64,000 nucleotides of DNA from positions 62,001 to 126,000 of the forward strand of contig NZ_QKWN01000014.1 in assembly GCF_007279655.1 (NCBI RefSeq), in the 5' to 3' direction. The notes under the pieces are model-generated. The model saw only the letters and a list, made by a program, of their open reading frames with translations, did not search any database and was not told where the DNA came from. Positions 1 to 64,000 of the stretch are shown here, in pieces (position 1 is the stretch's first letter; each line of letters opens with the position of its first letter). The position numbers and the translations under genes were made by a program. Source of the DNA: Robertkochia solimangrovi (GTDB lineage: Bacteria > Bacteroidota > Bacteroidia > Flavobacteriales > Flavobacteriaceae).

Positions 1-237
1 AGGAAGCATCTTGTTGATACGTTCTTCGTATGCATTCAAAGCCTCACGAACCATATCTACATTATCGGAAGCACGCTGATGTGCCTCTTCCATAACTTTT
101 TCCAAATCTTTATCGGGATGCTGAAACAGATCGGTAATAACGTGATTTATTTTATCGATACTACTTTCCTGCGTATTCTTGATATCTTCCAGTTTGGAAT
201 AGATCTTTTGCATCCATGCTAATTTCTGTTCGTCCAT
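1..237 (-). CDS. Hypothetical protein, 5' part only (runs off left edge)
   Basis: An open frame reads leftward from an ATG at 237 to the window edge without a stop, giving the first 79 residues. It starts MDEQKLAWMQKIYSKLEDIK and continues rich in Glu, Lys, Asp and Gln with hydrophobic heptad spacing, as in a soluble helical or coiled-coil protein. No signal peptide or membrane segment is visible. I do not recognise the family. It is divergent from kmo, with about 250 bp between the two start regions. The frame and composition look genuinely coding, but the C-terminal part needed for identification lies outside the window. Confidence 0.65.
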   Translation of the reverse strand, partial: MDEQKLAWMQKIYSKLEDIKNTQESSIDKINHVITDLFQHPDKDLEKVMEEAHQRASDNVDMVREALNAYEERINKMLP

Positions 238-417
238 AATATTATGATTTACAGTTCCTTTTAATTTACAAAATTTAAATCAATTCAGTGTCTGTAAGGG
301 TTTCAGGAGGTTTCTCAAGAGTTGTGCATACGCGCAGTGAGTTTTCGAAGCGATTTTTATGCTGATAAATTTCCTTTGATTTTTGGGTTGTATTTTTCAT
401 GCTATACACTGGCTGCA

Positions 418-445
418 TTGGTATTCATTGAATTGATTAACTTTG
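418..445 (+). promoter_or_regulatory. Promoter of kmo (TTG -33 / TAACTTTG -7)
   Basis: TTG at 418-420, a 17-nt spacer and TAACTTTG at 438-445 match the Bacteroidota sigma-A consensus. Transcription would begin near 451, downstream of the longest possible upstream start at 322. This supports the ATG at 484 as the true kmo start. Confidence 0.6.
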
Positions 446-483
446 TAGGTACCCCTGATATAAAGGGCTTCGAAATATTCTCC

Positions 484-1830
484 ATGCAAACACCAAAAAA
501 AATCGCCATAACCGGCAGCGGGCTCGTAGGTAGTTTATTAGCCATTTATTTGACGAAACGAGGACACGAGGTAACGGTTTATGACCGGAGACCGGATATT
601 CGGAAAATGGATTTTTCCGGAAGATCCATAAATCTGGCTATGTCTGACCGGGGTTGGCGGGCTCTCGAAAAGGCCGGTATCCGGGATGAGATCATGAAAC
701 TTGCTATTCCTATGCATAAGCGGGCGATCCATAATGCCGACGGAAGTATGAGCTATCAACATTATGGGGAAGAAAATGAAGCGATTTATTCCATTTCAAG
801 AGGAATACTCAATAAAAGAATGATCGACCTTGCTGAAGCGACGGGTGCAAGGTTCATATTTGAAGAAAAGGTTTGGGATGTTTCATTGCATGAGGCCAAA
901 TTATTTACAGGGGATTCTGAAAACGAAAAATGGACCGCCCATCAGTTCGATCATGTTTTTGGTGCCGATGGGGCTTTCTCCAGAATTCGACATAAAATGC
1001 AGCGTCGTAGTCTTTTTAACTATAGTCAGGAATTTCTGAGTACAGGTTACAAAGAGCTTACCATACCCGCAGGTCCGGGAGGTACGCATAAGATCGATAA
1101 GAATTCTTTGCACATTTGGCCAAGGGGTGAATTCATGTTGATCGCACTTCCGAATCTTAACGGAAGTTTTACCGGTACGCTGTTCATGCCTTTTGCAGGA
1201 GAAGAATCGTTTGAATCGTTGACCACAGAGGAGCAACTGGGAATATTCTTTGAAAAATATTTTAAAGATGTGGTGGAGGATATACCCGATCTCGTGAAGG
1301 AATTCTTTAAGAATCCAACGAGCAGTTTGGTGACCATCAAGTGTTTTCCATGGACTTACTGGGACAAAGTGGCTTTAATCGGTGATGCTGCCCATGCTAT
1401 TGTGCCTTTTTATGGTCAGGGGATGAATGCGGGATTTGAAGATATTACCGTGCTTGATCAGTTTATGGATACATATGGTGATGATTGGGAGCAGATTTTT
1501 AAGAATTATGAACTTTCCCGGAAACCTAATACTGATGCGGTGGCAGAACTGAGCTACAGTAATTTTAAGGAAATGAGTGAGAAGACCGCTGATCCCAATT
1601 TTTTATTGAGGAAAAAAATTGAAAAATGGTTCGCCGGGAAATATCCGGATAAATGGGTACCCTTATATAGTAGAGTTACGTTTTCAGATAAGCCGTATTC
1701 CGAAGCTCTCAGAATCGGTCAACTCCAAAGAGCGATCATGGATAGTGTGATGAACGATCCGGCAATCGAAGAAAATTGGAACAGCGAAGCGACCGAACAA
1801 AAGATACTTCAACTTTTAAAGTCTCAGTAA
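484..1830 (+). CDS. kmo: Kynurenine 3-monooxygenase (FAD-dependent)
   Basis: The enzyme hydroxylates L-kynurenine to 3-hydroxykynurenine using FAD, NADPH and O2, a step of tryptophan catabolism and of the kynurenine route to NAD. The 448-aa product has the Rossmann motif GSGLVGS at residues 11-17 for FAD binding and GDAAHAIVPFYGQGMNAG from residue 300, the second FAD motif typical of KMO. Length fits bacterial KMOs. The open frame extends upstream to 322, but those 54 codons lie partly upstream of a good promoter and do not resemble the family, so the ATG at 484 is chosen. No other kynurenine-pathway gene is in the window. Other aromatic hydroxylases share the FAD motifs, but the overall pattern is KMO. 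Confidence 0.93.
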   Translation: MQTPKKIAITGSGLVGSLLAIYLTKRGHEVTVYDRRPDIRKMDFSGRSINLAMSDRGWRALEKAGIRDEIMKLAIPMHKRAIHNADGSMSYQHYGEENEAIYSISRGILNKRMIDLAEATGARFIFEEKVWDVSLHEAKLFTGDSENEKWTAHQFDHVFGADGAFSRIRHKMQRRSLFNYSQEFLSTGYKELTIPAGPGGTHKIDKNSLHIWPRGEFMLIALPNLNGSFTGTLFMPFAGEESFESLTTEEQLGIFFEKYFKDVVEDIPDLVKEFFKNPTSSLVTIKCFPWTYWDKVALIGDAAHAIVPFYGQGMNAGFEDITVLDQFMDTYGDDWEQIFKNYELSRKPNTDAVAELSYSNFKEMSEKTADPNFLLRKKIEKWFAGKYPDKWVPLYSRVTFSDKPYSEALRIGQLQRAIMDSVMNDPAIEENWNSEATEQKILQLLKSQ

Positions 1831-1937
1831 CAGGCAGAAAATCAGCAAGTTGTCATGGCTATTGAAAGAAAAAATTTGTACATTTAAAATCTTGTAAATC
1901 AGCAAGTTAATTTTTTTCTTTTTTTAATCCGTTTTTT

Positions 1938-2765
1938 ATGAATTGGCTGAAAACTTTCCGTATTCCATTATTGGTGTTGATAATGGCTTTTACCTGTTCC
2001 AATACAGGTTCGATAACAGAATCTAACTTTTATGCGCCTCCATTATGGCATGATCTGGTAACACCTAATATGTATGCTTCTAAAAAATTCTATGGTGAAG
2101 TTTTTGGATGGACCTTTAAAGATGTGCCTGGAAAAGGGCTCGGATTAACTACCATCTATAACGGAGGAAAGGCGATAGGAGGGATGATAGAAATCCCGAA
2201 GGCCAATACTTCCGTATGGGTGAAGGCTGTACCTGTTACCGGTCTCTCTGCTAAGATCACAGCGATCGAGCAGGCCGGAGGAGGCTTGGCGCTACCACCG
2301 GTGATGCTAAAGGGGCGAGGTATGCAGGCTATTCTTCAGGGAGCACAGGGAGAAGAGTTTTCGTTGGTGGAAAATCCTGAGGCCATGCTTACTGCGGTTT
2401 CTTCTGGAGAGAACGGATGGCTTTGGTCTGAGCTTTGGGCTGAAAATACTGCCGATGCAGCTTCATTCTATAAAATGGCATTCGATGTCGTTGTTGAGGA
2501 ACAGAATTATGATAATAAACCATATTGGGTGTTGGAAGCCAATGGCGAAAAGCTTGCGGGCATGATCATGAATCCGGTGGATAATCAGGGAACCCGATGG
2601 GTGCCCTATGTTCGTTGTTCTGATCCTTCTGCAATGGAATCAAAAGTAACAACTGCCGGTGGAGATGTGCTTTTGGGCACAGAATCCGGTGTTAGAGGGG
2701 GGGCTGTGGTTATTGTTCAGGATCCACAGGGAGCTGTTTTTTGTATCCAGAAACCAATAAACTAA
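1938..2765 (+). CDS. VOC-family (glyoxalase/bleomycin-resistance fold) lipoprotein with two VOC modules
   Basis: The 275-aa protein begins with a hydrophobic signal ending in AFTC, so Cys20 may be lipidated. This lipobox is loose but acceptable for Bacteroidota. Two vicinal-oxygen-chelate modules follow: roughly residues 35-145, with the typical DLVTPNMYASKKFYGEVFGW opening, and 160-272, with WSELWAENTADAASFYKMAF. VOC proteins bind metals or small ligands and range from dioxygenases to antibiotic-binding proteins; substrate cannot be inferred here. The exported location is unusual for the family. It follows kmo by about 100 bp and precedes a tiny lipoprotein gene by 22 bp, with which it may be cotranscribed. 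Confidence 0.75.
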   Translation: MNWLKTFRIPLLVLIMAFTCSNTGSITESNFYAPPLWHDLVTPNMYASKKFYGEVFGWTFKDVPGKGLGLTTIYNGGKAIGGMIEIPKANTSVWVKAVPVTGLSAKITAIEQAGGGLALPPVMLKGRGMQAILQGAQGEEFSLVENPEAMLTAVSSGENGWLWSELWAENTADAASFYKMAFDVVVEEQNYDNKPYWVLEANGEKLAGMIMNPVDNQGTRWVPYVRCSDPSAMESKVTTAGGDVLLGTESGVRGGAVVIVQDPQGAVFCIQKPIN

Positions 2766-2787
2766 AACTAATCTAATTCATCAAGTC

Positions 2788-2976
2788 ATGATCCGTAAAT
2801 TCATAAACCGATTTTTTGTATCTCTATTCATCGTTGCGTTATTAGGTTTGTTTTCTGCATGTGGAGGAAGTCCTCACTGGGGAACCAGTGCCGGGGTAGA
2901 TCTAACCTGGGGACCCAATGGTCCTAAAGTACGTCCGAATGTTAGCGTAGGCGTATATAATGGAGGTCACTGGTAA
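2788..2976 (+). CDS. Small lipoprotein, function unknown
   Basis: This 62-aa protein has a basic N terminus, a hydrophobic stretch and a clear lipobox (FSAC, Cys25), so it should be an envelope lipoprotein. The mature part is only about 38 residues and rich in Gly, Pro, Val and Trp (GVDLTWGPNGPKVRPNVSVG). I do not recognise a named family. It lies 22 bp after the VOC lipoprotein on the same strand and ends 4 bp before the convergent ABC transporter stop. The signal peptide and the coding look are good support despite the small size. Confidence 0.65.
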   Translation: MIRKFINRFFVSLFIVALLGLFSACGGSPHWGTSAGVDLTWGPNGPKVRPNVSVGVYNGGHW

Positions 2977-2980
2977 TTTT

Positions 2981-4819
2981 CTACTGATATCCGGAAGCCT
3001 GAAGCGTAAAAAGTTCCGAATATAGTTTGTCATTGTTCATGAGTTCTTCATGAGTTCCTAGTTCAAGCACGCGCCCGTTTTCCAGTACCAGGATTCTGTC
3101 AGCCATTCTAACCGTGCTGAATCGGTGAGAGATAATGATGCTGGTTTTCCCTTCGGTAAGTCCGATGAACCTTTCGAAAACTTCATATTCAGCCTTTGCA
3201 TCCAGCGCAGAAGTGGGTTCGTCTAAAATTAGGATGTCTGCATCTTTCATATAGGCCCGGGCAAGTGCGATCTTCTGCCATTGACCACCCGATAATTCCT
3301 GTCCTTTTTTAAAGCGTTTGCCCAGTTGTTGTTCGTACCCTCGTTCCAGATCTTTAATGACTTCTTCCGCAAGGCTTAATCTGGCTGCTTCCTTGATCTT
3401 CTCCATATTGTCGAGCTCACTGATTTTACCTACTGCGATATTTTCTCTAACGGTAAATTCATATTTGAAAAAATCCTGGAAAATAACGCCGAACATTTGC
3501 TGATATTCCGCTCTCTTGTACTGTCTGATCTCGGTTCCGTCAAGAAAGATCTTGCCTCCGGTTGGTTCATAGAACCTCAGTAGCAATTTTATAAGCGTAG
3601 TCTTTCCTGCACCATTTTGACCAACAAATGCCATTTTTTCGCCTTTTTTTAAGTCAAAGCAAATGCCGTCCAGTACCATTTCGGTTGCGCCGGGATATTT
3701 AAAGCTTACATTTTCAAGAACAAATCCCTCTTTGATCTCTTTTGGTGGGGGCAATGTGCCGGAGTCTGTGATGCCCGGATCGAGGTCTATAAAATCGAAA
3801 TAATCCTTGAGATAGAGTGCGCTTTCTGCAATACGTGTAAATCTTGAAAAGAATGCCTGTAGGTTATTTCGCAGCCGACTGAAACTTCCGCTTAAAAATG
3901 TAAGATCACCTAGTGTAATAACACCGGTAAGAACACGATAGATAATCAGCACATAGGCGGCATAATAGGAGAGTACCCCTAAAGCATTGAAAAGGCCTCC
4001 TAAAACGGAGCGACGAATCGCGAGATCCCTGTTAAGACGATAATACTGATCAGAAAGCTGACGGAATCTTTCCGCCACATAATCTGTTAACCCAAAAAGT
4101 TTGATTTCCTTGGCAGTTTTATCGTTTGCACCCACATACCTGAGGTAATCGAGTTCACGTCTTTCAGAGGTCCAGCTTCTTGCTAAAGAATAACTTCTGG
4201 AGCTGTACCGTATCTCATTGATGAAGGCCGGAATGATGCTCAATATAAGGATGATGATCAAAACAGGTTCGAAATAGATGAGTCCGGCAATGAGTGAGAA
4301 CATGCTGATGAGGCTCTCGGCCTGACTGAGTATATTAGACATTAATCCAACCCGGTTTGTAGTCTGTATCCGGGCTCTTTCCAGCTTATCATAGAATTCT
4401 GGGTTTTCCAGTTGTTCAATGCCGATCTCATTGGTCTTTTGTATGATCTTAACAGAGGAATTGTTGGCATACAGGTCTCCCAGCAGGCCATCGGTTAACG
4501 TGATCAGGCGCCCCATGAGGTCAGCGAATAAAACGATACCGAATTCGATACCCACATATTGCCATAGTTGGGTGTAATCAGTTTCAGAAGTGTTTAACAG
4601 CCGTACTATTTCATCGATTATGAGTTTACCAATCCATAAGATGACTACCGGACTGAATGCATTGATCAGTCGGGCACATAGATTAAGGAGGTAGATCTGT
4701 TTATTGGTTTCCCATATTTCTCTTGAAAATCTTGGTATATACCGAAACGCTGCGAAGGAATCGCGGATCGAGGTACTTTGTTTCTTATTGTCCTTTATTG
4801 ATTTCAAGCGCTTAGCCAA
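2981..4819 (-). CDS. ABC transporter, fused permease and ATPase (exporter type)
   Basis: At 612 aa this is a half-size ABC exporter. Residues 1 to about 340 form the transmembrane domain with several hydrophobic helices, and about 365-600 form the nucleotide-binding domain. Walker A is GQNGAGKTT near residue 400, the signature is LSGGQ near 508, Walker B is ILILDEPTSALD near 530 and the H-loop is SHRFSTV near 563, so it should be a functional ATPase homodimer. The substrate (lipid, peptide or drug) cannot be told. It stands alone between an upstream terminator (4892-4919) and the convergent small lipoprotein gene. Confidence 0.9.
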   Translation of the reverse strand: MAKRLKSIKDNKKQSTSIRDSFAAFRYIPRFSREIWETNKQIYLLNLCARLINAFSPVVILWIGKLIIDEIVRLLNTSETDYTQLWQYVGIEFGIVLFADLMGRLITLTDGLLGDLYANNSSVKIIQKTNEIGIEQLENPEFYDKLERARIQTTNRVGLMSNILSQAESLISMFSLIAGLIYFEPVLIIILILSIIPAFINEIRYSSRSYSLARSWTSERRELDYLRYVGANDKTAKEIKLFGLTDYVAERFRQLSDQYYRLNRDLAIRRSVLGGLFNALGVLSYYAAYVLIIYRVLTGVITLGDLTFLSGSFSRLRNNLQAFFSRFTRIAESALYLKDYFDFIDLDPGITDSGTLPPPKEIKEGFVLENVSFKYPGATEMVLDGICFDLKKGEKMAFVGQNGAGKTTLIKLLLRFYEPTGGKIFLDGTEIRQYKRAEYQQMFGVIFQDFFKYEFTVRENIAVGKISELDNMEKIKEAARLSLAEEVIKDLERGYEQQLGKRFKKGQELSGGQWQKIALARAYMKDADILILDEPTSALDAKAEYEVFERFIGLTEGKTSIIISHRFSTVRMADRILVLENGRVLELGTHEELMNNDKLYSELFTLQASGYQ

Positions 4820-4891
4820 GATCTTTGAAGTGTCGTATCAGACTTCAAATTACGAAATTCGGCAGAGATTTCAATCGGAATTGATGGAAAG

Positions 4892-4919
4892 AAAAAAGCC
4901 CTTAGAAAAAAGGGCTTTT
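4892..4919 (-). terminator. Intrinsic terminator after the coiled-coil/Nif3 operon
   Basis: On the minus strand AAAAGCCCTT, a short loop and AAGGGCTTTT form a 10-bp stem followed by more T residues. It separates the gene ending at 4944 from the ABC transporter starting at 4819. Confidence 0.75.
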
Positions 4920-4943
4920 AAAGTATAATGATGATATTCGTTA

Positions 4944-5723
4944 TTACAGCGTTGCGAAGAAATCTTCCATTCTGGATTTTTCTTCATCGGCTAAAGCAGG
5001 GTCAACAAGAATACGACCACTGTGTTCGTCAGTGATGATCTTTTTGCGGGCTGCGATCTCCATTTGTACCTGTGGTGGAATGGTAAAGAATGATCCTCCG
5101 GAAGCACCTCTTTCGATTGCTACTACCGCAAGGCCGTTCTTAACGCTTCCTCTGATACGCTTATAAGCGGTAAGCAAACGCTGATCGATCATTTCCTCAT
5201 ATTCAAGGCTTTTGTCCATCAGTGCTTTTTCCTCTTTTTCGGTTTCAGAAAGGATATCGTTTAATTCACCTTTTTTGTGTTTCAGGTGAGATTCACGTTC
5301 TCCAAGTTTTTCCTTGGTTTGAGCGATCACATCTTTCTTCTGCTCGATCTGAGCTTTGAATTCCTTGATGTGCTTCTCAGCTAATTGTATCTCGAGTTCC
5401 TGATATTCGATCTCTTTAGAAAGCGAGTTGAATTCTCGGTTGTTGCGAACGTTCTTTTGTTGTTCACTGTATTTTTTTATCAGTGATTTCGCTTCTTCTA
5501 TTAAATTTTTCTTGTTTCCGATCTCTGTATTGATCTCATCAAGATTCCCGCTGAGCTTTTCTAATCGGGTCTTTAAACCTTCAACTTCATCTTCAAGATC
5601 TTCAACTTCCAGCGGAAGTTCACCACGTACATTTCGAATCTCATCGATCCTCGAATCTATAAGTTGCAGGTCATATAAGGTTCTTAATTTCTCCTCAACT
5701 GTAACTTCTGTTTTTTTTGCCAT
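4944..5723 (-). CDS. Coiled-coil protein of the C4-type zinc-ribbon family, zinc ligands lost
   Basis: The 259-aa protein is a long helical coiled coil (about residues 10-175) with a C-terminal zinc-ribbon-like region. The family normally ends in a ribbon with two Cys pairs around an IPPQ segment and a CGRIL segment. Here the fold motifs remain (FFTIPPQVQMEIA and SGRILVDP), but the cysteine positions carry other residues: GASGGS and DEHSGR replace the expected Cys-containing turns. Zinc binding is therefore unlikely while the fold may persist. The molecular role of the family is poorly known. It follows nif3 by 6 bp on the same strand, the usual pairing in Bacteroidota, and the two should be one transcript ending at the 4892-4919 hairpin. 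Confidence 0.85.
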   Translation of the reverse strand: MAKKTEVTVEEKLRTLYDLQLIDSRIDEIRNVRGELPLEVEDLEDEVEGLKTRLEKLSGNLDEINTEIGNKKNLIEEAKSLIKKYSEQQKNVRNNREFNSLSKEIEYQELEIQLAEKHIKEFKAQIEQKKDVIAQTKEKLGERESHLKHKKGELNDILSETEKEEKALMDKSLEYEEMIDQRLLTAYKRIRGSVKNGLAVVAIERGASGGSFFTIPPQVQMEIAARKKIITDEHSGRILVDPALADEEKSRMEDFFATL

Positions 5724-5729
5724 ATTCTA

Positions 5730-6824
5730 TTATAAATACTTGACGGGATTTGTATTGCAAACTGATAAAACGACTGCAAAATTAGTGAATTTTTTTGTAA
5801 GATACTCAACTAATAGATTTTTTGTGAACTGTTCGCTTTCAAAGTGTCCTATATCTGCAAGGACGATTTTATTTTCGGCCCTGTAAAAGTCGTGGTATTT
5901 AAGATCGGCTGTGAGGTAAATGTCTGCACCTGCGGATATTGCATTTTTGATTGCGAAGGCACCACTTCCTCCGAGGACAGCTACTTTCTTAACTTTTTTT
6001 CCGGTGAATTCACTATGTCTGATCACGCCGCAGTGCATGGTTGATTTAACTGTTTTCAGGAAGTCTTCCGCCGCTGTGGGCTCTGGTAATTCCCCGATCA
6101 TCCCCATGCCGATATGCTGATGTTTATTTTCCAGGGTCGTGATCTCATACGCTACTTCTTCATAAGGATGGTTTTTAAAAAGAGCATGTAAGACCTTGCT
6201 TTCGCGGTGTTTTGGATAGGTGATTCCGATACGGGTTTCACTTTCATAATGGGTTATACCCTTTTCCCCTATGACCGGATTTGAATCTTCGTTTCCGCGG
6301 AAGCTTCCGGTTCCTTCTACATTAAAACTACAGTTGTCATAATTGCCTATGGATCCGGCGCCCGCAGCGAACAACGCTTCTCTAAGTGATTGAGCCGCCT
6401 CTTTAGGAACAAAGGTTACCAGTTTTTTAATCGCATTATCTTTTGGTATCAGGATACGGTGATGCTGAAGTCCCAGCGTTTCACAAATCCTTGCATTTAC
6501 GCCTTGGAAATGATTATCGAGAGCAGTATGAATTGCATAGATGGCGATGTCATTTTTGATTGCCTTTAAGACGACACGTTCGACATAATTGTTTCCGGTG
6601 ATCTTTTTGAGACCGCTGAAAATGATCGGGTGAAAGCTGACAATAAGATTACAATTCTTTTCAATGGCTTCCTCTATAACATTTTCAAGAGTGTCCAGTG
6701 TGACCAGAATTCCTTTAACTTCCTGATCCGGAGTTCCGACCAGGAGTCCGACATTGTCAAAATCTTCGGCGTAACTTAGCGGTGCAAATTCTTCGATTTG
6801 ACGAATTACGTCTTGTATTATCAT
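5730..6824 (-). CDS. Nif3-like dinuclear metal centre protein (YqfO/YbgI family)
   Basis: This 364-aa protein is the long form of the Nif3/DUF34 family, with a central PII-like insertion (about residues 130-235) between the two halves of the metal-binding domain. Visible ligand regions are SFHPIIFSG and HTALDNHFQG in the first half and DIGHFESEQ in the second, which fit a two-metal centre. The family is widespread and its biochemical role is still debated. It is divergent from lpxK with 44 bp between the ATGs and is cotranscribed with the following coiled-coil protein gene. Confidence 0.9.
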   Translation of the reverse strand: MIIQDVIRQIEEFAPLSYAEDFDNVGLLVGTPDQEVKGILVTLDTLENVIEEAIEKNCNLIVSFHPIIFSGLKKITGNNYVERVVLKAIKNDIAIYAIHTALDNHFQGVNARICETLGLQHHRILIPKDNAIKKLVTFVPKEAAQSLREALFAAGAGSIGNYDNCSFNVEGTGSFRGNEDSNPVIGEKGITHYESETRIGITYPKHRESKVLHALFKNHPYEEVAYEITTLENKHQHIGMGMIGELPEPTAAEDFLKTVKSTMHCGVIRHSEFTGKKVKKVAVLGGSGAFAIKNAISAGADIYLTADLKYHDFYRAENKIVLADIGHFESEQFTKNLLVEYLTKKFTNFAVVLSVCNTNPVKYL

Positions 6825-6840
6825 TGACCGTGTTTTTTTT

Positions 6841-6848
6841 CAAAGATA
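6841..6848 (-). promoter_or_regulatory. -7 box of the nif3 operon
   Basis: TATCTTTG on the minus strand is a perfect TAnnTTTG, 16 nt before the nif3 ATG at 6824. A convincing -33 TTG is not visible. On the opposite strand TAATTTCG at 6856-6863 may serve lpxK, leaving almost no 5' leader before its ATG at 6869. Confidence 0.5.
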
Positions 6849-6868
6849 AATATTCTAATTTCGCCATT

Positions 6869-7882
6869 ATGCGCATCTTGAGAAAATTACTCCTTCCTTT
6901 TTCCTGGCTATATGGAATCGTGGTCTTTATCCGTAATCTGATGTATGATTCCGGATGGCTGAAATCGATGTCCTATGACTTTCCGGTTATCTGTATCGGG
7001 AACCTGAGTGTAGGAGGAACGGGGAAGAGTCCGATGACCGAATATGTGATTCGGTTACTTTCGCCTAAATTCAAAATTGCAGTTCTCAGCAGAGGGTATA
7101 AACGCTTATCGGATGGATTTGTTATGGCTTCTGATGCGATTGGAGTGAAGGATCTCGGGGATGAACCTTATCAATATCACAGAAAATTCAAGGATATTGC
7201 CGTAGCTGTCGATGCCGATCGACAAAATGGAATCAATGAACTCAGGGAACGAACTTCGGCGGAGGTCATTATTCTTGATGATGCCTTTCAGCACAGAAAG
7301 GTGAAGGCCGGTCTGAACATATTACTTACCGTGTATGGTGATATCTATAAAGATGATCACTTATTGCCTGCCGGAAATCTGCGTGATAATAAATCCCAAT
7401 CGAAGCGTGCCGATATTATTATCGTGACCAAATGCCCGATCGAACTTCCGATAGAGGCTCAGAAGGATGTCAGCAAAAGACTGGCTCTGGAGGAAGGGCA
7501 ACGTCTTTATTTCAGTACGATCACTTATGAGGAACATATCTATGGCAGCAATAGTAAAATGTCATTAGAGGAACTTAAGAATGAGGAGGTTACCCTGGTG
7601 ACCGGTATCGCCAACCCCGGACCGCTGTTGCATTTTCTGAAAAGCAGAGATATTTCCTTTGAACATCTGTCGTATCCCGATCACCATAATTTTTCTCCAA
7701 TGGAGATCAAATTCTTGCAAAAGAAGCATTTCGTGCTTACTACCGAAAAGGATTTTGTAAGATTGGAGGATGAATTGGATAAAGCCTTTTACCTGCCTAT
7801 TCGCACCGATTTTCTGGAAAATGGCGATGAATTTGATAGCAGGTTGCTGGAATTTGCCGGTAACGGACTTCTTGCTGATTAA
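6869..7882 (+). CDS. lpxK: Tetraacyldisaccharide 4'-kinase
   Basis: LpxK phosphorylates the 4' position of the tetraacyldisaccharide-1-phosphate intermediate to make lipid IVA in lipid A synthesis, at the inner membrane. The 337-aa product begins with a hydrophobic membrane-anchoring segment (residues 6-24), then the P-loop GNLSVGGTGKSP at 44-55 and the conserved DDAFQHRKV near 135. The open frame extends 29 codons upstream, but those overlap the nif3 promoter and do not match the family, so the ATG at 6869 is used. Its 3' end overlaps the convergent histidine kinase gene by 4 bp. Confidence 0.93.
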   Translation: MRILRKLLLPFSWLYGIVVFIRNLMYDSGWLKSMSYDFPVICIGNLSVGGTGKSPMTEYVIRLLSPKFKIAVLSRGYKRLSDGFVMASDAIGVKDLGDEPYQYHRKFKDIAVAVDADRQNGINELRERTSAEVIILDDAFQHRKVKAGLNILLTVYGDIYKDDHLLPAGNLRDNKSQSKRADIIIVTKCPIELPIEAQKDVSKRLALEEGQRLYFSTITYEEHIYGSNSKMSLEELKNEEVTLVTGIANPGPLLHFLKSRDISFEHLSYPDHHNFSPMEIKFLQKKHFVLTTEKDFVRLEDELDKAFYLPIRTDFLENGDEFDSRLLEFAGNGLLAD

Positions 7883-10101
7883 GTGAGTGCTGTTTTACTT
7901 TTACTTACCGCCTTTGCAATTGCATTATAGAACGTGTCAGGTTTGAACGGTTTTGTGATCACATCTGTGCAACCTATCGCAAAGAAATCCTCGGTACTTT
8001 CATCAAGTGAGATCGCTGTAAGTGCGATTATCGGTACGGTTTTATTGAATTCACGGATCTGTTCCGTTGCTTTCAGCCCACTGATTCCAGGCATGTGTAT
8101 ATCCATCAAGATCAGGTCATATGCAGTAGCTTTAGCGCGGTCAATCGCTTCATAGCCATTGTTGGCGATGTCACAACTCATACCTTTTTTAGAGAGCATT
8201 TTCTGGGTGATCACCTGGTTGATCTTGTTGTCCTCCACTACAAGGATATGAAGTTCAGAGAAGAAATCGTCGCTGAGGTCTTCGGGAATAATATCTTTGA
8301 CCTTTGTTTTTTCCTTGTATTCCACCAGTTTGAAATCGATATTGAAATAGAAGGAACTACCTTCACCAATATCACTTTTAACTTCGATCTTGCTATTGAA
8401 CAGGCCGATGAGACTTTTTACAATGGTAAGGCCGAGACCGGTACCTCCATATTTGCGGTTGATCTGTACAGATCCCTGAGAGAAGCTTTCAAAGATATTC
8501 TCCTGCATTTCTTTAGAAATACCGATACCTTCGTCATTAACTTCAAAATGAATCGTGTATTGGTCTTTATCCATTTTAACGGGGTTGGCAACAATTGTAA
8601 CTTTTCCGTTGTCAGTGAATTTAAGAGCATTACCAACCAGGTTGATAAAGATCTGTGATAGTTTTAACGGATCTCCGATAAGTTTATCCGGGATGCTGTC
8701 ATGAACTTCGAGTACGATGGTATTATTATTTTCTTTGGCGGTTTGATGCAAGGATTTACAAACCTCACCCAGTACTTTTCGGAGATCGAACTCAACATTT
8801 TCGATGACCAGTTTATTCGCATCGATCTTATTGATCTGAAGGATATCGTTGATGAACTCCAGCAGGTATTCACCAGAGAATTTCAATGAATTAAGGTGTT
8901 CTTTCTGGCTTTCTTTTGGGTCTTCTTCTAACAGTAGATGCGTAAGACCTGTTACCGCATAAAGTGGTGTCCTCAATTCATGACTCACGGTAGAAAGGAA
9001 TTGACTCTTCGCTTTCATAGCTTTTTCCGCCTCCTCTTTAGCGAGTTGAAGCTCATTGTTCTTTTTTAATAGCAGGTCGTTGGTTTTGAATTTGATCTGG
9101 TTATTTCGATACAGTGATATGGTCAGTAAGGAAATGATTATCAGTAAGGCTGAGCTAAGTACAGAAGTAAGCTTTGAGATCTTTTCTTCTTCTTCGTAAT
9201 CCGCGACGTCTTTCTCTCTTTGTTGAAGTCGCTGTGTCAGCATATCGATCTGGTCCTCTGAAGCGGCATAGCGTTGATCGATCAGAGCCAGTGGATTGAA
9301 ATAAGCTTCCTGAATACTGTCCGCTTTCTGGAAATGTACAAGCGCTTCCTCGAAATTCCCTTGACTTTTAAGAAGTTTAGCGGTCATCAGGTGTGTTTCT
9401 CTAAGGACTTTAAAATAACCGTAATTTTCGGCTACCTGCTCTGCATTTTGTAATTGATAACGCGCACTTTCCAGGTTGTCTTTTTCGAGGTAGATCCCTG
9501 CCATATTGAGGTAGGTACGTGCCCTTAGGAATTCCTTTTCAAATTCATGGCTGGATTGTGTGATTCGACTGAATTCCTTTAATGCAATATCAAGGTCATC
9601 CAGTTCCATATGGATCACGGCCTTGTAATATTCGATAACGTATATGATGTTCGTGTTCAGCAGCGACGGGTCCAGTGCGTTCACATGTCCTTCTGCCTCT
9701 GTGATCTTCTTTCTCGCCTCTGCCTTATTACCTTGTTTTGCATAGATAACGCCTTCGAGTATAGCGGATAATGCTTTGCCTTCCTTATAGTTACGGACCT
9801 CTGAAAAATCAACGTCGGTTAGTTTGATCCCACTCTCTGCATTCTTGAGGTAATTGAATTCAAGATTCAGTATGGTGTTGAGGTTATACAAGTCTATAAT
9901 GATACGGTCTCTTTCCAGAAAGGTAGCGATATCCCAGGCTTTGTTGTAAGCCTCTTTCGCACCTTCGTAATCGCCCTGATTTTTCAGGTCGTAGAAGCGA
10001 TGCTTGAACTTTTGAAGGCTGTCAAGATAGATAAGATCATCCTGTGCAGCCATGCTCAACGGCAACGCTAAGTATAAGATTATGAGGACAAGTAAGCGCA
10101 T
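7879..10101 (-). CDS. Hybrid sensor histidine kinase/response regulator with TPR sensor region
   Basis: The 740-aa protein has a signal peptide (ending near SMAAQ), a periplasmic region of TPR-like helical repeats (about 25-300), one membrane helix near 312-332, a short coiled coil, then a HisKA domain with the phospho-acceptor His374 in VSHELRTPL. The ATPase domain follows, with INLVGNALKF, NDEGIGIS and GGTGLGLTI. The C-terminal receiver domain (about 615-735) has the acidic pair EDN, phospho-acceptor Asp667 in LMDIHMPG and the conserved Lys in TKPF. No DNA-binding output is attached, so signal passes to another regulator or phosphotransfer protein. The stimulus is unknown. It converges on lpxK with a 4-bp overlap. 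Confidence 0.92.
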   Translation of the reverse strand: MRLLVLIILYLALPLSMAAQDDLIYLDSLQKFKHRFYDLKNQGDYEGAKEAYNKAWDIATFLERDRIIIDLYNLNTILNLEFNYLKNAESGIKLTDVDFSEVRNYKEGKALSAILEGVIYAKQGNKAEARKKITEAEGHVNALDPSLLNTNIIYVIEYYKAVIHMELDDLDIALKEFSRITQSSHEFEKEFLRARTYLNMAGIYLEKDNLESARYQLQNAEQVAENYGYFKVLRETHLMTAKLLKSQGNFEEALVHFQKADSIQEAYFNPLALIDQRYAASEDQIDMLTQRLQQREKDVADYEEEEKISKLTSVLSSALLIIISLLTISLYRNNQIKFKTNDLLLKKNNELQLAKEEAEKAMKAKSQFLSTVSHELRTPLYAVTGLTHLLLEEDPKESQKEHLNSLKFSGEYLLEFINDILQINKIDANKLVIENVEFDLRKVLGEVCKSLHQTAKENNNTIVLEVHDSIPDKLIGDPLKLSQIFINLVGNALKFTDNGKVTIVANPVKMDKDQYTIHFEVNDEGIGISKEMQENIFESFSQGSVQINRKYGGTGLGLTIVKSLIGLFNSKIEVKSDIGEGSSFYFNIDFKLVEYKEKTKVKDIIPEDLSDDFFSELHILVVEDNKINQVITQKMLSKKGMSCDIANNGYEAIDRAKATAYDLILMDIHMPGISGLKATEQIREFNKTVPIIALTAISLDESTEDFFAIGCTDVITKPFKPDTFYNAIAKAVSKSKTALT

Positions 10102-10131
10102 AAATGTCGGAATATGAATAGATAAAGATAA

Positions 10132-11133
10132 TTAAATATCCCGAACATACTTAATTAAATCGACCAACCGACTACTATAACCGTATTCATTATCGTACCA
10201 TCCGATGATCTTAACCATTTTACCGATAACTGAAGTCATCTGCGCATCAAAGGTGCAGGAAGCTGGAGAATCTATGATGTCGACAGACACTATTGGGTCT
10301 TCAGTATATTCCAGAATTCCCTTAAATTTTCCGGCCGCTGCATTTTGAAAGGCTTCATTTACCTGTTCGATGGTAACTTCTTTTTTAACATTGCAGGTGA
10401 TATCAGTCAGGGATCCGTCAGGAACCGGAACACGGATTCCGCAGCCACCGATCACGGAGCTGAGTTCCGGGAATATGGTGGTTAGTGCTTTGGCAGCCCC
10501 GGTTGTGGTCGGTACAATCGATTGTCCGGCTGCACGCGCTCTGCGCAGATCTCTGTGTGGCTGATCATGAAGGCTCTGATCTGTTGTGTATGAATGCACG
10601 GTTGTGATGTAGGCTTGTTCGATTCCGCAAAGCTCGTCCAGTATGCTGATCATGGGTGCCGCATTGTTCGTCGTACAGGAAGCATTGGATATGATTAAGT
10701 CTGCTGCTGATAGGATGTCCTGATTTACACCCATTACAACCATTTTTATGTTGTCATCAGAAGGAGGTACGCTTAGGATTACTTTCTTCGCTCCCTGGTC
10801 GAGATGTCCCTGCAATTCTTTTTGGCTTTTAAATTTACCGGTAGATTCGATGACAAAATCAATGTCATGTGCCTGCCAGGGGATATCACCGGGAGCTTTT
10901 GCGTGGTACAGTGCAATTTTTTGATCACCCACGATAAGATGATCATCTGAATAACTGCATGGCCGATCTAGTCTGCCATGAATACTGTCGTATTTTAGAA
11001 GATGACTCAGTGTTTGCCCGTCGGCAAGATCATTGATCGCGACGATCTCAATATCGGTATGCGATTGTAAAATGCGAAATAACGTACGTCCTATTCTGCC
11101 AAATCCGTTGATGGCAACCCTTGTTCTTTTCAA
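10132..11133 (-). CDS. gap: Glyceraldehyde-3-phosphate dehydrogenase, type I
   Basis: This enzyme interconverts glyceraldehyde 3-phosphate and 1,3-bisphosphoglycerate. The 333-aa protein has NGFGRIGR at residues 10-17 for nucleotide binding, with Asp35 in the position that favours NAD, catalytic Cys153 in SNASCTTN and His180 in TTVHSYT. After the Cys the sequence reads SCTTNNAAP rather than the commoner SCTTNCLAP, so the second Cys is Asn. This matches a second GAPDH type found in flavobacteria rather than the main glycolytic one. Whether it runs glycolytically or gluconeogenically cannot be decided from sequence. It lies 41 bp after lipA on the same strand and may share its transcript. Confidence 0.93.
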   Translation of the reverse strand: MKRTRVAINGFGRIGRTLFRILQSHTDIEIVAINDLADGQTLSHLLKYDSIHGRLDRPCSYSDDHLIVGDQKIALYHAKAPGDIPWQAHDIDFVIESTGKFKSQKELQGHLDQGAKKVILSVPPSDDNIKMVVMGVNQDILSAADLIISNASCTTNNAAPMISILDELCGIEQAYITTVHSYTTDQSLHDQPHRDLRRARAAGQSIVPTTTGAAKALTTIFPELSSVIGGCGIRVPVPDGSLTDITCNVKKEVTIEQVNEAFQNAAAGKFKGILEYTEDPIVSVDIIDSPASCTFDAQMTSVIGKMVKIIGWYDNEYGYSSRLVDLIKYVRDI

Positions 11134-11174
11134 GTGTTGTTTTTTATGGTGCTTAACGGGATTTCCCGGTTTAT

Positions 11175-12053
11175 TTATTCAATATGCTTATGAGCCTTGT
11201 ACGATGAGCGAACCAAAGCGCCACTTTCTACATGGCGGAAACCAAGGTCCTTCCCGATCGCTTCATATTTAGCAAACTGATCCGGTGTGATAAATTGTTT
11301 AACAGGCAAATGCTTTTTGGAAGGCTGCAGGTATTGTCCGATGGTAACCACATCAACATCGGCCGCACGAAGATCGTGTAATGTTTCGATAACTTCTTCT
11401 TCCTGCTCCCCGAGTCCGAGCATTATTCCTGATTTCGTTCTGTTGATTCCCTGATCTTTTAAATATTTAAGTACTCCGAGACTACGGTCGTATTTAGCCT
11501 GAATGCGCACTTCTCTGGTAAGTCGACGAACGGTTTCCATATTATGCGAGACCACCTCAGGAGAAACCGCTACAATTCGGTCGATATTTCTTTCCACTCC
11601 CTGGAAATCCGGTATAAGTGTTTCTAAAGTGGTGGTTGGATTCATTCTGCGAACAGCCTTAACGGTCTCTGCCCAGATGATAGACCCCATGTCTTTCAGG
11701 TCATCGCGGTCAACCGAAGTTAGAACCGCATGTTTGATCTTCATGAGTTTGATCGAGCGAGCCACTTTTTCGGGTTCCTCCCAATCGATCGTTTCAGGCC
11801 TCCCGGTCTTTACTCCGCAAAATCCGCATGATCTTGTACAAACATTCCCAAGGATCATAAAGGTTGCTGTACCTTCTCCCCAGCATTCTCCCATATTCGG
11901 GCAGCTTCCCGAAGTACATATGGTGTGCAGATTATATTTATCTACAAGCCCGCGGAGTTCCGTGTATTTCTTACCGGTCGGAAGTTTTACCCTTAGCCAT
12001 TTAGGTTTTCCCTTGGTTGGTGCTGTTGTACTGTTTGCCAATTCTGTACTCAT
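11175..12053 (-). CDS. lipA: Lipoyl synthase (radical SAM)
   Basis: LipA inserts two sulfurs into octanoyl groups bound to E2 and H proteins to make lipoyl cofactors. The 292-aa sequence has the auxiliary-cluster motif with Cys46, Cys51 and Cys57 ([12 protein letters not shown]), the radical-SAM cluster motif with Cys72, Cys76 and Cys79 (CTRSCGFC), and the C-terminal RSSY that completes the auxiliary cluster. All key residues are present and the length is normal. A perfect -7 box (TATCTTTG, 12071-12078, minus strand) lies 18 bp before the ATG. Confidence 0.97.
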
Positions 12054-12070
12054 GATACTTATTTATGTGG

Positions 12071-12078
12071 CAAAGATA
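12071..12078 (-). promoter_or_regulatory. -7 box of lipA
   Basis: TATCTTTG on the minus strand is a perfect TAnnTTTG lying 17 bp upstream of the lipA ATG. No clear TTG was found at -33. Confidence 0.45.
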
Positions 12079-12100
12079 CAAAGTATAATACGAATTTCGT

Positions 12101-13315
12101 TCATATTGTTGTGAGATACCAGATGCTGAATCCGGTAAGGGAAATAATGCTTATCCAGCTTAAAATATGCATGGGCCACCTCAGTTTCCAGGCTTCCGGC
12201 ATGTATCGCGAACACATCAGGGCGTAGTTGATCACCGCATAGAAGGGTGCCGTTACAAAAGACAGGATGGTAGCGATATCGATAAGCAATTTCATTTCGG
12301 AAAGAAAGAACATCAGAATGATTCCGGTACCGGTGGCCAAAATAATTATCCAGAAAAGAAAATTAAAAGGGTTGCTGCCTTTCAGTAGAATTTCACTGGC
12401 TCTTTCCATTGATCTGGGAGAAGCGTCCAGCGTGGTTAGTGTGGTACTGAACATAGCGGTAAATCCGGCAAGGGCTATGATTAAAAAGGTGTTTTTACCA
12501 AGGGTAGCGGTGTAAAGTCCTATAAATTGTTCTGCGAATTGAGAAGCTCCGGGAGCAAAGGTTTTTCCACTGCCATACATCACGAACATGCCAAGGCATA
12601 TGAACAATATACCCAATAGGATCGTACTGAGGTATCCGATATTAAAATCTGCTAGAACTTTCCTGTCTCGATAGTCTTCACTGATTTTTTTCTTTTCCAG
12701 TACCCATAACGAATGCCATACGGAAAGATCGAGGGGTGCGGGCATCCAACCCATGAAGGCTATTAAGAAAGCGATCGATGCTGTTTCCTTGGGTAATATC
12801 TGTGTCCAGCTTATCGTAGTATCAGAAACCCCTGCTGCCATAATCACTGCAACAATGGTGCATAGGGTTAATGTGAAAACGATGACTTTCATCAGTCGAT
12901 CCAGGATTTTGTATTTTCCTATCAATAGAATGATAAGGCAGATGAGGGTGATGATCACGCTCCAGATGACCGGATTTGTTGTGATACCAAACAAACTTGA
13001 GGCGAGTCCGGCAGTTACAATGGTAACAGCGGTCTGAATGGTGAACATGGTAGCCAGTGTCAATAGGAAATATGCGATAAGGACACCTTTACCGAGTTTC
13101 CGATACCCGTCGAGAAGACTTTCTCCAGTGGCTAAAGCATATCTGGGGCCGAATTGAAAGAACGGGTACTTAAATAAATGTGCGAGTATGAGTGCCCAAA
13201 AAAGACCTAAGCCATATTCTGCACCAGCACGGGTGGACTGAACAAGGTGGGAAACTCCTATTGCGGCGCCGGCAAAAAGGAGTCCGGGACCTACACTTAA
13301 CAATAATTTTCTCAA
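12101..13315 (-). CDS. Nramp-superfamily transporter lacking the canonical metal-binding motifs
   Basis: The 404-aa protein has about eleven hydrophobic helices and the LeuT-like Nramp fold signature at its N terminus (SVGPGLLFAGAAIG then STRAGAEYG). Canonical Mn/Fe transporters carry DPGN in helix 1. Here the aligned residues are GVSH (about 20-23). In helix 6 the canonical MPH region reads GWMPAPLDL near residue 190, so the His is also missing. The Asp, Asn and His that contact transition metals are thus absent, and MntH-type transport should not be assumed. Nramp-related clades with altered motifs carry other cargo. It lies between lipA and an ECF sigma gene, both on the same strand. Confidence 0.85.
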   Translation of the reverse strand: MRKLLLSVGPGLLFAGAAIGVSHLVQSTRAGAEYGLGLFWALILAHLFKYPFFQFGPRYALATGESLLDGYRKLGKGVLIAYFLLTLATMFTIQTAVTIVTAGLASSLFGITTNPVIWSVIITLICLIILLIGKYKILDRLMKVIVFTLTLCTIVAVIMAAGVSDTTISWTQILPKETASIAFLIAFMGWMPAPLDLSVWHSLWVLEKKKISEDYRDRKVLADFNIGYLSTILLGILFICLGMFVMYGSGKTFAPGASQFAEQFIGLYTATLGKNTFLIIALAGFTAMFSTTLTTLDASPRSMERASEILLKGSNPFNFLFWIIILATGTGIILMFFLSEMKLLIDIATILSFVTAPFYAVINYALMCSRYMPEAWKLRWPMHILSWISIISLTGFSIWYLTTI

Positions 13316-13381
13316 ATCATCAAATTTGAGGTGAATTTATAGAAAAATTGCTAAGAAAAACAAGCGTATTTAATGAATTTA

Positions 13382-13948
13382 TTAATCTTTTTCTTCGATA
13401 ATGGTGGCTAGTAACTTCCTGGCTCTGAGTAATTTTACTTTAACGTTGGTGAGTGATTCATCGAGATGTTTAGCGATCTCTTCATAACTCAGCTCCTGAA
13501 AATACCTCAGATTGATCACTTCCTGGTAGTGGGGTTTCAGTTTTTTGATGTATTGAAGTAATTTCGCCAGATTTTGTTCGGTAATGAGTTTGTCTTCTGC
13601 TGTGGGAGTATCGTCGGGTAGATCATAAACATTGTCAGCCTCTTCAGTTGAAGCCTGATGAAGTGCCCGTGTACGCTGCTTGCGAAGCAGGTCAATGTGA
13701 ATATTCTTAGAAATGGTGATCAGCCAGGTTTTGAACTCGTATTCTTCCTTGTAGGTGTCGATCCTGTCGAATGCTTTTGAAAAGGTTCTGACGGTTATAT
13801 CTTCTGCGTCATTCTCATTTCTTGTTCGAAGTAATTGAAAGCTATACACATCGTTCCAGAAATTATCGAGAAGAAAACTAAAGGCTTTCTGATCTCCTTT
13901 TTTTGCTTTCTTAATATTTTCGTGTACCGGGTTGTGAGATTGCTCCAA
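13382..13948 (-). CDS. RNA polymerase ECF-type sigma factor
   Basis: The 188-aa protein has sigma region 2 (about residues 15-90, with FSFLLDNFWNDVYSFQLL, then AEDITVRTFSKAFDRI and FKTWLITISKNIHID) and region 4 (about 120-180, with YQEVINLRYFQELSYEEIA and LTNVKVKLLRARKLL, the helix-turn-helix that reads -35 elements). It should direct polymerase to a specific regulon. The start is a TTG at 13948, because no in-frame ATG lies at a suitable upstream place. No anti-sigma gene is adjacent; the next gene downstream is the Nramp-like transporter, 66 bp away. Confidence 0.9.
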   Translation of the reverse strand: MEQSHNPVHENIKKAKKGDQKAFSFLLDNFWNDVYSFQLLRTRNENDAEDITVRTFSKAFDRIDTYKEEYEFKTWLITISKNIHIDLLRKQRTRALHQASTEEADNVYDLPDDTPTAEDKLITEQNLAKLLQYIKKLKPHYQEVINLRYFQELSYEEIAKHLDESLTNVKVKLLRARKLLATIIEEKD

Positions 13949-13954
13949 GAAAAA

Positions 13955-13968
13955 GTTATTTAAATAAC
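13955..13968. promoter_or_regulatory. Perfect 14-bp palindrome before an ECF sigma gene
   Basis: GTTATTTAAATAAC is a perfect inverted repeat ending 7 bp upstream of the TTG start at 13948. On the minus strand TATATTTA, a 7-of-8 match to the -7 box, lies just upstream of it. It could be an operator or part of the 5' leader; AT-rich palindromes also occur by chance. Confidence 0.3.
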
Positions 13969-14071
13969 GGCTTATATAAATATAATAAATTGCCTCCTAC
14001 GAAAACAATTAAAAGCAGATATTTAGGTAGGAAATGTAAGTAAAAAATGTAAGTATCTCTTTTTGGGAGAA

Positions 14072-14278
14072 TTAGTTGTGCTGTGGATTCGGATTTTTGC
14101 ATTCCTGTTCTTCCGGCATCTTTCCGCACATACTGCAAGGTTCTCCGGTTTCGTTCAGGAAGGGTGACTGACTTGCGCAGGTGCCGGCAAATTTTCCGTC
14201 TTTTTTAGCCCAGATTTTGATAGCGATTCCAGCAAAAGCCAATCCGATTAAAACAATACTTATCAATAGGAGTTTCAT
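14072..14278 (-). CDS. Small Cys-containing membrane or secreted protein
   Basis: The 68-aa product starts MKLLLISIVLIGLAFAG, an N-terminal membrane helix or signal anchor, followed by a short basic stretch and a Cys-rich tail with Cys in GTCAS, PCSMCGK and ECKN. Proteins of this form (a helix, then GKFAGTCAS and a CxxC-like segment) are common in flavobacteria under the label membrane or secreted protein; function is not known. The frame opens 20 codons further upstream, but that part has no coding character, so the ATG at 14278 is taken. It sits alone between the two ECF sigma loci. Confidence 0.7.
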   Translation of the reverse strand: MKLLLISIVLIGLAFAGIAIKIWAKKDGKFAGTCASQSPFLNETGEPCSMCGKMPEEQECKNPNPQHN

Positions 14279-14370
14279 GTCAAAATATTTGTTGCAAATG
14301 TACGTATTTCCCTTGTAATACCCTTTTAAGACTATCATAAAATAAAAGGGGGGTAGCGGGGATGTTACAT

Positions 14371-14397
14371 AAAAAAAGGCAATCCAAACGGACTGCC
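14371..14397 (-). terminator. Intrinsic terminator after the anti-sigma gene
   Basis: On the minus strand GGCAGTCC, loop GTTT and GGATTGCC form an 8-bp stem with one G-U pair, followed by seven T residues. It lies 25 bp after the anti-sigma stop at 14422. Confidence 0.8.
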
Positions 14398-14421
14398 CTA
14401 ACTTAACTTAGTTAAAAAATT

Positions 14422-15207
14422 TTATTCTTTGGAAAATTCCAGTTTTGCCACTTCGCTGTCGATTCCGGCAAAATCATTGTTCCCTTTATTGTCGATGGTG
14501 ATCTTATAGCTTGATGCTTTATCTGCAAATGGCAGTGACATCAATTTTCGGTCGGCTTGTTCAAGCACTCCGATACATACCATTTTTCCGTCAACTTCGG
14601 CCCACATCTTAAACTCTTTTTCTTCCGGAAGTTCAGGAAGTGATAGGACATTGATCGCAGTCAATCTTTCCTTAGGGTTGATGTAAGCTACTGATTTCAG
14701 ATTTTTGGCTCTTTCGTTTCCAACGATCACGTACTTTTTGGTTTCGGGATCATTTAAAACGGCATATTTGCTTTTAAGATTCTCCAATCGGGAATTAGCA
14801 TTGATTATGTCGCTCTTCAGTGTTTGCATCTGGTTCACAACCGTATTGTTTTCAGTAGACAATAGTCGATTCTGTTTCCAAAGCGTTACCGTCGCTACAG
14901 CAAATAGCAGTGCTGCGATGGATGCCGCTACAAAGTACCAGGGCATGCCGGTCTTTCCTGAAGTTTTTGTTGTATTTTCTTCAGCAATTTGGGCAAGGAT
15001 CTGGTCTTTGATCTCTAATGGGGCTTCCGTGGCGTATGATTTGCTGTAATGCTCCAGGTTATCCTGCAAAATCAGATATTCCTCTCTGATCTCAGGATAC
15101 TTCTGGATAAAGTGTTCTGCGCGAACATTTTCTTCATAGGAGGTTTCTCCGATGAGATAGCGTTCCAGCAGATCACTGTCTAATAAATCTTTTACCGCGT
15201 TTTTCAT
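14422..15207 (-). CDS. Anti-sigma factor (RskA-like), partner of the upstream ECF sigma factor
   Basis: The 261-aa protein has an N-terminal cytoplasmic part (about 1-95) beginning KDLLDSDLLERYLIGE, which resembles anti-sigma domains that bind ECF sigma factors, one membrane helix near 96-117 (WYFVAASIAALLFAVATVTLW), a coiled-coil stretch, and a periplasmic RskA-type C-terminal domain (about 165-261, with LPELPEEKEFKMWAEVDGK). No zinc-binding HxxxCxxC motif is visible. It follows the ECF sigma gene by 32 bp on the same strand, the standard arrangement for a membrane anti-sigma factor holding its cognate sigma. A terminator ends the pair. Confidence 0.87.
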   Translation of the reverse strand: MKNAVKDLLDSDLLERYLIGETSYEENVRAEHFIQKYPEIREEYLILQDNLEHYSKSYATEAPLEIKDQILAQIAEENTTKTSGKTGMPWYFVAASIAALLFAVATVTLWKQNRLLSTENNTVVNQMQTLKSDIINANSRLENLKSKYAVLNDPETKKYVIVGNERAKNLKSVAYINPKERLTAINVLSLPELPEEKEFKMWAEVDGKMVCIGVLEQADRKLMSLPFADKASSYKITIDNKGNNDFAGIDSEVAKLEFSKE

Positions 15208-15239
15208 AATGTCTGATAAATTATCAAAAACAATAACAT

Positions 15240-15779
15240 TTATAATGTAGCAGGGTCAAATATTCTTCTGAGTTCCCGAAGGCCGATCTTCAGCCTTGAT
15301 TTGATGGTTCCCAAAGGAATATCCAGTGCTTCACTGGCTTCCTGTTGCGTCAAACCCTCAAAAAACAGGGCTTCCATGACTATCTTATACTTGGCATCAA
15401 GTGAATTTAAATGCTTTCGGATATCGATGTGATCAGGATTGACACTTTCTACACCTAAATTATATACGTCCGAAACTTCGATTTGGATTTCCTGATCGCT
15501 TTTTAAATTTGCACTTCGAATTTTATCGATGGCTGTATTGCGCGTAATTCGGAACATCCAGGTAAATAATTTAGACTTGCTATTGTCATAGGTGTCGATC
15601 TTTTTCCAGATCTTCATCAGACTTAATTGCAGTACATCTTTAGCCAGGTCTTCGTCTTTGGTTATCTTCAGGGCAACCCCAAACAGGGTATCACCGTAAT
15701 GATCGTATAACATAGCCATGCCTTTATCATCACGGTTTTTCAAAAGCTCCACAATGTTTCGCTCCAATAGTTTACTCAT
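15240..15779 (-). CDS. RNA polymerase ECF-type sigma factor paired with an RskA-like anti-sigma
   Basis: The 179-aa protein shows sigma-70 region 2 (about 25-95, with DHYGDTLFGVALKITKDED, LAKDVLQLSLMKIWKKI and LFTWMFRITRNTAIDKIR) and region 4 (about 120-172, with YKIVMEALFFEGLTQQEAS and LGTIKSRLKIGLREL). The family recognises stress or envelope promoters. It is the first gene of a two-gene unit with the anti-sigma factor 32 bp downstream; release of the sigma would activate its regulon and probably its own operon. The SigK/RskA type of pairing is the closest familiar parallel. Confidence 0.92.
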   Translation of the reverse strand: MSKLLERNIVELLKNRDDKGMAMLYDHYGDTLFGVALKITKDEDLAKDVLQLSLMKIWKKIDTYDNSKSKLFTWMFRITRNTAIDKIRSANLKSDQEIQIEVSDVYNLGVESVNPDHIDIRKHLNSLDAKYKIVMEALFFEGLTQQEASEALDIPLGTIKSRLKIGLRELRRIFDPATL

Positions 15780-15925
15780 AAACCAGTTTTTAGGTAAAAC
15801 TTAGTATTTCGTGTTGGCTTGGTTATACGCCTGGTCTGTAAATCTGATTACAGGCAGGTTCAATTTTCCAAAAGTAAAAATTTCAATGAGAAAAACGTTC
15901 AGAAGGTCAAAAAAATGCCTGGTTG

Positions 15926-16945
15926 TCAGATAATATTAACTTCCGGCTGTATGGAAATGTTAAACTTTTCCAGTACCGTGGTTCTGATTTTCTCAGCGAG
16001 TTGAAGAATTTCCTTCCCGGTTGCGTTACCATGATTTACAAGAACCAAAGCTTGCTTTTCGTGTACACCTGCATCACCGAAACGTTTTCCTTTAAATCCG
16101 CATTGTTCGATGAGCCATCCGGCCGGAACCTTCACTTCATCTTTAGTAACGGGATAACTGGGTATTTCGGTGTATTGTTCCTGTATTTTTTTGAAATCTT
16201 TCACAGGTATAACGGGATTTTTAAAGAAGCTGCCACTGTTGCCGAGCTTTGCAGGATCCGGAAGTTTGCTCTGACGTATTGCGATCACGGCATCGGAAAT
16301 ATCACGTATCCCCGGATTTGTAATGCCTCGATTCGCCAGTTCCGCCTCTATGGCTCCATAACCGGTATTCAGCCGGTGGTTCTTATGGGTAAGTCGTAGT
16401 TCGATCGAGGTAATGATAAAACGGTCTTTAGCGCTTCCTTTGAAAATCGAGTCTCGATATCCGAATTTACAGTCTTCATGACTGAAGGTATATTCTTTTC
16501 CGGTACTTCTTTCGATGGCAGAGCAGCTTACGAAAACGTCTTTTAGTTCGGTGCCGTAAGCGCCGATATTTTGTATGGGTGCAGTACCTGCATTTCCCGG
16601 AATAAGCGAAAGATTCTCGATTCCTCCGAAATCATGATCGATGCACCAGCGTACCAGCTCATGCCAGTTCTCACCGGCCGCAACGTTGATGTTTACATGT
16701 TCTTCGGTGCGTGAGATTTCGGAAATACCGTGAAGATTTATATGTAAAACAAGTCCTTCAACATCTCCGGTAAGCAACATATTGCTGCCGCCACCCAGAA
16801 TCAGGGTGTTGTTTTCTGGAAACTCCTTTAAGATCGCGATAAGTGATCCAACAGAGTCCACTTCGGCGAATTGGGAAGCTTTTACATCGATACCAAAGGT
16901 ATTGAAAGACTTTAATGATATATCTTTAAGCAACGTTTCAGGCAT
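15926..16945 (-). CDS. murB: UDP-N-acetylenolpyruvoylglucosamine reductase
   Basis: MurB reduces UDP-GlcNAc-enolpyruvate to UDP-MurNAc with NADPH, an early cytoplasmic step of peptidoglycan synthesis. The 339-aa protein is the type I form: an FAD-binding domain with LGGGSNMLL near residue 50, SLIPGNAGTAPIQNIGAYG near 125, the catalytic Ser in GNSGSFFKNP and the late Glu in QPEVN close to the C terminus. Its first codons overlap the end of the upstream aminotransferase gene by 8 bp, so the two are translationally coupled or at least cotranscribed. Confidence 0.95.
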   Translation of the reverse strand: MPETLLKDISLKSFNTFGIDVKASQFAEVDSVGSLIAILKEFPENNTLILGGGSNMLLTGDVEGLVLHINLHGISEISRTEEHVNINVAAGENWHELVRWCIDHDFGGIENLSLIPGNAGTAPIQNIGAYGTELKDVFVSCSAIERSTGKEYTFSHEDCKFGYRDSIFKGSAKDRFIITSIELRLTHKNHRLNTGYGAIEAELANRGITNPGIRDISDAVIAIRQSKLPDPAKLGNSGSFFKNPVIPVKDFKKIQEQYTEIPSYPVTKDEVKVPAGWLIEQCGFKGKRFGDAGVHEKQALVLVNHGNATGKEILQLAEKIRTTVLEKFNISIQPEVNII

Positions 16946-18128
16946 TGTATTCTTTAAGTGCTGCTTTGAGTATGTTTACAGCGCTCACAAGATCTTCTTT
17001 TTTCAGCACATAAGCAATTCTTACCTGATTTAATCCGATGCCCGGAGTAGAATAGAATCCTGCAGCTGGAGCAACCATTACGGTTTGTCCGTTCAGGGAG
17101 AATTTTTCGAGCAACCATTGTGCAAAATCATCTGAATTCGTTACCGGTAGTTCGGCGATACAATAGAAGGCTCCTTTGGGTCTGGCTACCTTGACACCTT
17201 CGATCTTTTCCAGTTCTTCGATCAGGATGTTTCTGCGTTCAACATATTCTCCGATCACTTCATCAAAATAGGAGTCCGGAGTATCTAATGCTGCCTCACT
17301 GGCGATCTGTGCGAAAGTTGGAGGAGACAGACGTGCCTGAGCGAATTTGAGTGCAGTAGTGATCACTTCGCGGTTTCTGGAGATAAGACATCCGATACGA
17401 GCGCCGCACATAGAGTAACGCTTTGAAACGGAGTCGATCACGATTGCGTGATCATTAAGTCCATCCATTTCAAGTATAGAAGTGTGATGCGCACCATCAT
17501 AGGTGAATTCACGGTATACTTCATCGGCGATAAGGAATAGGTCGTGTTTCTTAACGATTTCGGCCAATTTGTTGATCTCTTCCTTGGAATAAAGATATCC
17601 GGTAGGGTTGCCCGGGTTACAGATCAGTATGGCACGTGTTTTATCAGTGATCAGTTTTTCGAATTCCTCGATAGGAGGAAGTGAAAAATTGTCTTCAATT
17701 TTCGATACCACAGGTACTACGGTCACACCGGAAGCGGTTGCAAAACCATTATAGTTTGCATAGAAAGGCTCCGGAATGATGATCTCATCACCCTGGTCAC
17801 AAACCGTACCCATGGCGAACAACAATGCCTCTGAACCACCGGTCGATATAATTATATCCGAACTCTCTACCTTCAGCCCTTTACGATTGTAATAACCGGC
17901 GAGCTTGGTACGATAACTTTCCGTTCCCTCAGAATTGCTGTAGGCAAGTGTGGTAACCGTGTTGTTTCTAACCGCCTCCAGAGCTACCTCAGGAGTCTTG
18001 ATATCGGGTTGACCGATGTTCAGGTGAAATACATGAGTTCCTCTTTTCTTCGCTGCTTCTGCATAGGGAACCAACTTACGTATTGGCGATTCGGGCATGT
18101 GTTTACCCTTGATAGAAATGTTAGGCAT
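16938..18128 (-). CDS. Class I PLP-dependent aminotransferase (aspartate-aminotransferase type)
   Basis: This 396-aa fold-type I aminotransferase transfers amino groups using pyridoxal phosphate. Visible features are the N-terminal substrate loop LNIGQPDIKTP, the ICNPGNPTGY segment near residue 175, IADEVYREFTY and the PLP lysine in DSVSKRYSMCGARIG, followed by the Arg that binds the substrate carboxylate near the C terminus. Aspartate or aromatic amino acids are the likely substrates, but specificity is not decided by these motifs. An upstream in-frame ATG at 18173 adds 15 residues unlike the family, so 18128 is preferred. It overlaps murB by 8 bp. Confidence 0.88.
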   Translation of the reverse strand: MPNISIKGKHMPESPIRKLVPYAEAAKKRGTHVFHLNIGQPDIKTPEVALEAVRNNTVTTLAYSNSEGTESYRTKLAGYYNRKGLKVESSDIIISTGGSEALLFAMGTVCDQGDEIIIPEPFYANYNGFATASGVTVVPVVSKIEDNFSLPPIEEFEKLITDKTRAILICNPGNPTGYLYSKEEINKLAEIVKKHDLFLIADEVYREFTYDGAHHTSILEMDGLNDHAIVIDSVSKRYSMCGARIGCLISRNREVITTALKFAQARLSPPTFAQIASEAALDTPDSYFDEVIGEYVERRNILIEELEKIEGVKVARPKGAFYCIAELPVTNSDDFAQWLLEKFSLNGQTVMVAPAAGFYSTPGIGLNQVRIAYVLKKEDLVSAVNILKAALKEYNA

Positions 18129-18286
18129 GTGGTTGAAATTTAAATGCGTGCAAATTTGCAAAATATATTTCACAAACCATTATTCATAAGCATTTAACCT
18201 TGGAGTTAAATATTGTTAAAAATTGGTTAAGAAAATTGTTAATTTAGTAAATTAGGTAGTAATGAGGACGGGTAAATTGCAAAATC

Positions 18287-19627
18287 ATGAAAACCTTCTG
18301 GGTATTGATATCGCTTTTCTGCGCTGCATTATTTTCGGTTGCGGCGCAAGACGGCTATGTGATCAAGCCAGGGGATGAGGATGAAACCATACGCTTTAAA
18401 TTCGTCAACAATCTTATTATCGTTCCCGTAGAGGTGAACGGTAAGGAACTTTCCTTTATCCTGGACACCGGTGTGAGTGTTCCGATCCTTTTTAATATAA
18501 CCGATAAAGATTCCCTTTCGATGGGGAGTTTTGAAGAGATCGAACTTAAAGGTTTGGGGGAAGGTGAGCCAATCCGGGCTATACGATCAAGACATAACCG
18601 GTTTAAGTTAAAAAACATCTACAACAACGATCAGGAGTTCTATATGCTGCTCAACCGGGAAATAAATTTCTCACCAAGGCTGGGGATCACAGTTCACGGG
18701 ATCATCGGCTACGATCTTCTGAAGAATTTTATCGTCGAGATCAACTATCGCAAGAAAAAACTAAAGTTCAATAATCCTGAAGCGTATCGCTACAGGAAAT
18801 GCGGTGCTTGTGAAACTTATCGTCTCGATCTGATCGGGAATAAACCCTTTTTGAATGCCTCGGTTGCTCTGGGTGGTAATGAAGATCTTCCGGTCTATCT
18901 ATTGCTGGATAGTGGAAGTACCGATGCGGTTTGGTTATTTGAAGATGATGATGAAGGGATTCATGTTCCAGAGCTTTATTTTGAAGATTATATGGGAAAA
19001 GGTCTGAGCGGAAATATCTACGGGAAACGATCGCGATTAGAAAAGTTCTCTATCGGGAAGTTCATGCTAAAGGATGCTAAAGTCGCCTTTCCGGATTCTG
19101 TCTCCACCAAACACATCACATTCCGGGGAAACCGGGACGGGAGCCTGGGGTCTGAAATCTTAAAGCGTTTTGATATCGTGATCGATTATCCTTATGAACG
19201 GATCACTTTGCGGAAGAATGGAAATTTCAATGATCCGTTTAAATATAATATGAGCGGAATCGAATTACAGCATAATGGTGTTCGAATTGTGAAGGAACTC
19301 GAAAAAAGAGCTGCGGCAGGAGTGACCGTAGATGATGGCGATGACTCCAATTCGGCCGGAGTAACCTTCACCCTGGGGGATTCCTATTCGATCAGTCTGG
19401 AACCAGCCCTCGAGATCGCCGAGATACGTGAAGGAAGTCCTGCTATGCAGGTCGGACTTAAGAAAGGGGATGTGATACTCAGTGTGAACGGAAGACCTGC
19501 TCATCGTTACAATATTCAACAGTTGAGTGAAATTATCAATGAAAAAGCAGGGAAGAAGATCAAATTACTGATCGATCGGAATGGTACAGAACTGAAGTTT
19601 GCCTTCGAACTTGTGAAGGTGTTATAA
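18287..19627 (+). CDS. Exported retropepsin-like aspartyl protease with C-terminal PDZ domain
   Basis: The 446-aa protein has a signal peptide (about 1-21, ending in VAAQD), then two halves of an aspartyl protease fold, each with an active-site triad: LDTGVSVPI near residue 63 and LDSGSTDAVW near 206. A PDZ domain fills about residues 355-446 (EIREGSPAMQVGLKKGDVI), probably to bind substrate tails. Such proteins act in the periplasm; the natural substrate is unknown. It is a single gene with its own promoter region and a bidirectional terminator shared with the convergent DUF1573 gene. Confidence 0.87.
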   Translation: MKTFWVLISLFCAALFSVAAQDGYVIKPGDEDETIRFKFVNNLIIVPVEVNGKELSFILDTGVSVPILFNITDKDSLSMGSFEEIELKGLGEGEPIRAIRSRHNRFKLKNIYNNDQEFYMLLNREINFSPRLGITVHGIIGYDLLKNFIVEINYRKKKLKFNNPEAYRYRKCGACETYRLDLIGNKPFLNASVALGGNEDLPVYLLLDSGSTDAVWLFEDDDEGIHVPELYFEDYMGKGLSGNIYGKRSRLEKFSIGKFMLKDAKVAFPDSVSTKHITFRGNRDGSLGSEILKRFDIVIDYPYERITLRKNGNFNDPFKYNMSGIELQHNGVRIVKELEKRAAAGVTVDDGDDSNSAGVTFTLGDSYSISLEPALEIAEIREGSPAMQVGLKKGDVILSVNGRPAHRYNIQQLSEIINEKAGKKIKLLIDRNGTELKFAFELVKVL

Positions 19628-19629
19628 AT

Positions 19630-19663
19630 AAAAAAGAGCCCCGAAAAGGCTCTTTTATTTTTT
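19630..19663. terminator. Bidirectional intrinsic terminator
   Basis: AAAAGAGCC, loop CCGAAAA and GGCTCTTTT form a 9-bp stem with T-rich flanks on both strands, between the stops of the convergent protease gene (19627) and DUF1573 gene (19677). Confidence 0.85.
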
Positions 19664-19676
19664 ATCAGCAATTAAC

Positions 19677-20072
19677 TTATTTCTTGCTGCCCGAATCCGG
19701 AGGAATTACTTTCCCTTTTATCTTCAAAGAAACATTAGGTGTGTCTGCATTTGAAGTAACCATGATGGTTTTACGAATATGTCCGGGACGGTTAGTGTCA
19801 TACTTTACCTCGATCTTACCCATTTTTCCAGGTAAGATAGGTTCTTCAGGTTTCTTAGGGATGGTACATCCGCAAGTCGATTTAACACTGGTGATGATCA
19901 GAGGAGCATTACCTGTGTTGGTGAATTCGAATATGCGAACACCGTCACTACCCTGAGCGATTTCGCCATAATCTATAACGTCGCTTTTAAATTCGATCTT
20001 TGCTACTTTTTCCTGGGCTGATACACTGATGTATGTCAGTCCGACAAATAGAAGCATTAGTAATTTTTTCAT
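19677..20072 (-). CDS. DUF1573 exported protein
   Basis: The 131-aa protein has a signal peptide (MKKLLMLLFVGLTYISVSAQ) and one DUF1573 domain, an Ig-like beta fold of the ASPM/SPD-2/hydin type, with the conserved FEFTNTGNAPLIITSVKSTC followed by GCTIPKKPEEPILPG. DUF1573 proteins are abundant in Bacteroidota envelopes and of uncertain role. The frame opens 12 codons upstream, but the promoter signals and signal peptide favour the ATG at 20072. It is divergent from valS. Confidence 0.87.
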   Translation of the reverse strand: MKKLLMLLFVGLTYISVSAQEKVAKIEFKSDVIDYGEIAQGSDGVRIFEFTNTGNAPLIITSVKSTCGCTIPKKPEEPILPGKMGKIEVKYDTNRPGHIRKTIMVTSNADTPNVSLKIKGKVIPPDSGSKK

Positions 20073-20095
20073 CTGATAAAGATTTAAGTGAAACT

Positions 20096-20125
20096 CAAAA
20101 GTAACCACTTTTAGTCAGTCTGCAA
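20096..20125 (-). promoter_or_regulatory. Promoter of the DUF1573 gene
   Basis: On the minus strand TTG (20125-20123), a 19-nt spacer and TACTTTTG (20103-20096) match the Bacteroidota consensus closely. The start point would fall near 20090, leaving a leader of about 18 nt before the ATG at 20072. Confidence 0.65.
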
Positions 20126-20162
20126 AATTTATTGATTTCTTTTAAAATCCTCTGGATATGGC

Positions 20163-20170
20163 TATTTTTG
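20163..20170 (+). promoter_or_regulatory. -7 box of valS
   Basis: TATTTTTG matches TAnnTTTG, 30 bp before the valS ATG at 20201. No good TTG is at the expected upstream distance. Confidence 0.45.
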
Positions 20171-20200
20171 CAATCTTAAATCAAAATGTGAATTCAGGAT

Positions 20201-22834
20201 ATGGAAATTCCTTCTAAATATGAGGCTGGTACAGTAGAGCGTAAATGGTATGACTACTGGATGGAAAACCGGTATTTCAAATCGGTTCCCGATCAGAGAA
20301 AACCTTATGCTATCGTTATTCCGCCTCCGAATGTAACCGGTGTGCTGCATATGGGGCATATGCTTAACAATACCATTCAGGATGTGCTTATCAGACGTGC
20401 GAGACTCAAAGGTTTCAATGCGTGCTGGGTGCCCGGTACAGATCACGCTTCTATTGCCACCGAGGCTAAAGTGGTGGCCAAATTGAAGGATAGAGGTATT
20501 GCTAAAGCTGATCTTACCCGTGAAGAATTTCTTGAACATGCCTGGGATTGGACACATGAATATGGGGGAGTAATCCTGGAGCAGTTAAAGAAGTTAGGAT
20601 GTTCCTGTGATTGGGATCGGACTAAATTCACCATGGATGAAGATCTTTCTGCTTCCGTGATCAAAGTATTCGTGGATCTTTATGAAAAAGGACTGATCTA
20701 TCGCGGTTACCGTATGGTGAACTGGGATCCTGAAGCGAAGACTACGCTTTCTGATGAAGAGGTGATCTATGAAGAACGTCAGGGATCACTGTATTATTTA
20801 CAGTATGCCGTGGAAGGAAGCGATGAAAAGATCACGATCGCAACCACGAGACCGGAAACCATTCTCGGAGATACCGCGATCTGTGTGAATCCTGATGATG
20901 AGCGTTATACACATCTCATCGGAAAGAAAGCGATCGTTCCTTTGGCAGGTCGTGCCATCCCGGTGATCGCCGATGATTACGTCGATATGGAATTCGGGAC
21001 CGGATGTCTTAAGGTGACACCGGCACATGATGAGAATGATAAAATGCTGGGCGATAAACACGGCCTTGAGGTGGTGGATATCTTCCATGATGATGCAACC
21101 CTTAATGAGCACGGATTGCATTATGCCGGAAAAGATCGCTTTGTAGTAAGAAAAGAGATCAGTAAAGAACTTGAGGAAAAAGGATTCCTGATAAAGACGG
21201 AACAGCATCTGAATAAAGTAGGAACCTCTGAAAGAACCAAGGCGGTAATTGAGCCTAAGCTTTCGGATCAATGGTTCCTGAAAATGGAAGACCTGGTAAA
21301 ACCTGCACATGAAGCAGTGTTGGGATCAGGTGAGATTAAATTGTTTCCCAAGAAATTTGAGAACACTTACAGACACTGGCTTGAGAATATAAGAGACTGG
21401 AATATAAGTCGTCAGTTGTGGTGGGGACATCAGATCCCTGCATGGTATTACGGTGGGGGAAAAGAGGATTTCGTAGTGGCTAATAATGTTGAGGAAGCTT
21501 TGGTGAAAGCTAAAGAAGTAACCGGAAACGTTGCACTGACCACTGCAGATCTCCGTCAGGAAGAAGATTCTCTGGATACTTGGTTTTCGTCATGGTTATG
21601 GCCGATCAGCGTTTTTAACGGGATATTGGAGCCGGAAAATGAAGAGATTAACTATTATTATCCAACCAACGATCTGGTTACGGGGCCCGATATTTTATTC
21701 TTCTGGGTGGCACGAATGATCATTGCGGGTTATGAGTTCAGAGGAGAGAAGCCATTTAGTAATATTTACCTGACCGGATTGGTTCGTGATAAGCAACGTC
21801 GTAAGATGTCGAAATCGCTGGGTAATTCGCCGGATGCACTCAAGCTGATCGAAGAATTTGGAGCGGATGGTGTCAGGGTTGGATTATTGCTGAGTTCGGC
21901 GGCAGGTAATGACTTGTTGTTCGATGAGGCACTTTGTCAGCAAGGAAAAGGTTTTGCAAATAAAATCTGGAATGCTTTTCGCCTTGTGAAAGGTTGGGAG
22001 GTGTCAGCGGAAATTCCTCAGCCCGAACATTCGGCTGTGGCATTAGCGTGGTATAAACATAAATTTAATAAGACGCTTCAAGAGATCGAAGATCAATTCT
22101 CAAAATACCGAATATCTGATGCTTTGATGGCTACCTATAAGTTAATTTGGGATGATTTCTGTTCCTGGTTACTGGAAATGGTAAAGCCTGCCTATCAGCA
22201 ACCGATCGATGCGAAAACCTATGCTCAGATCATCGCGGTATTTGAAGATAATCTGAAATTGTTGCATCCGTTTATGCCTTTCCTTACTGAAGAGATCTGG
22301 CAGCATATGGAGGAAAGAGCTCCTGAAAATGCGCTGATCGTGGCGAAATGGCCTGAGCAGGAAACTTTTGATGAGCAGGTGATCAGAGAATTTGAAAAAG
22401 CAGCTGATGTGATCTCGGGTATTCGTACTATTCGTAAGGAAAAGAATATTCCGCAGAAAAATGAATTATCCCTGATGGTTCTTGCGGCTGATGAAAAATC
22501 GGAGCGCTATGACAGTGTGATCGCAAAGCTGGGGAACCTTGATGCGTTGAGCTATGTCACTAGTCAGGTAGAAGGCGCCTTGTCGTTCAGAGTGGGAGCA
22601 GATGAATACTTTATTCCGGTAGCAGGTGCTATCAATGTGGAAGATGAGATCGCTAAATTAAATGAGGAGCTTATTTATACAGAAGGCTTTTTAAAATCGG
22701 TTCAAAAGAAATTGTCAAATGAACGATTTGTGAATAATGCACCGGATAATGTAGTGGCGATCGAGCGCCAAAAAGAAGCCGACGCATTGGCGAAGATCGA
22801 TACGTTGAAGGAAAGTCTTTCAAGATTGAAATAA
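20201..22834 (+). CDS. valS: Valyl-tRNA synthetase
   Basis: ValRS charges tRNA-Val and edits misacylated Thr. At 877 aa it is full length. The class I signature HMGH is at residues 50-53 in [19 protein letters not shown] is at 535-539 ([13 protein letters not shown]), the CP1 editing domain lies between them ([12 protein letters not shown] and the [19 protein letters not shown] region), and a C-terminal anticodon-binding domain ends in a coiled-coil tRNA-binding arm (about 815-877). It is a single gene ended by a strong hairpin at 22862-22898. Confidence 0.98.
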
Positions 22835-22861
22835 TAGGGTTTATGTAAACCTGGTAATTAA

Positions 22862-22898
22862 AAATGTCGTTTGAATATGTTCAAGCGACATTTTTTTT
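22862..22898 (+). terminator. Intrinsic terminator of valS
   Basis: AAATGTCGTTTGAA, loop TATG and TTCAAGCGACATTT form a 14-bp stem with one G-U pair, followed by a run of T residues. Confidence 0.88.
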
Positions 22899-23124
22899 GA
22901 CTTAAACCTTCTGGTTTGCTGATGCAATTCAAAGTGACGATCTTTCCTGCTGAGTAGTCGGTGCCATGTTGCCTGATAGAATTCGGGACTTATGACTTCG
23001 CCTACGAGAAGTTGTCGCTGCAATTATGGTGCTCGCCACGGCGATGCTTTAATAACTTTTTTGGGGAGGTGATACAGGTTTTTGTTTTACAGTCTATAAC
23101 TGTCTGCTGCAAACGGTCTGTCAC
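22899..23124. other. Intergenic region without a recognised gene
   Basis: About 225 bp lie between the valS terminator and the acyl-CoA-binding protein stop. The stretch is less AT-rich than the other gaps here and contains several C- and G-rich runs. Short open frames cross it on both strands (for example 60 aa on minus from 23023), but none has a recognisable family or clear start. It could be a decayed gene, an untranslated RNA or plain spacer. Confidence 0.4.
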
Positions 23125-23394
23125 TTACTTTTTAGTCTCTTCGAAATATTGTTCTACGAGCTTTATGTATTTCTTTTTAGCTTCTTTTTCTGAAATGTTC
23201 TTCGCCTGAAACAGCGCATTAGCTTTAAAGGCATTGATCAGTGGCGTGCGGCTGCGCGGTGGATCGTTGCTCTGGGTGGCTTTTTTGTAATAGGCGTAGA
23301 GGCGCAATAAAAAATCGGCAGGAAAGGGTTCCTGGTGATTATTTATCTTATCAACGGCTTCATTGAACTTATCATCTAATTCTTCAGCATTCAT
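23125..23394 (-). CDS. Acyl-CoA-binding protein
   Basis: The 89-aa protein fits the ACBP family, a four-helix bundle that binds long-chain acyl-CoA esters in the cytoplasm. Recognisable features are FNEAVDKINN at the first helix, LLRLYAYYKKATQSND in the second helix and loop, and the later KYIKLVEQYF; length is typical. The location directly after psd, on the same strand with a 23-bp gap, ties it to phospholipid metabolism. Confidence 0.9.
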   Translation of the reverse strand: MNAEELDDKFNEAVDKINNHQEPFPADFLLRLYAYYKKATQSNDPPRSRTPLINAFKANALFQAKNISEKEAKKKYIKLVEQYFEETKK

Positions 23395-23417
23395 GTGTTG
23401 TCCGTTTTTAGCTTTTC

Positions 23418-24065
23418 TCAGGAAGCTATAATGTCAACTCCTCCTTTTACTTTTTGATTCAGGGAGACTTTGATATCGGCGTCAAGCGGGAGGAACAGAT
23501 CGACTCTGGAGCCGAATTTGATAAAACCTGCATCGGTTCCCTGAACCACCAGCATACCTTCTTTGGCATAATTTACGATACGCTTCGCCAGCGCACCTGC
23601 GATCTGACGATACAATACTTTTCCGAAAGAGGCATTTTCGATAACGACAGTGGTTCTTTCATTTTCTTCAGAGGCTTTTGGGTGCCATGCTACCAGATAT
23701 TTCCCCGGGTGATATTTGCTGTATTTAACAAGTCCGCTAAGTGCATAACGGGTTACATGTACATTGACAGGCGACATAAAGATGGAAACCTGAATACGTT
23801 TATCTTTAAAGAACTCCTTCTCAAAAACTTCTTCGATCACGACTACCTTGCCATCAACGGGAGCGATGATCACTTCATCATCAGGGGTCGTTGTTCGTTT
23901 GGGGTTTCTGAAAAACTGAAGTATCAGGATCAGCAGGATGAGAAAAGCGACCTGAATGAGTTTTTGTAGCCACTCTGTTGATATGAAAAATTGAGCCAGT
24001 AAAATACCAGCGATCACAACGAAAAAGGTGATCAGGATGATCTTAAAGCCTTCTTTATGAAACAT
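23418..24065 (-). CDS. psd: Phosphatidylserine decarboxylase proenzyme
   Basis: Psd converts phosphatidylserine to phosphatidylethanolamine at the inner membrane. The 215-aa short-type protein has N-terminal hydrophobic helices (about 8-42), IFMSPVNVHVTRYALSG near residue 98, and the self-cleavage site in IKFGSRVD, so cleavage between Gly185 and Ser186 would generate the pyruvoyl group. Its start overlaps the end of cdsA by 11 bp, which suggests translational coupling in the ftsH-LUD-cdsA-psd-ACBP gene order usual in flavobacteria. Confidence 0.95.
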   Translation of the reverse strand: MFHKEGFKIILITFFVVIAGILLAQFFISTEWLQKLIQVAFLILLILILQFFRNPKRTTTPDDEVIIAPVDGKVVVIEEVFEKEFFKDKRIQVSIFMSPVNVHVTRYALSGLVKYSKYHPGKYLVAWHPKASEENERTTVVIENASFGKVLYRQIAGALAKRIVNYAKEGMLVVQGTDAGFIKFGSRVDLFLPLDADIKVSLNQKVKGGVDIIAS

Positions 24066-24870
24066 AATTAAAAATTTGCAAAGTTAGGAAAGTAAACGGT
24101 GCGGCAAAAACAAGACTGTCTAGTCTGTCGAGTAATCCCCCATGTCCCGGAAGGATTGCTCCGCTGTCTTTCACGCCTGCTAAACGTTTAAATTTAGATT
24201 CCACAAGGTCTCCTAATGAGCCGGAGACTACAACAACAATCGCCAGGATCAGCCATTGGGCAAGGCTTAATTCTGAACCGTATTTATAAAGGAAGTATGC
24301 AGCGATCAGTGAAAATACCAATCCGCCTACAAATCCTTCTACAGTCTTTTTAGGAGATACCCTTTCAAATAACTTGGTTCTTCCTATGCTTTTCCCTACG
24401 AGATAAGCAAATGAGTCATTTACCCATATCAATATAAAAATACCAATAATCAATGTCTTTGCAAAATGTTCATTCCTGTAAGGGATCATCGTCAGGAAGA
24501 TACATCCACCGCCGATATAGAACAATGAGATCAGGAATTTCTGAGTGTTGGTGTATTGTGCCGGGGTGGTGCTGAACAATTTCAGGATCATGATAAGGTC
24601 AACCACGACACAACATCCTAATAGGATGATGCTGACCAGAAAATGCTGCGCAAAACTTCCGAGGAGGTATATGCATACCCACCATAACAGGAGGAACGCT
24701 ATAAAGATAAAATAGCCCCGGAGTCTGATGATCTTTTTGAATTCGTAAAGACAGGTAAGGCCGAAGATCAGGAAAAGAAAATCAAATGCATCATTGCTTA
24801 GATAAACGGCAGCTAGTAATAAAAAAATATATAAAATACCGGTGATGGTACGCTTGAGGAGCTCTCTCAT
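24055..24870 (-). CDS. cdsA: Phosphatidate cytidylyltransferase
   Basis: CdsA makes CDP-diacylglycerol from CTP and phosphatidic acid, the precursor of all phospholipids here, including the substrate line for Psd. The 271-aa membrane protein has about seven to eight helices and the C-terminal family signature SKFKRLAGVKDSGAILPGHG followed by DRLDS. The frame opens 17 codons upstream, inside the preceding gene, but MRELLKRTITGILYI at 24870 is the usual start. It begins directly after the LUD gene stop and overlaps psd by 11 bp. Confidence 0.95.
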   Translation of the reverse strand: MRELLKRTITGILYIFLLLAAVYLSNDAFDFLFLIFGLTCLYEFKKIIRLRGYFIFIAFLLLWWVCIYLLGSFAQHFLVSIILLGCCVVVDLIMILKLFSTTPAQYTNTQKFLISLFYIGGGCIFLTMIPYRNEHFAKTLIIGIFILIWVNDSFAYLVGKSIGRTKLFERVSPKKTVEGFVGGLVFSLIAAYFLYKYGSELSLAQWLILAIVVVVSGSLGDLVESKFKRLAGVKDSGAILPGHGGLLDRLDSLVFAAPFTFLTLQIFNYVS

Positions 24871-24871
24871 T

Positions 24872-25480
24872 TCACAAATCTTCCAATAAGAGCAAATATA
24901 AGTTTTTTGCACTACTCCCATAGGTAAGAAAATCTTTTTCTTCTTTATGGTTAAAGTGCTTGATAGTAGTAATATTCGTCGGAATCTGGTTCTTGTTTTT
25001 AGATTTTATGCCTCTCAAGCCTTCGCCAATATTGTCGATAAGCTGACTTGTGGTGGCAAAAACTATAAAATTATCAGGTAAATCATTGAGCTTACTCTCA
25101 CCGATCTGATTTGAACTGATGAGTATGGAGCCATTATCTGCGACCAGATTTTCACAGGTCGAGAGGAAGAGGTTGGCGCCACGGCAATTGCTTCTTTTTT
25201 CCAGATGGAACGGTTTGAACTTTGAACCGAGGTTTACATCGAGGCAGCATACCTGATCGGTATTCCATTGGTTCTCCGCCAGTATATTACGGAAACAGTC
25301 GTGTACCTCCTCTAAGGAATCGCAGTACAGGAATTTACCTCCGTTCTTTTTAAAATTGATGGTGAATTTCTCGTCTGTGGGTAGCTTCAGTTCGGGCATA
25401 AACTTTCCGCGCTCTTCAGCTCCTTTCTCTGGAGTTTCTTTGCGTTGTTTAGATCCGAAAAGTTTTTTAAATAAGCTCAT
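24872..25480 (-). CDS. LUD-domain protein (LutC/YkgG-like)
   Basis: The 202-aa protein belongs to the LUD family, whose best-known member LutC takes part in lactate utilisation. Typical elements are the segment NGSILISSNQ, the QLIDNIGEGLRGI stretch and the N-terminal EEVHDCFRNIL region. No LutA or LutB partner is nearby, so a lactate role is not supported; the conserved place between ftsH and cdsA suggests another function. The next gene cdsA starts 1 bp after its stop, so they are on one transcript. Confidence 0.8.
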   Translation of the reverse strand: MSLFKKLFGSKQRKETPEKGAEERGKFMPELKLPTDEKFTINFKKNGGKFLYCDSLEEVHDCFRNILAENQWNTDQVCCLDVNLGSKFKPFHLEKRSNCRGANLFLSTCENLVADNGSILISSNQIGESKLNDLPDNFIVFATTSQLIDNIGEGLRGIKSKNKNQIPTNITTIKHFNHKEEKDFLTYGSSAKNLYLLLLEDL

Positions 25481-25552
25481 TTAAATTAGAAGGGGAATGC
25501 TATTTAATTAGTTTAATCCAATATAAAAGTATAAAATTAAAGGGTATATATA

Positions 25553-25586
25553 AGAAAACGAGCGTAAAAAATGTGTTTTACGCTCG
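25553..25586 (-). terminator. Intrinsic terminator after ftsH
   Basis: On the minus strand CGAGCGTAA, a 10-nt loop and TTACGCTCG form a 9-bp stem followed by TTTTC. It lies 13 bp after the ftsH stop at 25599 and should limit read-through into the LUD gene. Confidence 0.75.
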
Positions 25587-25598
25587 CCTTCCGATATT

Positions 25599-27545
25599 TT
25601 AATTCTCCTGAAGCTGTTGTTCTTCTTCTTTGGTGAATGGGCGTTTTCCAAAGATTCGCTCGAGGTCGTCTTTGAAAATAACCTCTTTTTCAAGCAAGTG
25701 CTCCGCGAGAATTGTGAGTTTGTCTTTGTTGTCTTCCAGTATTTTGATCGCTCTTTTATATTGTTCTTCAATAATTCTTGAGATCTCTTTATCGATGATC
25801 TGAGCGGTCTCTTCACTGTAAGGTTTGGAGAAATTGTAATCGGTTTGTCCTGAAGAATCATAGAAGGTCAGGTTACCGATCTGATCATTGAGTCCGTAAA
25901 TGGTTACCATGGCACGTGCCTGTTTGGTGACCTTTTCAAGGTCGCTCAATGCTCCGGTGGAAATTTTGTCAAACATCACTTTTTCTGCAGCACGACCACC
26001 CATGGTTGCGCACATCTCATCTGCCATCTGTTCAGGTCTGACGATAAGTCTTTCCTCCGGAAGATACCAGGCAGCTCCAAGACTTTGACCTCTTGGCACG
26101 ATGGTTACCTTAACCAGTGGAGCAGCATGTTCCAGCATCCAGCTAACCGTGGCGTGTCCTGCTTCATGGAAAGCGATGGTCTTTTTCTCCTCGGGAGTGA
26201 TGATCTTATTCTTTTTCTCAAGTCCTCCAACGATACGGTCAACCGCATCCAGGAAATCCTGCTTGTCTACCGCTTTTTTGCCGTTACGTGCAGCGATCAG
26301 TGCTGCTTCGTTACAAACATTCGCGATATCCGCTCCTGAGAATCCCGGAGTTTGCTTTGCCAGGAATTCAAGATCCAGAGTTTCAGCGGTCTTGATAGGT
26401 TTGAGGTGTACCTCAAAAATCTCTTTTCTTTCTCTTACGTCCGGTAGATCTACATAGATCTGTCTGTCGAAACGTCCGGCACGCATCAGAGCTTTATCAA
26501 GGATGTCTGCACGGTTGGTTGCAGCCAGTACGATCACATTGGTGTTCGTGCCGAAACCGTCCATTTCGGTCAGTAGCTGGTTGAGGGTGTTTTCACGCTC
26601 ATCGTTACTCCCTGTGAAATTATTCTTTCCTCTGGCACGTCCGATCGCATCGATCTCATCGATAAAGATGATCGATGGTGATTTGTCTTTTGCCTGTTTG
26701 AAAAGGTCACGTACCCTTGAGGCTCCTACCCCTACGAACATTTCGACAAAATCTGATCCGGACAGGGAGAAGAAAGGAACCTTAGCTTCTCCGGCAACTG
26801 CTTTTGCAAGCAAGGTTTTACCGGTTCCCGGAGGACCTACAAGTAGTGCTCCTTTAGGGATCTTACCACCTAATGAGGTATATTTTTCAGGGTTCTTAAG
26901 GAAATCCACAATTTCCTGAACCTCTTCTTTCGCTCCTTCAAGTCCGGCAACATCCTTAAAAGTTACCTTCATATCTGTTTTCTCATCAAACAAACGGGCT
27001 TTGGATTTTCCGATATTGAAAATTTGTCCGCCTGCACCTCCTGTGGCGCCACCTGACATTCTTCGCATCAGGAATATCCAAATACCTATGATGAGTACGA
27101 ACGGTAATATTGTGAGCAAGATATCACCAAACAGGTTATTATCCTGATCAAAGATCACATCTGTAGAGGCATCACTATCCTGTATCGCTTTGGTGACCTC
27201 GTCTTCAAAATTTTGAAGATCCCCGAATTTCAATTGATATTGCGGGAGTTGAGCGGTCATGAGCTTAGATTTGCTCTGAGCGTTCTTATGAATGTCTTTC
27301 TTGAGGGCGTCATCGGTCAGATAGACCTTAGCCTGTCTTGTATTCGTTATGATGACAACTTTATTGACATCACCGGTTTTGATGAACTCCTGTAATTTTG
27401 CCGGAGTAATATCGGGTGGTGTCTGCCAACCGCTACCTCCAGTAAAGAACTGAGCACCGATGATGAAAAGCAATATGACTCCGTAGATCCAGTATGAACT
27501 GAATTTAGGACGCTTTGGAGTTGGATTGTTATTTTCTTTAGCCAT
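25599..27545 (-). CDS. ftsH: ATP-dependent zinc metalloprotease FtsH
   Basis: FtsH is a hexameric inner-membrane AAA+ protease that degrades membrane and some cytosolic proteins. The 648-aa protein has an N-terminal helix (about 18-32), a periplasmic domain, a second helix (about 140-160), the AAA module with Walker [19 protein letters not shown] near 230, Walker [12 protein letters not shown] and the SRH region, then the peptidase with HEAGH near 459. A charged tail ends the protein. It follows rsfS by 24 bp on the same strand and is probably in one transcription unit with it. Confidence 0.98.
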
Positions 27546-27569
27546 TTAAATTTTTTAGTCGTTGAAAAT

Positions 27570-27938
27570 TTAATTCATGGGAATTGCCGTAACCTTGGCA
27601 TCTCCCCATAATCCTTCGATATCGTAATATTCCCGAATGTGTTTCTGGAAAACGTGAACTACCACGTTGACGTAGTCGATAAGCACCCATTCTGCATTGT
27701 CAGTTCCCTCGACGTGCCAGGGTTTATCCTTGAGTTCTCGACTTACTGTTTTTTGTATGGAATTAACGATGGCGTTAACCTGGGTATTTGAAGTACCGTT
27801 GCAGATAACAAAGTAATCGCAAACCGTGTTTTCTATTTCTCTTAAATCTAAAATATTTACATCCTTTCCCTTAACCTCCTCAATTCCTTTTAAGATAAAT
27901 GTTATCAACTGATCTGCACTACTACTCGTTTTTGCCAT
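27570..27938 (-). CDS. rsfS: Ribosomal silencing factor RsfS
   Basis: RsfS (Iojap family) binds protein uL14 on the large ribosomal subunit and blocks subunit joining when nutrients are scarce. The 122-aa protein has the characteristic DYFVICNGTSNTQVNAIVNS and the later WHVEGTDNAEWVLIDYVNVV with the C-terminal REYYDIEGLWGDA. Length and motifs are typical. It precedes ftsH by 24 bp and is divergent from birA. Confidence 0.95.
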   Translation of the reverse strand: MAKTSSSADQLITFILKGIEEVKGKDVNILDLREIENTVCDYFVICNGTSNTQVNAIVNSIQKTVSRELKDKPWHVEGTDNAEWVLIDYVNVVVHVFQKHIREYYDIEGLWGDAKVTAIPMN

Positions 27939-27956
27939 TAAAAATTTTTATTTTCA

Positions 27957-27964
27957 CAAAGTTA
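27957..27964 (-). promoter_or_regulatory. -7 box of rsfS-ftsH
   Basis: TAACTTTG on the minus strand lies 18 bp upstream of the rsfS ATG. A second perfect box on the same strand, TACATTTG at 28020-28013, may mark another start site. Confidence 0.5.
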
Positions 27965-28030
27965 TTATTTTTTACTTTTTTGACCATTCAAAATTATCAT
28001 AAAGATTTAATTCAAATGTAGGGGTTTCTT

Positions 28031-28762
28031 ATGAAGTTAATCAAACTTAATGCCATCGATTCGACCAATTCGTATTTAAAACAGCTGGCAGCTCAATCGG
28101 AATTGGAAGATTATACAGTTGTCATGGCAGAGAATCAGACCGCAGGAAGAGGGCAGATGGGAACGAATTGGGTCTCAGAACCGGGTAAGAACCTTACTTT
28201 CAGCATATTCAAGTATATAAACACCTTAAATAAAGACAATCAGTTTTACATTAGTATGGCAGTCGCCTTGTGTATCTATGATGTCTTAAATGCGTTCACC
28301 ATACCTCAGTTACGCATTAAGTGGCCTAACGACATTTTGTCAGTAAACTCTAAGGTTTGCGGTATTCTCATCGAAAATCAAATAAAAAATGGGCAGTTAG
28401 AGGCAGCGGTTATAGGGATAGGTCTTAATCTTAATCAATCAGATTTCGACGGTGTTTTGAATGCTTCCTCTCTGAAACAGATCACAGGTGTGATTTATGA
28501 TAAGGAAGAGATGATGGTGCTAATTGTTGATAGTCTCAGGAAATATGAAAAGCTGATACGGGAAGGTCAGCTTCATGAATTGCACCAGCGATATGAAGAG
28601 AAATTATTCCGAAAAGATAAGCCTTCAACTTTTAAGGATCGTTCCGGAGAGTTGTTCATGGGCTTTATCCGCGGAGTAACCGAACAGGGTAAGCTGATGG
28701 TTATGATCGAAGATCACAGTATTTGTGAATATGATCTAAAAGAAATCACCCTGTTGTATTAA
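28031..28762 (+). CDS. birA: Biotin--[acetyl-CoA-carboxylase] ligase
   Basis: BirA activates biotin with ATP and attaches it to the carrier protein of biotin-dependent carboxylases. The 243-aa protein lacks the N-terminal helix-turn-helix of E. coli BirA, so it is an enzyme only. Motifs are the biotin-binding loop TAGRGQMG (about 38-44) and KWPNDIL near 96. Its last codons form half of a terminator hairpin, with the stop codon in the loop. Confidence 0.93.
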   Translation: MKLIKLNAIDSTNSYLKQLAAQSELEDYTVVMAENQTAGRGQMGTNWVSEPGKNLTFSIFKYINTLNKDNQFYISMAVALCIYDVLNAFTIPQLRIKWPNDILSVNSKVCGILIENQIKNGQLEAAVIGIGLNLNQSDFDGVLNASSLKQITGVIYDKEEMMVLIVDSLRKYEKLIREGQLHELHQRYEEKLFRKDKPSTFKDRSGELFMGFIRGVTEQGKLMVMIEDHSICEYDLKEITLLY

Positions 28763-28785
28763 GGATGCAACAGGGTGATTTTTTA
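28743..28785. terminator. Terminator between birA and the SRPBCC gene, built into the birA 3' end
   Basis: AAATCACCCTGTTG, an 11-nt loop holding the birA stop, and CAACAGGGTGATTT form a 14-bp perfect stem, followed by T residues on the plus strand. Confidence 0.82.
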
Positions 28786-28808
28786 TAGATTGATGTAGTG
28801 CGTTCTTA

Positions 28809-29201
28809 CTACAATTTAGCCATGTTGGTTACCAGTGTGTTGATGAAGCTGGTGATCGGTCCTTTGATCATCATGCCCATCATCGGATTAAAATCTCCGG
28901 AGAAGGTAAGTCCGACCTCACTACCTGCATCCCCTTTTTCACTGATGTCTGCCTTTAGAGTAAACGGTAGTTTATCACTGGCTGCGCCCAGAATTACTTC
29001 GTTATGGGGATTCTTTTCTTTTAATTTCAGAACGATCTCTGGCATTCCTTTGAGAGCGAACAGGAATTTATCTTCTTCAAGTACTTCGAACTTACTGATG
29101 TTCTCAGGCATCAGCTTTTCGAAATTTTTGATGTCAGTAAGAAAGTTATAGACTTCTTCAGGCGTTTTACCGACTGTGGTTTTTGGAGTTTCAATTGTCA
29201 T
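28809..29201 (-). CDS. SRPBCC-family protein
   Basis: The 130-aa protein has the START/Bet v 1-like fold features of the SRPBCC family: an N-terminal strand followed by the helix region EEVYNFLTDIKNFEKLMPEN and a long C-terminal helix (MKGPITSFINTLVTN region). These proteins bind lipids or other hydrophobic ligands in a cavity; the ligand is unknown. It follows pyrE by 9 bp on the same strand, and the pair is probably cotranscribed. It converges on birA. Confidence 0.8.
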   Translation of the reverse strand: MTIETPKTTVGKTPEEVYNFLTDIKNFEKLMPENISKFEVLEEDKFLFALKGMPEIVLKLKEKNPHNEVILGAASDKLPFTLKADISEKGDAGSEVGLTFSGDFNPMMGMMIKGPITSFINTLVTNMAKL

Positions 29202-29210
29202 ATTTCTGTA

Positions 29211-29849
29211 TTATTTCCAGTCTTGCGGAGCAAGGCGCCATTCTTTTAAAGTTTCCATGTCCTTTTCACCGATGTAATTAGTGTCGAGTGCCTGCTCCAG
29301 CAGGTATTCGTAACTGCTTAAGGTATGAAGAGGGATGTCGCCTGTCTTGAAGTTTTCTTCTGCAACATTGAAGCCATAGGTGAAAATAGCGAGCATGCCT
29401 TTGATGTGAGCTCCTTCCTGTTTCAGGGCTTCAACTGCATTGAGGCTGCTTTTTCCAGTGCTGATAAGGTCTTCGACTACCACAACATGTTGTCCGGATT
29501 CGAGAATTCCTTCGATCTGATTTCCTCTGCCGTGTTTCTTAGGTTCAGGCCTTACATAGATAAATGGAAGGTTCATATATTCGGCGACAAGCATACCGAT
29601 ACCGATAGCTCCGGTAGCTACTCCAGCGATGACATCCGGCTTGCCGTAAAGCTCCTCGATCTGTCTGGCAATCTGCTCTCTGACATAGTTTCTGATAGGC
29701 GGATACGACAAAATGATGCGGTTGTCACAATAAATTGGTGATTTCCATCCGGAAGCCCATGTAAAAGGATTTTTCGGATTCAACTTTATTGCATTAATTT
29801 GCAATAAAAGCTCTGCTGTTTTTTTAGCGGTATCTTTATTTAAAATCAT
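29211..29849 (-). CDS. pyrE: Orotate phosphoribosyltransferase
   Basis: PyrE makes orotidine 5'-phosphate from orotate and PRPP in de novo pyrimidine synthesis. The 212-aa protein has the PRPP-binding motif VVVEDLISTGKSS and the earlier GVATGAIGIG and RPEPKKHGRGNQIEG loop with catalytic Lys and His. The frame extends 21 codons upstream into the divergent Nudix gene. MILNKDTAKK at 29849 is the family-like start and lies about 5 nt after a perfect -7 box, so the mRNA may be leaderless. Confidence 0.95.
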   Translation of the reverse strand: MILNKDTAKKTAELLLQINAIKLNPKNPFTWASGWKSPIYCDNRIILSYPPIRNYVREQIARQIEELYGKPDVIAGVATGAIGIGMLVAEYMNLPFIYVRPEPKKHGRGNQIEGILESGQHVVVVEDLISTGKSSLNAVEALKQEGAHIKGMLAIFTYGFNVAEENFKTGDIPLHTLSSYEYLLEQALDTNYIGEKDMETLKEWRLAPQDWK

Positions 29850-29861
29850 GTTGCAAATGTA
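29831..29861. promoter_or_regulatory. Overlapping divergent -7 boxes of pyrE and the Nudix gene
   Basis: On the minus strand TACATTTG (29861-29854) lies 4 nt before the pyrE ATG. On the plus strand TATCTTTA (29831-29838) is a 7-of-8 match, 18 nt before the Nudix ATG at 29857. Each promoter sits inside or beside the other gene's start, so the leaders are very short or absent. Confidence 0.5.
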
Positions 29862-30453
29862 TGAAGTTTTTGTAAATGAGCATCGCATTTTTTTAACCTC
29901 AAAGATTTCCAAAGAAACCGATTTTAAGCTGTTTCTGATGGATACAGTGAATGTGGAAGATGTGATCGATCAGCTGAATAAAGGGAAGATCAAAGCAGCG
30001 CAAATCTATCATCCCGATAAGGATGCCTTATTGAAGAAGTTCATGAAGAAGGTGCCTCTGGTGGTGGCAGCCGGAGGGGTGGTTAAAAATGATAAAGGAA
30101 AGACACTTTTTATTTTCAGAAATGGAAAGTGGGATTTGCCAAAAGGTAAGGTCGATAAAGGTGAAAGCATTGAAGATGCTGCTATACGTGAAGTAGAGGA
30201 GGAGACCGGTGTTAAGAAATTAAAGATCGACAACTTCCTTCAGGTGACTTACCATATTTTCAAACGCAACGGAGTTTATAAACTAAAGGAAACGCATTGG
30301 TATCTCATGCGTACCGGATACAGTGGTAAACTCGTGCCTCAATGTAACGAAGGTATCGAAGTTGCTGAATGGCTTAGTGATAAGAAGATTGAAAAGGCAT
30401 TGGAGAATTCCTATGCCAATATCAAGAGCTTCTTTACGATGATCCCGGCTTAA
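29857..30453 (+). CDS. Nudix hydrolase
   Basis: The 198-aa protein carries a complete Nudix box at about residues 97-119 (Gly, Glu five residues later, then REVEEETGV), which binds divalent metal to cleave a nucleoside-diphosphate linkage. It has an N-terminal extension of about 70 residues before the Nudix fold. The substrate (dinucleotide polyphosphate, ADP-sugar or damaged nucleotide) cannot be told. An ATG three codons upstream (29848) is also possible, but MYEVFVNEHRIF is the more natural start. Confidence 0.9.
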   Translation: MYEVFVNEHRIFLTSKISKETDFKLFLMDTVNVEDVIDQLNKGKIKAAQIYHPDKDALLKKFMKKVPLVVAAGGVVKNDKGKTLFIFRNGKWDLPKGKVDKGESIEDAAIREVEEETGVKKLKIDNFLQVTYHIFKRNGVYKLKETHWYLMRTGYSGKLVPQCNEGIEVAEWLSDKKIEKALENSYANIKSFFTMIPA

Positions 30454-30456
30454 CGC

Positions 30457-32181
30457 TTAACGCAAGCGATAAACCGGGTATTTTAGATGAGCCTTTTCGT
30501 AATTAGGAGAATGTTTGTGCAACCAGTTCAGTTGTGCATACCAATTCTTAGCAAAGGCTTCGTCTGTATTTTTCTTTGCTTCAAAGGCTGCCTTCAGGTC
30601 GCTATCCTTCATAAGGAGTTCATTCGCTTTATCTTCCCATACATAAGGAGAGAAGCCTTCTTTTTGCTGTAAAATCGTGTCGAAGAAATTCCAGTTGAAG
30701 AATGAGTCAACAGCTTGTGGTTCCAAAACTTCAAGGATATATCTTATCCCGGGCTGTCTTGTATTTACCCGGTAATACCTGCCTTTTTCAAAATGGGTCA
30801 TCTCCGTGCTTGCACGTACCTTAGTATTGAAATGTGTATAATGACCTTCATATGCATTGTTTCGTGTCTTGTAGTCTTCGATATGATAGATCTCTGCTTC
30901 GGTATCCATATCCTGACTTATAAGTTCCATGGCTATTCCGTTCAGTTTTAAAAGATCGATGACGTTATGCCAGCCTACAGGAATCATATAGGCTTCCGGA
31001 ATCTCGATCGATACTGAGGCTTTAAACTCGTCCTGATATTCGACAGGTCTCGTAAAAGGTTTGTTGCGATCGTAATAAAGTCTTTCCTGACCGGTAACTT
31101 CACTTTCGATAAAACTTCCTTCAAATCCTTTGAAGTCAAAAGTGCGTGATTTAGTAGTGTCTACCTCCCAGTTTAATTCATAGGTTGCAGCAGTTTCGAA
31201 TGCTTTAAAATTCGCATTTCGTACTTCCAGTATCTTTTTGTAGTTCGCTTCCGTGAAATCGATCATCGCGATCATCAGGTCATAGGTACCTTCTACTCTG
31301 GGTTTATAGGGTTTGAGCATGTGTGTTTCCACCATCATGCCCAGTGTGTTCCAAAGTGTGGTGTAGCCTGTGGAATAGCGGGGGGAGTCAAGGAATTGTG
31401 AAAATCCTTTTTCAGGAACCTGGTTGAAAACATTCACGTATGGTGTAATATCCCAGGATTTAGCCTGTAAGCCATCGATCAGACCGGGCATCATCTTGTT
31501 TTGTACATAGTCTCCGGCTTCATATCCCAGTTTATTATGCTGGGTAAAAAGGTGGGTGAGGGTATATTGATAATCCGCTCCGTTGCTAACATGATTGTCG
31601 ATAAAAACATCGGGTTGTATCTTTTGATAGATACCGGCAAAGGCGCGCGCATTTCGGGTGTCGCTCTTGATGAAATCACGGTTCAGATCGTAATTTCTCG
31701 CGTTACCTCTGAAGCCATAGGCTACCGGTCCGTTCTGGTTGGTTCTCGACGTGCTGTTTCGGTTTAAGGATCCACCGATGTTGTATAAGGGAATGGTGGC
31801 GATGATGGTATGTTTCGGCGCTGCTATTTTGCCGGATGCAAAATCTCTGAGCATCATCATTGTCGCATCTATTCCATCCGGTTCGCCGGGATGTATCCCA
31901 TTATTGATTAGTAGGATCCTGTGGTCTTTACGCAGCTTGTTCAGATCTTTCTCCTTGTTGGGGTTGTAGATCACCAGATGCAATGGATAGCCGCTGTCTG
32001 TCATCCCCTCTTCGGTAATGGTGATGGAAGGGTATTTTTTAGCAAGACCCTGATAATATGCGATTACCTGTGCGTAAGTCGCAGTTTCAGTTCCTTCAGA
32101 GGTTTCAAATACAGTCGTAAAATCCTGGGAATGCAATGTGCAATGCAGGAATAGTGTAAGTAACAGGTAAATTTTTTTCAA
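30457..32181 (-). CDS. M14-family zinc carboxypeptidase, exported
   Basis: The protein has a signal peptide (KKIYLLLTLFLHCTLHSQ) and an M14 peptidase domain in the first 300 residues, with the zinc motif HPGE in NNGIHPGEPDG and FIDNHVSNGADYQ carrying the third ligand His. The C-terminal half is a less conserved flavobacterial extension. It should trim peptides in the periplasm or outside. An upstream ATG at 32223 lies before a perfect -7 box (32209-32202), so translation from there is unlikely. The TTG at 32181 gives 574 aa, starting fM-KKIYLLL as in usual signal peptides. It follows the S9 peptidase gene on the same strand, with 37 bp from that stop (32261) to the upstream ATG. Confidence 0.85.
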   Translation of the reverse strand: MKKIYLLLTLFLHCTLHSQDFTTVFETSEGTETATYAQVIAYYQGLAKKYPSITITEEGMTDSGYPLHLVIYNPNKEKDLNKLRKDHRILLINNGIHPGEPDGIDATMMMLRDFASGKIAAPKHTIIATIPLYNIGGSLNRNSTSRTNQNGPVAYGFRGNARNYDLNRDFIKSDTRNARAFAGIYQKIQPDVFIDNHVSNGADYQYTLTHLFTQHNKLGYEAGDYVQNKMMPGLIDGLQAKSWDITPYVNVFNQVPEKGFSQFLDSPRYSTGYTTLWNTLGMMVETHMLKPYKPRVEGTYDLMIAMIDFTEANYKKILEVRNANFKAFETAATYELNWEVDTTKSRTFDFKGFEGSFIESEVTGQERLYYDRNKPFTRPVEYQDEFKASVSIEIPEAYMIPVGWHNVIDLLKLNGIAMELISQDMDTEAEIYHIEDYKTRNNAYEGHYTHFNTKVRASTEMTHFEKGRYYRVNTRQPGIRYILEVLEPQAVDSFFNWNFFDTILQQKEGFSPYVWEDKANELLMKDSDLKAAFEAKKNTDEAFAKNWYAQLNWLHKHSPNYEKAHLKYPVYRLR

Positions 32182-32201
32182 GGGTACAATTTTTATTCTT
32201 C

Positions 32202-32209
32202 CAAATGTA
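32202..32209 (-). promoter_or_regulatory. -7 box inside the upstream part of the M14 frame
   Basis: TACATTTG on the minus strand is a perfect TAnnTTTG, located 20 bp upstream of the proposed TTG start at 32181. A -33 TTG at the right spacing is not clear. Confidence 0.45.
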
Positions 32210-32260
32210 GCCAAAAATGGCATATCTGAAAATATAAGATACCCTATCTCCTATTATAAA

Positions 32261-34291
32261 CTATTCGGGCAGTACGATTTCTTCATTCCAAAGATATTTT
32301 CCAAACCATATCCAATTGTGCCACATGGCGGCAAGTCGTTCCTTAGGTTTGGTGATTCCATGACCAAATCCTTTGTACACGATCAGTTTGGAAGGCACCC
32401 CAACATCTCTTAAGCCTTGTAAAAGTTCGTAGGCATTAGCGATGGGTACTCTACGGTCGAATTCACCATGCTGGATCAGTGTTGGCGTCTTTGCCTGATT
32501 GATGTTGGTCATGGGGGAGGTTACTTCATAGATCTCCTTATCTGACCAGGGTGTGGCTTTCAGGTATTGCCTCGTGAATGGATGAATGTCGGTATTTACA
32601 TAATAGGTCATCCAGTTCGATATGCCGGCTCCAACTGATATCGCTTTGAACCGGTCACTGTTGGTCGTGAGGAATGCAGAAATATAACCGCCCTGACTCC
32701 ATCCCATACATCCTATTTTTTCGTTATCAACCAAACCTTTTGAAATCAGATAATCGACTCCCGATAATACATCCCATGCATCCCCAACGCCGAGATTCCT
32801 GACATTCAATTCTCTGAACTCCTCCCCATATCCTGCCGAACCTCTGTAATTGGGTTGGAGGATCAGGGCCCCTTTATTCAGCCACTGAACCATCGGGTAA
32901 ACATAAGAGGGTACCGGTCCGGGTGTTGAAATTCCTGTAGGTCCCCCATGAATAATCACCAGCAACGGATATTTTTTATCGGGGTCAAAGTTTTGCGGTT
33001 TCATAAGTACACCTTCTATTTTTGCCCCGTCTTTACTTTTCCATGAAATCACCTCACTGTTGGAAACAGCCCAGTCTTTGATAATATCTGAGTTTGAAGT
33101 GTACTTATTTAAATTAGTCAGGTTGGCATCACCCGAATATATCTCGGTAATATCATCATCGTTGGTACCGGAAAAGGCGACTTTGCTTCCGTCTTTGGAA
33201 AAGGAAATGCCATAAATCCTTTCCGGACCTTTTTTGATCAGGGTAACCTTACCGGAAGCAGGATCCATATATACCAATTTTCTTTGGGTCTTTTGCCAGG
33301 CTGTGGCGAAGATGCCACGGGGAGTCCAGTGAATGTCTCCCAGATTTTCGTCAAACCTGCTGCCTACCTGCCTGTTCCCACTTCCGTCTTTGCCGATGAT
33401 GAAATACTTATCATTCTTGTAATAGTTGGAAATGGTGTCATTTAAAGAACTGCTGTATAAGATGGAGTTTCCATCCGGTGACCATCCGATCAAACCATCA
33501 TAGCTTTTATTGTTGATAAGAGGGGTGATCTTTTCAGAAGCTACATCCAGCAAAGAAATATCAGCTTTAAAGAAAGTATTGATCAACGGGTTTGGTTGAT
33601 GCTCGAAGGCGATCTGTTTACTATCCGGAGACCAGGAAAAGTTGTTGATGCTATACGATGATTCACTGATGAGTTCCCTTGATTTAAGGGCTGCAGTTGC
33701 AGCGGAATCTTTCGGTAATGCAGGGCGAAGTTGGGCATCGGAGCCTTCAAAAGGGATAATCCATAGTTTGTGAAGGTAGAATTTCTCATCATCTGTAAAG
33801 TAGTCGCCGTATTTCTTTTTGCGCTTCTTCTCTGCTTCAGATTCTGTCTCTGCCTGTATAAAAGCGATCTGTTTTCCATCAGGTGACCAGTCAAAATCGG
33901 ATACACTACCCTCAGTTCCGGTGAGCTGTATGGCCTCACCGCCTGCACTGCGAATCACAAAGATCTGATTCTTTTCATCCCTGTCGGAGCTAAAAGCTAT
34001 CCATTGCCCATCCGGAGACCATTTTGGGTTGGTACTGCCGCCATCTTTCGCATTGGTGAGTTGAAAAGGGGATTCACCCGGTCTTATCAACCAGATCTCT
34101 GTATCGTATTTGTTATTTTCCCAATCGGTGGTAGTAGATGTATATGCGATGGTCGAACCGTCCGGAGAGATTACAGGGCTTCCTGCATTTCTTATTGAGA
34201 GGATCTCTTCAAAGGACGGATCTTTTAATTCCTGAGCAAAGATCTGTAGACCGGACAGGGTCAGTAGGGCGGCAAAAAGAAAAGCTTTCAT
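32261..34291 (-). CDS. S9-family (prolyl oligopeptidase type) exported peptidase
   Basis: The 676-aa protein has a signal peptide (MKAFLFAALLTLSGLQIFAQ), a beta-propeller domain made of WD40/TolB-like repeats (about 30-400, with repeated WSPDG/WSPDS blades) and a C-terminal alpha/beta hydrolase (about 415-670). The catalytic triad is visible as Ser in GWSQGGY near 531, Asp in GEFDRRVP near 613 and His in GFGHGITKP near 648. It cleaves short peptides in the periplasm, probably as a dipeptidyl or acylaminoacyl peptidase. Together with the M14 gene 37 bp downstream it forms a peptide-degrading pair. Confidence 0.93.
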   Translation of the reverse strand: MKAFLFAALLTLSGLQIFAQELKDPSFEEILSIRNAGSPVISPDGSTIAYTSTTTDWENNKYDTEIWLIRPGESPFQLTNAKDGGSTNPKWSPDGQWIAFSSDRDEKNQIFVIRSAGGEAIQLTGTEGSVSDFDWSPDGKQIAFIQAETESEAEKKRKKKYGDYFTDDEKFYLHKLWIIPFEGSDAQLRPALPKDSAATAALKSRELISESSYSINNFSWSPDSKQIAFEHQPNPLINTFFKADISLLDVASEKITPLINNKSYDGLIGWSPDGNSILYSSSLNDTISNYYKNDKYFIIGKDGSGNRQVGSRFDENLGDIHWTPRGIFATAWQKTQRKLVYMDPASGKVTLIKKGPERIYGISFSKDGSKVAFSGTNDDDITEIYSGDANLTNLNKYTSNSDIIKDWAVSNSEVISWKSKDGAKIEGVLMKPQNFDPDKKYPLLVIIHGGPTGISTPGPVPSYVYPMVQWLNKGALILQPNYRGSAGYGEEFRELNVRNLGVGDAWDVLSGVDYLISKGLVDNEKIGCMGWSQGGYISAFLTTNSDRFKAISVGAGISNWMTYYVNTDIHPFTRQYLKATPWSDKEIYEVTSPMTNINQAKTPTLIQHGEFDRRVPIANAYELLQGLRDVGVPSKLIVYKGFGHGITKPKERLAAMWHNWIWFGKYLWNEEIVLPE

Positions 34292-34477
34292 GAGGTTGGT
34301 TTTTTGTGGTGGTTGTTTTGATAATTATTGAAATGACGTGTAAATTTTCAAAACGTTTGTAACTTGTTGTTTTAAGGTTAGTTAAAACTAATGATTTTTT
34401 TCGTTCCGAAATCTTTCAGCCGCTTAAAAACATATACACCCCTCAAACTATGAAATAGTTACATATGGTTGCATAAC

Positions 34478-34507
34478 TTGTGAGAATCAAAAATTACAGT
34501 AGTTTTG
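34478..34507 (+). promoter_or_regulatory. Promoter of the SulP transporter gene
   Basis: TTG at 34478-34480, a 19-nt spacer and TAGTTTTG at 34500-34507 match the Bacteroidota consensus almost perfectly. Transcription would start near 34513, so the ATG at 34528 and not the GTG at 34480 must begin the protein. Confidence 0.68.
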
Positions 34508-34527
34508 CACCCTTAAATTTTCTCCAG

Positions 34528-36120
34528 ATGACAGATTTTATCCGCAAAAGAGCAGCAAATGCCAAGAATGATATATTAAGTGGACTGACAGTGGCACTCG
34601 CACTCATTCCGGAAGCGGTAGCCTTTGCTTTCGTGGCAGGCGTACCTCCATTAGTAGGTTTGTATGCGGCCTTTATGATCGGTCTGATCACTTCTGTCTT
34701 TGGGGGAAGACCGGGTATGATCTCCGGGGCAACAGGAGCATTGGCCGTGGTTATGGTCCATCTCGTAGCGGAAGGAAATGCACGTGGTATCGATGGAGAA
34801 AATCTCGGACTCTATTATTTGTTTGCAACCGTTATTCTCATGGGGATCATACAAATGCTTGCCGGCGTTTTCAAATTGGGGAAATTCGTACGTCTGATTC
34901 CGCATCCCGTGATGATGGGCTTTGTGAATGGTCTGGCAATCGTGATCTTTTTGTCACAATTGGGGATGTTTAAATATGTACAGAATGGTGAGCGTATCTG
35001 GATGCATGGAACCGATCTGTATCTCATGATCGGACTGGTTGGACTAACCATGGCTATCATGTGGTTGCTGCCTAAGGTCTATAAAAAATTACCAGAGGCA
35101 CTTATCGCAATCCTGGCCGTGTCTGCGATCGTTATCTTTGGGAAACTCGATGTGGCAACCGTAGGTTCCTTTATTCGTGATGGTGGAGGAGAAGGGTTAA
35201 AGGGAGGTTTGCCGGATTTCCAGTGGGATCTTTTTAATAAGGTACCTATGAATATGGAAACCTTACGATTTATCGGGCCCTATGCATTGATACTTGCAGC
35301 TATCGGACTCATTGAATCCTTGATGACATTAAACCTTATCGATGAGCTTACGGAGACCCGTGGAAGTGCTAATCGTGAATGTATGGCTCAGGGAGGTGCT
35401 AATATTATCACGGGATTGTTTGGTGGAATGGGAGGCTGTGCTATGATCGGTCAGTCGATTATCAATATCAAATCTGGAGGCAGAACCAGACTTTCAGGAA
35501 TTGTAGCTGCCCTTACCTTATTGATGTTCATTCTTTTTGCCAGCGCTTATATAGAACAGGTGCCAATCGCTGCATTGGTAGGGGTGATGTTCATGGTGGT
35601 AATCGGAACCTTTGCATGGAGTAGTTTCCGTATCCTGCATAAAATCCCGTTAAGTGATGCAATTGTATTGATCGCGGTGTCCTTGCTTACCGTTATTTTT
35701 GATCTTGCGATCGCAGTTATCGCCGGAGTGATCATTTCTGCCCTTGTTTTTTCCTGGGAAAATGCCAAGCGAATTCGGGCTCGAAAACATATAAAGGAGG
35801 ATGGTACCAAAGTCTATGAGATCTGGGGGCCACTTTTCTTTGGTTCGGTACAACAGTTCAATAGCAAATTTGATATCAAGGACGATCCGGAAAACGTTGA
35901 GATCGATTTTATCGAATCACGGGTAAGCGATCATTCTGCGCTGGAGGCGCTTTCCAATCTGATTGATAAATATGAAGCTGCTGGGAAAAATCTGAAGATC
36001 AAACATCTCAGTGAAGAATGTCAGCGCCTGATGATAAAAGCCTCACCGAAACTCGCCAATGTGATCGTTGAAGATATCGATGATCCGCGATATCATGTGA
36101 TGGCCAAGGTTATGGAATAA
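34528..36120 (+). CDS. SulP-family inorganic anion transporter
   Basis: The 530-aa protein has about twelve to fourteen membrane helices with the SulP hallmark near the N terminus (LTVALALIPEAVAFAFVAGV, then PLVGLYAAF) and a C-terminal STAS domain (about 430-530). Family members transport sulfate, bicarbonate or other anions, by symport or exchange; the cargo cannot be assigned here. The STAS domain is normal in length. The 3' end overlaps the convergent response-regulator gene by 11 bp. Confidence 0.92.
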   Translation: MTDFIRKRAANAKNDILSGLTVALALIPEAVAFAFVAGVPPLVGLYAAFMIGLITSVFGGRPGMISGATGALAVVMVHLVAEGNARGIDGENLGLYYLFATVILMGIIQMLAGVFKLGKFVRLIPHPVMMGFVNGLAIVIFLSQLGMFKYVQNGERIWMHGTDLYLMIGLVGLTMAIMWLLPKVYKKLPEALIAILAVSAIVIFGKLDVATVGSFIRDGGGEGLKGGLPDFQWDLFNKVPMNMETLRFIGPYALILAAIGLIESLMTLNLIDELTETRGSANRECMAQGGANIITGLFGGMGGCAMIGQSIINIKSGGRTRLSGIVAALTLLMFILFASAYIEQVPIAALVGVMFMVVIGTFAWSSFRILHKIPLSDAIVLIAVSLLTVIFDLAIAVIAGVIISALVFSWENAKRIRARKHIKEDGTKVYEIWGPLFFGSVQQFNSKFDIKDDPENVEIDFIESRVSDHSALEALSNLIDKYEAAGKNLKIKHLSEECQRLMIKASPKLANVIVEDIDDPRYHVMAKVME

Positions 36121-36514
36121 CCAGGCCCGTGAGTTTGGAGGCAACAACCGGCTTCTCAATTTTGGTTACATTCATCCCGTAAGTTGTGCGGTATTCAGTA
36201 ACCTTGGTGTCGATTTCGGGGTCAAAGGATGAAGTCAGGAGGAATACCTGAATGGCATTCTTTTCCGGAAAGTTGATGGACGGCAGCTTTTCCAGAAATT
36301 TCCAGCCATCCATAATCGGCATGAAGAGATCCAGGAATATTAGAAAGTTGGTTCCGGGAATAAGATCATAACTTTTAAGAAAATTAAATGCAGAACTTCC
36401 TTCTGGAAATTCCAGTATATCGGAGTCCGAAAAAGCATTTGCAATAACTTTTTTAACTTGAAATCTGCTTAGGGTGTCATCATCGATGACCAATATCTGT
36501 TGTTTCGACGACAT
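36110..36514 (-). CDS. Single-domain response regulator (CheY-like)
   Basis: The 134-aa protein is a receiver domain only. It has the acidic pocket in LVIDDDTLSR (about 6-15), the phospho-acceptor Asp in FLDLFMPIMDG, the switch Ser/Thr in LLTSS and the Lys in EKPV. No output domain follows, so it should act by protein contact or in a phosphorelay. No kinase is adjacent. It follows coaD by 12 bp on the same strand. Confidence 0.88.
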   Translation of the reverse strand: MSSKQQILVIDDDTLSRFQVKKVIANAFSDSDILEFPEGSSAFNFLKSYDLIPGTNFLIFLDLFMPIMDGWKFLEKLPSINFPEKNAIQVFLLTSSFDPEIDTKVTEYRTTYGMNVTKIEKPVVASKLTGLVIP

Positions 36515-36526
36515 AATTTCACCGAT

Positions 36527-36985
36527 TTATTTTTTTACACGAACCGTATCAGGGACCAGACCGGTATAATCGCCTCCGTTTCTGATTACATCCCTGACGA
36601 TGGAAGACGAAATATAGCTTTTTCCGGATGAGGTCAGCAGGAAAACCGTTTCGATCTCGGATAGTTTTCTGTTGGTATGAGCAATGGCTTTTTCAAATTC
36701 AAAATCTGCCGGATTTCTCAAACCTCTCAGAATGAATTGCGCATCAACTTTTTTACAGAAATCGACGGTGAGCCCTTCATAGGTCATCACGCGTATCTTC
36801 GGTTCATTTGCAAAAGCGTTCTCGATAAACTCCTTTCTTTCCTCCAGGTCGAACATATATTTTTTTTCCGCATTAATCCCTATGGCAATGATCAGCTCAT
36901 CAAATAGCGTGATCCCTCTGGTGATAATATCAAAATGTCCCAATGTGATCGGATCGAAGGATCCCGGAAATATAGCTCGACGCAT
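36527..36985 (-). CDS. coaD: Phosphopantetheine adenylyltransferase
   Basis: CoaD adenylates 4'-phosphopantetheine to dephospho-CoA, the penultimate step of coenzyme A synthesis. The 152-aa protein has the nucleotidyltransferase motif FPGSFDPITLGH (residues 6-17), the LRGLRNPADFEFE segment near 90 and the ISSSIVRD motif near 127. Length is typical of the bacterial enzyme. It is followed by the response regulator gene on the same strand. Confidence 0.97.
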   Translation of the reverse strand: MRRAIFPGSFDPITLGHFDIITRGITLFDELIIAIGINAEKKYMFDLEERKEFIENAFANEPKIRVMTYEGLTVDFCKKVDAQFILRGLRNPADFEFEKAIAHTNRKLSEIETVFLLTSSGKSYISSSIVRDVIRNGGDYTGLVPDTVRVKK

Positions 36986-37201
36986 GTCTGTGATTCTGTT
37001 AATTCGGTTGAATGAATAAAGATAGTAAAATCATTGATGTACGTTTGAGGAATTGAAAATTGATCTTATCCCAACGTTCTTATTTTTCAGGGTACTTTGC
37101 GAAGTATCCTTTTGCAAACGGTTCTATGACTTGATCTGTATTGTTTTTAGGTCTTATTTACTTATAGCTGCCTTTCAATTATTAAGTTATCGTAAAAACT
37201 A

Positions 37202-38191
37202 CTATTGTAAGGCTTCCTCGATGGCGTTATCGAATAATTCCGGCAGACTGATTCCTGCAGCCCTGGCCTGTTGTGGCAGGATACTTTCATTGGTTAATCC
37301 GGGAATTGTATTCACTTCCAATAAGTAAGGTTCCTGATTTACAAAGATGAATTCACTCCTGCTGAATCCCTTTAACCTGAGGATCTCATAGATCCTTTTG
37401 GCAGCCTCCCTGACATTGTTCTCTTCGGTTTCTGATATTCCAGCGGGAGTTATCTCCTGTGATTTTCCAAGATACTTTGCTTCGTAATCAAAAAATTCAT
37501 TCTCTGAAACGATCTCGGTGATGGGCAATACGATCACTTCTCCCTTGTAACGAATTACACCTACCGATACTTCTGTTCCCGAGAGGAAACTCTCTATAAT
37601 TAGTTCGTCATCTTCCTTTAAGGCATTATGGATTGCTTCACTGAGGTTTTCCTGATCAGAGACTTTATATACCCCAAAACTGGAACCTGCCTTATTGGCC
37701 TTGACAAAACAGGGCAGGCCAACTTTATCGATAATCGCTTTTTCGTCGATTTCATCACCAAGGTTCAGGTAATAGGAAGCTGCACATTTAATGCCGTAAG
37801 GTTTTAAAACAGCAAGACAATCACGCTTGTTGAAGGTGAGTGCTGACTGATACATGTCACAGGAAGTATGTGGCAGGTTGAGCAATGAGAAATAGCCTGG
37901 CAGAAATCCATCTTCGCCCGGATGACCATGAATTGCATTGAAGATACAGTCGAATTGTAGCTGGGCTCCATTCACCTGAATGCTGAAATCGGCTCGATCG
38001 ATCGGATGTTCCTTTTGATCTTCATCCACATATACCCATTTATCTTTTAATATATGAAGTGGATACACTTCATATTTATCTTTTGGGAGGGCGTTGCAAA
38101 CCACATAACCACTTTTAAGTGAAATCTCAAATTCGGAAGAATATCCTCCCATGACAACCCCTATCTTTTTTTTCATATTTGTATTACTCAT
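37202..38191 (-). CDS. ddl: D-alanine--D-alanine ligase
   Basis: Ddl joins two D-Ala residues with ATP for the peptidoglycan stem peptide. The 329-aa ATP-grasp protein starts with the VVMGGYSSEFEISLKSG motif, has NAIHGHPGEDG near residue 85, the SGTEVSVGVIRY segment near 205 and the C-terminal LLEVNTIPGLTNESILPQ, which positions Mg2+ and the active-site loop. An internal start at MKKKIGV (38176) is equally plausible. It is divergent from the PASTA-protein gene. Confidence 0.95.
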   Translation of the reverse strand: MSNTNMKKKIGVVMGGYSSEFEISLKSGYVVCNALPKDKYEVYPLHILKDKWVYVDEDQKEHPIDRADFSIQVNGAQLQFDCIFNAIHGHPGEDGFLPGYFSLLNLPHTSCDMYQSALTFNKRDCLAVLKPYGIKCAASYYLNLGDEIDEKAIIDKVGLPCFVKANKAGSSFGVYKVSDQENLSEAIHNALKEDDELIIESFLSGTEVSVGVIRYKGEVIVLPITEIVSENEFFDYEAKYLGKSQEITPAGISETEENNVREAAKRIYEILRLKGFSRSEFIFVNQEPYLLEVNTIPGLTNESILPQQARAAGISLPELFDNAIEEALQ

Positions 38192-38388
38192 TGTGTTTAA
38201 AAAAGGAAAGATGGAACCCCTTGATCATAAAAGTTTGTGATAAAAACGAATTATTGGGGCTGCATCGTATATAACTTCAGCCGATATTTACGTTAATCAA
38301 AAGTATTATTTAATTTCAACATTCTTTAAAAGAACATATCCTAAAATTGAATTGCCGGATCAACCGGTGGTTGTGAATTTTGATTTTA

Positions 38389-38396
38389 TATCTTTG
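38389..38396 (+). promoter_or_regulatory. -7 box of the PASTA/rluD operon
   Basis: TATCTTTG is a perfect TAnnTTTG, 17 bp before the ATG at 38414. The nearest TTG (38371-38373) is only 15 nt away, shorter than usual. Confidence 0.45.
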
Positions 38397-38413
38397 TCCA
38401 ATAATTTTTTTAA

Positions 38414-38980
38414 ATGAAGCTATTCAAGTTTATCCTAAGCAAGACCTTCTTAAAACAACTTGCCCTAGCTGCAGGAGTTGTTGTTGTACTGACCCTGCTA
38501 ATGCTGCAATACCTGAAATATACCACAAATCATGGTGAAACCGTACTGGTACCTGATCTTTCTAAGAAGTCGATCAGAGAAGTGGATAATATCTTAGGAG
38601 ATGCCGAGCTCAGATCAGTGGTTCTTGATTCTGCGAATTTTAATCCTGATTACCCGAGATTTTCAGTGATTGAACAGAATCCAAAACCCAATAAGAAAGT
38701 AAAGAAAGGAAGAAAAATATATCTTATTATCAATCCTTCAGGTTACAGAAAGGTAAGTGTACCTAATCTGATCCAGAAAACCAAACGGAACGCTACCTCC
38801 ATGTTGAAAGCGGTCGGACTTGAAGTAGGTAAAGTTACCTATATCGATGAGATCGGAAAAGACATGGTATATTATGTGCGTTATGACGGTGAAGATATAT
38901 TGCCCGGACACCAGTTGCCAAAAACCTCACAGGTAGAATTGGTATGCGGAAACGGAAATAATCCTGAAGAACAAGATTAG
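38414..38980 (+). CDS. PASTA-domain membrane protein
   Basis: The 188-aa protein has one N-terminal membrane helix (about 13-33) and an extracytoplasmic part with PASTA modules: one from about residue 44 (VLVPDLSKKSIREVDNILGD) to 108 and a second from about 113 (VSVPNLIQKTKRNATSMLKA) to 182. PASTA domains bind unlinked peptidoglycan or muropeptides, so a wall-sensing or wall-binding role fits. There is no kinase or transpeptidase domain. It precedes the pseudouridine synthase gene by 5 bp, the usual arrangement in flavobacteria, with ddl divergently upstream. Confidence 0.88.
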   Translation: MKLFKFILSKTFLKQLALAAGVVVVLTLLMLQYLKYTTNHGETVLVPDLSKKSIREVDNILGDAELRSVVLDSANFNPDYPRFSVIEQNPKPNKKVKKGRKIYLIINPSGYRKVSVPNLIQKTKRNATSMLKAVGLEVGKVTYIDEIGKDMVYYVRYDGEDILPGHQLPKTSQVELVCGNGNNPEEQD

Positions 38981-38985
38981 AAGAG

Positions 38986-40023
38986 ATGAAGGACACGGAA
39001 AGGGATGATGAACTGAATCAGGATGATGAGCTGTACGAACATTATAGCTTTCAGGCAGGAAAAGGTCAGGAACCATTAAGAGTGGATAAGTTTTTGATGA
39101 ATTTTATCGAGAATGCCACACGAAATAAGATACAACAAGCTGCCAAAAACGGGAATATTTATGTTAATGGTATCGCTGTAAAATCAAACCATAAGGTTAA
39201 AGCTAATGATGAGGTTAAAGTACTCTTTGAGCATCCTCCTCATGAATACCTGTTGACTCCGGAAGAAATTCCACTGGATATCGTCTATGAAGATGATGAA
39301 CTTCTGGTGATCAACAAACCGGCAGGAATGGTGGTGCATCCCGGACATGGAAATTATTCCGGTACTCTTATCAATGCCTTGATCTACCATTTTAATAACC
39401 TTCCGTTGAACAGTAACGAACGTCCCGGACTCGTTCATCGTATCGATAAGGACACATCTGGATTATTGGTGATCGCCAAGACCGAACATGCACTGAACCA
39501 TTTGTCAAGACAGTTCTTTGATAAGAGCAGTGAAAGGGAATATGTAGCACTTGTTTGGGGAAATGTTACGGAGGATGAAGGTACAGTTACCGGTCATATC
39601 GGAAGAAATCCGAAGAACCGACTTCAGATGATGGTTTTTCCTGAGGGCGACCAGGGTAAAGAAGCGGTTACCCATTATAAAGTATTGGAGCGATTTGGTT
39701 ATGTGACCTTATTATCCTGCAGATTGGAGACCGGTAGAACACACCAGATTCGCGTACATATGAAATATGCGGGTCACACCTTATTCAATGATGAACGATA
39801 TGGTGGGGAAAGAATCCTTAAAGGGACTACGTTTACCAAGTATAAGCAGTTCGTTGAGAATTGTTTTAAGATATTGCCTAGACAAGCGCTGCATGCAAAA
39901 ACTCTTGGCTTTGCACATCCGGTAACGGGTGAATTCCTGCGATTCGATTCGGAAATCCCGGAAGATATGCAGGAAGCCATTGAAAAATGGCGCAATTATG
40001 CCAAACATCAGATCGATAATTAA
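38986..40023 (+). CDS. rluD: RluD-type 23S rRNA pseudouridine synthase
   Basis: The 345-aa protein has an N-terminal S4 RNA-binding domain (about 30-88) and a pseudouridine synthase domain with the catalytic Asp in HRIDKDTSGLLV near 152, preceded by NKPAGMVVHPGHGN and followed by LETGRTHQIRVHMKY. It belongs to the RluA/RluC/RluD group; RluD specificity (helix 69 of 23S rRNA) is the usual assignment but is not proven by sequence. It is cotranscribed with the PASTA gene 5 bp upstream. Confidence 0.92.
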   Translation: MKDTERDDELNQDDELYEHYSFQAGKGQEPLRVDKFLMNFIENATRNKIQQAAKNGNIYVNGIAVKSNHKVKANDEVKVLFEHPPHEYLLTPEEIPLDIVYEDDELLVINKPAGMVVHPGHGNYSGTLINALIYHFNNLPLNSNERPGLVHRIDKDTSGLLVIAKTEHALNHLSRQFFDKSSEREYVALVWGNVTEDEGTVTGHIGRNPKNRLQMMVFPEGDQGKEAVTHYKVLERFGYVTLLSCRLETGRTHQIRVHMKYAGHTLFNDERYGGERILKGTTFTKYKQFVENCFKILPRQALHAKTLGFAHPVTGEFLRFDSEIPEDMQEAIEKWRNYAKHQIDN

Positions 40024-40083
40024 AATTTATAATAGGATAGGAATTACGACTCAATATTAATTTTATATCCTTCTCCCGAGTGG

Positions 40084-40091
40084 TATTTTTG
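40084..40091 (+). promoter_or_regulatory. -7 box of yaaA
   Basis: TATTTTTG matches TAnnTTTG and leaves a 5' leader of about 65 nt before the ATG at 40165. No -33 TTG is evident. Confidence 0.35.
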
Positions 40092-40164
40092 ACCTGTGAT
40101 TTTCTGTGGAAATTTTCTGCAGATCACGGTAATAAACACTAAACTGAATTAACCTGTTCTTATC

Positions 40165-40926
40165 ATGAAGATCGTTATATCTCCTGCAAAGTCATTGGAT
40201 TTTGAATCGGCCTTACCAGTGGAAATGCATACACAACCTCTTTTCCAGGAGGAGGCAGACAAACTGAATAAGGTATTACAAAAGAAATCACCAAAAAAAT
40301 TGTCGGAACTGATGCATATCTCTGATAATCTTGCAGCATTAAACTGGCAGCGTAATCAGGATTTCAGTTTACCCTTCACTCCCGAAAATGCCCGTCCTGC
40401 GGTGTATGCTTTTAACGGTGATGTTTACTCAGGGCTTGATGCCTATTCTATTCCGGAAGAAAAGATAGAGAAATTACAAGAGTCTCTCAGGATATTGAGC
40501 GGACTTTATGGAGTTTTACGTCCACTTGACCTGATGCAACCTTACAGACTTGAGATGGGGACCTCCCTTAAGGTGGGACGTAATGAGAACCTCTACGGAT
40601 TCTGGAAAAAAAAGATTACCGCTGCATTAAATGAGGAGCTAGCTGACGATGAGTTATTCATAAATCTGGCGAGCAATGAATATTTTTCTGCAGTGGATTC
40701 CAAAAAACTGAAAGTGCCTGTGATCACCCCAAACTTTAAAGACTTTAAGAATGGTAAATTAAAAGTGATAAGTTTCTTTGCGAAAAAGGCAAGAGGATCC
40801 ATGGTGCGCTATATCATCGATAGGGGTGTGCAAAGTATGGAAGACCTGAAAGGTTTCGATTACGACGGATATACCTATAGCGAAGAACATTCAGTGAAGA
40901 AGAACGAACTTGTGTTCATACGATAG
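40165..40926 (+). CDS. yaaA: Peroxide stress protein YaaA
   Basis: YaaA (DUF328/UPF0246) reduces intracellular unincorporated iron and protects DNA and proteins during peroxide stress; it has a DNA-binding fold. The 253-aa protein starts with the diagnostic [15 protein letters not shown] and contains [31 protein letters not shown] and the C-terminal [13 protein letters not shown]. Length is normal. It is a single gene with its own -7 box and a hairpin terminator. Confidence 0.95.
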
Positions 40927-40932
40927 AAATAG

Positions 40933-40957
40933 CGGGTATTGAAAATACCCGTTTTTT
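40933..40957 (+). terminator. Intrinsic terminator of yaaA, shared with the THX gene end
   Basis: CGGGTATT, loop GAA and AATACCCG form an 8-bp stem followed by six T residues. The T-run abuts the stop codon of the convergent THX gene at 40956-40958. Confidence 0.82.
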
Positions 40958-41084
40958 ATTTCTTGGTATCTACGCTCACCTTTTCTTCAATCGGAGCACG
41001 TTTCTTTAATTTTCTTCGTCTTCGTACGCCATAAGTACCCCGGCTTATTTTTCCTCTTTTAGATTTTAGATCTCCTTTTCCCAT
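40956..41084 (-). CDS. 30S ribosomal protein THX
   Basis: This 42-aa frame begins MGKGDLKSKRGKISRGTYGV, continues with RRRRKLKKRAP and ends in a short acidic/basic tail. It is very basic and matches the bTHX family, which sits in the head of the small subunit between rRNA helices in Thermus and is widely encoded in Bacteroidota. The GKGDxKxxRGKIxxGxYGxRR pattern is diagnostic. It lies on the minus strand between convergent yaaA and the divergent UDG-like gene and is easily missed by gene finders because of its size. Confidence 0.88.
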   Translation of the reverse strand: MGKGDLKSKRGKISRGTYGVRRRRKLKKRAPIEEKVSVDTKK

Positions 41085-41145
41085 AATACAAGGTTTTTAT
41101 TTGTTTCTTTCTTAATTTAAATAAAATAAGGACTTTTGTCAAATT

Positions 41146-41799
41146 ATGTTTCATCATTTCCATCCATATCCTCCTTTTGTTCCCGAAAACACTCGTAAAT
41201 TAATTGTAGGCACCCTGCCTCCACCACGATTTAGTGCCGGATTGCTTAAGGAAGGCGATGTTGATTTCTGCTATGGAAGTCGTGACGGACAACTGTGGAA
41301 GATCCTGGATACTATTTTCGAACTGAATCTGGAATTTGCTTCTACAGCATTGGCCATAGCGCAACGAAAACAATTTCTGAGATCGAAAGGGATAGGAATC
41401 TTTGACATCGTTGAAAGTGCCGAAAGGCAAAGGATGGATGCTGCAGATACAAGTATGGAGAATGTGGTTTTACGTGACCTTTTAGGAGGATTACGGAAAT
41501 TCTCAAGTGTGGATACACTGTTATTCACGGGAGGAAACAGTAAGAATGCGCCAGAATATTTCTTTAGAAGACAGTTAAAGGCACATGAATTATCATTTGT
41601 TCAAGTGTCCGAGGAGCTGCCGAGGGAACATGAGTTTGTATTGGACGGACGAACGATCAGGACGGTTTCTTTGATATCACCATCGGGGTCAGCCAATCGG
41701 GCGGTTGGAAGCATTCCCGAATACAAAAGGAAGAAACAACAGAATCCGGATTATACGACCTTCGATTACCGGGTAGACCAGTATTCAAGATATTTTTAA
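41146..41799 (+). CDS. Uracil-DNA-glycosylase-fold family protein
   Basis: The 217-aa protein shows the layout of the UDG superfamily: an N-terminal motif region LIVGTLPPPR (about 20-28), where the catalytic loop of related glycosylases usually lies, the GIFDIVESAERQ stretch, a central LLFTGGNSKNA strand and turn, and LISPSGSANR (about 176-185), corresponding to the leucine-intercalation loop. It may remove a damaged base such as uracil or hypoxanthine, but the polar catalytic residue is not obvious, so activity is uncertain. It is a single gene ended by a hairpin. Confidence 0.7.
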   Translation: MFHHFHPYPPFVPENTRKLIVGTLPPPRFSAGLLKEGDVDFCYGSRDGQLWKILDTIFELNLEFASTALAIAQRKQFLRSKGIGIFDIVESAERQRMDAADTSMENVVLRDLLGGLRKFSSVDTLLFTGGNSKNAPEYFFRRQLKAHELSFVQVSEELPREHEFVLDGRTIRTVSLISPSGSANRAVGSIPEYKRKKQQNPDYTTFDYRVDQYSRYF

Positions 41800-41804
41800 A
41801 CAAA

Positions 41805-41828
41805 AAACCGGAGACGTGGCTCCGGTTT
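41805..41828. terminator. Bidirectional intrinsic terminator
   Basis: AAACCGGAG, a 6-nt loop and CTCCGGTTT form a 9-bp stem, with T residues after it on the plus strand and an A-run before it that gives T residues on the minus strand. It separates two convergent genes. Confidence 0.75.
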
Positions 41829-41847
41829 GTTTATCTGGGGGACAGCA

Positions 41848-41994
41848 TCACTGTTTGTTCTGCTGTTCCTTGATCGTTTTCTTGTCAACATCGAAATCGT
41901 TGGTATCGATATTGGTATTACCAGACGGATTTGTCGGGTTTTCCTGTTGTTTTTTTCTTTTCCATTTTTTGTCTGCTATAGTTCCCATATTCAT
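41848..41994 (-). CDS. Small hydrophilic protein, 48 aa, unknown
   Basis: The frame starts MNMGTIADKKWKRKKQQ and continues with an Asn-, Thr- and Asp-rich part ending in EQQNKQ. It has no signal peptide or membrane segment: a basic N-terminal third and a polar, probably disordered tail. A 7-of-8 -7 box (TATATTTC, 42030-42023) lies 29 bp upstream, and a terminator follows within 25 bp, so it has the outline of a gene. A second start at 41988 (MGTIADKK) is possible. I do not recognise the family. Confidence 0.5.
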   Translation of the reverse strand: MNMGTIADKKWKRKKQQENPTNPSGNTNIDTNDFDVDKKTIKEQQNKQ

Positions 41995-42084
41995 AGTTTT
42001 TAAGGTTCATTCTTAATATAGGGAAATATAGAAGAAAAGGGTGCTAAAGCCTTATTAAAACCTTGTTATGGTATGTTAAACCGA

Positions 42085-42846
42085 CTATCGAATACTTCCT
42101 ATAAAGTCAGGGATACCTGTTATGCCTTTTTCGTTCAGGCATTTGATAAAGGCTGAGCCAATGATCGCTCCATGAGCATATTTAGTGGCGGCCTGAAAGG
42201 TTGTAGCATTTGAGATCCCGAAACCTACGATTTGTGGAGTTTTCAAATCCATATCACTGATCCTTTTGAAATAGGATTCCTGCGTATTTCCGAATTCGCT
42301 CTTCGCTCCAGTTACACTGGCAGAACTTACCATGTAGATAAATCCGTTGGAAACAGCATCTATAAAACGGATGCGTTCATCACTGGTCTGAGGAGTGATC
42401 AGGAATATATTGAAAAGGCCGTATTGCTCGAATAAGGCCTGATATTCCCTTTTATAAACATCAACGGGAAGGTCAGGAATGATGAGTCCGTCAATACCGA
42501 TCTCATGACACTTTTTACAGAATTCTTCCACGCCAAATTGTAATATGGGATTGAAATACCCCATGATGATCAGCGGAATGGAGACCGTTTTTCGAATATC
42601 CTTAAGTTGTTCGAAAAGCACAGCGGTACTCATTCCATTCTTTAAGGCATCGGTGGAGCTTTGCTGAATGGTCGGCCCGTCTGCAAGTGGATCGCTGAAG
42701 GGTAAGCCGATCTCGATCAGGTCGACACCTTCCTTTTCCAGCGATTGGATTATATCGGTAGTATCGTTTATTTGAGGATATCCTGCGGTAAAATATATCG
42801 ATAATAACTTTTTATCTTCCTGTAATTTCTTTTCGATCCTGTTCAT
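42085..42846 (-). CDS. trpA: Tryptophan synthase alpha chain
   Basis: TrpA cleaves indole-3-glycerol phosphate to indole and glyceraldehyde 3-phosphate and passes indole to TrpB. The 253-aa TIM barrel has the catalytic Glu45 in LIEIGLPFSDP and Asp56 in LADGPTIQ. The frame opens 45 codons upstream, antisense-like and inside trpB, but MNRIEKKL at 42846 is the family start, 7 bp after the trpB stop. It is the last gene of the trpEGDCFBA operon. Confidence 0.97.
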   Translation of the reverse strand: MNRIEKKLQEDKKLLSIYFTAGYPQINDTTDIIQSLEKEGVDLIEIGLPFSDPLADGPTIQQSSTDALKNGMSTAVLFEQLKDIRKTVSIPLIIMGYFNPILQFGVEEFCKKCHEIGIDGLIIPDLPVDVYKREYQALFEQYGLFNIFLITPQTSDERIRFIDAVSNGFIYMVSSASVTGAKSEFGNTQESYFKRISDMDLKTPQIVGFGISNATTFQAATKYAHGAIIGSAFIKCLNEKGITGIPDFIGSIR

Positions 42847-42853
42847 GATAGCA

Positions 42854-44035
42854 TTAGAGATTAAAATAATTGATATAGGTATCGAGGTCTTTGTCGCCAC
42901 GACCTGAAAGACTGATAACAACGATGTCGTCTTTTTTGAAATTTTTATGGTTGAATACCGCGAATGCATGGCTGGACTCAATAGCCGGGATGATCCCTTC
43001 TAATTTTGCGAGCTCCAGTCCGGCATGCATGGCTTCATCGTCAGTGGCGGAGTAGAATTCACCTCTTCCGGAAGTGTAGAGATGGGCATGCATCGGACCA
43101 ACTCCGGGATAGTCAAGTCCGGCAGAGATGGAGTATGGTTCGGTGATCTGACCGTCTTCCGATTGCATCAATAAAGTTTTACAACCATGAATTATTCCTT
43201 CCTTTCCAAGAATAGAAGTTGCTGCACTCTCACCGGAATGAATTCCTTTTCCGGCTGCTTCCACGGCGATTATGCCTACTTCCGGTTGATCCAGAAAATG
43301 ATAATACGTACCTGCAGCATTACTGCCACCGCCGATACAGGCGATCACATAATCAGGATTTTCCCTTCCTTCTTTCTCTTTTAATTGCCATTTGATCTCT
43401 TCTGATATGATGCTTTGAAATCGCGTAACCATATCGGGATACGGATGCGGGCCAATGGCAGACCCGATGATATAATGTGTGTCGACCGGGTTGTTGATCC
43501 AGTCACGAATAGCTTCATTTGTCGCGTCCTTGAGTGTGCGGCTTCCGGAAAGCGCAGGTCTGACCGTAGCTCCGAGCATTTTCATCCTGGCGACATTTGG
43601 AGCCTGGCGAGCGATATCGATTTCTCCCATATACACGACACATTCCATTCCCATCAGTGCACATACGGTAGCAGTTGCAACCCCGTGTTGTCCGGCACCG
43701 GTCTCTGCAATGATCCGTTTCTTACCCAATTTTCGGGCCATCAGAATTTGTCCGATGGTATTATTGATCTTATGGGCACCGGTATGATTCAGGTCTTCAC
43801 GTTTCAGATAGATCCTGGCGCCATGCTTTTCGGAAAGTCTTGAGGCAAAATACAAAGGCGAGGGTCTGCCCACATAATCGCGGAGCAGCTTATCGAAAGT
43901 AACTTTGAAATCAGGCTCGTTCATCACTTCAAGATAACGTTGACGAAGTTCTTCCACATTCGGGTAGAGCATTTCTGGAATATATGCCCCGCCAAAATTC
44001 CCGTAATATCCGTTGCTGTCTACATTATAGTTCAT
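42854..44035 (-). CDS. trpB: Tryptophan synthase beta chain
   Basis: TrpB condenses indole with L-serine using PLP. The 393-aa protein has the PLP lysine at Lys89 in [14 protein letters not shown], the [14 protein letters not shown] loop near 110 and the phosphate-binding GGGSNAAG near 235. It is the standard TrpB1 type that pairs with TrpA. Gaps are 15 bp to trpF upstream and 7 bp to trpA downstream. Confidence 0.98.
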
Positions 44036-44050
44036 TTGGTTGTATTTCTG

Positions 44051-44698
44051 TTAAGGTAACAATGATTTAAAAAGTTTAAGTTTTTCCGGAATCTTCATTC
44101 CGGGTTCAGATTCGAATCTGCTGTTCACATCGATCGCATGACAATAGGCCGCTGCCGGTGAACTCAAAAATTCAAGAATTTGTCCGATCTCCTGCTGCCC
44201 GATACCTCCACTCAGAAAAAAGGGAGTCTCTGACGGATATTCATCCAGCGCTGACCAGTTGAAGGTAAAACCATTGCCGCCGGGGAGAAGTCCTTTCGTA
44301 TCAAACAGAAAGAAATCGGAATATTGCTCATATCGACTGATCGTTTTAGCCTCGATCCTGTCGATGACGGAGAACACCTTAATCAATTCCGGTTTGCATA
44401 CCCCGTTGCCAAATTCCTCCAGAAGTAAAGCATCCAGTTTCGCCAGATATTCAGGACTTTCATTTCCGTGTAATTGAATGGCATTAAAGCGGTAATACTT
44501 CACTGATTTGAGAAGCGAATCGATATCTGCATTGACGAATACACCCACCTTTCGTATTGAATCCGGAAGTTCCGGAATGATTCCTTCGAAGAACCTCGGA
44601 GACTTTTCGTACATGATAAAGCCGAGATAGTCGGGATTCAAATTGCCTACAGCCTTTATATTGGCCGGATGTTTCATTCCGCAGATCTTTAATTTCAT
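44051..44698 (-). CDS. trpF: Phosphoribosylanthranilate isomerase
   Basis: TrpF isomerises N-(5'-phosphoribosyl)anthranilate to the ribulose form (Amadori rearrangement). The 215-aa TIM barrel has the active-site Cys in KICGMKHPANI at residues 3-13, GVFVNAD, IQLHGNES and the C-terminal SGGIGQQEI and IDVNSRFES phosphate-binding loops. It is a separate gene, not fused to trpC. Its ATG overlaps the trpC stop by 4 bp. Confidence 0.96.
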   Translation of the reverse strand: MKLKICGMKHPANIKAVGNLNPDYLGFIMYEKSPRFFEGIIPELPDSIRKVGVFVNADIDSLLKSVKYYRFNAIQLHGNESPEYLAKLDALLLEEFGNGVCKPELIKVFSVIDRIEAKTISRYEQYSDFFLFDTKGLLPGGNGFTFNWSALDEYPSETPFFLSGGIGQQEIGQILEFLSSPAAAYCHAIDVNSRFESEPGMKIPEKLKLFKSLLP

Positions 44699-45489
44699 GA
44701 GGTGGTTTTTTGAAGCTGACTAATAAATTCCCCGGCATTTTTTCCCGGATCCTCGGTTTTCATAAAATTCTCACCGATCAGGAATCCACGGTAACCGTAG
44801 TCTCTTAAACCTGCAATGGATGCAGTGTCACTGATGCCACTTTCGGAAACCTTCACGAAAGAATCGGGAATATGTGACGCTAAGGACCGGCTGGTATCCA
44901 AAGATACCTCGAAAGTTTTGAGATTTCGGTTATTTACTCCGATCATGGCCACTTCCGGTATCAGTGATCGCTGTAATTCTTCCAGGTCATGAACCTCCAG
45001 CAATACTTCCAATTGCAGTTCACTGGCGAGTTTAGCCAGGTCTTGCATTTCCCGGGTGGTGAGTACCGCTGCGATGAGTAAAATCACATCGGCTCCATAG
45101 GCCTTAGCCTCAAATAGCTGGTAAGGATCTATTATGAATTCCTTTCGTAATAAAGGAATTTCCACGGCGGCTCTGGCGATCAGCAGGTCGTCGATCGCCC
45201 CACCGAAATATTTGACATCGGTTAAGACAGACATTCCGCACACCCCGGCTCGCTGATACCCTGTCGCCACATCCTGTACATTCAATTGCTGGTTGATCAC
45301 TGCCTTTGAAGGGGATCGGCGTTTGTGTTCAGCGATGATCCCGGACTCGCTGTTTCGCAAGCGATCGGAAAGAGCATTGATCTTTCGATCGAAAAGAGCC
45401 GAGGCCTCCAGTTGCTTTATGGGTATCAGTGAACTTCTTAAAGCAACTTCCTTCCGTTTATCAGCTATAATTCTATCCAGTATGTTCAT
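44695..45489 (-). CDS. trpC: Indole-3-glycerol phosphate synthase
   Basis: TrpC closes the indole ring by decarboxylating cyclisation. The 264-aa TIM barrel has AEHKRRSPSKA (catalytic Lys) near 45, KEFIIDPYQLFEA near 110, LLEVHDLEEL near 160, GVNNRNLKTFEV near 180 and SESGI near 210. The frame opens 10 codons further upstream, but MNILDRIIADKRKEV is the usual start. The end overlaps trpF by 4 bp, which indicates translational coupling. Confidence 0.97.
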   Translation of the reverse strand: MNILDRIIADKRKEVALRSSLIPIKQLEASALFDRKINALSDRLRNSESGIIAEHKRRSPSKAVINQQLNVQDVATGYQRAGVCGMSVLTDVKYFGGAIDDLLIARAAVEIPLLRKEFIIDPYQLFEAKAYGADVILLIAAVLTTREMQDLAKLASELQLEVLLEVHDLEELQRSLIPEVAMIGVNNRNLKTFEVSLDTSRSLASHIPDSFVKVSESGISDTASIAGLRDYGYRGFLIGENFMKTEDPGKNAGEFISQLQKTTS

Positions 45490-45511
45490 TTGAGTATATC
45501 GATTATCAGTC

Positions 45512-46504
45512 TTAAGCACTGAGTTGTTGTATTTTTCTGAGTACTTCCAGCGCCTTACCGCTCAGAAGCACTTCTTTGGCTTCTGCAAAGCTATCATGTA
45601 CCGGGGTGTTCTTAACCGTTGCAATGGCCATGGCAGCATTGGCGCAAACCACATTATTTTGCGCAGTGGTTCCTTTTCCTTCTAAAACATTTATAAAGAT
45701 GGCTGCTGATGATTCAATGCTTCCACCTCCGATGATCTCACTTTGCTTTACTTCGGTAACTCCGAAATCTGCTGCTTCCAACATTTGTTCATGGTTGTTG
45801 CGAATGACCTTGGTCTTTCCGGTGAGCGAGATCTCATCATAGCCGTCAAGGGCATGAAGGATGGTATAGTTCTTTTCTGTGTTTTGATAGAGGTAACCAT
45901 AAAGTCGGGCGAGTTCCAGGTTGAATACGCCTACCATTTGATTCTTAGGGAATGCCGGATTAACCATCGGTCCCAGCATGTTGAAAAAAGTCTTCACCGC
46001 CAGTTCTCTGCGAATAGGAGCCACATGCTTCATGGCCGGATGGAACAGGGGAGCATGTAATATACAGATTCCGGCCTGGTCGATGCAGCGGTTAAGGAAA
46101 TCGACATCCTGGGAGAATCGGATTCCGAGATGTTCCATGACATTACTGGAGCCACATTTTGAAGAAACGCCGTAATTCCCATGTTTGGTAACCTTAACTC
46201 CTGCTGCTGCCGTGATGAAAGAGGCGAGTGTTGAAATATTAAAGGTGTCTTTACCGTCTCCTCCGGTCCCGCATAGATCGATGGTCTCATGGCCGTTGAG
46301 GTCTACAGAAAGGCAGAGTTCCTGCAGGGCATCCCTGAAGCCTTCCAGTTCCTCGATGGTGATGTTACGCATCATATAGACGGTAAGAAAAGCTGCGATC
46401 TGACTGGTGTTTACTTCCCCGTTTGAGATCATTACCAAAGCATTTCTGGCTTCTTCCTTACTGATGGTCTCGTGATTTATTAATCGGTTTAAAATTGTTT
46501 TCAT
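45512..46504 (-). CDS. trpD: Anthranilate phosphoribosyltransferase
   Basis: TrpD transfers the phosphoribosyl group of PRPP to anthranilate. The 330-aa protein has an N-terminal helical domain and the PRPP-binding glycine loop DLCGTGGDGKDTFNIST near 80, followed by KHGNYGVSSKCGSSNVME near 107. It is the stand-alone form; the glutamine amidotransferase TrpG is a separate gene 48 bp upstream. Confidence 0.97.
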   Translation of the reverse strand: MKTILNRLINHETISKEEARNALVMISNGEVNTSQIAAFLTVYMMRNITIEELEGFRDALQELCLSVDLNGHETIDLCGTGGDGKDTFNISTLASFITAAAGVKVTKHGNYGVSSKCGSSNVMEHLGIRFSQDVDFLNRCIDQAGICILHAPLFHPAMKHVAPIRRELAVKTFFNMLGPMVNPAFPKNQMVGVFNLELARLYGYLYQNTEKNYTILHALDGYDEISLTGKTKVIRNNHEQMLEAADFGVTEVKQSEIIGGGSIESSAAIFINVLEGKGTTAQNNVVCANAAMAIATVKNTPVHDSFAEAKEVLLSGKALEVLRKIQQLSA

Positions 46505-46552
46505 TGTAGTTTTTTTAAAGTCATTTTATCGATTGTGCTGCATGTTGGAAAA

Positions 46553-47116
46553 TTACATGTCGAGCCAGTTCTTTAAAATGGTTTTACCTTCAGGGGTGAG
46601 TACCGATTCCGGGTGATATTGTACACCCCGGACATCATATTCACGGTGTTTTAACGACATGATCTGGCCGTTTTCGTCAATGGCGGTTATGATCAGATCG
46701 TTTGGGACTTTAGGGTCGACCACCCAACTGTGGTAACGACCGACCTCGATCTCTTCAGGAAGGTTATTATAGATAGGGTCGTCAGCAATGATCTTAATAG
46801 CAGTGCTCACCCCGTGATATACCTCTTCGATATTGATAAGTGAACCCCCGAAAACTTCACCGATGGCTTGTTGTCCGAGGCACACTCCAAAGATACTCTT
46901 GGTAGGAGCGAAGCGTTTTATGAGAGGCTTTAAAAGTCCGGCTTCGTCAGGAATTCCGGGACCGGGTGATAGGACGATCTTTTCAAAATCTTCGACGATA
47001 TCAAGATCGATCTGATCATTCCGGTAAACTTCTACCTCGCAATCCAGGTCTTCCAGGTAATGTACCAGATTATAGGTGAAGCTGTCATAGTTATCGATTA
47101 CCAATACTTTTTTCAT
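46553..47116 (-). CDS. trpG: Anthranilate synthase component II (glutamine amidotransferase)
   Basis: TrpG hydrolyses glutamine and delivers ammonia to TrpE. The 187-aa class I amidotransferase has the oxyanion motif SPGPGIPDEAG near 50, the nucleophile Cys79 in GVCLGQQAIG and the HPES His-Glu pair near the C terminus. MKKVLVIDNYDSFTYNL at 47116 is the family start; an ATG four codons upstream is less likely. In many bacteria this subunit also serves as PabA; no pabB is seen here. Confidence 0.95.
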   Translation of the reverse strand: MKKVLVIDNYDSFTYNLVHYLEDLDCEVEVYRNDQIDLDIVEDFEKIVLSPGPGIPDEAGLLKPLIKRFAPTKSIFGVCLGQQAIGEVFGGSLINIEEVYHGVSTAIKIIADDPIYNNLPEEIEVGRYHSWVVDPKVPNDLIITAIDENGQIMSLKHREYDVRGVQYHPESVLTPEGKTILKNWLDM

Positions 47117-47137
47117 ATTTTTCTCCAATTGGAAATT

Positions 47138-48541
47138 TTATTTTATCTCTTCCGCCATATCCATGGCTTTGTTCAGAGCTCCGAGTTTGTTATAGGTTTC
47201 CTGTAATTCATTCTCCGCAACGGATGCGGATACAAGTCCGGCACCTGCCTGATAATAAAGGCGGTAATCCTTGCTCAGGAAGGTCCGTATCATAATAGCA
47301 TGGTTGAAGTTTCCGTTGAAATCCATAAAACCGATGGCCCCGCCATAATAATCCCGCTGACTGTGTTCATAACGATCGATCAGTTGCATAGCCATGTGCT
47401 TCGGAGCTCCACTCAGCGTTCCGGCAGGAAAGGTGTCGGCAACGACCCGCATGGTCGAGATCTCAGGTTTTTTTCTGGCAGTGACCTTGGAAACCAGGTG
47501 TATCACATGGGAGAAATACTGAACTTCACGGTAGGTCTCCACAGCAACACTGTTGCCGTTTCGGCTGAGATCGTTTCTTGCCAGATCCACCAGCATTACA
47601 TGTTCGCTGTTTTCTTTTAGATCTTCGGAAAGTTCAATGGCCAGTTGGGCGTCTTTCTCATCATTACCCGTGCGTTTAAAGGTGCCGGCGATCGGATGGA
47701 TCTCAGCCTTATCGTTCTTTACCACCAATTGTGCTTCCGGGGAACTTCCAAAGATCTTGAAGTTTCCGTAATCGAAATAGAAGAGGTAGGGAGAAGGATT
47801 GATGGATCGCAGGGCTCGATAAACGTTGAATTCATCGCCTTTGAATTGTTGGGAAAATCTTCGGCTCAGCACCAATTGGAACACGTCACCGCGTTTACAG
47901 TGATGGCGGGCTTTTTCAACCAGTGCTCTGTAATCTTCATCCTTGAGAAAAGAATGAGGTTCACCAACTTTTTGGAAGTTGTAAGAAGCGAAGTTTCGCG
48001 CTGCGAGTAATTGTTGAATATCCGCAATATTATGTGAATCATCAGAGGAATGACAAAAGATATAAGCTTCATTCTTAAAGTGATTGATCGCGATGATGTT
48101 GCGATATACCGCATAATAGATATCCGGAATCTGTAAAGAATCCTCTTTTTTCCGAATCTCGATATCTTCGAAATAGCGAACGGCATCATAAGCGATATAG
48201 CCGAAGAGTCCGTTGGTGATGAACTTAAATCCGTTATTTTCTGTTTTAAAGCTTTTAGCAAAGGCTTCGATCATGGCCGGAACATCACTTTCTGAGGTTA
48301 GCGCATCTGAAAGATGGGTACCGTCAGGGTAGTGGCGTACGATCGTTTCATTTTCGACTTTTACCGAGGCGATCGGGTCGAAACAGATGTACGAAAAACT
48401 ATTGTCGTTTGCATGATAGTCACTGGATTCAAGCAAAATGCTGTTCGGAAATTTATCCCGTATCTTTAGATAGACGCTCACCGGGGTAATGGTGTCGGCG
48501 AGTATCTGCTTATAATGTGTCTTTAATTCAAAGGTATGCAT
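47138..48541 (-). CDS. trpE: Anthranilate synthase component I
   Basis: TrpE makes anthranilate from chorismate with ammonia from TrpG. The 467-aa protein has an N-terminal regulatory domain with the LLESSDYHANDNSFSYI segment that usually binds feedback-inhibiting tryptophan, and a C-terminal chorismate-binding domain with FQLVLSRRF, IAGTFKRTGN, LVDLARNDLSRNG, the TFPAGTLSGAPKHMAM region and YYGGAIGFMDFNG. The frame opens 14 codons upstream, across the attenuator, so MHTFELKTHYKQ at 48541 is preferred. It is the first structural gene of trpEGDCFBA, 41 bp after an attenuator hairpin. Confidence 0.97.
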   Translation of the reverse strand: MHTFELKTHYKQILADTITPVSVYLKIRDKFPNSILLESSDYHANDNSFSYICFDPIASVKVENETIVRHYPDGTHLSDALTSESDVPAMIEAFAKSFKTENNGFKFITNGLFGYIAYDAVRYFEDIEIRKKEDSLQIPDIYYAVYRNIIAINHFKNEAYIFCHSSDDSHNIADIQQLLAARNFASYNFQKVGEPHSFLKDEDYRALVEKARHHCKRGDVFQLVLSRRFSQQFKGDEFNVYRALRSINPSPYLFYFDYGNFKIFGSSPEAQLVVKNDKAEIHPIAGTFKRTGNDEKDAQLAIELSEDLKENSEHVMLVDLARNDLSRNGNSVAVETYREVQYFSHVIHLVSKVTARKKPEISTMRVVADTFPAGTLSGAPKHMAMQLIDRYEHSQRDYYGGAIGFMDFNGNFNHAIMIRTFLSKDYRLYYQAGAGLVSASVAENELQETYNKLGALNKAMDMAEEIK

Positions 48542-48581
48542 GGTTTTCTGTGATTTCTTAATTTCAAAAACTATTGGAAAC

Positions 48582-48612
48582 AAAAAAGGCCTGTCGTGAT
48601 CGACAGGCCTTT
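48582..48612 (-). terminator. Attenuator terminator in the trp operon leader
   Basis: On the minus strand AAAGGCCTGTCG, loop ATCA and CGACAGGCCTTT form a perfect 12-bp stem continued by further T residues. It lies between the leader-peptide stop (48644) and the trpE ATG (48541), inside the operon's own leader, so it must be conditional. Weak competing pairing is possible between GCAG and GCC just after the leader stop and GGC and CUGU of the 5' arm. Confidence 0.85.
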
Positions 48613-48643
48613 TATATTTTGATTACATCATAGGGGCGTCTGC

Positions 48644-48700
48644 TCACGAATTCGAACGTAAGTTAGACCACCACCAGATAATGTTAATATTGTTTCTCAT
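48644..48700 (-). CDS. trpL: trp operon leader peptide, 18 aa with three consecutive Trp
   Basis: The short frame reads MRNNINIIWWWSNLRSNS and stops 32 nt before the attenuator hairpin begins. Three adjacent Trp codons directly upstream of a complete trp operon are the hallmark of a leader peptide at which ribosomes stall when charged tRNA-Trp is short. A perfect -7 box (TATATTTG) ends 8 nt before its ATG, so the transcript is nearly leaderless. No Shine-Dalgarno is present. It was found by eye and is too short for usual gene prediction. Confidence 0.85.
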   Translation of the reverse strand: MRNNINIIWWWSNLRSNS

Positions 48701-48708
48701 GTTGAGGT

Positions 48709-48716
48709 CAAATATA
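48709..48716 (-). promoter_or_regulatory. -7 box of the trp operon
   Basis: TATATTTG on the minus strand is a perfect TAnnTTTG. The start site would fall near 48702, only a few nt before the leader-peptide ATG at 48700. A TTG lies 24 nt upstream, slightly far for -33. Confidence 0.6.
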
Positions 48717-48748
48717 GAAACGATTTTTAAATTTTCATAGCAAGGATT

Positions 48749-48783
48749 AAAAAAAAAATCCTGTGTCGGTTAAAACACAGGAT
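48749..48783 (-). terminator. Intrinsic terminator after yceI
   Basis: On the minus strand ATCCTGTGT, an 8-nt loop and ACACAGGAT form a 9-bp stem followed by about ten T residues. It insulates the marked trp promoter from the upstream nitroreductase-yceI transcript. Confidence 0.87.
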
Positions 48784-48818
48784 CTTATCATAACAATTAA
48801 ACTTAAACTTAGGGGGAA

Positions 48819-49394
48819 TTAGAATTCCAGATCTACTACCAGATCAAATTCATCATAGATGGTTTTATCTCCTAAATTGTCAAAGAAGCTTCCGGATCCA
48901 TATCGGATATCATATTTAGCTCTGTCGATCTTAACGCTTGCAGTTGCTTTGCTTCCATAGATTGAAAGGTCAAAGTTTACAGGGTGTGTTTTACCTTTGA
49001 TGGTAAGGTCACCGGTAACTTTATACGCATTCTTTCCGGTAGCCGAAACTTTCGTAAATACCAAAGTAGCGTTAGGGTATTTTTCAACTCCGAAGAAATC
49101 ATCTGATTTCAGGTGTCCTTCCAGTTTTCCTTTATATTCACCGGTAAGGTCAGTGGATACCAGTGAGGTCATATCAACAGTGAATTCACCTCCGGCTAAT
49201 TTATCGCCGTCAAAGGTCAGAATTCCTTTTTTCAGAGCTACAGTTCCTTCGTGCGAACCGGTTACTTTATATCCTTTCCAGGATACAGAGCTGTTTTCAA
49301 CTTTTACGGGTTTTTCAACCAGTGGCAGGGTATAGGCGAAACTTCCGAATATTACAGTAAGGGCCAATACGGATTTTAAAATGTTCTTAGTCAT
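48819..49394 (-). CDS. YceI-family exported protein
   Basis: The 191-aa protein has a signal peptide (about 1-25) and a YceI lipocalin-like barrel that binds isoprenoid or other lipid-like molecules. Typical features are VSWKGYKVTGSHEGTVALK near 40, DMTSLVSTDLTGEYKGKLEG near 75 and LTIKGKTHPVNFDLS near 125. It is 10 bp downstream of the nitroreductase gene on the same strand; the two form a unit probably controlled by the nearby MarR regulator. Confidence 0.92.
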   Translation of the reverse strand: MTKNILKSVLALTVIFGSFAYTLPLVEKPVKVENSSVSWKGYKVTGSHEGTVALKKGILTFDGDKLAGGEFTVDMTSLVSTDLTGEYKGKLEGHLKSDDFFGVEKYPNATLVFTKVSATGKNAYKVTGDLTIKGKTHPVNFDLSIYGSKATASVKIDRAKYDIRYGSGSFFDNLGDKTIYDEFDLVVDLEF

Positions 49395-49404
49395 TGTGTT
49401 CAGA

Positions 49405-50052
49405 TTATAGATTTATAAATAATTCTTGTTTAGATTTTCTAACTTTTGTGTAATGCTGTGTCTCATCGTCGGCATCGCGATAACCGATCGCAGCTACCAG
49501 ACAGGCGTTGAGATTTTCAGATTTTAAATTCAGGATCTCATTGTATTTTGCGGCATCGAAACCTTCCATCGGACAAGCGTCTATGTGTAGGTTTGCGGCT
49601 GCTGCAAGTAGGTTTCCGAGGGCGATATATGCCTGTTTGGCAGTCCAGTTATTCTTTACATCTTCCGGTAAAGAGTTCACCTGGTTATTCATCATCTGGC
49701 TAAATCCATCGAGATTTTTGATATCCATTTTACGAGTGTCTGCAATGTTCTCTATATAGGATTGAATCTCTTCGCTTCCAAAATTGAGTTGATTAGCAAA
49801 CACGATCAGCTGTGAAGCATCGGTGATCTGGGGCTGCATAAATGAAGCCTTTTGTAATTCTGCTCTTAATTCAGGATCGGTAATAACGAATACCTTGTAA
49901 GGTTGCAGGCCATAGGAAGAGGGACTCAAACGAATGGCTTCGGTAAGGATCTCAAGTTCAGCTTCACTGAGCTTTTTTTCCGCATTGAACTTTTTAGTGG
50001 CATATCGCCAGTTCATATTGTCGATGAAGGTGCTGTTTTCTATTGTTGTCAT
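49405..50052 (-). CDS. Nitroreductase-family NAD(P)H-dependent oxidoreductase
   Basis: The 215-aa FMN enzyme belongs to the NfsB-like nitroreductases, with NWRYATKKFNAEKKLSEAEL near the N terminus, LSPSSYGLQPYKVFV near 40 and AYIALGNLLAAAANLHIDAC near 145, which shape the FMN and dimer interface. It may reduce quinones or nitro compounds. A perfect TTGTATATACAA palindrome lies 9 bp upstream of its ATG and shares its flanks with a site before marR. It is followed by yceI. Confidence 0.92.
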   Translation of the reverse strand: MTTIENSTFIDNMNWRYATKKFNAEKKLSEAELEILTEAIRLSPSSYGLQPYKVFVITDPELRAELQKASFMQPQITDASQLIVFANQLNFGSEEIQSYIENIADTRKMDIKNLDGFSQMMNNQVNSLPEDVKNNWTAKQAYIALGNLLAAAANLHIDACPMEGFDAAKYNEILNLKSENLNACLVAAIGYRDADDETQHYTKVRKSKQELFINL

Positions 50053-50058
50053 AACTTT

Positions 50059-50076
50059 AGTTGTATATACAAATGT
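50059..50076 (-). promoter_or_regulatory. Putative MarR operator at the nitroreductase promoter
   Basis: The minus strand reads ACATTTGTATATACAACT and includes the perfect palindrome TTGTATATACAA. It shares the pattern ACATTTGTAnnnACAAnT with the site before marR (50558-50575). It lies 6 bp upstream of the oxidoreductase ATG, where a bound regulator would block polymerase. Confidence 0.55.
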
Positions 50077-50094
50077 TAGTGTAAATTTTTTTAA

Positions 50095-50544
50095 TTAAGA
50101 TCGTATTCTTTCAAGAAAAATATTGAAGGTTTCCAGTTCTTCGGGAGTGAATGCTTCCACCAATGTAAGATTCAGTTCGTCGATCGGCCCATCGATCTCA
50201 CTTAGAAGTTTCAATCCGGAATCCGTAATACTGATCTCCACTTTTCTTCGGTTATTCGGGCAAACCATACGGTCTACCAATTTTTTTTCAATAAGTTTGT
50301 CTACCAGTCGGGTAGTGTTACTCATTTTGTGGATCATACGCTCCTGAATGGTAAACAGGTTCGCCGGTTTACCTTTCTGACCACGCAGAATGCGCAGTAC
50401 ATTGAACTGCTGTACGGTGATGCCAAATGGCTTGAGCAATTCTGTGGTGCGTTCGCCCACCAGGTTTGCCGTATACATCAGGTTGATCACGGTTTTTCTT
50501 CCGGATGGCATAGATTCAGATTTTATGATCTTTTCGATTTTCAA
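50095..50544 (-). CDS. MarR-family transcriptional regulator
   Basis: The 149-aa winged-helix protein has the MarR layout: N-terminal dimerisation helices, LLKPFGITVQQFNVLRILRG leading into the recognition region (IQERMIHKMSNTTRLVDKL), the wing with CPNNRRKVEISITDSG, and a C-terminal helix. MarR proteins usually repress their own operon and neighbours and are released by phenolic or oxidising ligands. There is no Cys near the N terminus for an OhrR-type thiol switch. It lies 42 bp upstream of the nitroreductase-yceI pair on the same strand. Confidence 0.93.
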   Translation of the reverse strand: MKIEKIIKSESMPSGRKTVINLMYTANLVGERTTELLKPFGITVQQFNVLRILRGQKGKPANLFTIQERMIHKMSNTTRLVDKLIEKKLVDRMVCPNNRRKVEISITDSGLKLLSEIDGPIDELNLTLVEAFTPEELETFNIFLERIRS

Positions 50545-50557
50545 TTGTCACTACAAT

Positions 50558-50576
50558 ATTTGTTGGTACAAATGTA
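50558..50576 (-). promoter_or_regulatory. marR promoter -7 box with overlapping putative operator
   Basis: TACATTTG (50576-50569) is a perfect -7 box. The minus strand reads ACATTTGTACCAACAAAT at 50575-50558, an inverted repeat ATTTGT-n4-ACAAAT that overlaps the box and matches the nitroreductase site at 14 of 18 positions. It is 14 bp before the marR ATG. Confidence 0.55.
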
Positions 50577-50713
50577 CGATGATAAATGACTTTTCCAAAT
50601 TTTTTAACTGATAAAAAAAAGTTAAATATTCGAAGGCTTTACCTTTCATTCATACATTTATTAGAACAACCATATTCAAAACCGTAGTAAACCTATTAAA
50701 CCTGACAATTGAT

Positions 50714-51268
50714 ATGAAGTATCTTATAGCCGTATTCATAACGGTGATCTCCTTTGGATGCAAAGAGACAGGAGCGCAGAATTCTGCAGTATCCGAAAAT
50801 GGTGATTTTGCCTTTGGAGCAGAGCCTAAACATGTTATAGAAGGGGTGAATCAAAGTGTTAAAGTTTATGATTTTGAGGGCCTGCAGAAATTGCTCAATA
50901 GAAAAGATGAACGTACGTATGTGGTGAATTTCTGGGCTACCTGGTGTAAACCCTGTGTTGCCGAACTTCCGCATTTTGAGGAGATCAATGATAAGTACCG
51001 TGATAAAAATGTTGAAGTAGTACTGGTTAGTCTGGATTTTCCGGCGAAAGCAGATGAGCTACTCATCCCTTTCCTTGAAAAGAAACATTTGAAGAGCAAG
51101 GTCTTGTTGCTCGATGATCCCAAAATGAACGAGTGGATCCCTAAAGTAGATAACGACTGGTCGGGGGCCATCCCAGCCACGCTTATATTTAATAAAAATA
51201 ATCGTGCGTTTTATGAAAAATCTTTTACCTTTATGGAGCTTGAGAACGCTTTGAAGAAAGCGTTATAA
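50714..51268 (+). CDS. TlpA-like thioredoxin-fold lipoprotein
   Basis: The 184-aa protein has a lipoprotein signal (SFGC, Cys16) and a TlpA/ResA-type thioredoxin domain with the active-site motif WCKPC (Cys78, Cys81) in VNFWATWCKPCVAELP and a cis-Pro in AIPATLIF near 155. It should be a periplasmic, membrane-anchored disulfide reductase, for example for cytochrome c maturation or exported Cys proteins. It lies 16 bp before a second redox protein gene. Confidence 0.9.
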   Translation: MKYLIAVFITVISFGCKETGAQNSAVSENGDFAFGAEPKHVIEGVNQSVKVYDFEGLQKLLNRKDERTYVVNFWATWCKPCVAELPHFEEINDKYRDKNVEVVLVSLDFPAKADELLIPFLEKKHLKSKVLLLDDPKMNEWIPKVDNDWSGAIPATLIFNKNNRAFYEKSFTFMELENALKKAL

Positions 51269-51284
51269 CCAATTGCTAATCAAT

Positions 51285-51899
51285 ATGAGAACTTCGAAAT
51301 TTATCATTGCTTTTTTAAGCGTGTTCGCACTGACCGCTTTTGCAATGCCCAAAGAATATAACGATGGTTATAAGATAGGTGATGTAGCAGATGACTTTAA
51401 GTTGAAAAATATAGACGGGAAGATGATTTCCTTGTCAGATTATAAAGATGTTAAAGGATATCTTGTCGTTTTCACCTGTAATAGTTGTCCGTATGCTGTG
51501 GCATATGAAGACCGTATCATTGCACTGGATGCAAAATATAAAGAAAAGGGCGTTCCTGTGATCGCTATCAATCCAAACAATCCGGATGTACAACCCAAGG
51601 ATAGTTATGATAAGATGAAAGAGCGTGCTGCAGAAAAAGGATTCACCTTCCCTTATTTATTGGATGAAGGTCAAACGGTGTTTCCGAAATATGGTGCAAC
51701 CAGAACTCCGCACTGCTTTCTTTTAGAGAAAACAGCAAATGGAAATGTGGTTCGTTATATCGGAGCGGTAGACGATAATTACCAGGATGTTTCTGCAGTG
51801 GAAACCACCTTTGTTGAAAATGCTATAGACGCGATGTTGAGCGGTAAAGAAATAGAGATCAAGAATACCAAGGCAATCGGTTGTTCTATCAAAGTATAG
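51285..51899 (+). CDS. Exported peroxiredoxin/thioredoxin-like protein
   Basis: The 204-aa protein has a signal peptide (about 1-20, ending FAMP) and an AhpC/TSA-type thioredoxin fold. The redox motif is FTCNSCPYAVAYEDR with Cys65 and Cys68, a CxxC typical of this redoxin subgroup, and GATRTPHCFLL holds the cis-Pro region. It may act in envelope thiol homeostasis with the TlpA-like protein. The frame starts four codons earlier (51273), but MRTSKFIIAF is the natural signal-peptide start. A hairpin terminator follows. Confidence 0.87.
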   Translation: MRTSKFIIAFLSVFALTAFAMPKEYNDGYKIGDVADDFKLKNIDGKMISLSDYKDVKGYLVVFTCNSCPYAVAYEDRIIALDAKYKEKGVPVIAINPNNPDVQPKDSYDKMKERAAEKGFTFPYLLDEGQTVFPKYGATRTPHCFLLEKTANGNVVRYIGAVDDNYQDVSAVETTFVENAIDAMLSGKEIEIKNTKAIGCSIKV

Positions 51900-51923
51900 A
51901 AAAGAAAAAATAGTAACTTTGTA

Positions 51924-51950
51924 ATCCGAAGCTCAGGCTTCGGATTTTTT
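51924..51950 (+). terminator. Intrinsic terminator after the redoxin gene
   Basis: ATCCGAAGC, loop TCAG and GCTTCGGAT form a 9-bp stem followed by T residues, 25 bp before the rhodanese ATG. A TAACTTTG -7-like box (51914-51921) lies directly before the stem, so the hairpin could also sit at the very start of a rhodanese transcript. Confidence 0.8.
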
Positions 51951-51975
51951 TATTAATACAAATTGATTCAATATT

Positions 51976-52290
51976 ATGGCAGATCTGTCTCAGGAAGAAT
52001 GGGAAGCACAATTAGAAAAGGATGACAATGCGGTAATCCTGGATGTTAGAACCGATGCTGAAGTAGATGAAGGATACATACCCGGAATGGTACATATCGA
52101 TATTTACCAGGGTCAGAAGTTTATAGAAGAACTCGAGAAACTGGATAAATCTAAAAATTACTATGTATACTGTCGTTCAGGGAACCGAAGCGGACAAGCA
52201 TGTAAGCTTATGGATCAGTTAGGTTTTGCTAATTCCTATAATCTTACAGGAGGTATCATGAAATGGCAAGGTGAGATCACACAGGATTGA
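51976..52290 (+). CDS. Rhodanese-like domain protein
   Basis: The 104-aa protein is a single rhodanese domain, with the N-terminal VILDVRTDAEVDEGYIPG and the active-site loop YCRSGNRSG carrying Cys66, the residue that takes up persulfide sulfur. The six-residue loop fits a sulfurtransferase rather than a phosphatase. It is cytoplasmic (no signal). The next gene, DUF2851, starts about 70 bp later on the same strand. Confidence 0.92.
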   Translation: MADLSQEEWEAQLEKDDNAVILDVRTDAEVDEGYIPGMVHIDIYQGQKFIEELEKLDKSKNYYVYCRSGNRSGQACKLMDQLGFANSYNLTGGIMKWQGEITQD

Positions 52291-52362
52291 TCGTTATTTC
52301 ATACGTAGAAAATATTCTATATTATAAAGATTTTCGTAAATTCACCGGTAAACTATTTGCCG

Positions 52363-53637
52363 GTGAAAGAAGATCTTCTCCATTATATCTGGAGCCACCA
52401 GAAATTAAAGCCATCAAAGCTTTTTACGACAGACGGATTACCGGTCATTATCTTCAGAGCCGGGAGTCACAACCATTATTCCGGTCCGGATTTCTTCAAT
52501 GCACGTATTGAGATCGGTGGTCAGCTTTGGGCAGGAAATGTAGAGCTTCATGTCAAAGCTTCAGATTGGTATCAGCATCGTCACGATTCCGATTCCCGGT
52601 ATAATAATGTGATTCTTCATGTGGTATGGGCGTATGATCGTCCGGTATACACTCAAAACGGGTCAGAGATTCCGGCTGTAGAACTCCGTCGCTTAATACC
52701 GCAGACCCTGCTCCGAAACTATACGGAATTATTTAAGGCCAGAAAAACATTCATCAATTGTGAAAGACGTATTAACGAGGTGCCTGACTTTATGGTTACT
52801 CACTGGTTGGAGCGTATGTTTTTTGAGCGGCTGGAGGAACGAACAAAAGGTATCTATGAAGAGCTCGAACACTGCAATGGTGATTGGGAAGAATTGTTCT
52901 TTCGATATCTTTTTAAAGCGATGGGCACAAAGGTTAATGCCGGTTATTTCTATGATCTGGCGAGATCACTCCGTCTTACCCTGATCAGAAAGGTCCTGGT
53001 TTCAGGAGAGTCGCTGGAAGCACTGTTGTACGGGCAGGCCAATATGCTGGATAGCGAACACGGGGAGAGTCAGTATCGTAGATTACAGTCGGAATACAGA
53101 TTTTTATATCGGAAATATAACCTGAAGAAACTGCCTTTTCATGCTCCGGAATATTTCGGTTTACGACCTGATAATTTTCCAACCATTAGATTATCACAAC
53201 TGGCAGCAATGTTTCGTGAAAATCAACAATTATTCGATTCCGTAATTCGCAATAAGGACCTTGAGAAAGTTCGTGATTCTTTATTTGTACAGGGTTCGTT
53301 TTATTGGAACGATCATTACGTTTTTGGTAAATCGACTCGGCGTAAATACCCGAAAAAGCTATCTCGTGACACGATTGATCTTTTGATCATTAATACAGTA
53401 ATCCCTGTCAAATATGCTTTTTATGTTCAAAGAGGGGATGATGCTTCCGGTATGATCTCGGAAATGTCGGCCACTATCCGGGCTGAACGTAATTCCATTA
53501 TACAGAGTTTTAATAGATTAGGTGTGAAAACAGATTCCTCTTTGGAGTCACAGGGTTTATTGCAGTTATATCATAATTACTGCAATCGAAATAAGTGTTT
53601 GCAATGTGCTGTCGGGAGTAAAATAATAAGCGGATAA
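52363..53637 (+). CDS. DUF2851 family protein
   Basis: The 424-aa protein matches DUF2851, a large Bacteroidota family of unknown function, with the N-terminal KEDLLHYIWSHQKL, then GSHNHYSGPDFFNARIEIGG, VELHVKASDWYQHRHD and LHVVWAYDRPV. The cluster of acidic and His residues in that region resembles a nuclease-like or metal-binding core, though this is my inference. There is no ATG in the frame; GTG at 52363 gives the usual start MKEDLLHY, with TTG at 52357 as an alternative. A C-terminal Cys pair is in RNKCLQC. Confidence 0.82.
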   Translation: MKEDLLHYIWSHQKLKPSKLFTTDGLPVIIFRAGSHNHYSGPDFFNARIEIGGQLWAGNVELHVKASDWYQHRHDSDSRYNNVILHVVWAYDRPVYTQNGSEIPAVELRRLIPQTLLRNYTELFKARKTFINCERRINEVPDFMVTHWLERMFFERLEERTKGIYEELEHCNGDWEELFFRYLFKAMGTKVNAGYFYDLARSLRLTLIRKVLVSGESLEALLYGQANMLDSEHGESQYRRLQSEYRFLYRKYNLKKLPFHAPEYFGLRPDNFPTIRLSQLAAMFRENQQLFDSVIRNKDLEKVRDSLFVQGSFYWNDHYVFGKSTRRKYPKKLSRDTIDLLIINTVIPVKYAFYVQRGDDASGMISEMSATIRAERNSIIQSFNRLGVKTDSSLESQGLLQLYHNYCNRNKCLQCAVGSKIISG

Positions 53638-53640
53638 TTT

Positions 53641-53648
53641 TATATTTG
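53641..53648 (+). promoter_or_regulatory. -7 box of the PspC gene (leaderless candidate)
   Basis: TATATTTG is a perfect match, and the GTG start at 53653 lies only 4 nt after it. The transcript start would coincide with the start codon. Confidence 0.5.
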
Positions 53649-53652
53649 TAAA

Positions 53653-53880
53653 GTGAATGTATTAAGCGACATCAGGTATTTTTTTGAGAAGCATGGTTAT
53701 GCTGTGTCTTCGCGTCTTGCCGAGCGCCTGGGGATGAAGACTAAAAATGTTCGTTTATTCTTTATCTATGCAACCTTCGCGACCTTCGGAATCTGGTTCT
53801 TTGTGTACCTGACTCTGGCATTCTGGTTGCGTTTAAAAGACCTGATCTATACCAAACGCACTTCCGTTTTTGATCTGTAA
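53653..53880 (+). CDS. PspC-domain small membrane protein
   Basis: The 75-aa protein has an N-terminal soluble part (FFEKHGYAVSSRLAERLGM), one to two membrane segments near 35-58 (LFFIYATFATFGIWFFVYLT) and the conserved tail LKDLIYTKRTSVFDL. This is a flavobacterial PspC-like family; the PspC of E. coli senses envelope stress, but such a role is not shown here. The start is GTG. It ends 5 bp before the potassium channel gene, so the two are likely cotranscribed. Confidence 0.85.
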   Translation: MNVLSDIRYFFEKHGYAVSSRLAERLGMKTKNVRLFFIYATFATFGIWFFVYLTLAFWLRLKDLIYTKRTSVFDL

Positions 53881-53885
53881 TCACT

Positions 53886-54896
53886 ATGCTAAGAATATTC
53901 AGGTCCAAATTCGCCTTATCGATCTTCCTGTTAATAACCCTGTTATTATCCGGCGTTTTAGGGTACCGCATATTGGCGAATTACGACTGGATCGATGCGC
54001 TTTATATGACCGTGATCACGATTACGACCGTAGGTTACAGTGAGGTACGTCCTTCAGATCCGACTACGAAGGTATTTACAATCGCACTTATTGTTTCCAG
54101 TGTTTTTATCGTAGCTTTTGCTATTTCCGCCATAACAGAATATTTAATTTCCCGGAATACCATCAATAAAATCAAATACAAGATGAAACGGAAAAAACTC
54201 GACTTGTTAAAAGACCATGTGATCATATGTGGCTTTGGACGTAATGGTAAGGAAGCCGCTTCCCGTTTACAGAAGTACCGAAGACCGTTCGTAGTCATTG
54301 AACGAAATCCGGAACTGATCGAACATTATGATGAGGATATTCTGTTCGTTGAGGGGAATGCCCATGAGGATGATGTATTGATGGAAGCCGGAATTGATAG
54401 GGCAACCTGTCTGATATCGGCATTGCCAAAGGATGCGGATAATTTGTTCGTGGTGCTTTCTTCCCGACAACTGAATCGCAATCTTCATATTATCAGCAGG
54501 GCATCTGAAGAATCTTCCCTGAAGAAATTACGGCAGGCCGGAGCCGATAATGCTGTGATGCCGGACAAGATCGGTGGGGGGCATATGGCTTCCCTTGTGG
54601 TATTACCGGATCTCGTGGAATTTATGAATCAACTGGCGATGGAAGGGGAACAGCGCACCAATCTTGAAGAGATCTCATTTGATGACCTGCCTGAGAAATA
54701 TCATCATAAATCGTTACTGGACCTCGATATACGGAGAATTTCAGGTTGTACCGTAATAGGACTCAAACAGCCTGACGGTAAGTATATCATCAATCCTGAG
54801 GTGAGTATAAAACTGTTGCCGAATTCCAAACTGATGGTGTTGGGACGTCCGGAACAGATCGATAAACTCAATAATTTCCTATTGGGAAGGACATGA
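53886..54896 (+). CDS. Potassium channel protein with RCK (TrkA-N) domain
   Basis: The 336-aa protein has two membrane helices around a pore loop with the selectivity filter TVGYSE (TVGY at 48-51), then an RCK/TrkA-N domain with the Rossmann motif CGFGRNGKEA near 115 and a TrkA-C domain at the end (about 255-335). This is the Kch/MthK layout of ligand-gated K+ channels. It follows the PspC gene by 5 bp. Confidence 0.93.
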   Translation: MLRIFRSKFALSIFLLITLLLSGVLGYRILANYDWIDALYMTVITITTVGYSEVRPSDPTTKVFTIALIVSSVFIVAFAISAITEYLISRNTINKIKYKMKRKKLDLLKDHVIICGFGRNGKEAASRLQKYRRPFVVIERNPELIEHYDEDILFVEGNAHEDDVLMEAGIDRATCLISALPKDADNLFVVLSSRQLNRNLHIISRASEESSLKKLRQAGADNAVMPDKIGGGHMASLVVLPDLVEFMNQLAMEGEQRTNLEEISFDDLPEKYHHKSLLDLDIRRISGCTVIGLKQPDGKYIINPEVSIKLLPNSKLMVLGRPEQIDKLNNFLLGRT

Positions 54897-54997
54897 GATA
54901 ATTAACCATTAAAATTTGAATAAGACTGTATTTTTTTTGATATTGCGCAGCAGGTCGCAAAAACCTAACGGAAAATTAACCTAAACATTAAAATTTT

Positions 54998-57076
54998 ATG
55001 AGAAAAAAATTTCTCTCAATTCTTTTTACGCTATGTAGTGTAGCTCTTTTTGCACAGGAATTGGTCGTTAAAGAGTTCGTTGGTAACCCTTCACGAAAGA
55101 TCAATGACGGTGTGGTAGAGGTACAGGTAGACGGGGGAACTCCTCCCTATACTTATAAATGGAGTAATCAATCTACTTCGCTGAAATCCAATAAAGCGAC
55201 AGGCCTAACAGAAGGTGTCGAGTATTCGGTTCTGATCACGGATGCCGCGGGTAACTCGGTAACGAAAGTTTATAAGGTGCCGACCGAGGCAATTACAGAA
55301 ATTTTTAACAGTACAATGACTCCTGCGGTAGCTGCCCTGGGGTCAGTTTTGTTTTGGGACCCATTTGCCGCTACCGGAATCTATGATCCGGTTGTGTATG
55401 CAGATGTGAAACTTGTATCTGTACCTGGCTGGACAGCAGATGTTCAGGATAAATTCATCCTGAAATCCTGGTTGAAGCCGGAAGGAGCTGAAGTAAAAAA
55501 AGGTGAACCGATCGCTACAGTATCGAACAATTCCGGTGAGGAGATCGAAGTGACAGCATTAGCAAGCGGTAAACTTAAATATCTTGTAGATGAAGGCAAG
55601 GTGATTTACAATTCAGATAACAAAGAACACGTGATCGAGCAGGGAGCACAATACCTGGCAGAGATCGAATACGATAATCCAGAACCACTTGTTCATCCGA
55701 ATGGAGACCCTCAAACTAAAAGTATTCCTTTTATCGTAATCTGGCTTGTTGTGGGTGCTACTTTCTTTACGATCAGAATGGGCTTCATCAACATTCGCGG
55801 ATTTAAACATGCGATTGACCTTGCCAAAGGTAAATATGACGATCCGAACGCTCCTGGTCAGGTTACGCACTTCCAGGCACTGGCAACGGCTGTTTCCGGT
55901 ACTGTTGGACTTGGTAATATCGCCGGGGTGGCGGTAGCGGTTTCCCTGGGTGGAGCCGGTGCAACGCTATGGATGATCGTAGCAGGTCTTCTCGGAATGT
56001 CTTCGAAGTTCGTCGAGTGTACCCTCGGTGTTAAATATAGAAACATCCTTCCTGACGGACGTGTGTTCGGTGGACCGATGAACTATTTGAGATACGGTCT
56101 TGAAAAGAGAAACCTTAAAGGACTAGGAAAAGTACTTGCCGGATTCTTCGCAGTACTAGCGGTTGGAGCTTCCTTCGGTGGAGGAAACATGTTCCAGGCA
56201 AACCAGTCTTTCGAACAGCTGGCGGGTCAGTTCCCGGCACTGGAAGGAAACGGATTCTGGTTTGGTATCGTGACTGCGGTATTGGTTGGAGTTGTGATCA
56301 TCGGTGGTATTAACAGTATCGCTAAGGTGACCGGAAAGATCGTTCCTGTAATGGCGAGTGTGTATGTATTGGCAGCATTGATTGTAATCATTATCAATAT
56401 TCAGAATATCGGTCCTGCATTCTCAGCCATCATCGATGGAGCTTTTAGTCCGAGTGCTCTTAAAGGAGGTATCATCGGAGTACTGATCGTCGGTTTCCAG
56501 CGGGCTGCATTCTCAAATGAGGCAGGTGTTGGTTCTGCTGCGATCGCACACAGTACTGCAAAGACCAATCATCCGCCATCGGAAGGATTTGTGGCGCTTC
56601 TTGAGCCATTCATCGATACCGTTGTGGTGTGTACCCTTACGGCCCTGGTGCTTATCTTTACTGGAATGCACGAAGTTCAGGGAATGGGAGGAGCGCAGCT
56701 TACTTCTGATGCTTTTGGAAGTGTGATCAGCTGGTTCCCTTATGTACTTGCACTGGCAGTATTCCTCTTTGCATTCTCTACCATGATCTCATGGTCATAC
56801 TACGGAATGCGTGCCTGGACCTATCTTTTCGGTAAAAGTAAAAGAACTGAATTCGCCTATAAAATGTTATTCCTGGTATTCGTAGTGATCGGTGCTTCCG
56901 TAAGTCTCGGGGCTGTGCTTGATTTCTCGGATATGATGATTCTGGCGATGTCTTTCCCTAATATTATCGGACTCTATCTGATGAGTGGGGAAGTGAGAAA
57001 AGATCTTTCGCAATATCTTAAGGATCTGAAAGCGAATAAGCTTTTCAAAAAGCCTGAAGTTAAGAAGGCTTCCTAA
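54998..57076 (+). CDS. Alanine/glycine:cation symporter (AGCS) with extracytoplasmic SprB-like and lipoyl-like domains
   Basis: The 692-aa protein is about 200 residues longer than ordinary AGCS transporters. After a signal peptide (about 1-19) there is a domain like the SprB/PKD-type repeats (about 22-95, with [15 protein letters not shown]), then a segment resembling a biotinyl/lipoyl hammerhead fold (about 140-225, with [18 protein letters not shown] and TALASGKL) but without the Lys carrier site. The AGCS transporter follows from about 245, with [34 protein letters not shown] and [14 protein letters not shown]. It should import alanine or glycine with Na+ or H+. Confidence 0.9.
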
Positions 57077-57098
57077 AGATAAAAGCAATATGATATCA

Positions 57099-57923
57099 AT
57101 GTCCCGCTTCTGCTTCTCCAAAGGGCAGCGAAGCGGGATATTTTTTTTGATACTGATACTGTTGTTCGTTAATATAGCAATGGTGTTCGTTCCTTCCCGG
57201 TCTGAACTTTCTGTGGCTGAATATGCTATAAGCAATCAAAAATCTCCGGATACTCTGAAATCACCGAATGTTTCTGGTGAGGATCCGGTTTACAAATTCA
57301 ATCCTAATTATATCGATGATGCTCTGGGGTACCGATTGGGTGTCTCGGCTACTGAGCTCGACCGTATCTATGCCTACAGGAAACACGGCAAGTTTATGAA
57401 CTCGGCAGAGGAGTTTCGGGAAGTAAGTGAAATAGCGGTCGGTCGGTATCATAAGATAAAAGATTTGCTTCGATTCCCCGAATTCAAGGCCGATGATAAG
57501 TATGGGTACGTGCCTATCGTAAAGAAGCGGGATCTCAATGCAGTAGACTCTTTTGAATTGCGGAGTATCAACGGAGTTGGAAAGGTGCTTTCAGCCCGAA
57601 TCATTCATTACCGAAATAAATTGGGTGGGTATAGTCTGCCTGGGCAGTTGAAGGAAGTATATGGACTGAAGCCTGCGGTGGCAGCCCGTATCTTGCGAAG
57701 GTATGAGGTTGTTACGCCACCTGAAATCGCAAAACTTGACATCAATACGATTGGTTTAAAAGCCCTGGCGGTCACGCCGTATATCGGCTGGGAATTCGCA
57801 CGTAAAATACTGGTTTACAGGAGTCATAACGGACGTATTCGATCGCTCGAAGAATTAACAAAATTTCATACTTTAACAGAAGATGATTTAGTCAGAATTC
57901 GACTATATTTGAAAACTGAATAA
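57099..57923 (+). CDS. Helix-hairpin-helix protein, membrane anchored (ComEA-like)
   Basis: The 274-aa protein has an N-terminal membrane helix (about 11-31, FFLILILLFVNIAMVFV) and then helix-hairpin-helix motifs of the ComEA type, for example LRSINGVGKVLSARIIHYR near 150 and the later LDINTIGLKALAVTPYIGW near 210, which bind DNA backbone. It may be an envelope DNA-binding protein, perhaps for DNA uptake, but no other competence gene is nearby. The start MSRFCFSKGQRSG is the usual flavobacterial N terminus; an ATG three codons upstream is possible. Its first codons contain a terminator-like hairpin. Confidence 0.82.
   Translation: MSRFCFSKGQRSGIFFLILILLFVNIAMVFVPSRSELSVAEYAISNQKSPDTLKSPNVSGEDPVYKFNPNYIDDALGYRLGVSATELDRIYAYRKHGKFMNSAEEFREVSEIAVGRYHKIKDLLRFPEFKADDKYGYVPIVKKRDLNAVDSFELRSINGVGKVLSARIIHYRNKLGGYSLPGQLKEVYGLKPAVAARILRRYEVVTPPEIAKLDINTIGLKALAVTPYIGWEFARKILVYRSHNGRIRSLEELTKFHTLTEDDLVRIRLYLKTE
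57102..57148 (+). terminator. Terminator-like hairpin inside the first codons of the helix-hairpin-helix gene
   Basis: TCCCGCTTC (57102-57110) and GAAGCGGGA (57130-57138) form a 9-bp perfect stem with a 19-nt loop, followed by TATTTTTTTT. It lies 25 bp after the AGCS stop and could terminate that transcript while overlapping coding sequence. Confidence 0.55.
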
Positions 57924-57933
57924 AAAAGCAGTA

Positions 57934-59097
57934 ATGGAATTGGATATAGCGACTGAAATGAACTTTGACTATACGGAAACGCAAAACATGGTTGCTGCTG
58001 CCGCCCGTGATTTTGCAGAACAATATATTCGGCCTCATGTAATGGAATGGGATGAAAGTCAGACCTTCCCGGTTGAGGTATTTAAGAAAGCGGGAGAGCT
58101 CGGATTTATGGGAGTTCTTGTGCCTGAACAATACGGAGGTTCCGGATTGGGGTATCATGAGTATATCGCGATCGTTGAGGAGATCTCAAAAGTGGATCCG
58201 TCAATCGGACTTTCCATTGCAGCGCATAATTCACTTTGTACGAATCATATTCTGAGCTTCGGGTCAGAAGCGCAAAAGAATCGTTGGATCCCAAAACTCG
58301 CTACCGGTGAATGGATCGGAGCCTGGGGGCTTACCGAACACAATACCGGTTCTGACGCAGGAGGTATGAGTACCACAGCTGTTAAGGATGGCGATGATTG
58401 GATCATCAATGGAGCCAAGAATTTTATCACCCACGGAAAGAGCGGGGATGTCGCTGTAGTGATCGTACGAACCGGAGAAAAAGGGGATTCACATGGGATG
58501 ACCGCCTTTGTGGTTGAACGGGGAACGCCGGGTTTCAACCATGGTAAAAAGGAAGATAAATTAGGGATGAGAGCCAGTGAAACTGCGGAAATGGTTTTTG
58601 CAGACTGCCGTATTCCTGATGCGAACCGACTTGGAGAGATTGGCGATGGGTTTATTCAGTCGATGAAGATACTTGACGGCGGAAGGATCTCGATTGGGGC
58701 ACTTTCTTTAGGGATTGCGAAAGGAGCCTATGAGGCGGCCTTAAAGTATTCCAAAGAGCGTGTACAATTCGGAAAGCCTATTTCAGCCTTCCAGGGTATT
58801 TCCTTTAAGCTGGCCGATATGGCGACTGAGATCGAAGCTTCTGAACTTTTGTTGCACAAAGCAGCTTTTCAAAAGAATGCCGGAAGAAAGATGACGACCA
58901 TCGGAGCTATGAGTAAGATGTATGCGTCGGAAGCTTGTGTACGAATCGCTAATGAAGCAGTGCAAATTCATGGGGGGTATGGGTATACAAAAGACTTTCC
59001 GGTTGAGAAGTTTTACAGAGATTCCAAACTGTGTACGATCGGGGAGGGAACCACTGAGATTCAGAAAGTTGTTATTTCAAGAAATATTTTAAAATAG
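57934..59097 (+). CDS. Acyl-CoA dehydrogenase
   Basis: This FAD enzyme introduces the alpha-beta double bond in acyl-CoA (beta-oxidation or amino-acid degradation). The 387-aa protein has the N-terminal helical domain (DYTETQNMVAAAARDFAEQY), the signature GAWGLTEHNTGSDAGG near 125, the GAKNFITHG loop and the C-terminal helices with the catalytic Glu in GEGTTEIQKVVISRNIL, as in short- and medium-chain enzymes. Substrate chain length is not fixed by this. An ATG at 57958 (MNFDYTETQ) is an alternative start. It is followed by the rpsU promoter. Confidence 0.93.
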   Translation: MELDIATEMNFDYTETQNMVAAAARDFAEQYIRPHVMEWDESQTFPVEVFKKAGELGFMGVLVPEQYGGSGLGYHEYIAIVEEISKVDPSIGLSIAAHNSLCTNHILSFGSEAQKNRWIPKLATGEWIGAWGLTEHNTGSDAGGMSTTAVKDGDDWIINGAKNFITHGKSGDVAVVIVRTGEKGDSHGMTAFVVERGTPGFNHGKKEDKLGMRASETAEMVFADCRIPDANRLGEIGDGFIQSMKILDGGRISIGALSLGIAKGAYEAALKYSKERVQFGKPISAFQGISFKLADMATEIEASELLLHKAAFQKNAGRKMTTIGAMSKMYASEACVRIANEAVQIHGGYGYTKDFPVEKFYRDSKLCTIGEGTTEIQKVVISRNILK

Positions 59098-59100
59098 TAC

Positions 59101-59132
59101 TTGTTTAATATGTAGATTTTCACATATATTTG
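59101..59132 (+). promoter_or_regulatory. Promoter of rpsU
   Basis: TTG at 59101-59103, a 21-nt spacer and TATATTTG at 59125-59132 fit the Bacteroidota consensus. The start would be near 59138, giving a leader of about 25 nt that contains little more than the Shine-Dalgarno. Confidence 0.6.
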
Positions 59133-59143
59133 CCGTCCCAAAA

Positions 59144-59155
59144 GAAAGGAGGTGG
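59144..59155 (+). promoter_or_regulatory. Strong Shine-Dalgarno of rpsU
   Basis: GAAAGGAGGTGG contains the full AAAGGAGGT, complementary to the 3' end of 16S rRNA, 10 nt before the ATG at 59163. It is the only such strong site I saw in the window, consistent with bS21-dependent control of its own translation. Confidence 0.85.
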
Positions 59156-59162
59156 TAAGCAT

Positions 59163-59357
59163 ATGTTAATTATACCGATTAAAGAAGGAGAAAATATAGA
59201 CAGAGCGCTAAAGCGTTATAAGCGTAAATTCGACAGAACAGGTACAATGCGTCAGTTGAGAAGCCGTCAGCAATTTACTAAACCTTCTGTAGAGCGTAGA
59301 GCCCTGATCCAGAAAGCTGCATACGTACAGCAATTAAGAGAGCAGGAAGAGCTTTAG
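59163..59357 (+). CDS. rpsU: 30S ribosomal protein S21
   Basis: bS21 binds near the 3' end of 16S rRNA. In Bacteroidota it helps cover the anti-Shine-Dalgarno sequence, which explains why most mRNAs here lack Shine-Dalgarno sites. The 64-aa protein begins MLIIPIKEGENIDRALKRYK and continues KFDRTGTMRQLRSRQQFTKP, a typical basic S21. An upstream in-frame start (59130) falls inside the promoter, so 59163 is right. The leader carries a full Shine-Dalgarno, and a hairpin terminator follows. Confidence 0.96.
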   Translation: MLIIPIKEGENIDRALKRYKRKFDRTGTMRQLRSRQQFTKPSVERRALIQKAAYVQQLREQEEL

Positions 59358-59380
59358 TCAATCTGAGACTTAAGATATAG

Positions 59381-59419
59381 AAATCCCGTTACAGCCGAGG
59401 CCGTAACGGGATTTTTTTT
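59381..59419 (+). terminator. Intrinsic terminator of rpsU
   Basis: AAATCCCGTTAC, a 10-nt loop and GTAACGGGATTT form a 12-bp stem followed by a T-run. Confidence 0.9.
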
Positions 59420-59451
59420 ACCTATTTTTAGGGTTAAAAGCATGTATATAT

Positions 59452-60342
59452 ATGTCAATAGAGAAATTCAGGGATTATCTCGAGCTGGAGAAGCATTATA
59501 GTAAGCATACCGTACTCGCTTATTGTCGGGACCTGGAGGCTTTTCGCGATTTCTGTATGGATCGTTATGACGAGGAGGAGGTAGCGGGAATGAACTATGC
59601 GGAGATCAGGAGTTGGATCGTGAGTCTGGTGGATGGAGGGGTGACCAACAGGTCTGTAAACCGGAAGGTGTCATCTCTCAAGGCATATTATCGATACCTG
59701 ATGAAAGCCGGGGTGATCAGGTTAGATCCGTTAGCGCATCACAAGGCCTTAAAGACTCCTAAGAAGGTCGAGGTGCCTTTTTCTGAAGAGGAGGTGGCTA
59801 TGGTGCTTGATGGTTTTGATGAAAATGATTTTGAAAGTGTCAGGGATCGATTGATCGTAGAAATGTTCTATACTACTGGAATGCGAAGAAGTGAACTTAT
59901 AGGCTTATCGGTGAGCGATATCGATCTTTCTAACGAGTTGATAAGGGTTAAGGGGAAGCGGAATAAGGAGCGGTTGGTTCCTGTGTTACCTTTTTTAAAG
60001 GATAGAATCGAGTTGTATAGCACATTGAGAAGTGCGCTGGAGACCGAAGAAACGGAAGGGTATTTCTTCATACGTGAAAATGGTCTTAAAGTTTACGAAA
60101 ACCTTGTATATAGGATTATAAATAATTACTTTAGTAAGGCATCAACTAAGGTAAAGAGGAGTCCGCATATACTCAGACATAGTTTTGCGACCCATTTGCT
60201 AAACGGAGGTGCAGATTTAAATTCGGTAAAGGAGTTGCTGGGTCATTCCAGTCTTGTTTCCACACAGGTGTACACGCACAGCAGTATGGCCGAACTCAAA
60301 AGGCAATACGGCAAACACCCCCGCAACAGAGAAGACTCCTGA
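59452..60342 (+). CDS. xerC: Tyrosine recombinase of the Xer family
   Basis: The 296-aa protein has an N-terminal SAM-like DNA-binding domain (about 1-90) and a catalytic domain with the active residues Arg145 (TGMRRSEL), His239 and Arg242 (HILRHSF), His265 (LLGHSS) and the nucleophile Tyr274 (STQVYTH). This is the XerC/XerD pattern for resolving chromosome dimers at dif. There is no integrative-element context: it lies between rpsU and HPF, as in other flavobacteria. XerC versus XerD cannot be settled from sequence alone. Confidence 0.9.
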   Translation: MSIEKFRDYLELEKHYSKHTVLAYCRDLEAFRDFCMDRYDEEEVAGMNYAEIRSWIVSLVDGGVTNRSVNRKVSSLKAYYRYLMKAGVIRLDPLAHHKALKTPKKVEVPFSEEEVAMVLDGFDENDFESVRDRLIVEMFYTTGMRRSELIGLSVSDIDLSNELIRVKGKRNKERLVPVLPFLKDRIELYSTLRSALETEETEGYFFIRENGLKVYENLVYRIINNYFSKASTKVKRSPHILRHSFATHLLNGGADLNSVKELLGHSSLVSTQVYTHSSMAELKRQYGKHPRNREDS

Positions 60343-60379
60343 GCCATAAACCATAGTTTAACCCTAAAATCAGTAGAAC

Positions 60380-60682
60380 ATGGAAGTAAACACGCAGTCG
60401 GTCAACTTTAATGTAGACCAGAAGTTGGTGAACTTTATTCAGAAACGAATGGACAAGCTAGATGTCTTTTATGATCGTGTTGTGCATTCGGACGTTTATT
60501 TGAAAGTTCAGAAGACGAGTATGAAGGAGAACAAAATTGCAGAGATCAAAGTGCACGTGCCCGGCGATGAATTTGTCGTCAAAAAACAGTGTAAGACCTT
60601 CGAGGAAGCGATCGATTCTGCGGCCAGTTCCTTAGAGCGTGTATTGACCAAAAGGAAGCAAAAACTGAGGGCTTACATTTAA
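60380..60682 (+). CDS. Ribosome hibernation-promoting factor (HPF/YfiA family, short form)
   Basis: The 100-aa protein binds the decoding region of idle 30S subunits and stabilises inactive ribosomes in stationary phase. It has the beta-alpha-beta-beta-beta-alpha layout of the family, with NFIQKRMDKLDVFYDRVVHS near 20 and the conserved KQCKTFEEAIDSAASSLERVL at the end. There is no C-terminal dimerisation domain, so it is the short form. It follows the Xer gene by 37 bp and precedes the tRNA-tuf cluster. Confidence 0.93.
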   Translation: MEVNTQSVNFNVDQKLVNFIQKRMDKLDVFYDRVVHSDVYLKVQKTSMKENKIAEIKVHVPGDEFVVKKQCKTFEEAIDSAASSLERVLTKRKQKLRAYI

Positions 60683-60706
60683 TTTTAAAATTTTAGAAAA
60701 TTTATT

Positions 60707-60735
60707 TTGTAAAAAGAATAATTTATATACATTTG
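60707..60735 (+). promoter_or_regulatory. Promoter of the tRNA-tuf cluster
   Basis: TTG at 60707-60709, an 18-nt spacer and TACATTTG at 60728-60735 fit the consensus. The start would be near 60741, about 30 nt before tRNA-Thr(TGT). Confidence 0.65.
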
Positions 60736-60772
60736 CAGTCCGTTAGAAATAGCGGACTTTTTTAGTGTAAAG

Positions 60773-60846
60773 GCCGATGTAGCTCAGCTGGCTAGAGCAG
60801 CTGATTTGTAATCAGCAGGTCGTGGGTTCGAGTCCCTCTATCGGCT
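60773..60846 (+). tRNA. trnT: tRNA-Thr, anticodon TGT
   Basis: This 74-nt cloverleaf has a 7-bp acceptor (GCCGATG with its complement), D arm AGCTCAGCTGGCTAGAGC, anticodon loop TTTGTAA with TGT, and T arm GGTTCGAGTCCC. Discriminator is T. CCA is not encoded. Confidence 0.96.
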
Positions 60847-60983
60847 CTTTTGAAATGGTGATTTTTGGAGGTTTTTAAGAGAAATATTGAAGGCGGAAAA
60901 GAGTGTTTGATGTCGTAAATCAGGCGATCCGGAAGCGGTCAAAAATAAACCGAAAAAAAAATGAGAAAAAGAGACATAAAAAT

Positions 60984-61014
60984 TTGTCTCGGTTGGGGCG
61001 AAGCACTATATTTG
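60984..61014 (+). promoter_or_regulatory. Possible internal promoter before tRNA-Tyr
   Basis: TTG at 60984-60986, a 20-nt spacer and TATATTTG at 61007-61014 fit the consensus, 40 nt before tRNA-Tyr. It would allow expression separate from the first tRNA. Confidence 0.5.
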
Positions 61015-61054
61015 CCCGCTCAATAACCAAAAAGGTTCATTAATATAATGGTTT

Positions 61055-61137
61055 GGGGAGATACTCAAGCGGCCAACGAGGACAGACTGTAAATCTGTTG
61101 GTTTTCACCTTCGCAGGTTCGAATCCTGCTCTCCCCA
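61055..61137 (+). tRNA. trnY: tRNA-Tyr, anticodon GTA
   Basis: This 83-nt class II tRNA has acceptor GGGGAGA paired with TCTCCCC, anticodon loop CTGTAAA with GTA, a long variable arm (TTGGTTTTCACCTTC region) and T arm GGTTCGAATCC. Discriminator A. CCA is not encoded. Confidence 0.96.
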
Positions 61138-61240
61138 CTGAATCTTCGGAGCACTCTGAAGATCGAAGAGTAAGAATTTCCTCTTACGAGGTGGTTGAGC
61201 TTATTGAAGTGATCATATCAAAATAATTCTAGACTAAAAA

Positions 61241-61313
61241 GCGGGAGTAGCTCAGTTGGTAGAGCGTCAGCCTTCCAAGCTGAATGTCGCGAGTTCGAAC
61301 CTCGTCTCCCGCT
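61241..61313 (+). tRNA. trnG: tRNA-Gly, anticodon TCC
   Basis: This 73-nt tRNA has acceptor GCGGGAG paired with CTCCCGC, anticodon loop CTTCCAA with TCC and T arm GAGTTCGAACCTC. Discriminator T. CCA is not encoded. Confidence 0.96.
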
Positions 61314-61488
61314 CTAAATCTAAATTTTAAGACTTATTTGATAATCATTTCTTTCAAAGGTGCAAACAGGAAGCTATCTTTGCATAGCGCTAAGGCGCGA
61401 ATGATTGTGATCTTCCGGATTCATTGAGGAAAAAACTCGATTTCAGGTATTGCTTGTTGATGATGCAGAAAGGGGCCTGAAGTTTTAA

Positions 61489-61560
61489 GCCGGTGTAGCT
61501 CAGGGGTAGAGCGCTTCCTTGGTAAGGAAGAGGTCACGAGTTCAATTCTCGTCATTGGCT
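61489..61560 (+). tRNA. trnT: tRNA-Thr, anticodon GGT
   Basis: This 72-nt tRNA has acceptor GCCGGTG with two G-U pairs against CATTGGC, anticodon loop TTGGTAA with GGT, and T arm CGAGTTCAATTCTCG. Discriminator T. CCA is not encoded. Confidence 0.95.
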
Positions 61561-61619
61561 CTTATTGCGTTTAAATTTGAACACTAATATATATAACTAA
61601 GATTAAAATTTATTAAATC

Positions 61620-62807
61620 ATGGCAAAGGAAACTTTTGATCGTTCCAAACCCCACTTAAATATAGGTACTATTGGACACGTAGATCACGGTAAAACTACT
61701 CTTACTGCTGCTATTACTAAAGTACTAGCTGATGCCGGACTTTCTGAATTGCGTTCATTCGATTCGATTGACAATGCTCCTGAGGAGAAAGAAAGAGGTA
61801 TTACTATCAACACTTCTCACGTAGAATATCAAACTGCTAACCGTCACTACGCGCACGTTGACTGTCCTGGTCACGCTGACTACGTAAAGAACATGGTTAC
61901 TGGTGCTGCTCAGATGGATGGAGCTATCCTTGTGGTTGCTGCTACTGATGGTCCTATGCCACAGACTCGTGAGCACATCCTTTTAGGTCGTCAGGTTGGT
62001 GTTCCAAGAATCGTTGTTTTCTTGAACAAAGTTGACATGGTTGATGATGAGGAGCTTCTTGAGCTAGTTGAGATGGAAGTTAGAGATCTTTTAAGCTTCT
62101 ACGAATATGATGGAGATAACGGTCCTGTGATTCCAGGTTCTGCTCTTGGTGCACTTAACGGTGAGCAAAAATGGGTAGATTCTGTAATGAAACTTATGGA
62201 GGCTGTTGATGAGTGGATCGAACTTCCACAACGTGATGTAGATAAGGATTTCCTTATGCCAGTTGAAGATGTATTCACCATTACAGGTCGTGGTACTGTT
62301 GCTACAGGACGTATCGAGTCTGGTGTTGCAAGAACTGGTGATCCAGTTGAAATCATCGGTATGGGTGCTGAGAAACTTACTTCTACTATTACCGGGGTTG
62401 AGATGTTTAGAAAGATCCTTGACAGAGGTGAGGCTGGTGATAACGTAGGTATCCTACTTAGAGGTATCGAGAAATCTGATATCAAAAGAGGTATGGTTAT
62501 CTGTAAGCCAGGATCTGTTAAGCCACACGCTAAATTCAAAGCTGAGGTTTATATCCTTAAGAAAGAAGAAGGTGGACGTCACACTCCATTCCACAACAAC
62601 TACCGTCCTCAGTTCTACGTACGTACAACTGACGTAACAGGAACTATCAGTCTTCCTGATGGAGTTGAAATGGTAATGCCTGGTGACAACTTAACTATTA
62701 CTGTTGAGTTACTTCAGCCAATCGCACTTAATAAAGGTCTTCGTTTCGCAATCCGTGAAGGTGGTAGAACTGTAGGTGCTGGTCAGGTTACTGAAATCTT
62801 AGATTAA
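61620..62807 (+). CDS. tuf: Translation elongation factor Tu
   Basis: EF-Tu delivers aminoacyl-tRNA to the ribosome as a GTPase. The 395-aa protein has GHVDHGKT (19-26), the effector loop [32 protein letters not shown] and the SALGALNG element, then domains 2 and 3 to the end. Codon use is strongly biased toward GGT, GCT, GTT and similar triplets, unlike neighbouring genes, as expected for one of the most highly expressed genes. It lies 59 bp after tRNA-Thr(GGT) and upstream of tRNA-Trp, secE and nusG. Confidence 0.99.
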
Positions 62808-62828
62808 TTTCTATATAAATTACAAGTT

Positions 62829-62860
62829 AAGGGTGTTCCGTCTTGCGACGGGACGCCTTT
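62829..62860 (+). other. Stem-loop between tuf and tRNA-Trp
   Basis: AAGGGTGTTCCGTC, loop TTGC and GACGGGACGCCTTT form a long stem with G-U pairs and a mismatch. No T-run follows, so it is more likely an mRNA 3'-end stabiliser or processing signal than an efficient terminator. Confidence 0.5.
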
Positions 62861-62872
62861 AAACTTGAATAA

Positions 62873-62946
62873 ACGGGTGTAGTTCAAGGGTAGAATAGCG
62901 GTCTCCAAAACCGTTGATGGGAGTTCGAATCTCTCCACCCGTGCCA
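62873..62946 (+). tRNA. trnW: tRNA-Trp, anticodon CCA (with encoded CCA end)
   Basis: The 71-nt body (62873-62943) has acceptor ACGGGTG paired with CACCCGT, anticodon loop CTCCAAA with CCA, T arm GGGAGTTCGAATCTCTC and discriminator G. Unlike the other four tRNAs here, the CCA end follows directly in the DNA (62944-62946). It reads the codon that sets the trp leader attenuator. Confidence 0.96.
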
Positions 62947-63008
62947 AAGTTTTTGATTAGGCTTTTTTTGAAATAGTGGTTTACTCGGTTTGGAGTTTAG
63001 GTTTTATA

Positions 63009-63086
63009 GTTGATGGGAGTTCGTCCCGAAGGCTATCGGGACTCCACCCGTGCCAAAGTTTTTGATTAGGCTTTTTTGAAATAGTG
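63009..63086 (+). repeat. Partial duplicate of the tRNA-Trp 3' half and downstream sequence, split by a palindrome
   Basis: GTTGATGGGAGTTCG (63009-63023) repeats 62912-62926 of tRNA-Trp. An 18-nt palindrome-like insert with arms TCCCGA and TCGGGA follows (63024-63041). Then 45 nt (63042-63086) repeat 62933-62978, including the acceptor 3' strand, CCA and downstream T-rich sequence, with one T fewer. The copy lacks a 5' half and cannot be a working tRNA. Confidence 0.85.
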
Positions 63087-63313
63087 AAAAAATGACTCGT
63101 ATTAGGGTTGAAAAGAGATGGGTTGGATTCCGGTCTGTTTCTCCTGACGTGTCGAAAACCCCCGGTTGAGATTTTATTCTTGATCGTGAGGTGCGAAATG
63201 TTTTAGTTTTTTACGGAACATGGAGCGTGTAGAGTTCGAAGAAATGCAGGTCTGATAAAAGAAAGGGTTTGAGAGCTTTTGAATTATCGAACTGTCGAAT
63301 ATAAAACATAGCT
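63087..63313 (+). other. Gap before secE with nothing recognised
   Basis: Together with the repeat this makes a gap of about 370 bp between tRNA-Trp and secE. After the repeat I see only short open frames (for example 25 codons from 63092) without family resemblance and no perfect TAnnTTTG box near secE. It may be leader or spacer sequence. Confidence 0.4.
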
Positions 63314-63499
63314 ATGTTGAATTATATCAAAGAATCGTTTGAAGAGTTGAGGATGAATGTAACCTGGCCGTCTTGGGCAGAAGGGCAAAACCTAATGGTG
63401 GTTGTTGCCGTTTTTTCAATTTTATTCTCCTTAGCTGTCTATGCAGTCGATACGGTGTTCGGAAAACTGATCAGGTATTATTTTGATTTGATCAATTAA
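63314..63499 (+). CDS. secE: Preprotein translocase subunit SecE
   Basis: SecE is the essential clamp of the SecYEG channel. The 61-aa protein is the short single-helix form, with the amphipathic segment ESFEELRMNVTWPSWAEGQN and a membrane helix near residues 30-50 (VVVAVFSILFSLAVYAVDTVF). It precedes nusG by 16 bp, the conserved secE-nusG order. Confidence 0.95.
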   Translation: MLNYIKESFEELRMNVTWPSWAEGQNLMVVVAVFSILFSLAVYAVDTVFGKLIRYYFDLIN

Positions 63500-63515
63500 A
63501 ATATAAAAAATTGCA

Positions 63516-64000
63516 ATGGCAGAAGCATTAGCAAAACAGTGGTACGTAGTTAGAGCGGTAAGCGGTCAGGAAAACAAGGTAAAAGGTTATATCGAACAGG
63601 AGATAGCCCGTCTTGGTTATACTGATTATGTTGACGAAGTGCTTGTGCCAACTGAAAAAGTAATTCAGATCCGTAACGGAAAAAAAATAAGTAAAGAGCG
63701 TGTCTACTTCCCTGGTTATGTAATGGTGAAAGCCAACCTTGGAGGGGAGATCGTTCACGTAATTAAATCGATCACCGGTGTAATCGGGTTTTTGGGAGAG
63801 GTGAAAGGAGGAGATCCTGTGCCGTTAAGAAAATCGGAGGTTAACAGAATGTTAGGTAAGGTGGATGAGCTTTCGGTGAAGACCGATAATGTTGCGATTC
63901 CTTATATACTTGGTGAAACGGTTAAGGTAATCGATGGTCCTTTCAATGGTTTCAACGGAACGGTTGAGAAGATCAATGAAGAGAAGCGTAAGCTTGAAGT
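63516..64000 (+). CDS. nusG: Transcription termination/antitermination protein NusG, 3' part missing at the edge
   Basis: NusG binds RNA polymerase and links it to Rho or the ribosome. The first 161 residues are present: the NGN domain (WYVVRAVSGQENKVKGYIEQ, then FPGYVMVKANLGG and GVIGFLG) and most of the KOW domain (LGETVKVIDGPFNGFNGTVE). The frame starts MAEALAKQ at 63516 and is open to the window edge, with probably about 20 residues missing. It is the last gene of the tuf-secE-nusG block seen here; ribosomal protein and rpo genes usually follow. Confidence 0.97.
   Translation, partial: MAEALAKQWYVVRAVSGQENKVKGYIEQEIARLGYTDYVDEVLVPTEKVIQIRNGKKISKERVYFPGYVMVKANLGGEIVHVIKSITGVIGFLGEVKGGDPVPLRKSEVNRMLGKVDELSVKTDNVAIPYILGETVKVIDGPFNGFNGTVEKINEEKRKLE

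Follow-up and report, generated by a model that had tools for sequence, protein, structure and literature searches.

In the trpL leader of E. coli, Trp codons and a stop codon are combined with mutually exclusive pairings and a terminator before trpE, whose 5' arm is the partner of the antiterminator. Within the Bacteroidetes, an RNA element 5' of trp genes was catalogued as Bacteroid-trp (RF01692; Weinberg et al. 2010, PMC2864571), and this element is mentioned 5' of the trp operon of F. psychrophilum (PMC6414381). A transcript-mapping study of F. psychrophilum, a member of the same bacterial family as the organism considered here, found strong indications that amino-acid operons are attenuated through leader peptides, the same mechanism as proposed below; its passages on the subject name neither trp nor an antiterminator nor alternative folds (PMC9723704). 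The papers and passages searched (including PMC2864571, PMC6414381, PMC9723704, PMC7366714 and PMC2965389) yielded no mechanism for a Bacteroidota trp leader.

We analysed the trp leader within a 64,000-nt stretch of DNA from Robertkochia solimangrovi (the window). The element is a member of the catalogued Bacteroidetes family and of a kind already known. It matches RF01692 at 48602..48723 of the minus strand with 49.6 bits against a gathering cut-off of 49, a margin of 0.6 bits, and the alignment spans the full model (1-131) with many non-standard pairs marked. Like the described members, it precedes tryptophan-synthesis genes, carries a Trp leader ORF and aligns over the same stem region. 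Given the publication of the family in 2010 and the mentions for F. psychrophilum, the claim that a Bacteroidota version of this attenuator was unreported falls. The RF01692 model ends inside the 5' arm of the terminator, so the antiterminator described here lies outside it. Sequence comparison and folding indicate that the trp operon is very probably preceded here by a ribosome-mediated transcription attenuator, a Bacteroid-trp member with the predicted antiterminator UCGUGA:UCACGA. This element of an ordinary kind has good support from sequence; its predicted antiterminator fits better than the one first proposed, and its spread goes beyond the public model.

Every part of the element is read from the minus strand. 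A terminator-like hairpin (48755..48786) closes off the gene upstream (ORF 48819-49394), and we therefore assigned the promoter and leader to the trp unit. A -7 promoter box, TATATTTG (TAnnTTTG; 48709..48716), lies 8 nt 5' of the ATG of an 18-residue leader peptide, MRNNINIIWWWSNLRSNS, which runs from an ATG at 48700 to a TGA at 48646-48644 (ORF 48644..48700). Its three Trp codons (48668..48676) are marked as the probable regulatory codons by sequence, folding and relatives together. They are preceded by the 5' strand of an outer stem (48678..48684), which falls within the RF01692 stem region and pairs with 48631-48625 (3' strand, 48625..48631) in the minimum free energy structure of the ribosome-free RNA. 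An intrinsic terminator hairpin (48584..48613) with a 4-nt AUCA loop follows, and its U-run (48582..48587) overlaps the base of the stem. The hairpin had been described as a perfect 12-bp one; the hairpin itself was recovered, with 13 bp (7 G-C). The first structural gene, trpE (47138..48541, ATG at 48541), is followed by trpG (46553-47128), trpD (45512-46504), trpC (44695-45519), trpF (44051-44698), trpB (42854-44035) and trpA (42085 to about 42855), an order given by NCBIfam models, of which the best ones for TrpE and TrpF score below their own curated cut-offs. Re-reading the DNA thus bore out the arrangement given in the original prediction, from the box through the WWW frame and hairpin to trpEGDCFBA, and supported its comparison with a ribosome-mediated attenuator. 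The predicted lack of a Shine-Dalgarno sequence was also borne out, as no GGAG, GAGG or AGGA occurs 20 to 4 bases 5' of the leader ATG. A scan for sigma-70 promoters returned one site, fewer than the shuffle mean. The fold of the 161-nt leader region is far more stable than those of shuffled sequences (z -7.68), and the composite motif occurs a single time in its own genome.

The hexamer UCGUGA, which overlaps the leader stop codon (48644..48649), is the reverse complement of UCACGA (48594..48599), which takes in the loop of the terminator and the bases that begin its 3' arm. We compared this pair across 117 close leaders, of which 29 and 13 had been picked by RF01692 and 75 by trpE. CGUGA in the leader together with UCACG in the terminator was present in 104 of the 117, with CGUGA lying across the stop codon in 74, before it in 19 and after it in 11. 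In the 19 leaders that have CGUGA 7 bases before the stop, its UGA is out of frame. Since CGUGA is off the stop codon in 30 leaders, it is the RNA and not the codon that is kept. Covariation was assessed in 117 leaders aligned with MAFFT, after removal of two duplicates and manual addition of L016 and L117. Over eight pairs, both sides had changed in 16 cells, whereas 500 shuffles averaged 4.0 and never exceeded 8, and sliding the helix by one to three columns gave 2-10 double-changed cells and 17-58% of cells paired, compared with 85.3% in register. Since the columns show so little variation, this paired fraction is barely above the shuffle mean of 83.3% in the Flavobacteriaceae alignment, and the two end pairs match poorly. 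With the helix nearly invariant in Flavobacteriaceae, the covariation rests on divergent members, such as L111, where GUCGUAAG is complementary to CUUGCGGC, and L017, where GUGAGA is complementary to UCUCAC. The relatives therefore point to UCGUGA:UCACGA as the antiterminator, and the pairing originally put forward is probably wrong.

To follow the alternative folds that the original prediction had suggested computing, we masked the bases under the ribosome and exposed the RNA step by step at its 3' end. In the ribosome-free RNA, a protector strand, CUUACG (48657..48662), hides the antiterminator strand: CUUACG:CGUGAG had a probability of 0.99-1.00, and the terminator reached 0.96-1.00 from 48593 on. 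Placing Trp11 in the A site reduced pairing of the protector to 0.00. When the A site was on Trp10 or Trp11 and the RNA was exposed to 48595-48591, UCGUGA:UCACGA had a probability of 0.94-1.00 and the terminator one of at most 0.06. A ribosome with Trp9 in the A site gave the antiterminator 0.83 at 48595 and 0.99 at 48593, and at 48591 the terminator was ahead (0.62 vs 0.38). With the stop codon occupied by the ribosome, terminator probability was 0.00 at 48595 and 0.69-1.00 from 48593 on. In the model, antiterminator and terminator are thus mutually exclusive according to ribosome position. With five bases of the 3' arm exposed, the switch was robust to footprints of +12 to +18 and to transcription starts from 0 to -7. 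From the usual geometry of the polymerase, RNA is expected to be exposed to about 48594 while the enzyme is on the U-run. Once the RNA was exposed to 48588 and beyond, the finished terminator had a probability of 1.00 at equilibrium in every ribosome state, and hence the switch must be kinetic.

These folds suggest a model that has three states and specifies the bases involved, in a phylum that initiates translation without Shine-Dalgarno pairing. Transcription would begin at the leader AUG or a few bases before it, and a ribosome would start on the short leader without a Shine-Dalgarno sequence. When charged tRNA-Trp is plentiful, the ribosome would reach the UGA and cover UCGUGA, allowing the terminator to form before trpE. 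When charged tRNA-Trp is scarce, the ribosome would halt on the Trp codons and cover the protector CUUACG, which would free UCGUGA to pair with UCACGA once the polymerase has released the loop of the terminator and the bases that begin its 3' arm. This helix would block nucleation of the terminator at the moment of would-be termination, resulting in read-through into trpE. Without a ribosome, CUUACG would tie up UCGUGA and the terminator would again form. The layout resembles that of E. coli trpL in its Trp codons, stop codon, mutually exclusive pairings and terminator before trpE. It differs in that the predicted antiterminator engages the loop of the terminator and the beginning of its 3' arm, and in having no Shine-Dalgarno sequence.

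Of 60 related genomes, counting the own one, 31 had an RF01692 match at E<=0.001, which in 24 exceeded the cut-off. For a sample chosen regardless of the RNA, we took the best 80 named trpE loci among the matches listed. Two or three adjacent Trp residues were found in a leader within 450 bases at 76 of these 80 loci, and at two more (L047 and L087) the Trp leader lies farther upstream behind an inserted ORF, giving 78 of 80; the upstream stretches of the remaining two (L084 and L093) are cut by contig ends. The inserted ORF in L047 and L087 lies between the trp terminator and trpE and looks by eye like a GIY-YIG endonuclease, with the leaders at about 940 and 1008 and trpE at 1501. The alignment of trpE upstream regions, a comparison that the original prediction had called for, showed the Trp codons and the hairpin to be conserved, and the terminator and leader-stop region to be strikingly alike. 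Relatives lacking either the Trp codons or the hairpin had been named as evidence against an attenuator; both are kept, and on the side of sequence the prediction therefore stands. We scored a leader as switching if, at five exposed bases of the 3' arm, the terminator had a probability below 0.5 for a stalled ribosome and of at least 0.5 for one at the stop. By this measure 102 of the 117 close leaders switch, and the probability of the stalled terminator was 0.01 against a mean of 0.67 for shuffled leaders. For the trpE-sampled close loci alone, the switch was present in 67/75 at five exposed bases and 73/75 at six, and 73/75 fell within the bottom 5% of 40 shuffles.

Start sites were surveyed in 166 parsed leaders (L001-L124 and L133-L183), comprising 118 close and 48 class-wide ones. 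A TAnnTTTG box lies within 60 bases of the start in 109 of the 118 close leaders and in none of the other 9; the spacer between box and start is at most 8 nt in 43, 9-14 nt in 9, 15-24 nt in 48 and more than 24 nt in 9. The box is present in 36/48 class-wide leaders, 21 of them with a spacer of at most 8 nt. Across the 166 leaders the spacer is never below 4 nt and is 4 or 5 nt in 37 (28/118 and 9/48), and Shine-Dalgarno-like 4-mers occur 5' of the start in two. Transcription starts lie about 4-5 nt from a -7 box, and leaders with a 4-5 nt spacer would therefore be leaderless or nearly so. At this locus the spacer is 8 nt, which would place the transcription start close to the ATG. The original description of the peptide as almost leaderless is thus plausible here and such starts are frequent in relatives, but it is no constant feature, and in view of the range of spacers in the close leaders we dropped leaderlessness as a defining one. 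In F. psychrophilum, 5.5% of 890 mapped genes were leaderless (PMC9723704).

RF01692 matched at least 15 of 295 genomes of the class at E<=0.001 (own genome included), 11 above the cut-off, in a search whose filters lose some weak matches. A TrpE search gave matches at 1e-30 in 163/197 class genomes, and we took an E-value below 1e-115 as indicating true TrpE (64 places among the matches listed); the weaker matches look PabB-like. Twelve of the 64 lie in genomes with an RF01692 match, one (G114) is at a contig end and 51 were analysed. A short ORF with W-W or W-x-W plus a terminator was found in 48 of the 51 upstream stretches, compared with 5/144 same-strand and 7/192 other-strand control windows from the same loci, which is more than chance would give. 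The three exceptions are L134, L147 (215 bases, contig end) and L174 (one Trp). Eight leaders (L133, L136, L137, L138, L139, L141, L157 and L160) carry spaced Trp residues (W-R-W, W-L-W, W-C-W) instead of WWW. RF01692 thus covers 12/64 strong class-wide trpE, and none of the other 51 reaches its cut-off, in part because genomes with a match had been set aside beforehand. At the trp operons of this class, Trp-leader attenuators extend beyond what the public model captures, and annotation relying on it would miss many of them. Separately, three genomes carry a Bacteroidales small SRP RNA (RF04183) some 1.8 kb 5' of trpE (L150, 1850-1952; L154, 175-276; L159, 1842-1945).

The switch was present in 32 of the 48 class-wide leaders at five exposed bases and absent from 16, and the stalled terminator had a probability of 0.09 against a shuffle mean of 0.64. 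Thirty of the 48 fell within the bottom 5% of 40 shuffles and 18 did not. No leader, close or class-wide, switched in reverse at five bases, and one class-wide leader did so at four. We also scored the best contiguous helix between each class-wide leader and the apex of its terminator. It beat shuffled leaders at p<0.05 in 23/48 and at p<0.01 in 8, with 25 individually non-significant; the combined Fisher p of 4.5e-20 treats related loci as independent and so overstates the signal. Of the 23 significant helices, 18 mainly involve the loop of the terminator and its 5' arm (in L176, for example, GUGAACAGC pairs with GCUGUUCAU), and five (L146, L164, L167, L173 and L178) are on the 3' side as at this locus. 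In 6/48 the leader strand reaches the stop codon, and in 34/48 it lies within 16 bases of it. This score replaced loose RNAduplex energies against the terminator apex, which admitted large internal loops and were noisy (22/48 at p<0.05). Outside the class, 13 of 20 trpE loci examined (of 28 matches) have a Trp leader and terminator under a laxer U-run rule (the control windows above cover the class-wide loci); with six bases exposed, 5 of these 13 switch (L193, L194, L197, L198 and L201). In the other seven (L192, L196, L202, L204, L205, L207 and L208), no Trp leader was found in 700 bases, and some of these genes may not be first in their operon or may be under other control.

The original prediction had paired GCAG/GCC after the stop with GGC/CUGU in the hairpin. 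On this view the antiterminator would take up the terminator's 5' arm, as in the E. coli layout. Such a pairing is possible by eye, and most of the significant class-wide helices do target the 5' arm and loop. At this locus, however, GCAG:CUGU did not exceed a probability of 0.13 in any of the ribosome states and exposures examined (a score for these four pairs), against 0.94-1.00 for UCGUGA:UCACGA in the same kind of fold, and GCAGAC is kept in L027 and absent from L023, L025 and L026 of the same genus. We consider this version of the attenuator unlikely. It is less likely still that the hairpin is a constitutive terminator, or that of the upstream gene, with an incidental WWW ORF. The finished hairpin is indeed stable in all ribosome states, but the upstream gene has a terminator-like hairpin of its own, and a leader ORF together with a terminator recurs upstream of trpE far more often than in the control windows.

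Tryptophan might also be sensed other than by decoding speed, through the nascent peptide, a T-box or an RNA-binding protein. In TnaC-like sensing, free tryptophan acts on the nascent peptide, and the leader Trp run could serve such a sensor. The leader residues outside the Trp run nevertheless vary widely among relatives, and this variation, together with the spaced Trp residues found class-wide, suits codon sensing. No T-box or other sensor family was matched at gathering level in the window, and no T-box at E<=1 in 48300-49000. We regard sensing of this kind as improbable. No proteobacterial Trp leader family in Rfam was matched in the window or in 48300-49000, and the Thr_leader family scored 26.2 bits, far under its cut-off of 55.

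Returning to attenuation through UCGUGA:UCACGA, we find a broader joint reading reasonably likely, if less so than the assignment of this locus. Trp-codon attenuation would be old and very widespread at Bacteroidota trp operons, far beyond RF01692, with the leader ribosome often starting at the 5' end or within a few bases of it. The Flavobacteriaceae antiterminator would grip the loop of the terminator and the bases that begin its 3' arm, blocking nucleation instead of capturing the 5' arm, and the sequence and side of the antiterminator would have changed repeatedly while complementarity was kept.

An element of a similar kind was seen elsewhere in the same genome (L187; C14 near 403401), where a leader, MNTNLSHHHHHIHLLRSGEVI, and a terminator precede an ORF that looks by eye like hisG. 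A hisG 5' element is listed for F. psychrophilum (PMC9723704). The L187 leader ORF has 21 codons, starts at locus position 1483 and contains HHHHHIH. In the folding analysis its terminator had a probability of 0.00 with the ribosome stalled and, with the ribosome at the stop, of 0.22 with five bases exposed and 0.92 with six, suggesting a putative His attenuator of the same build.
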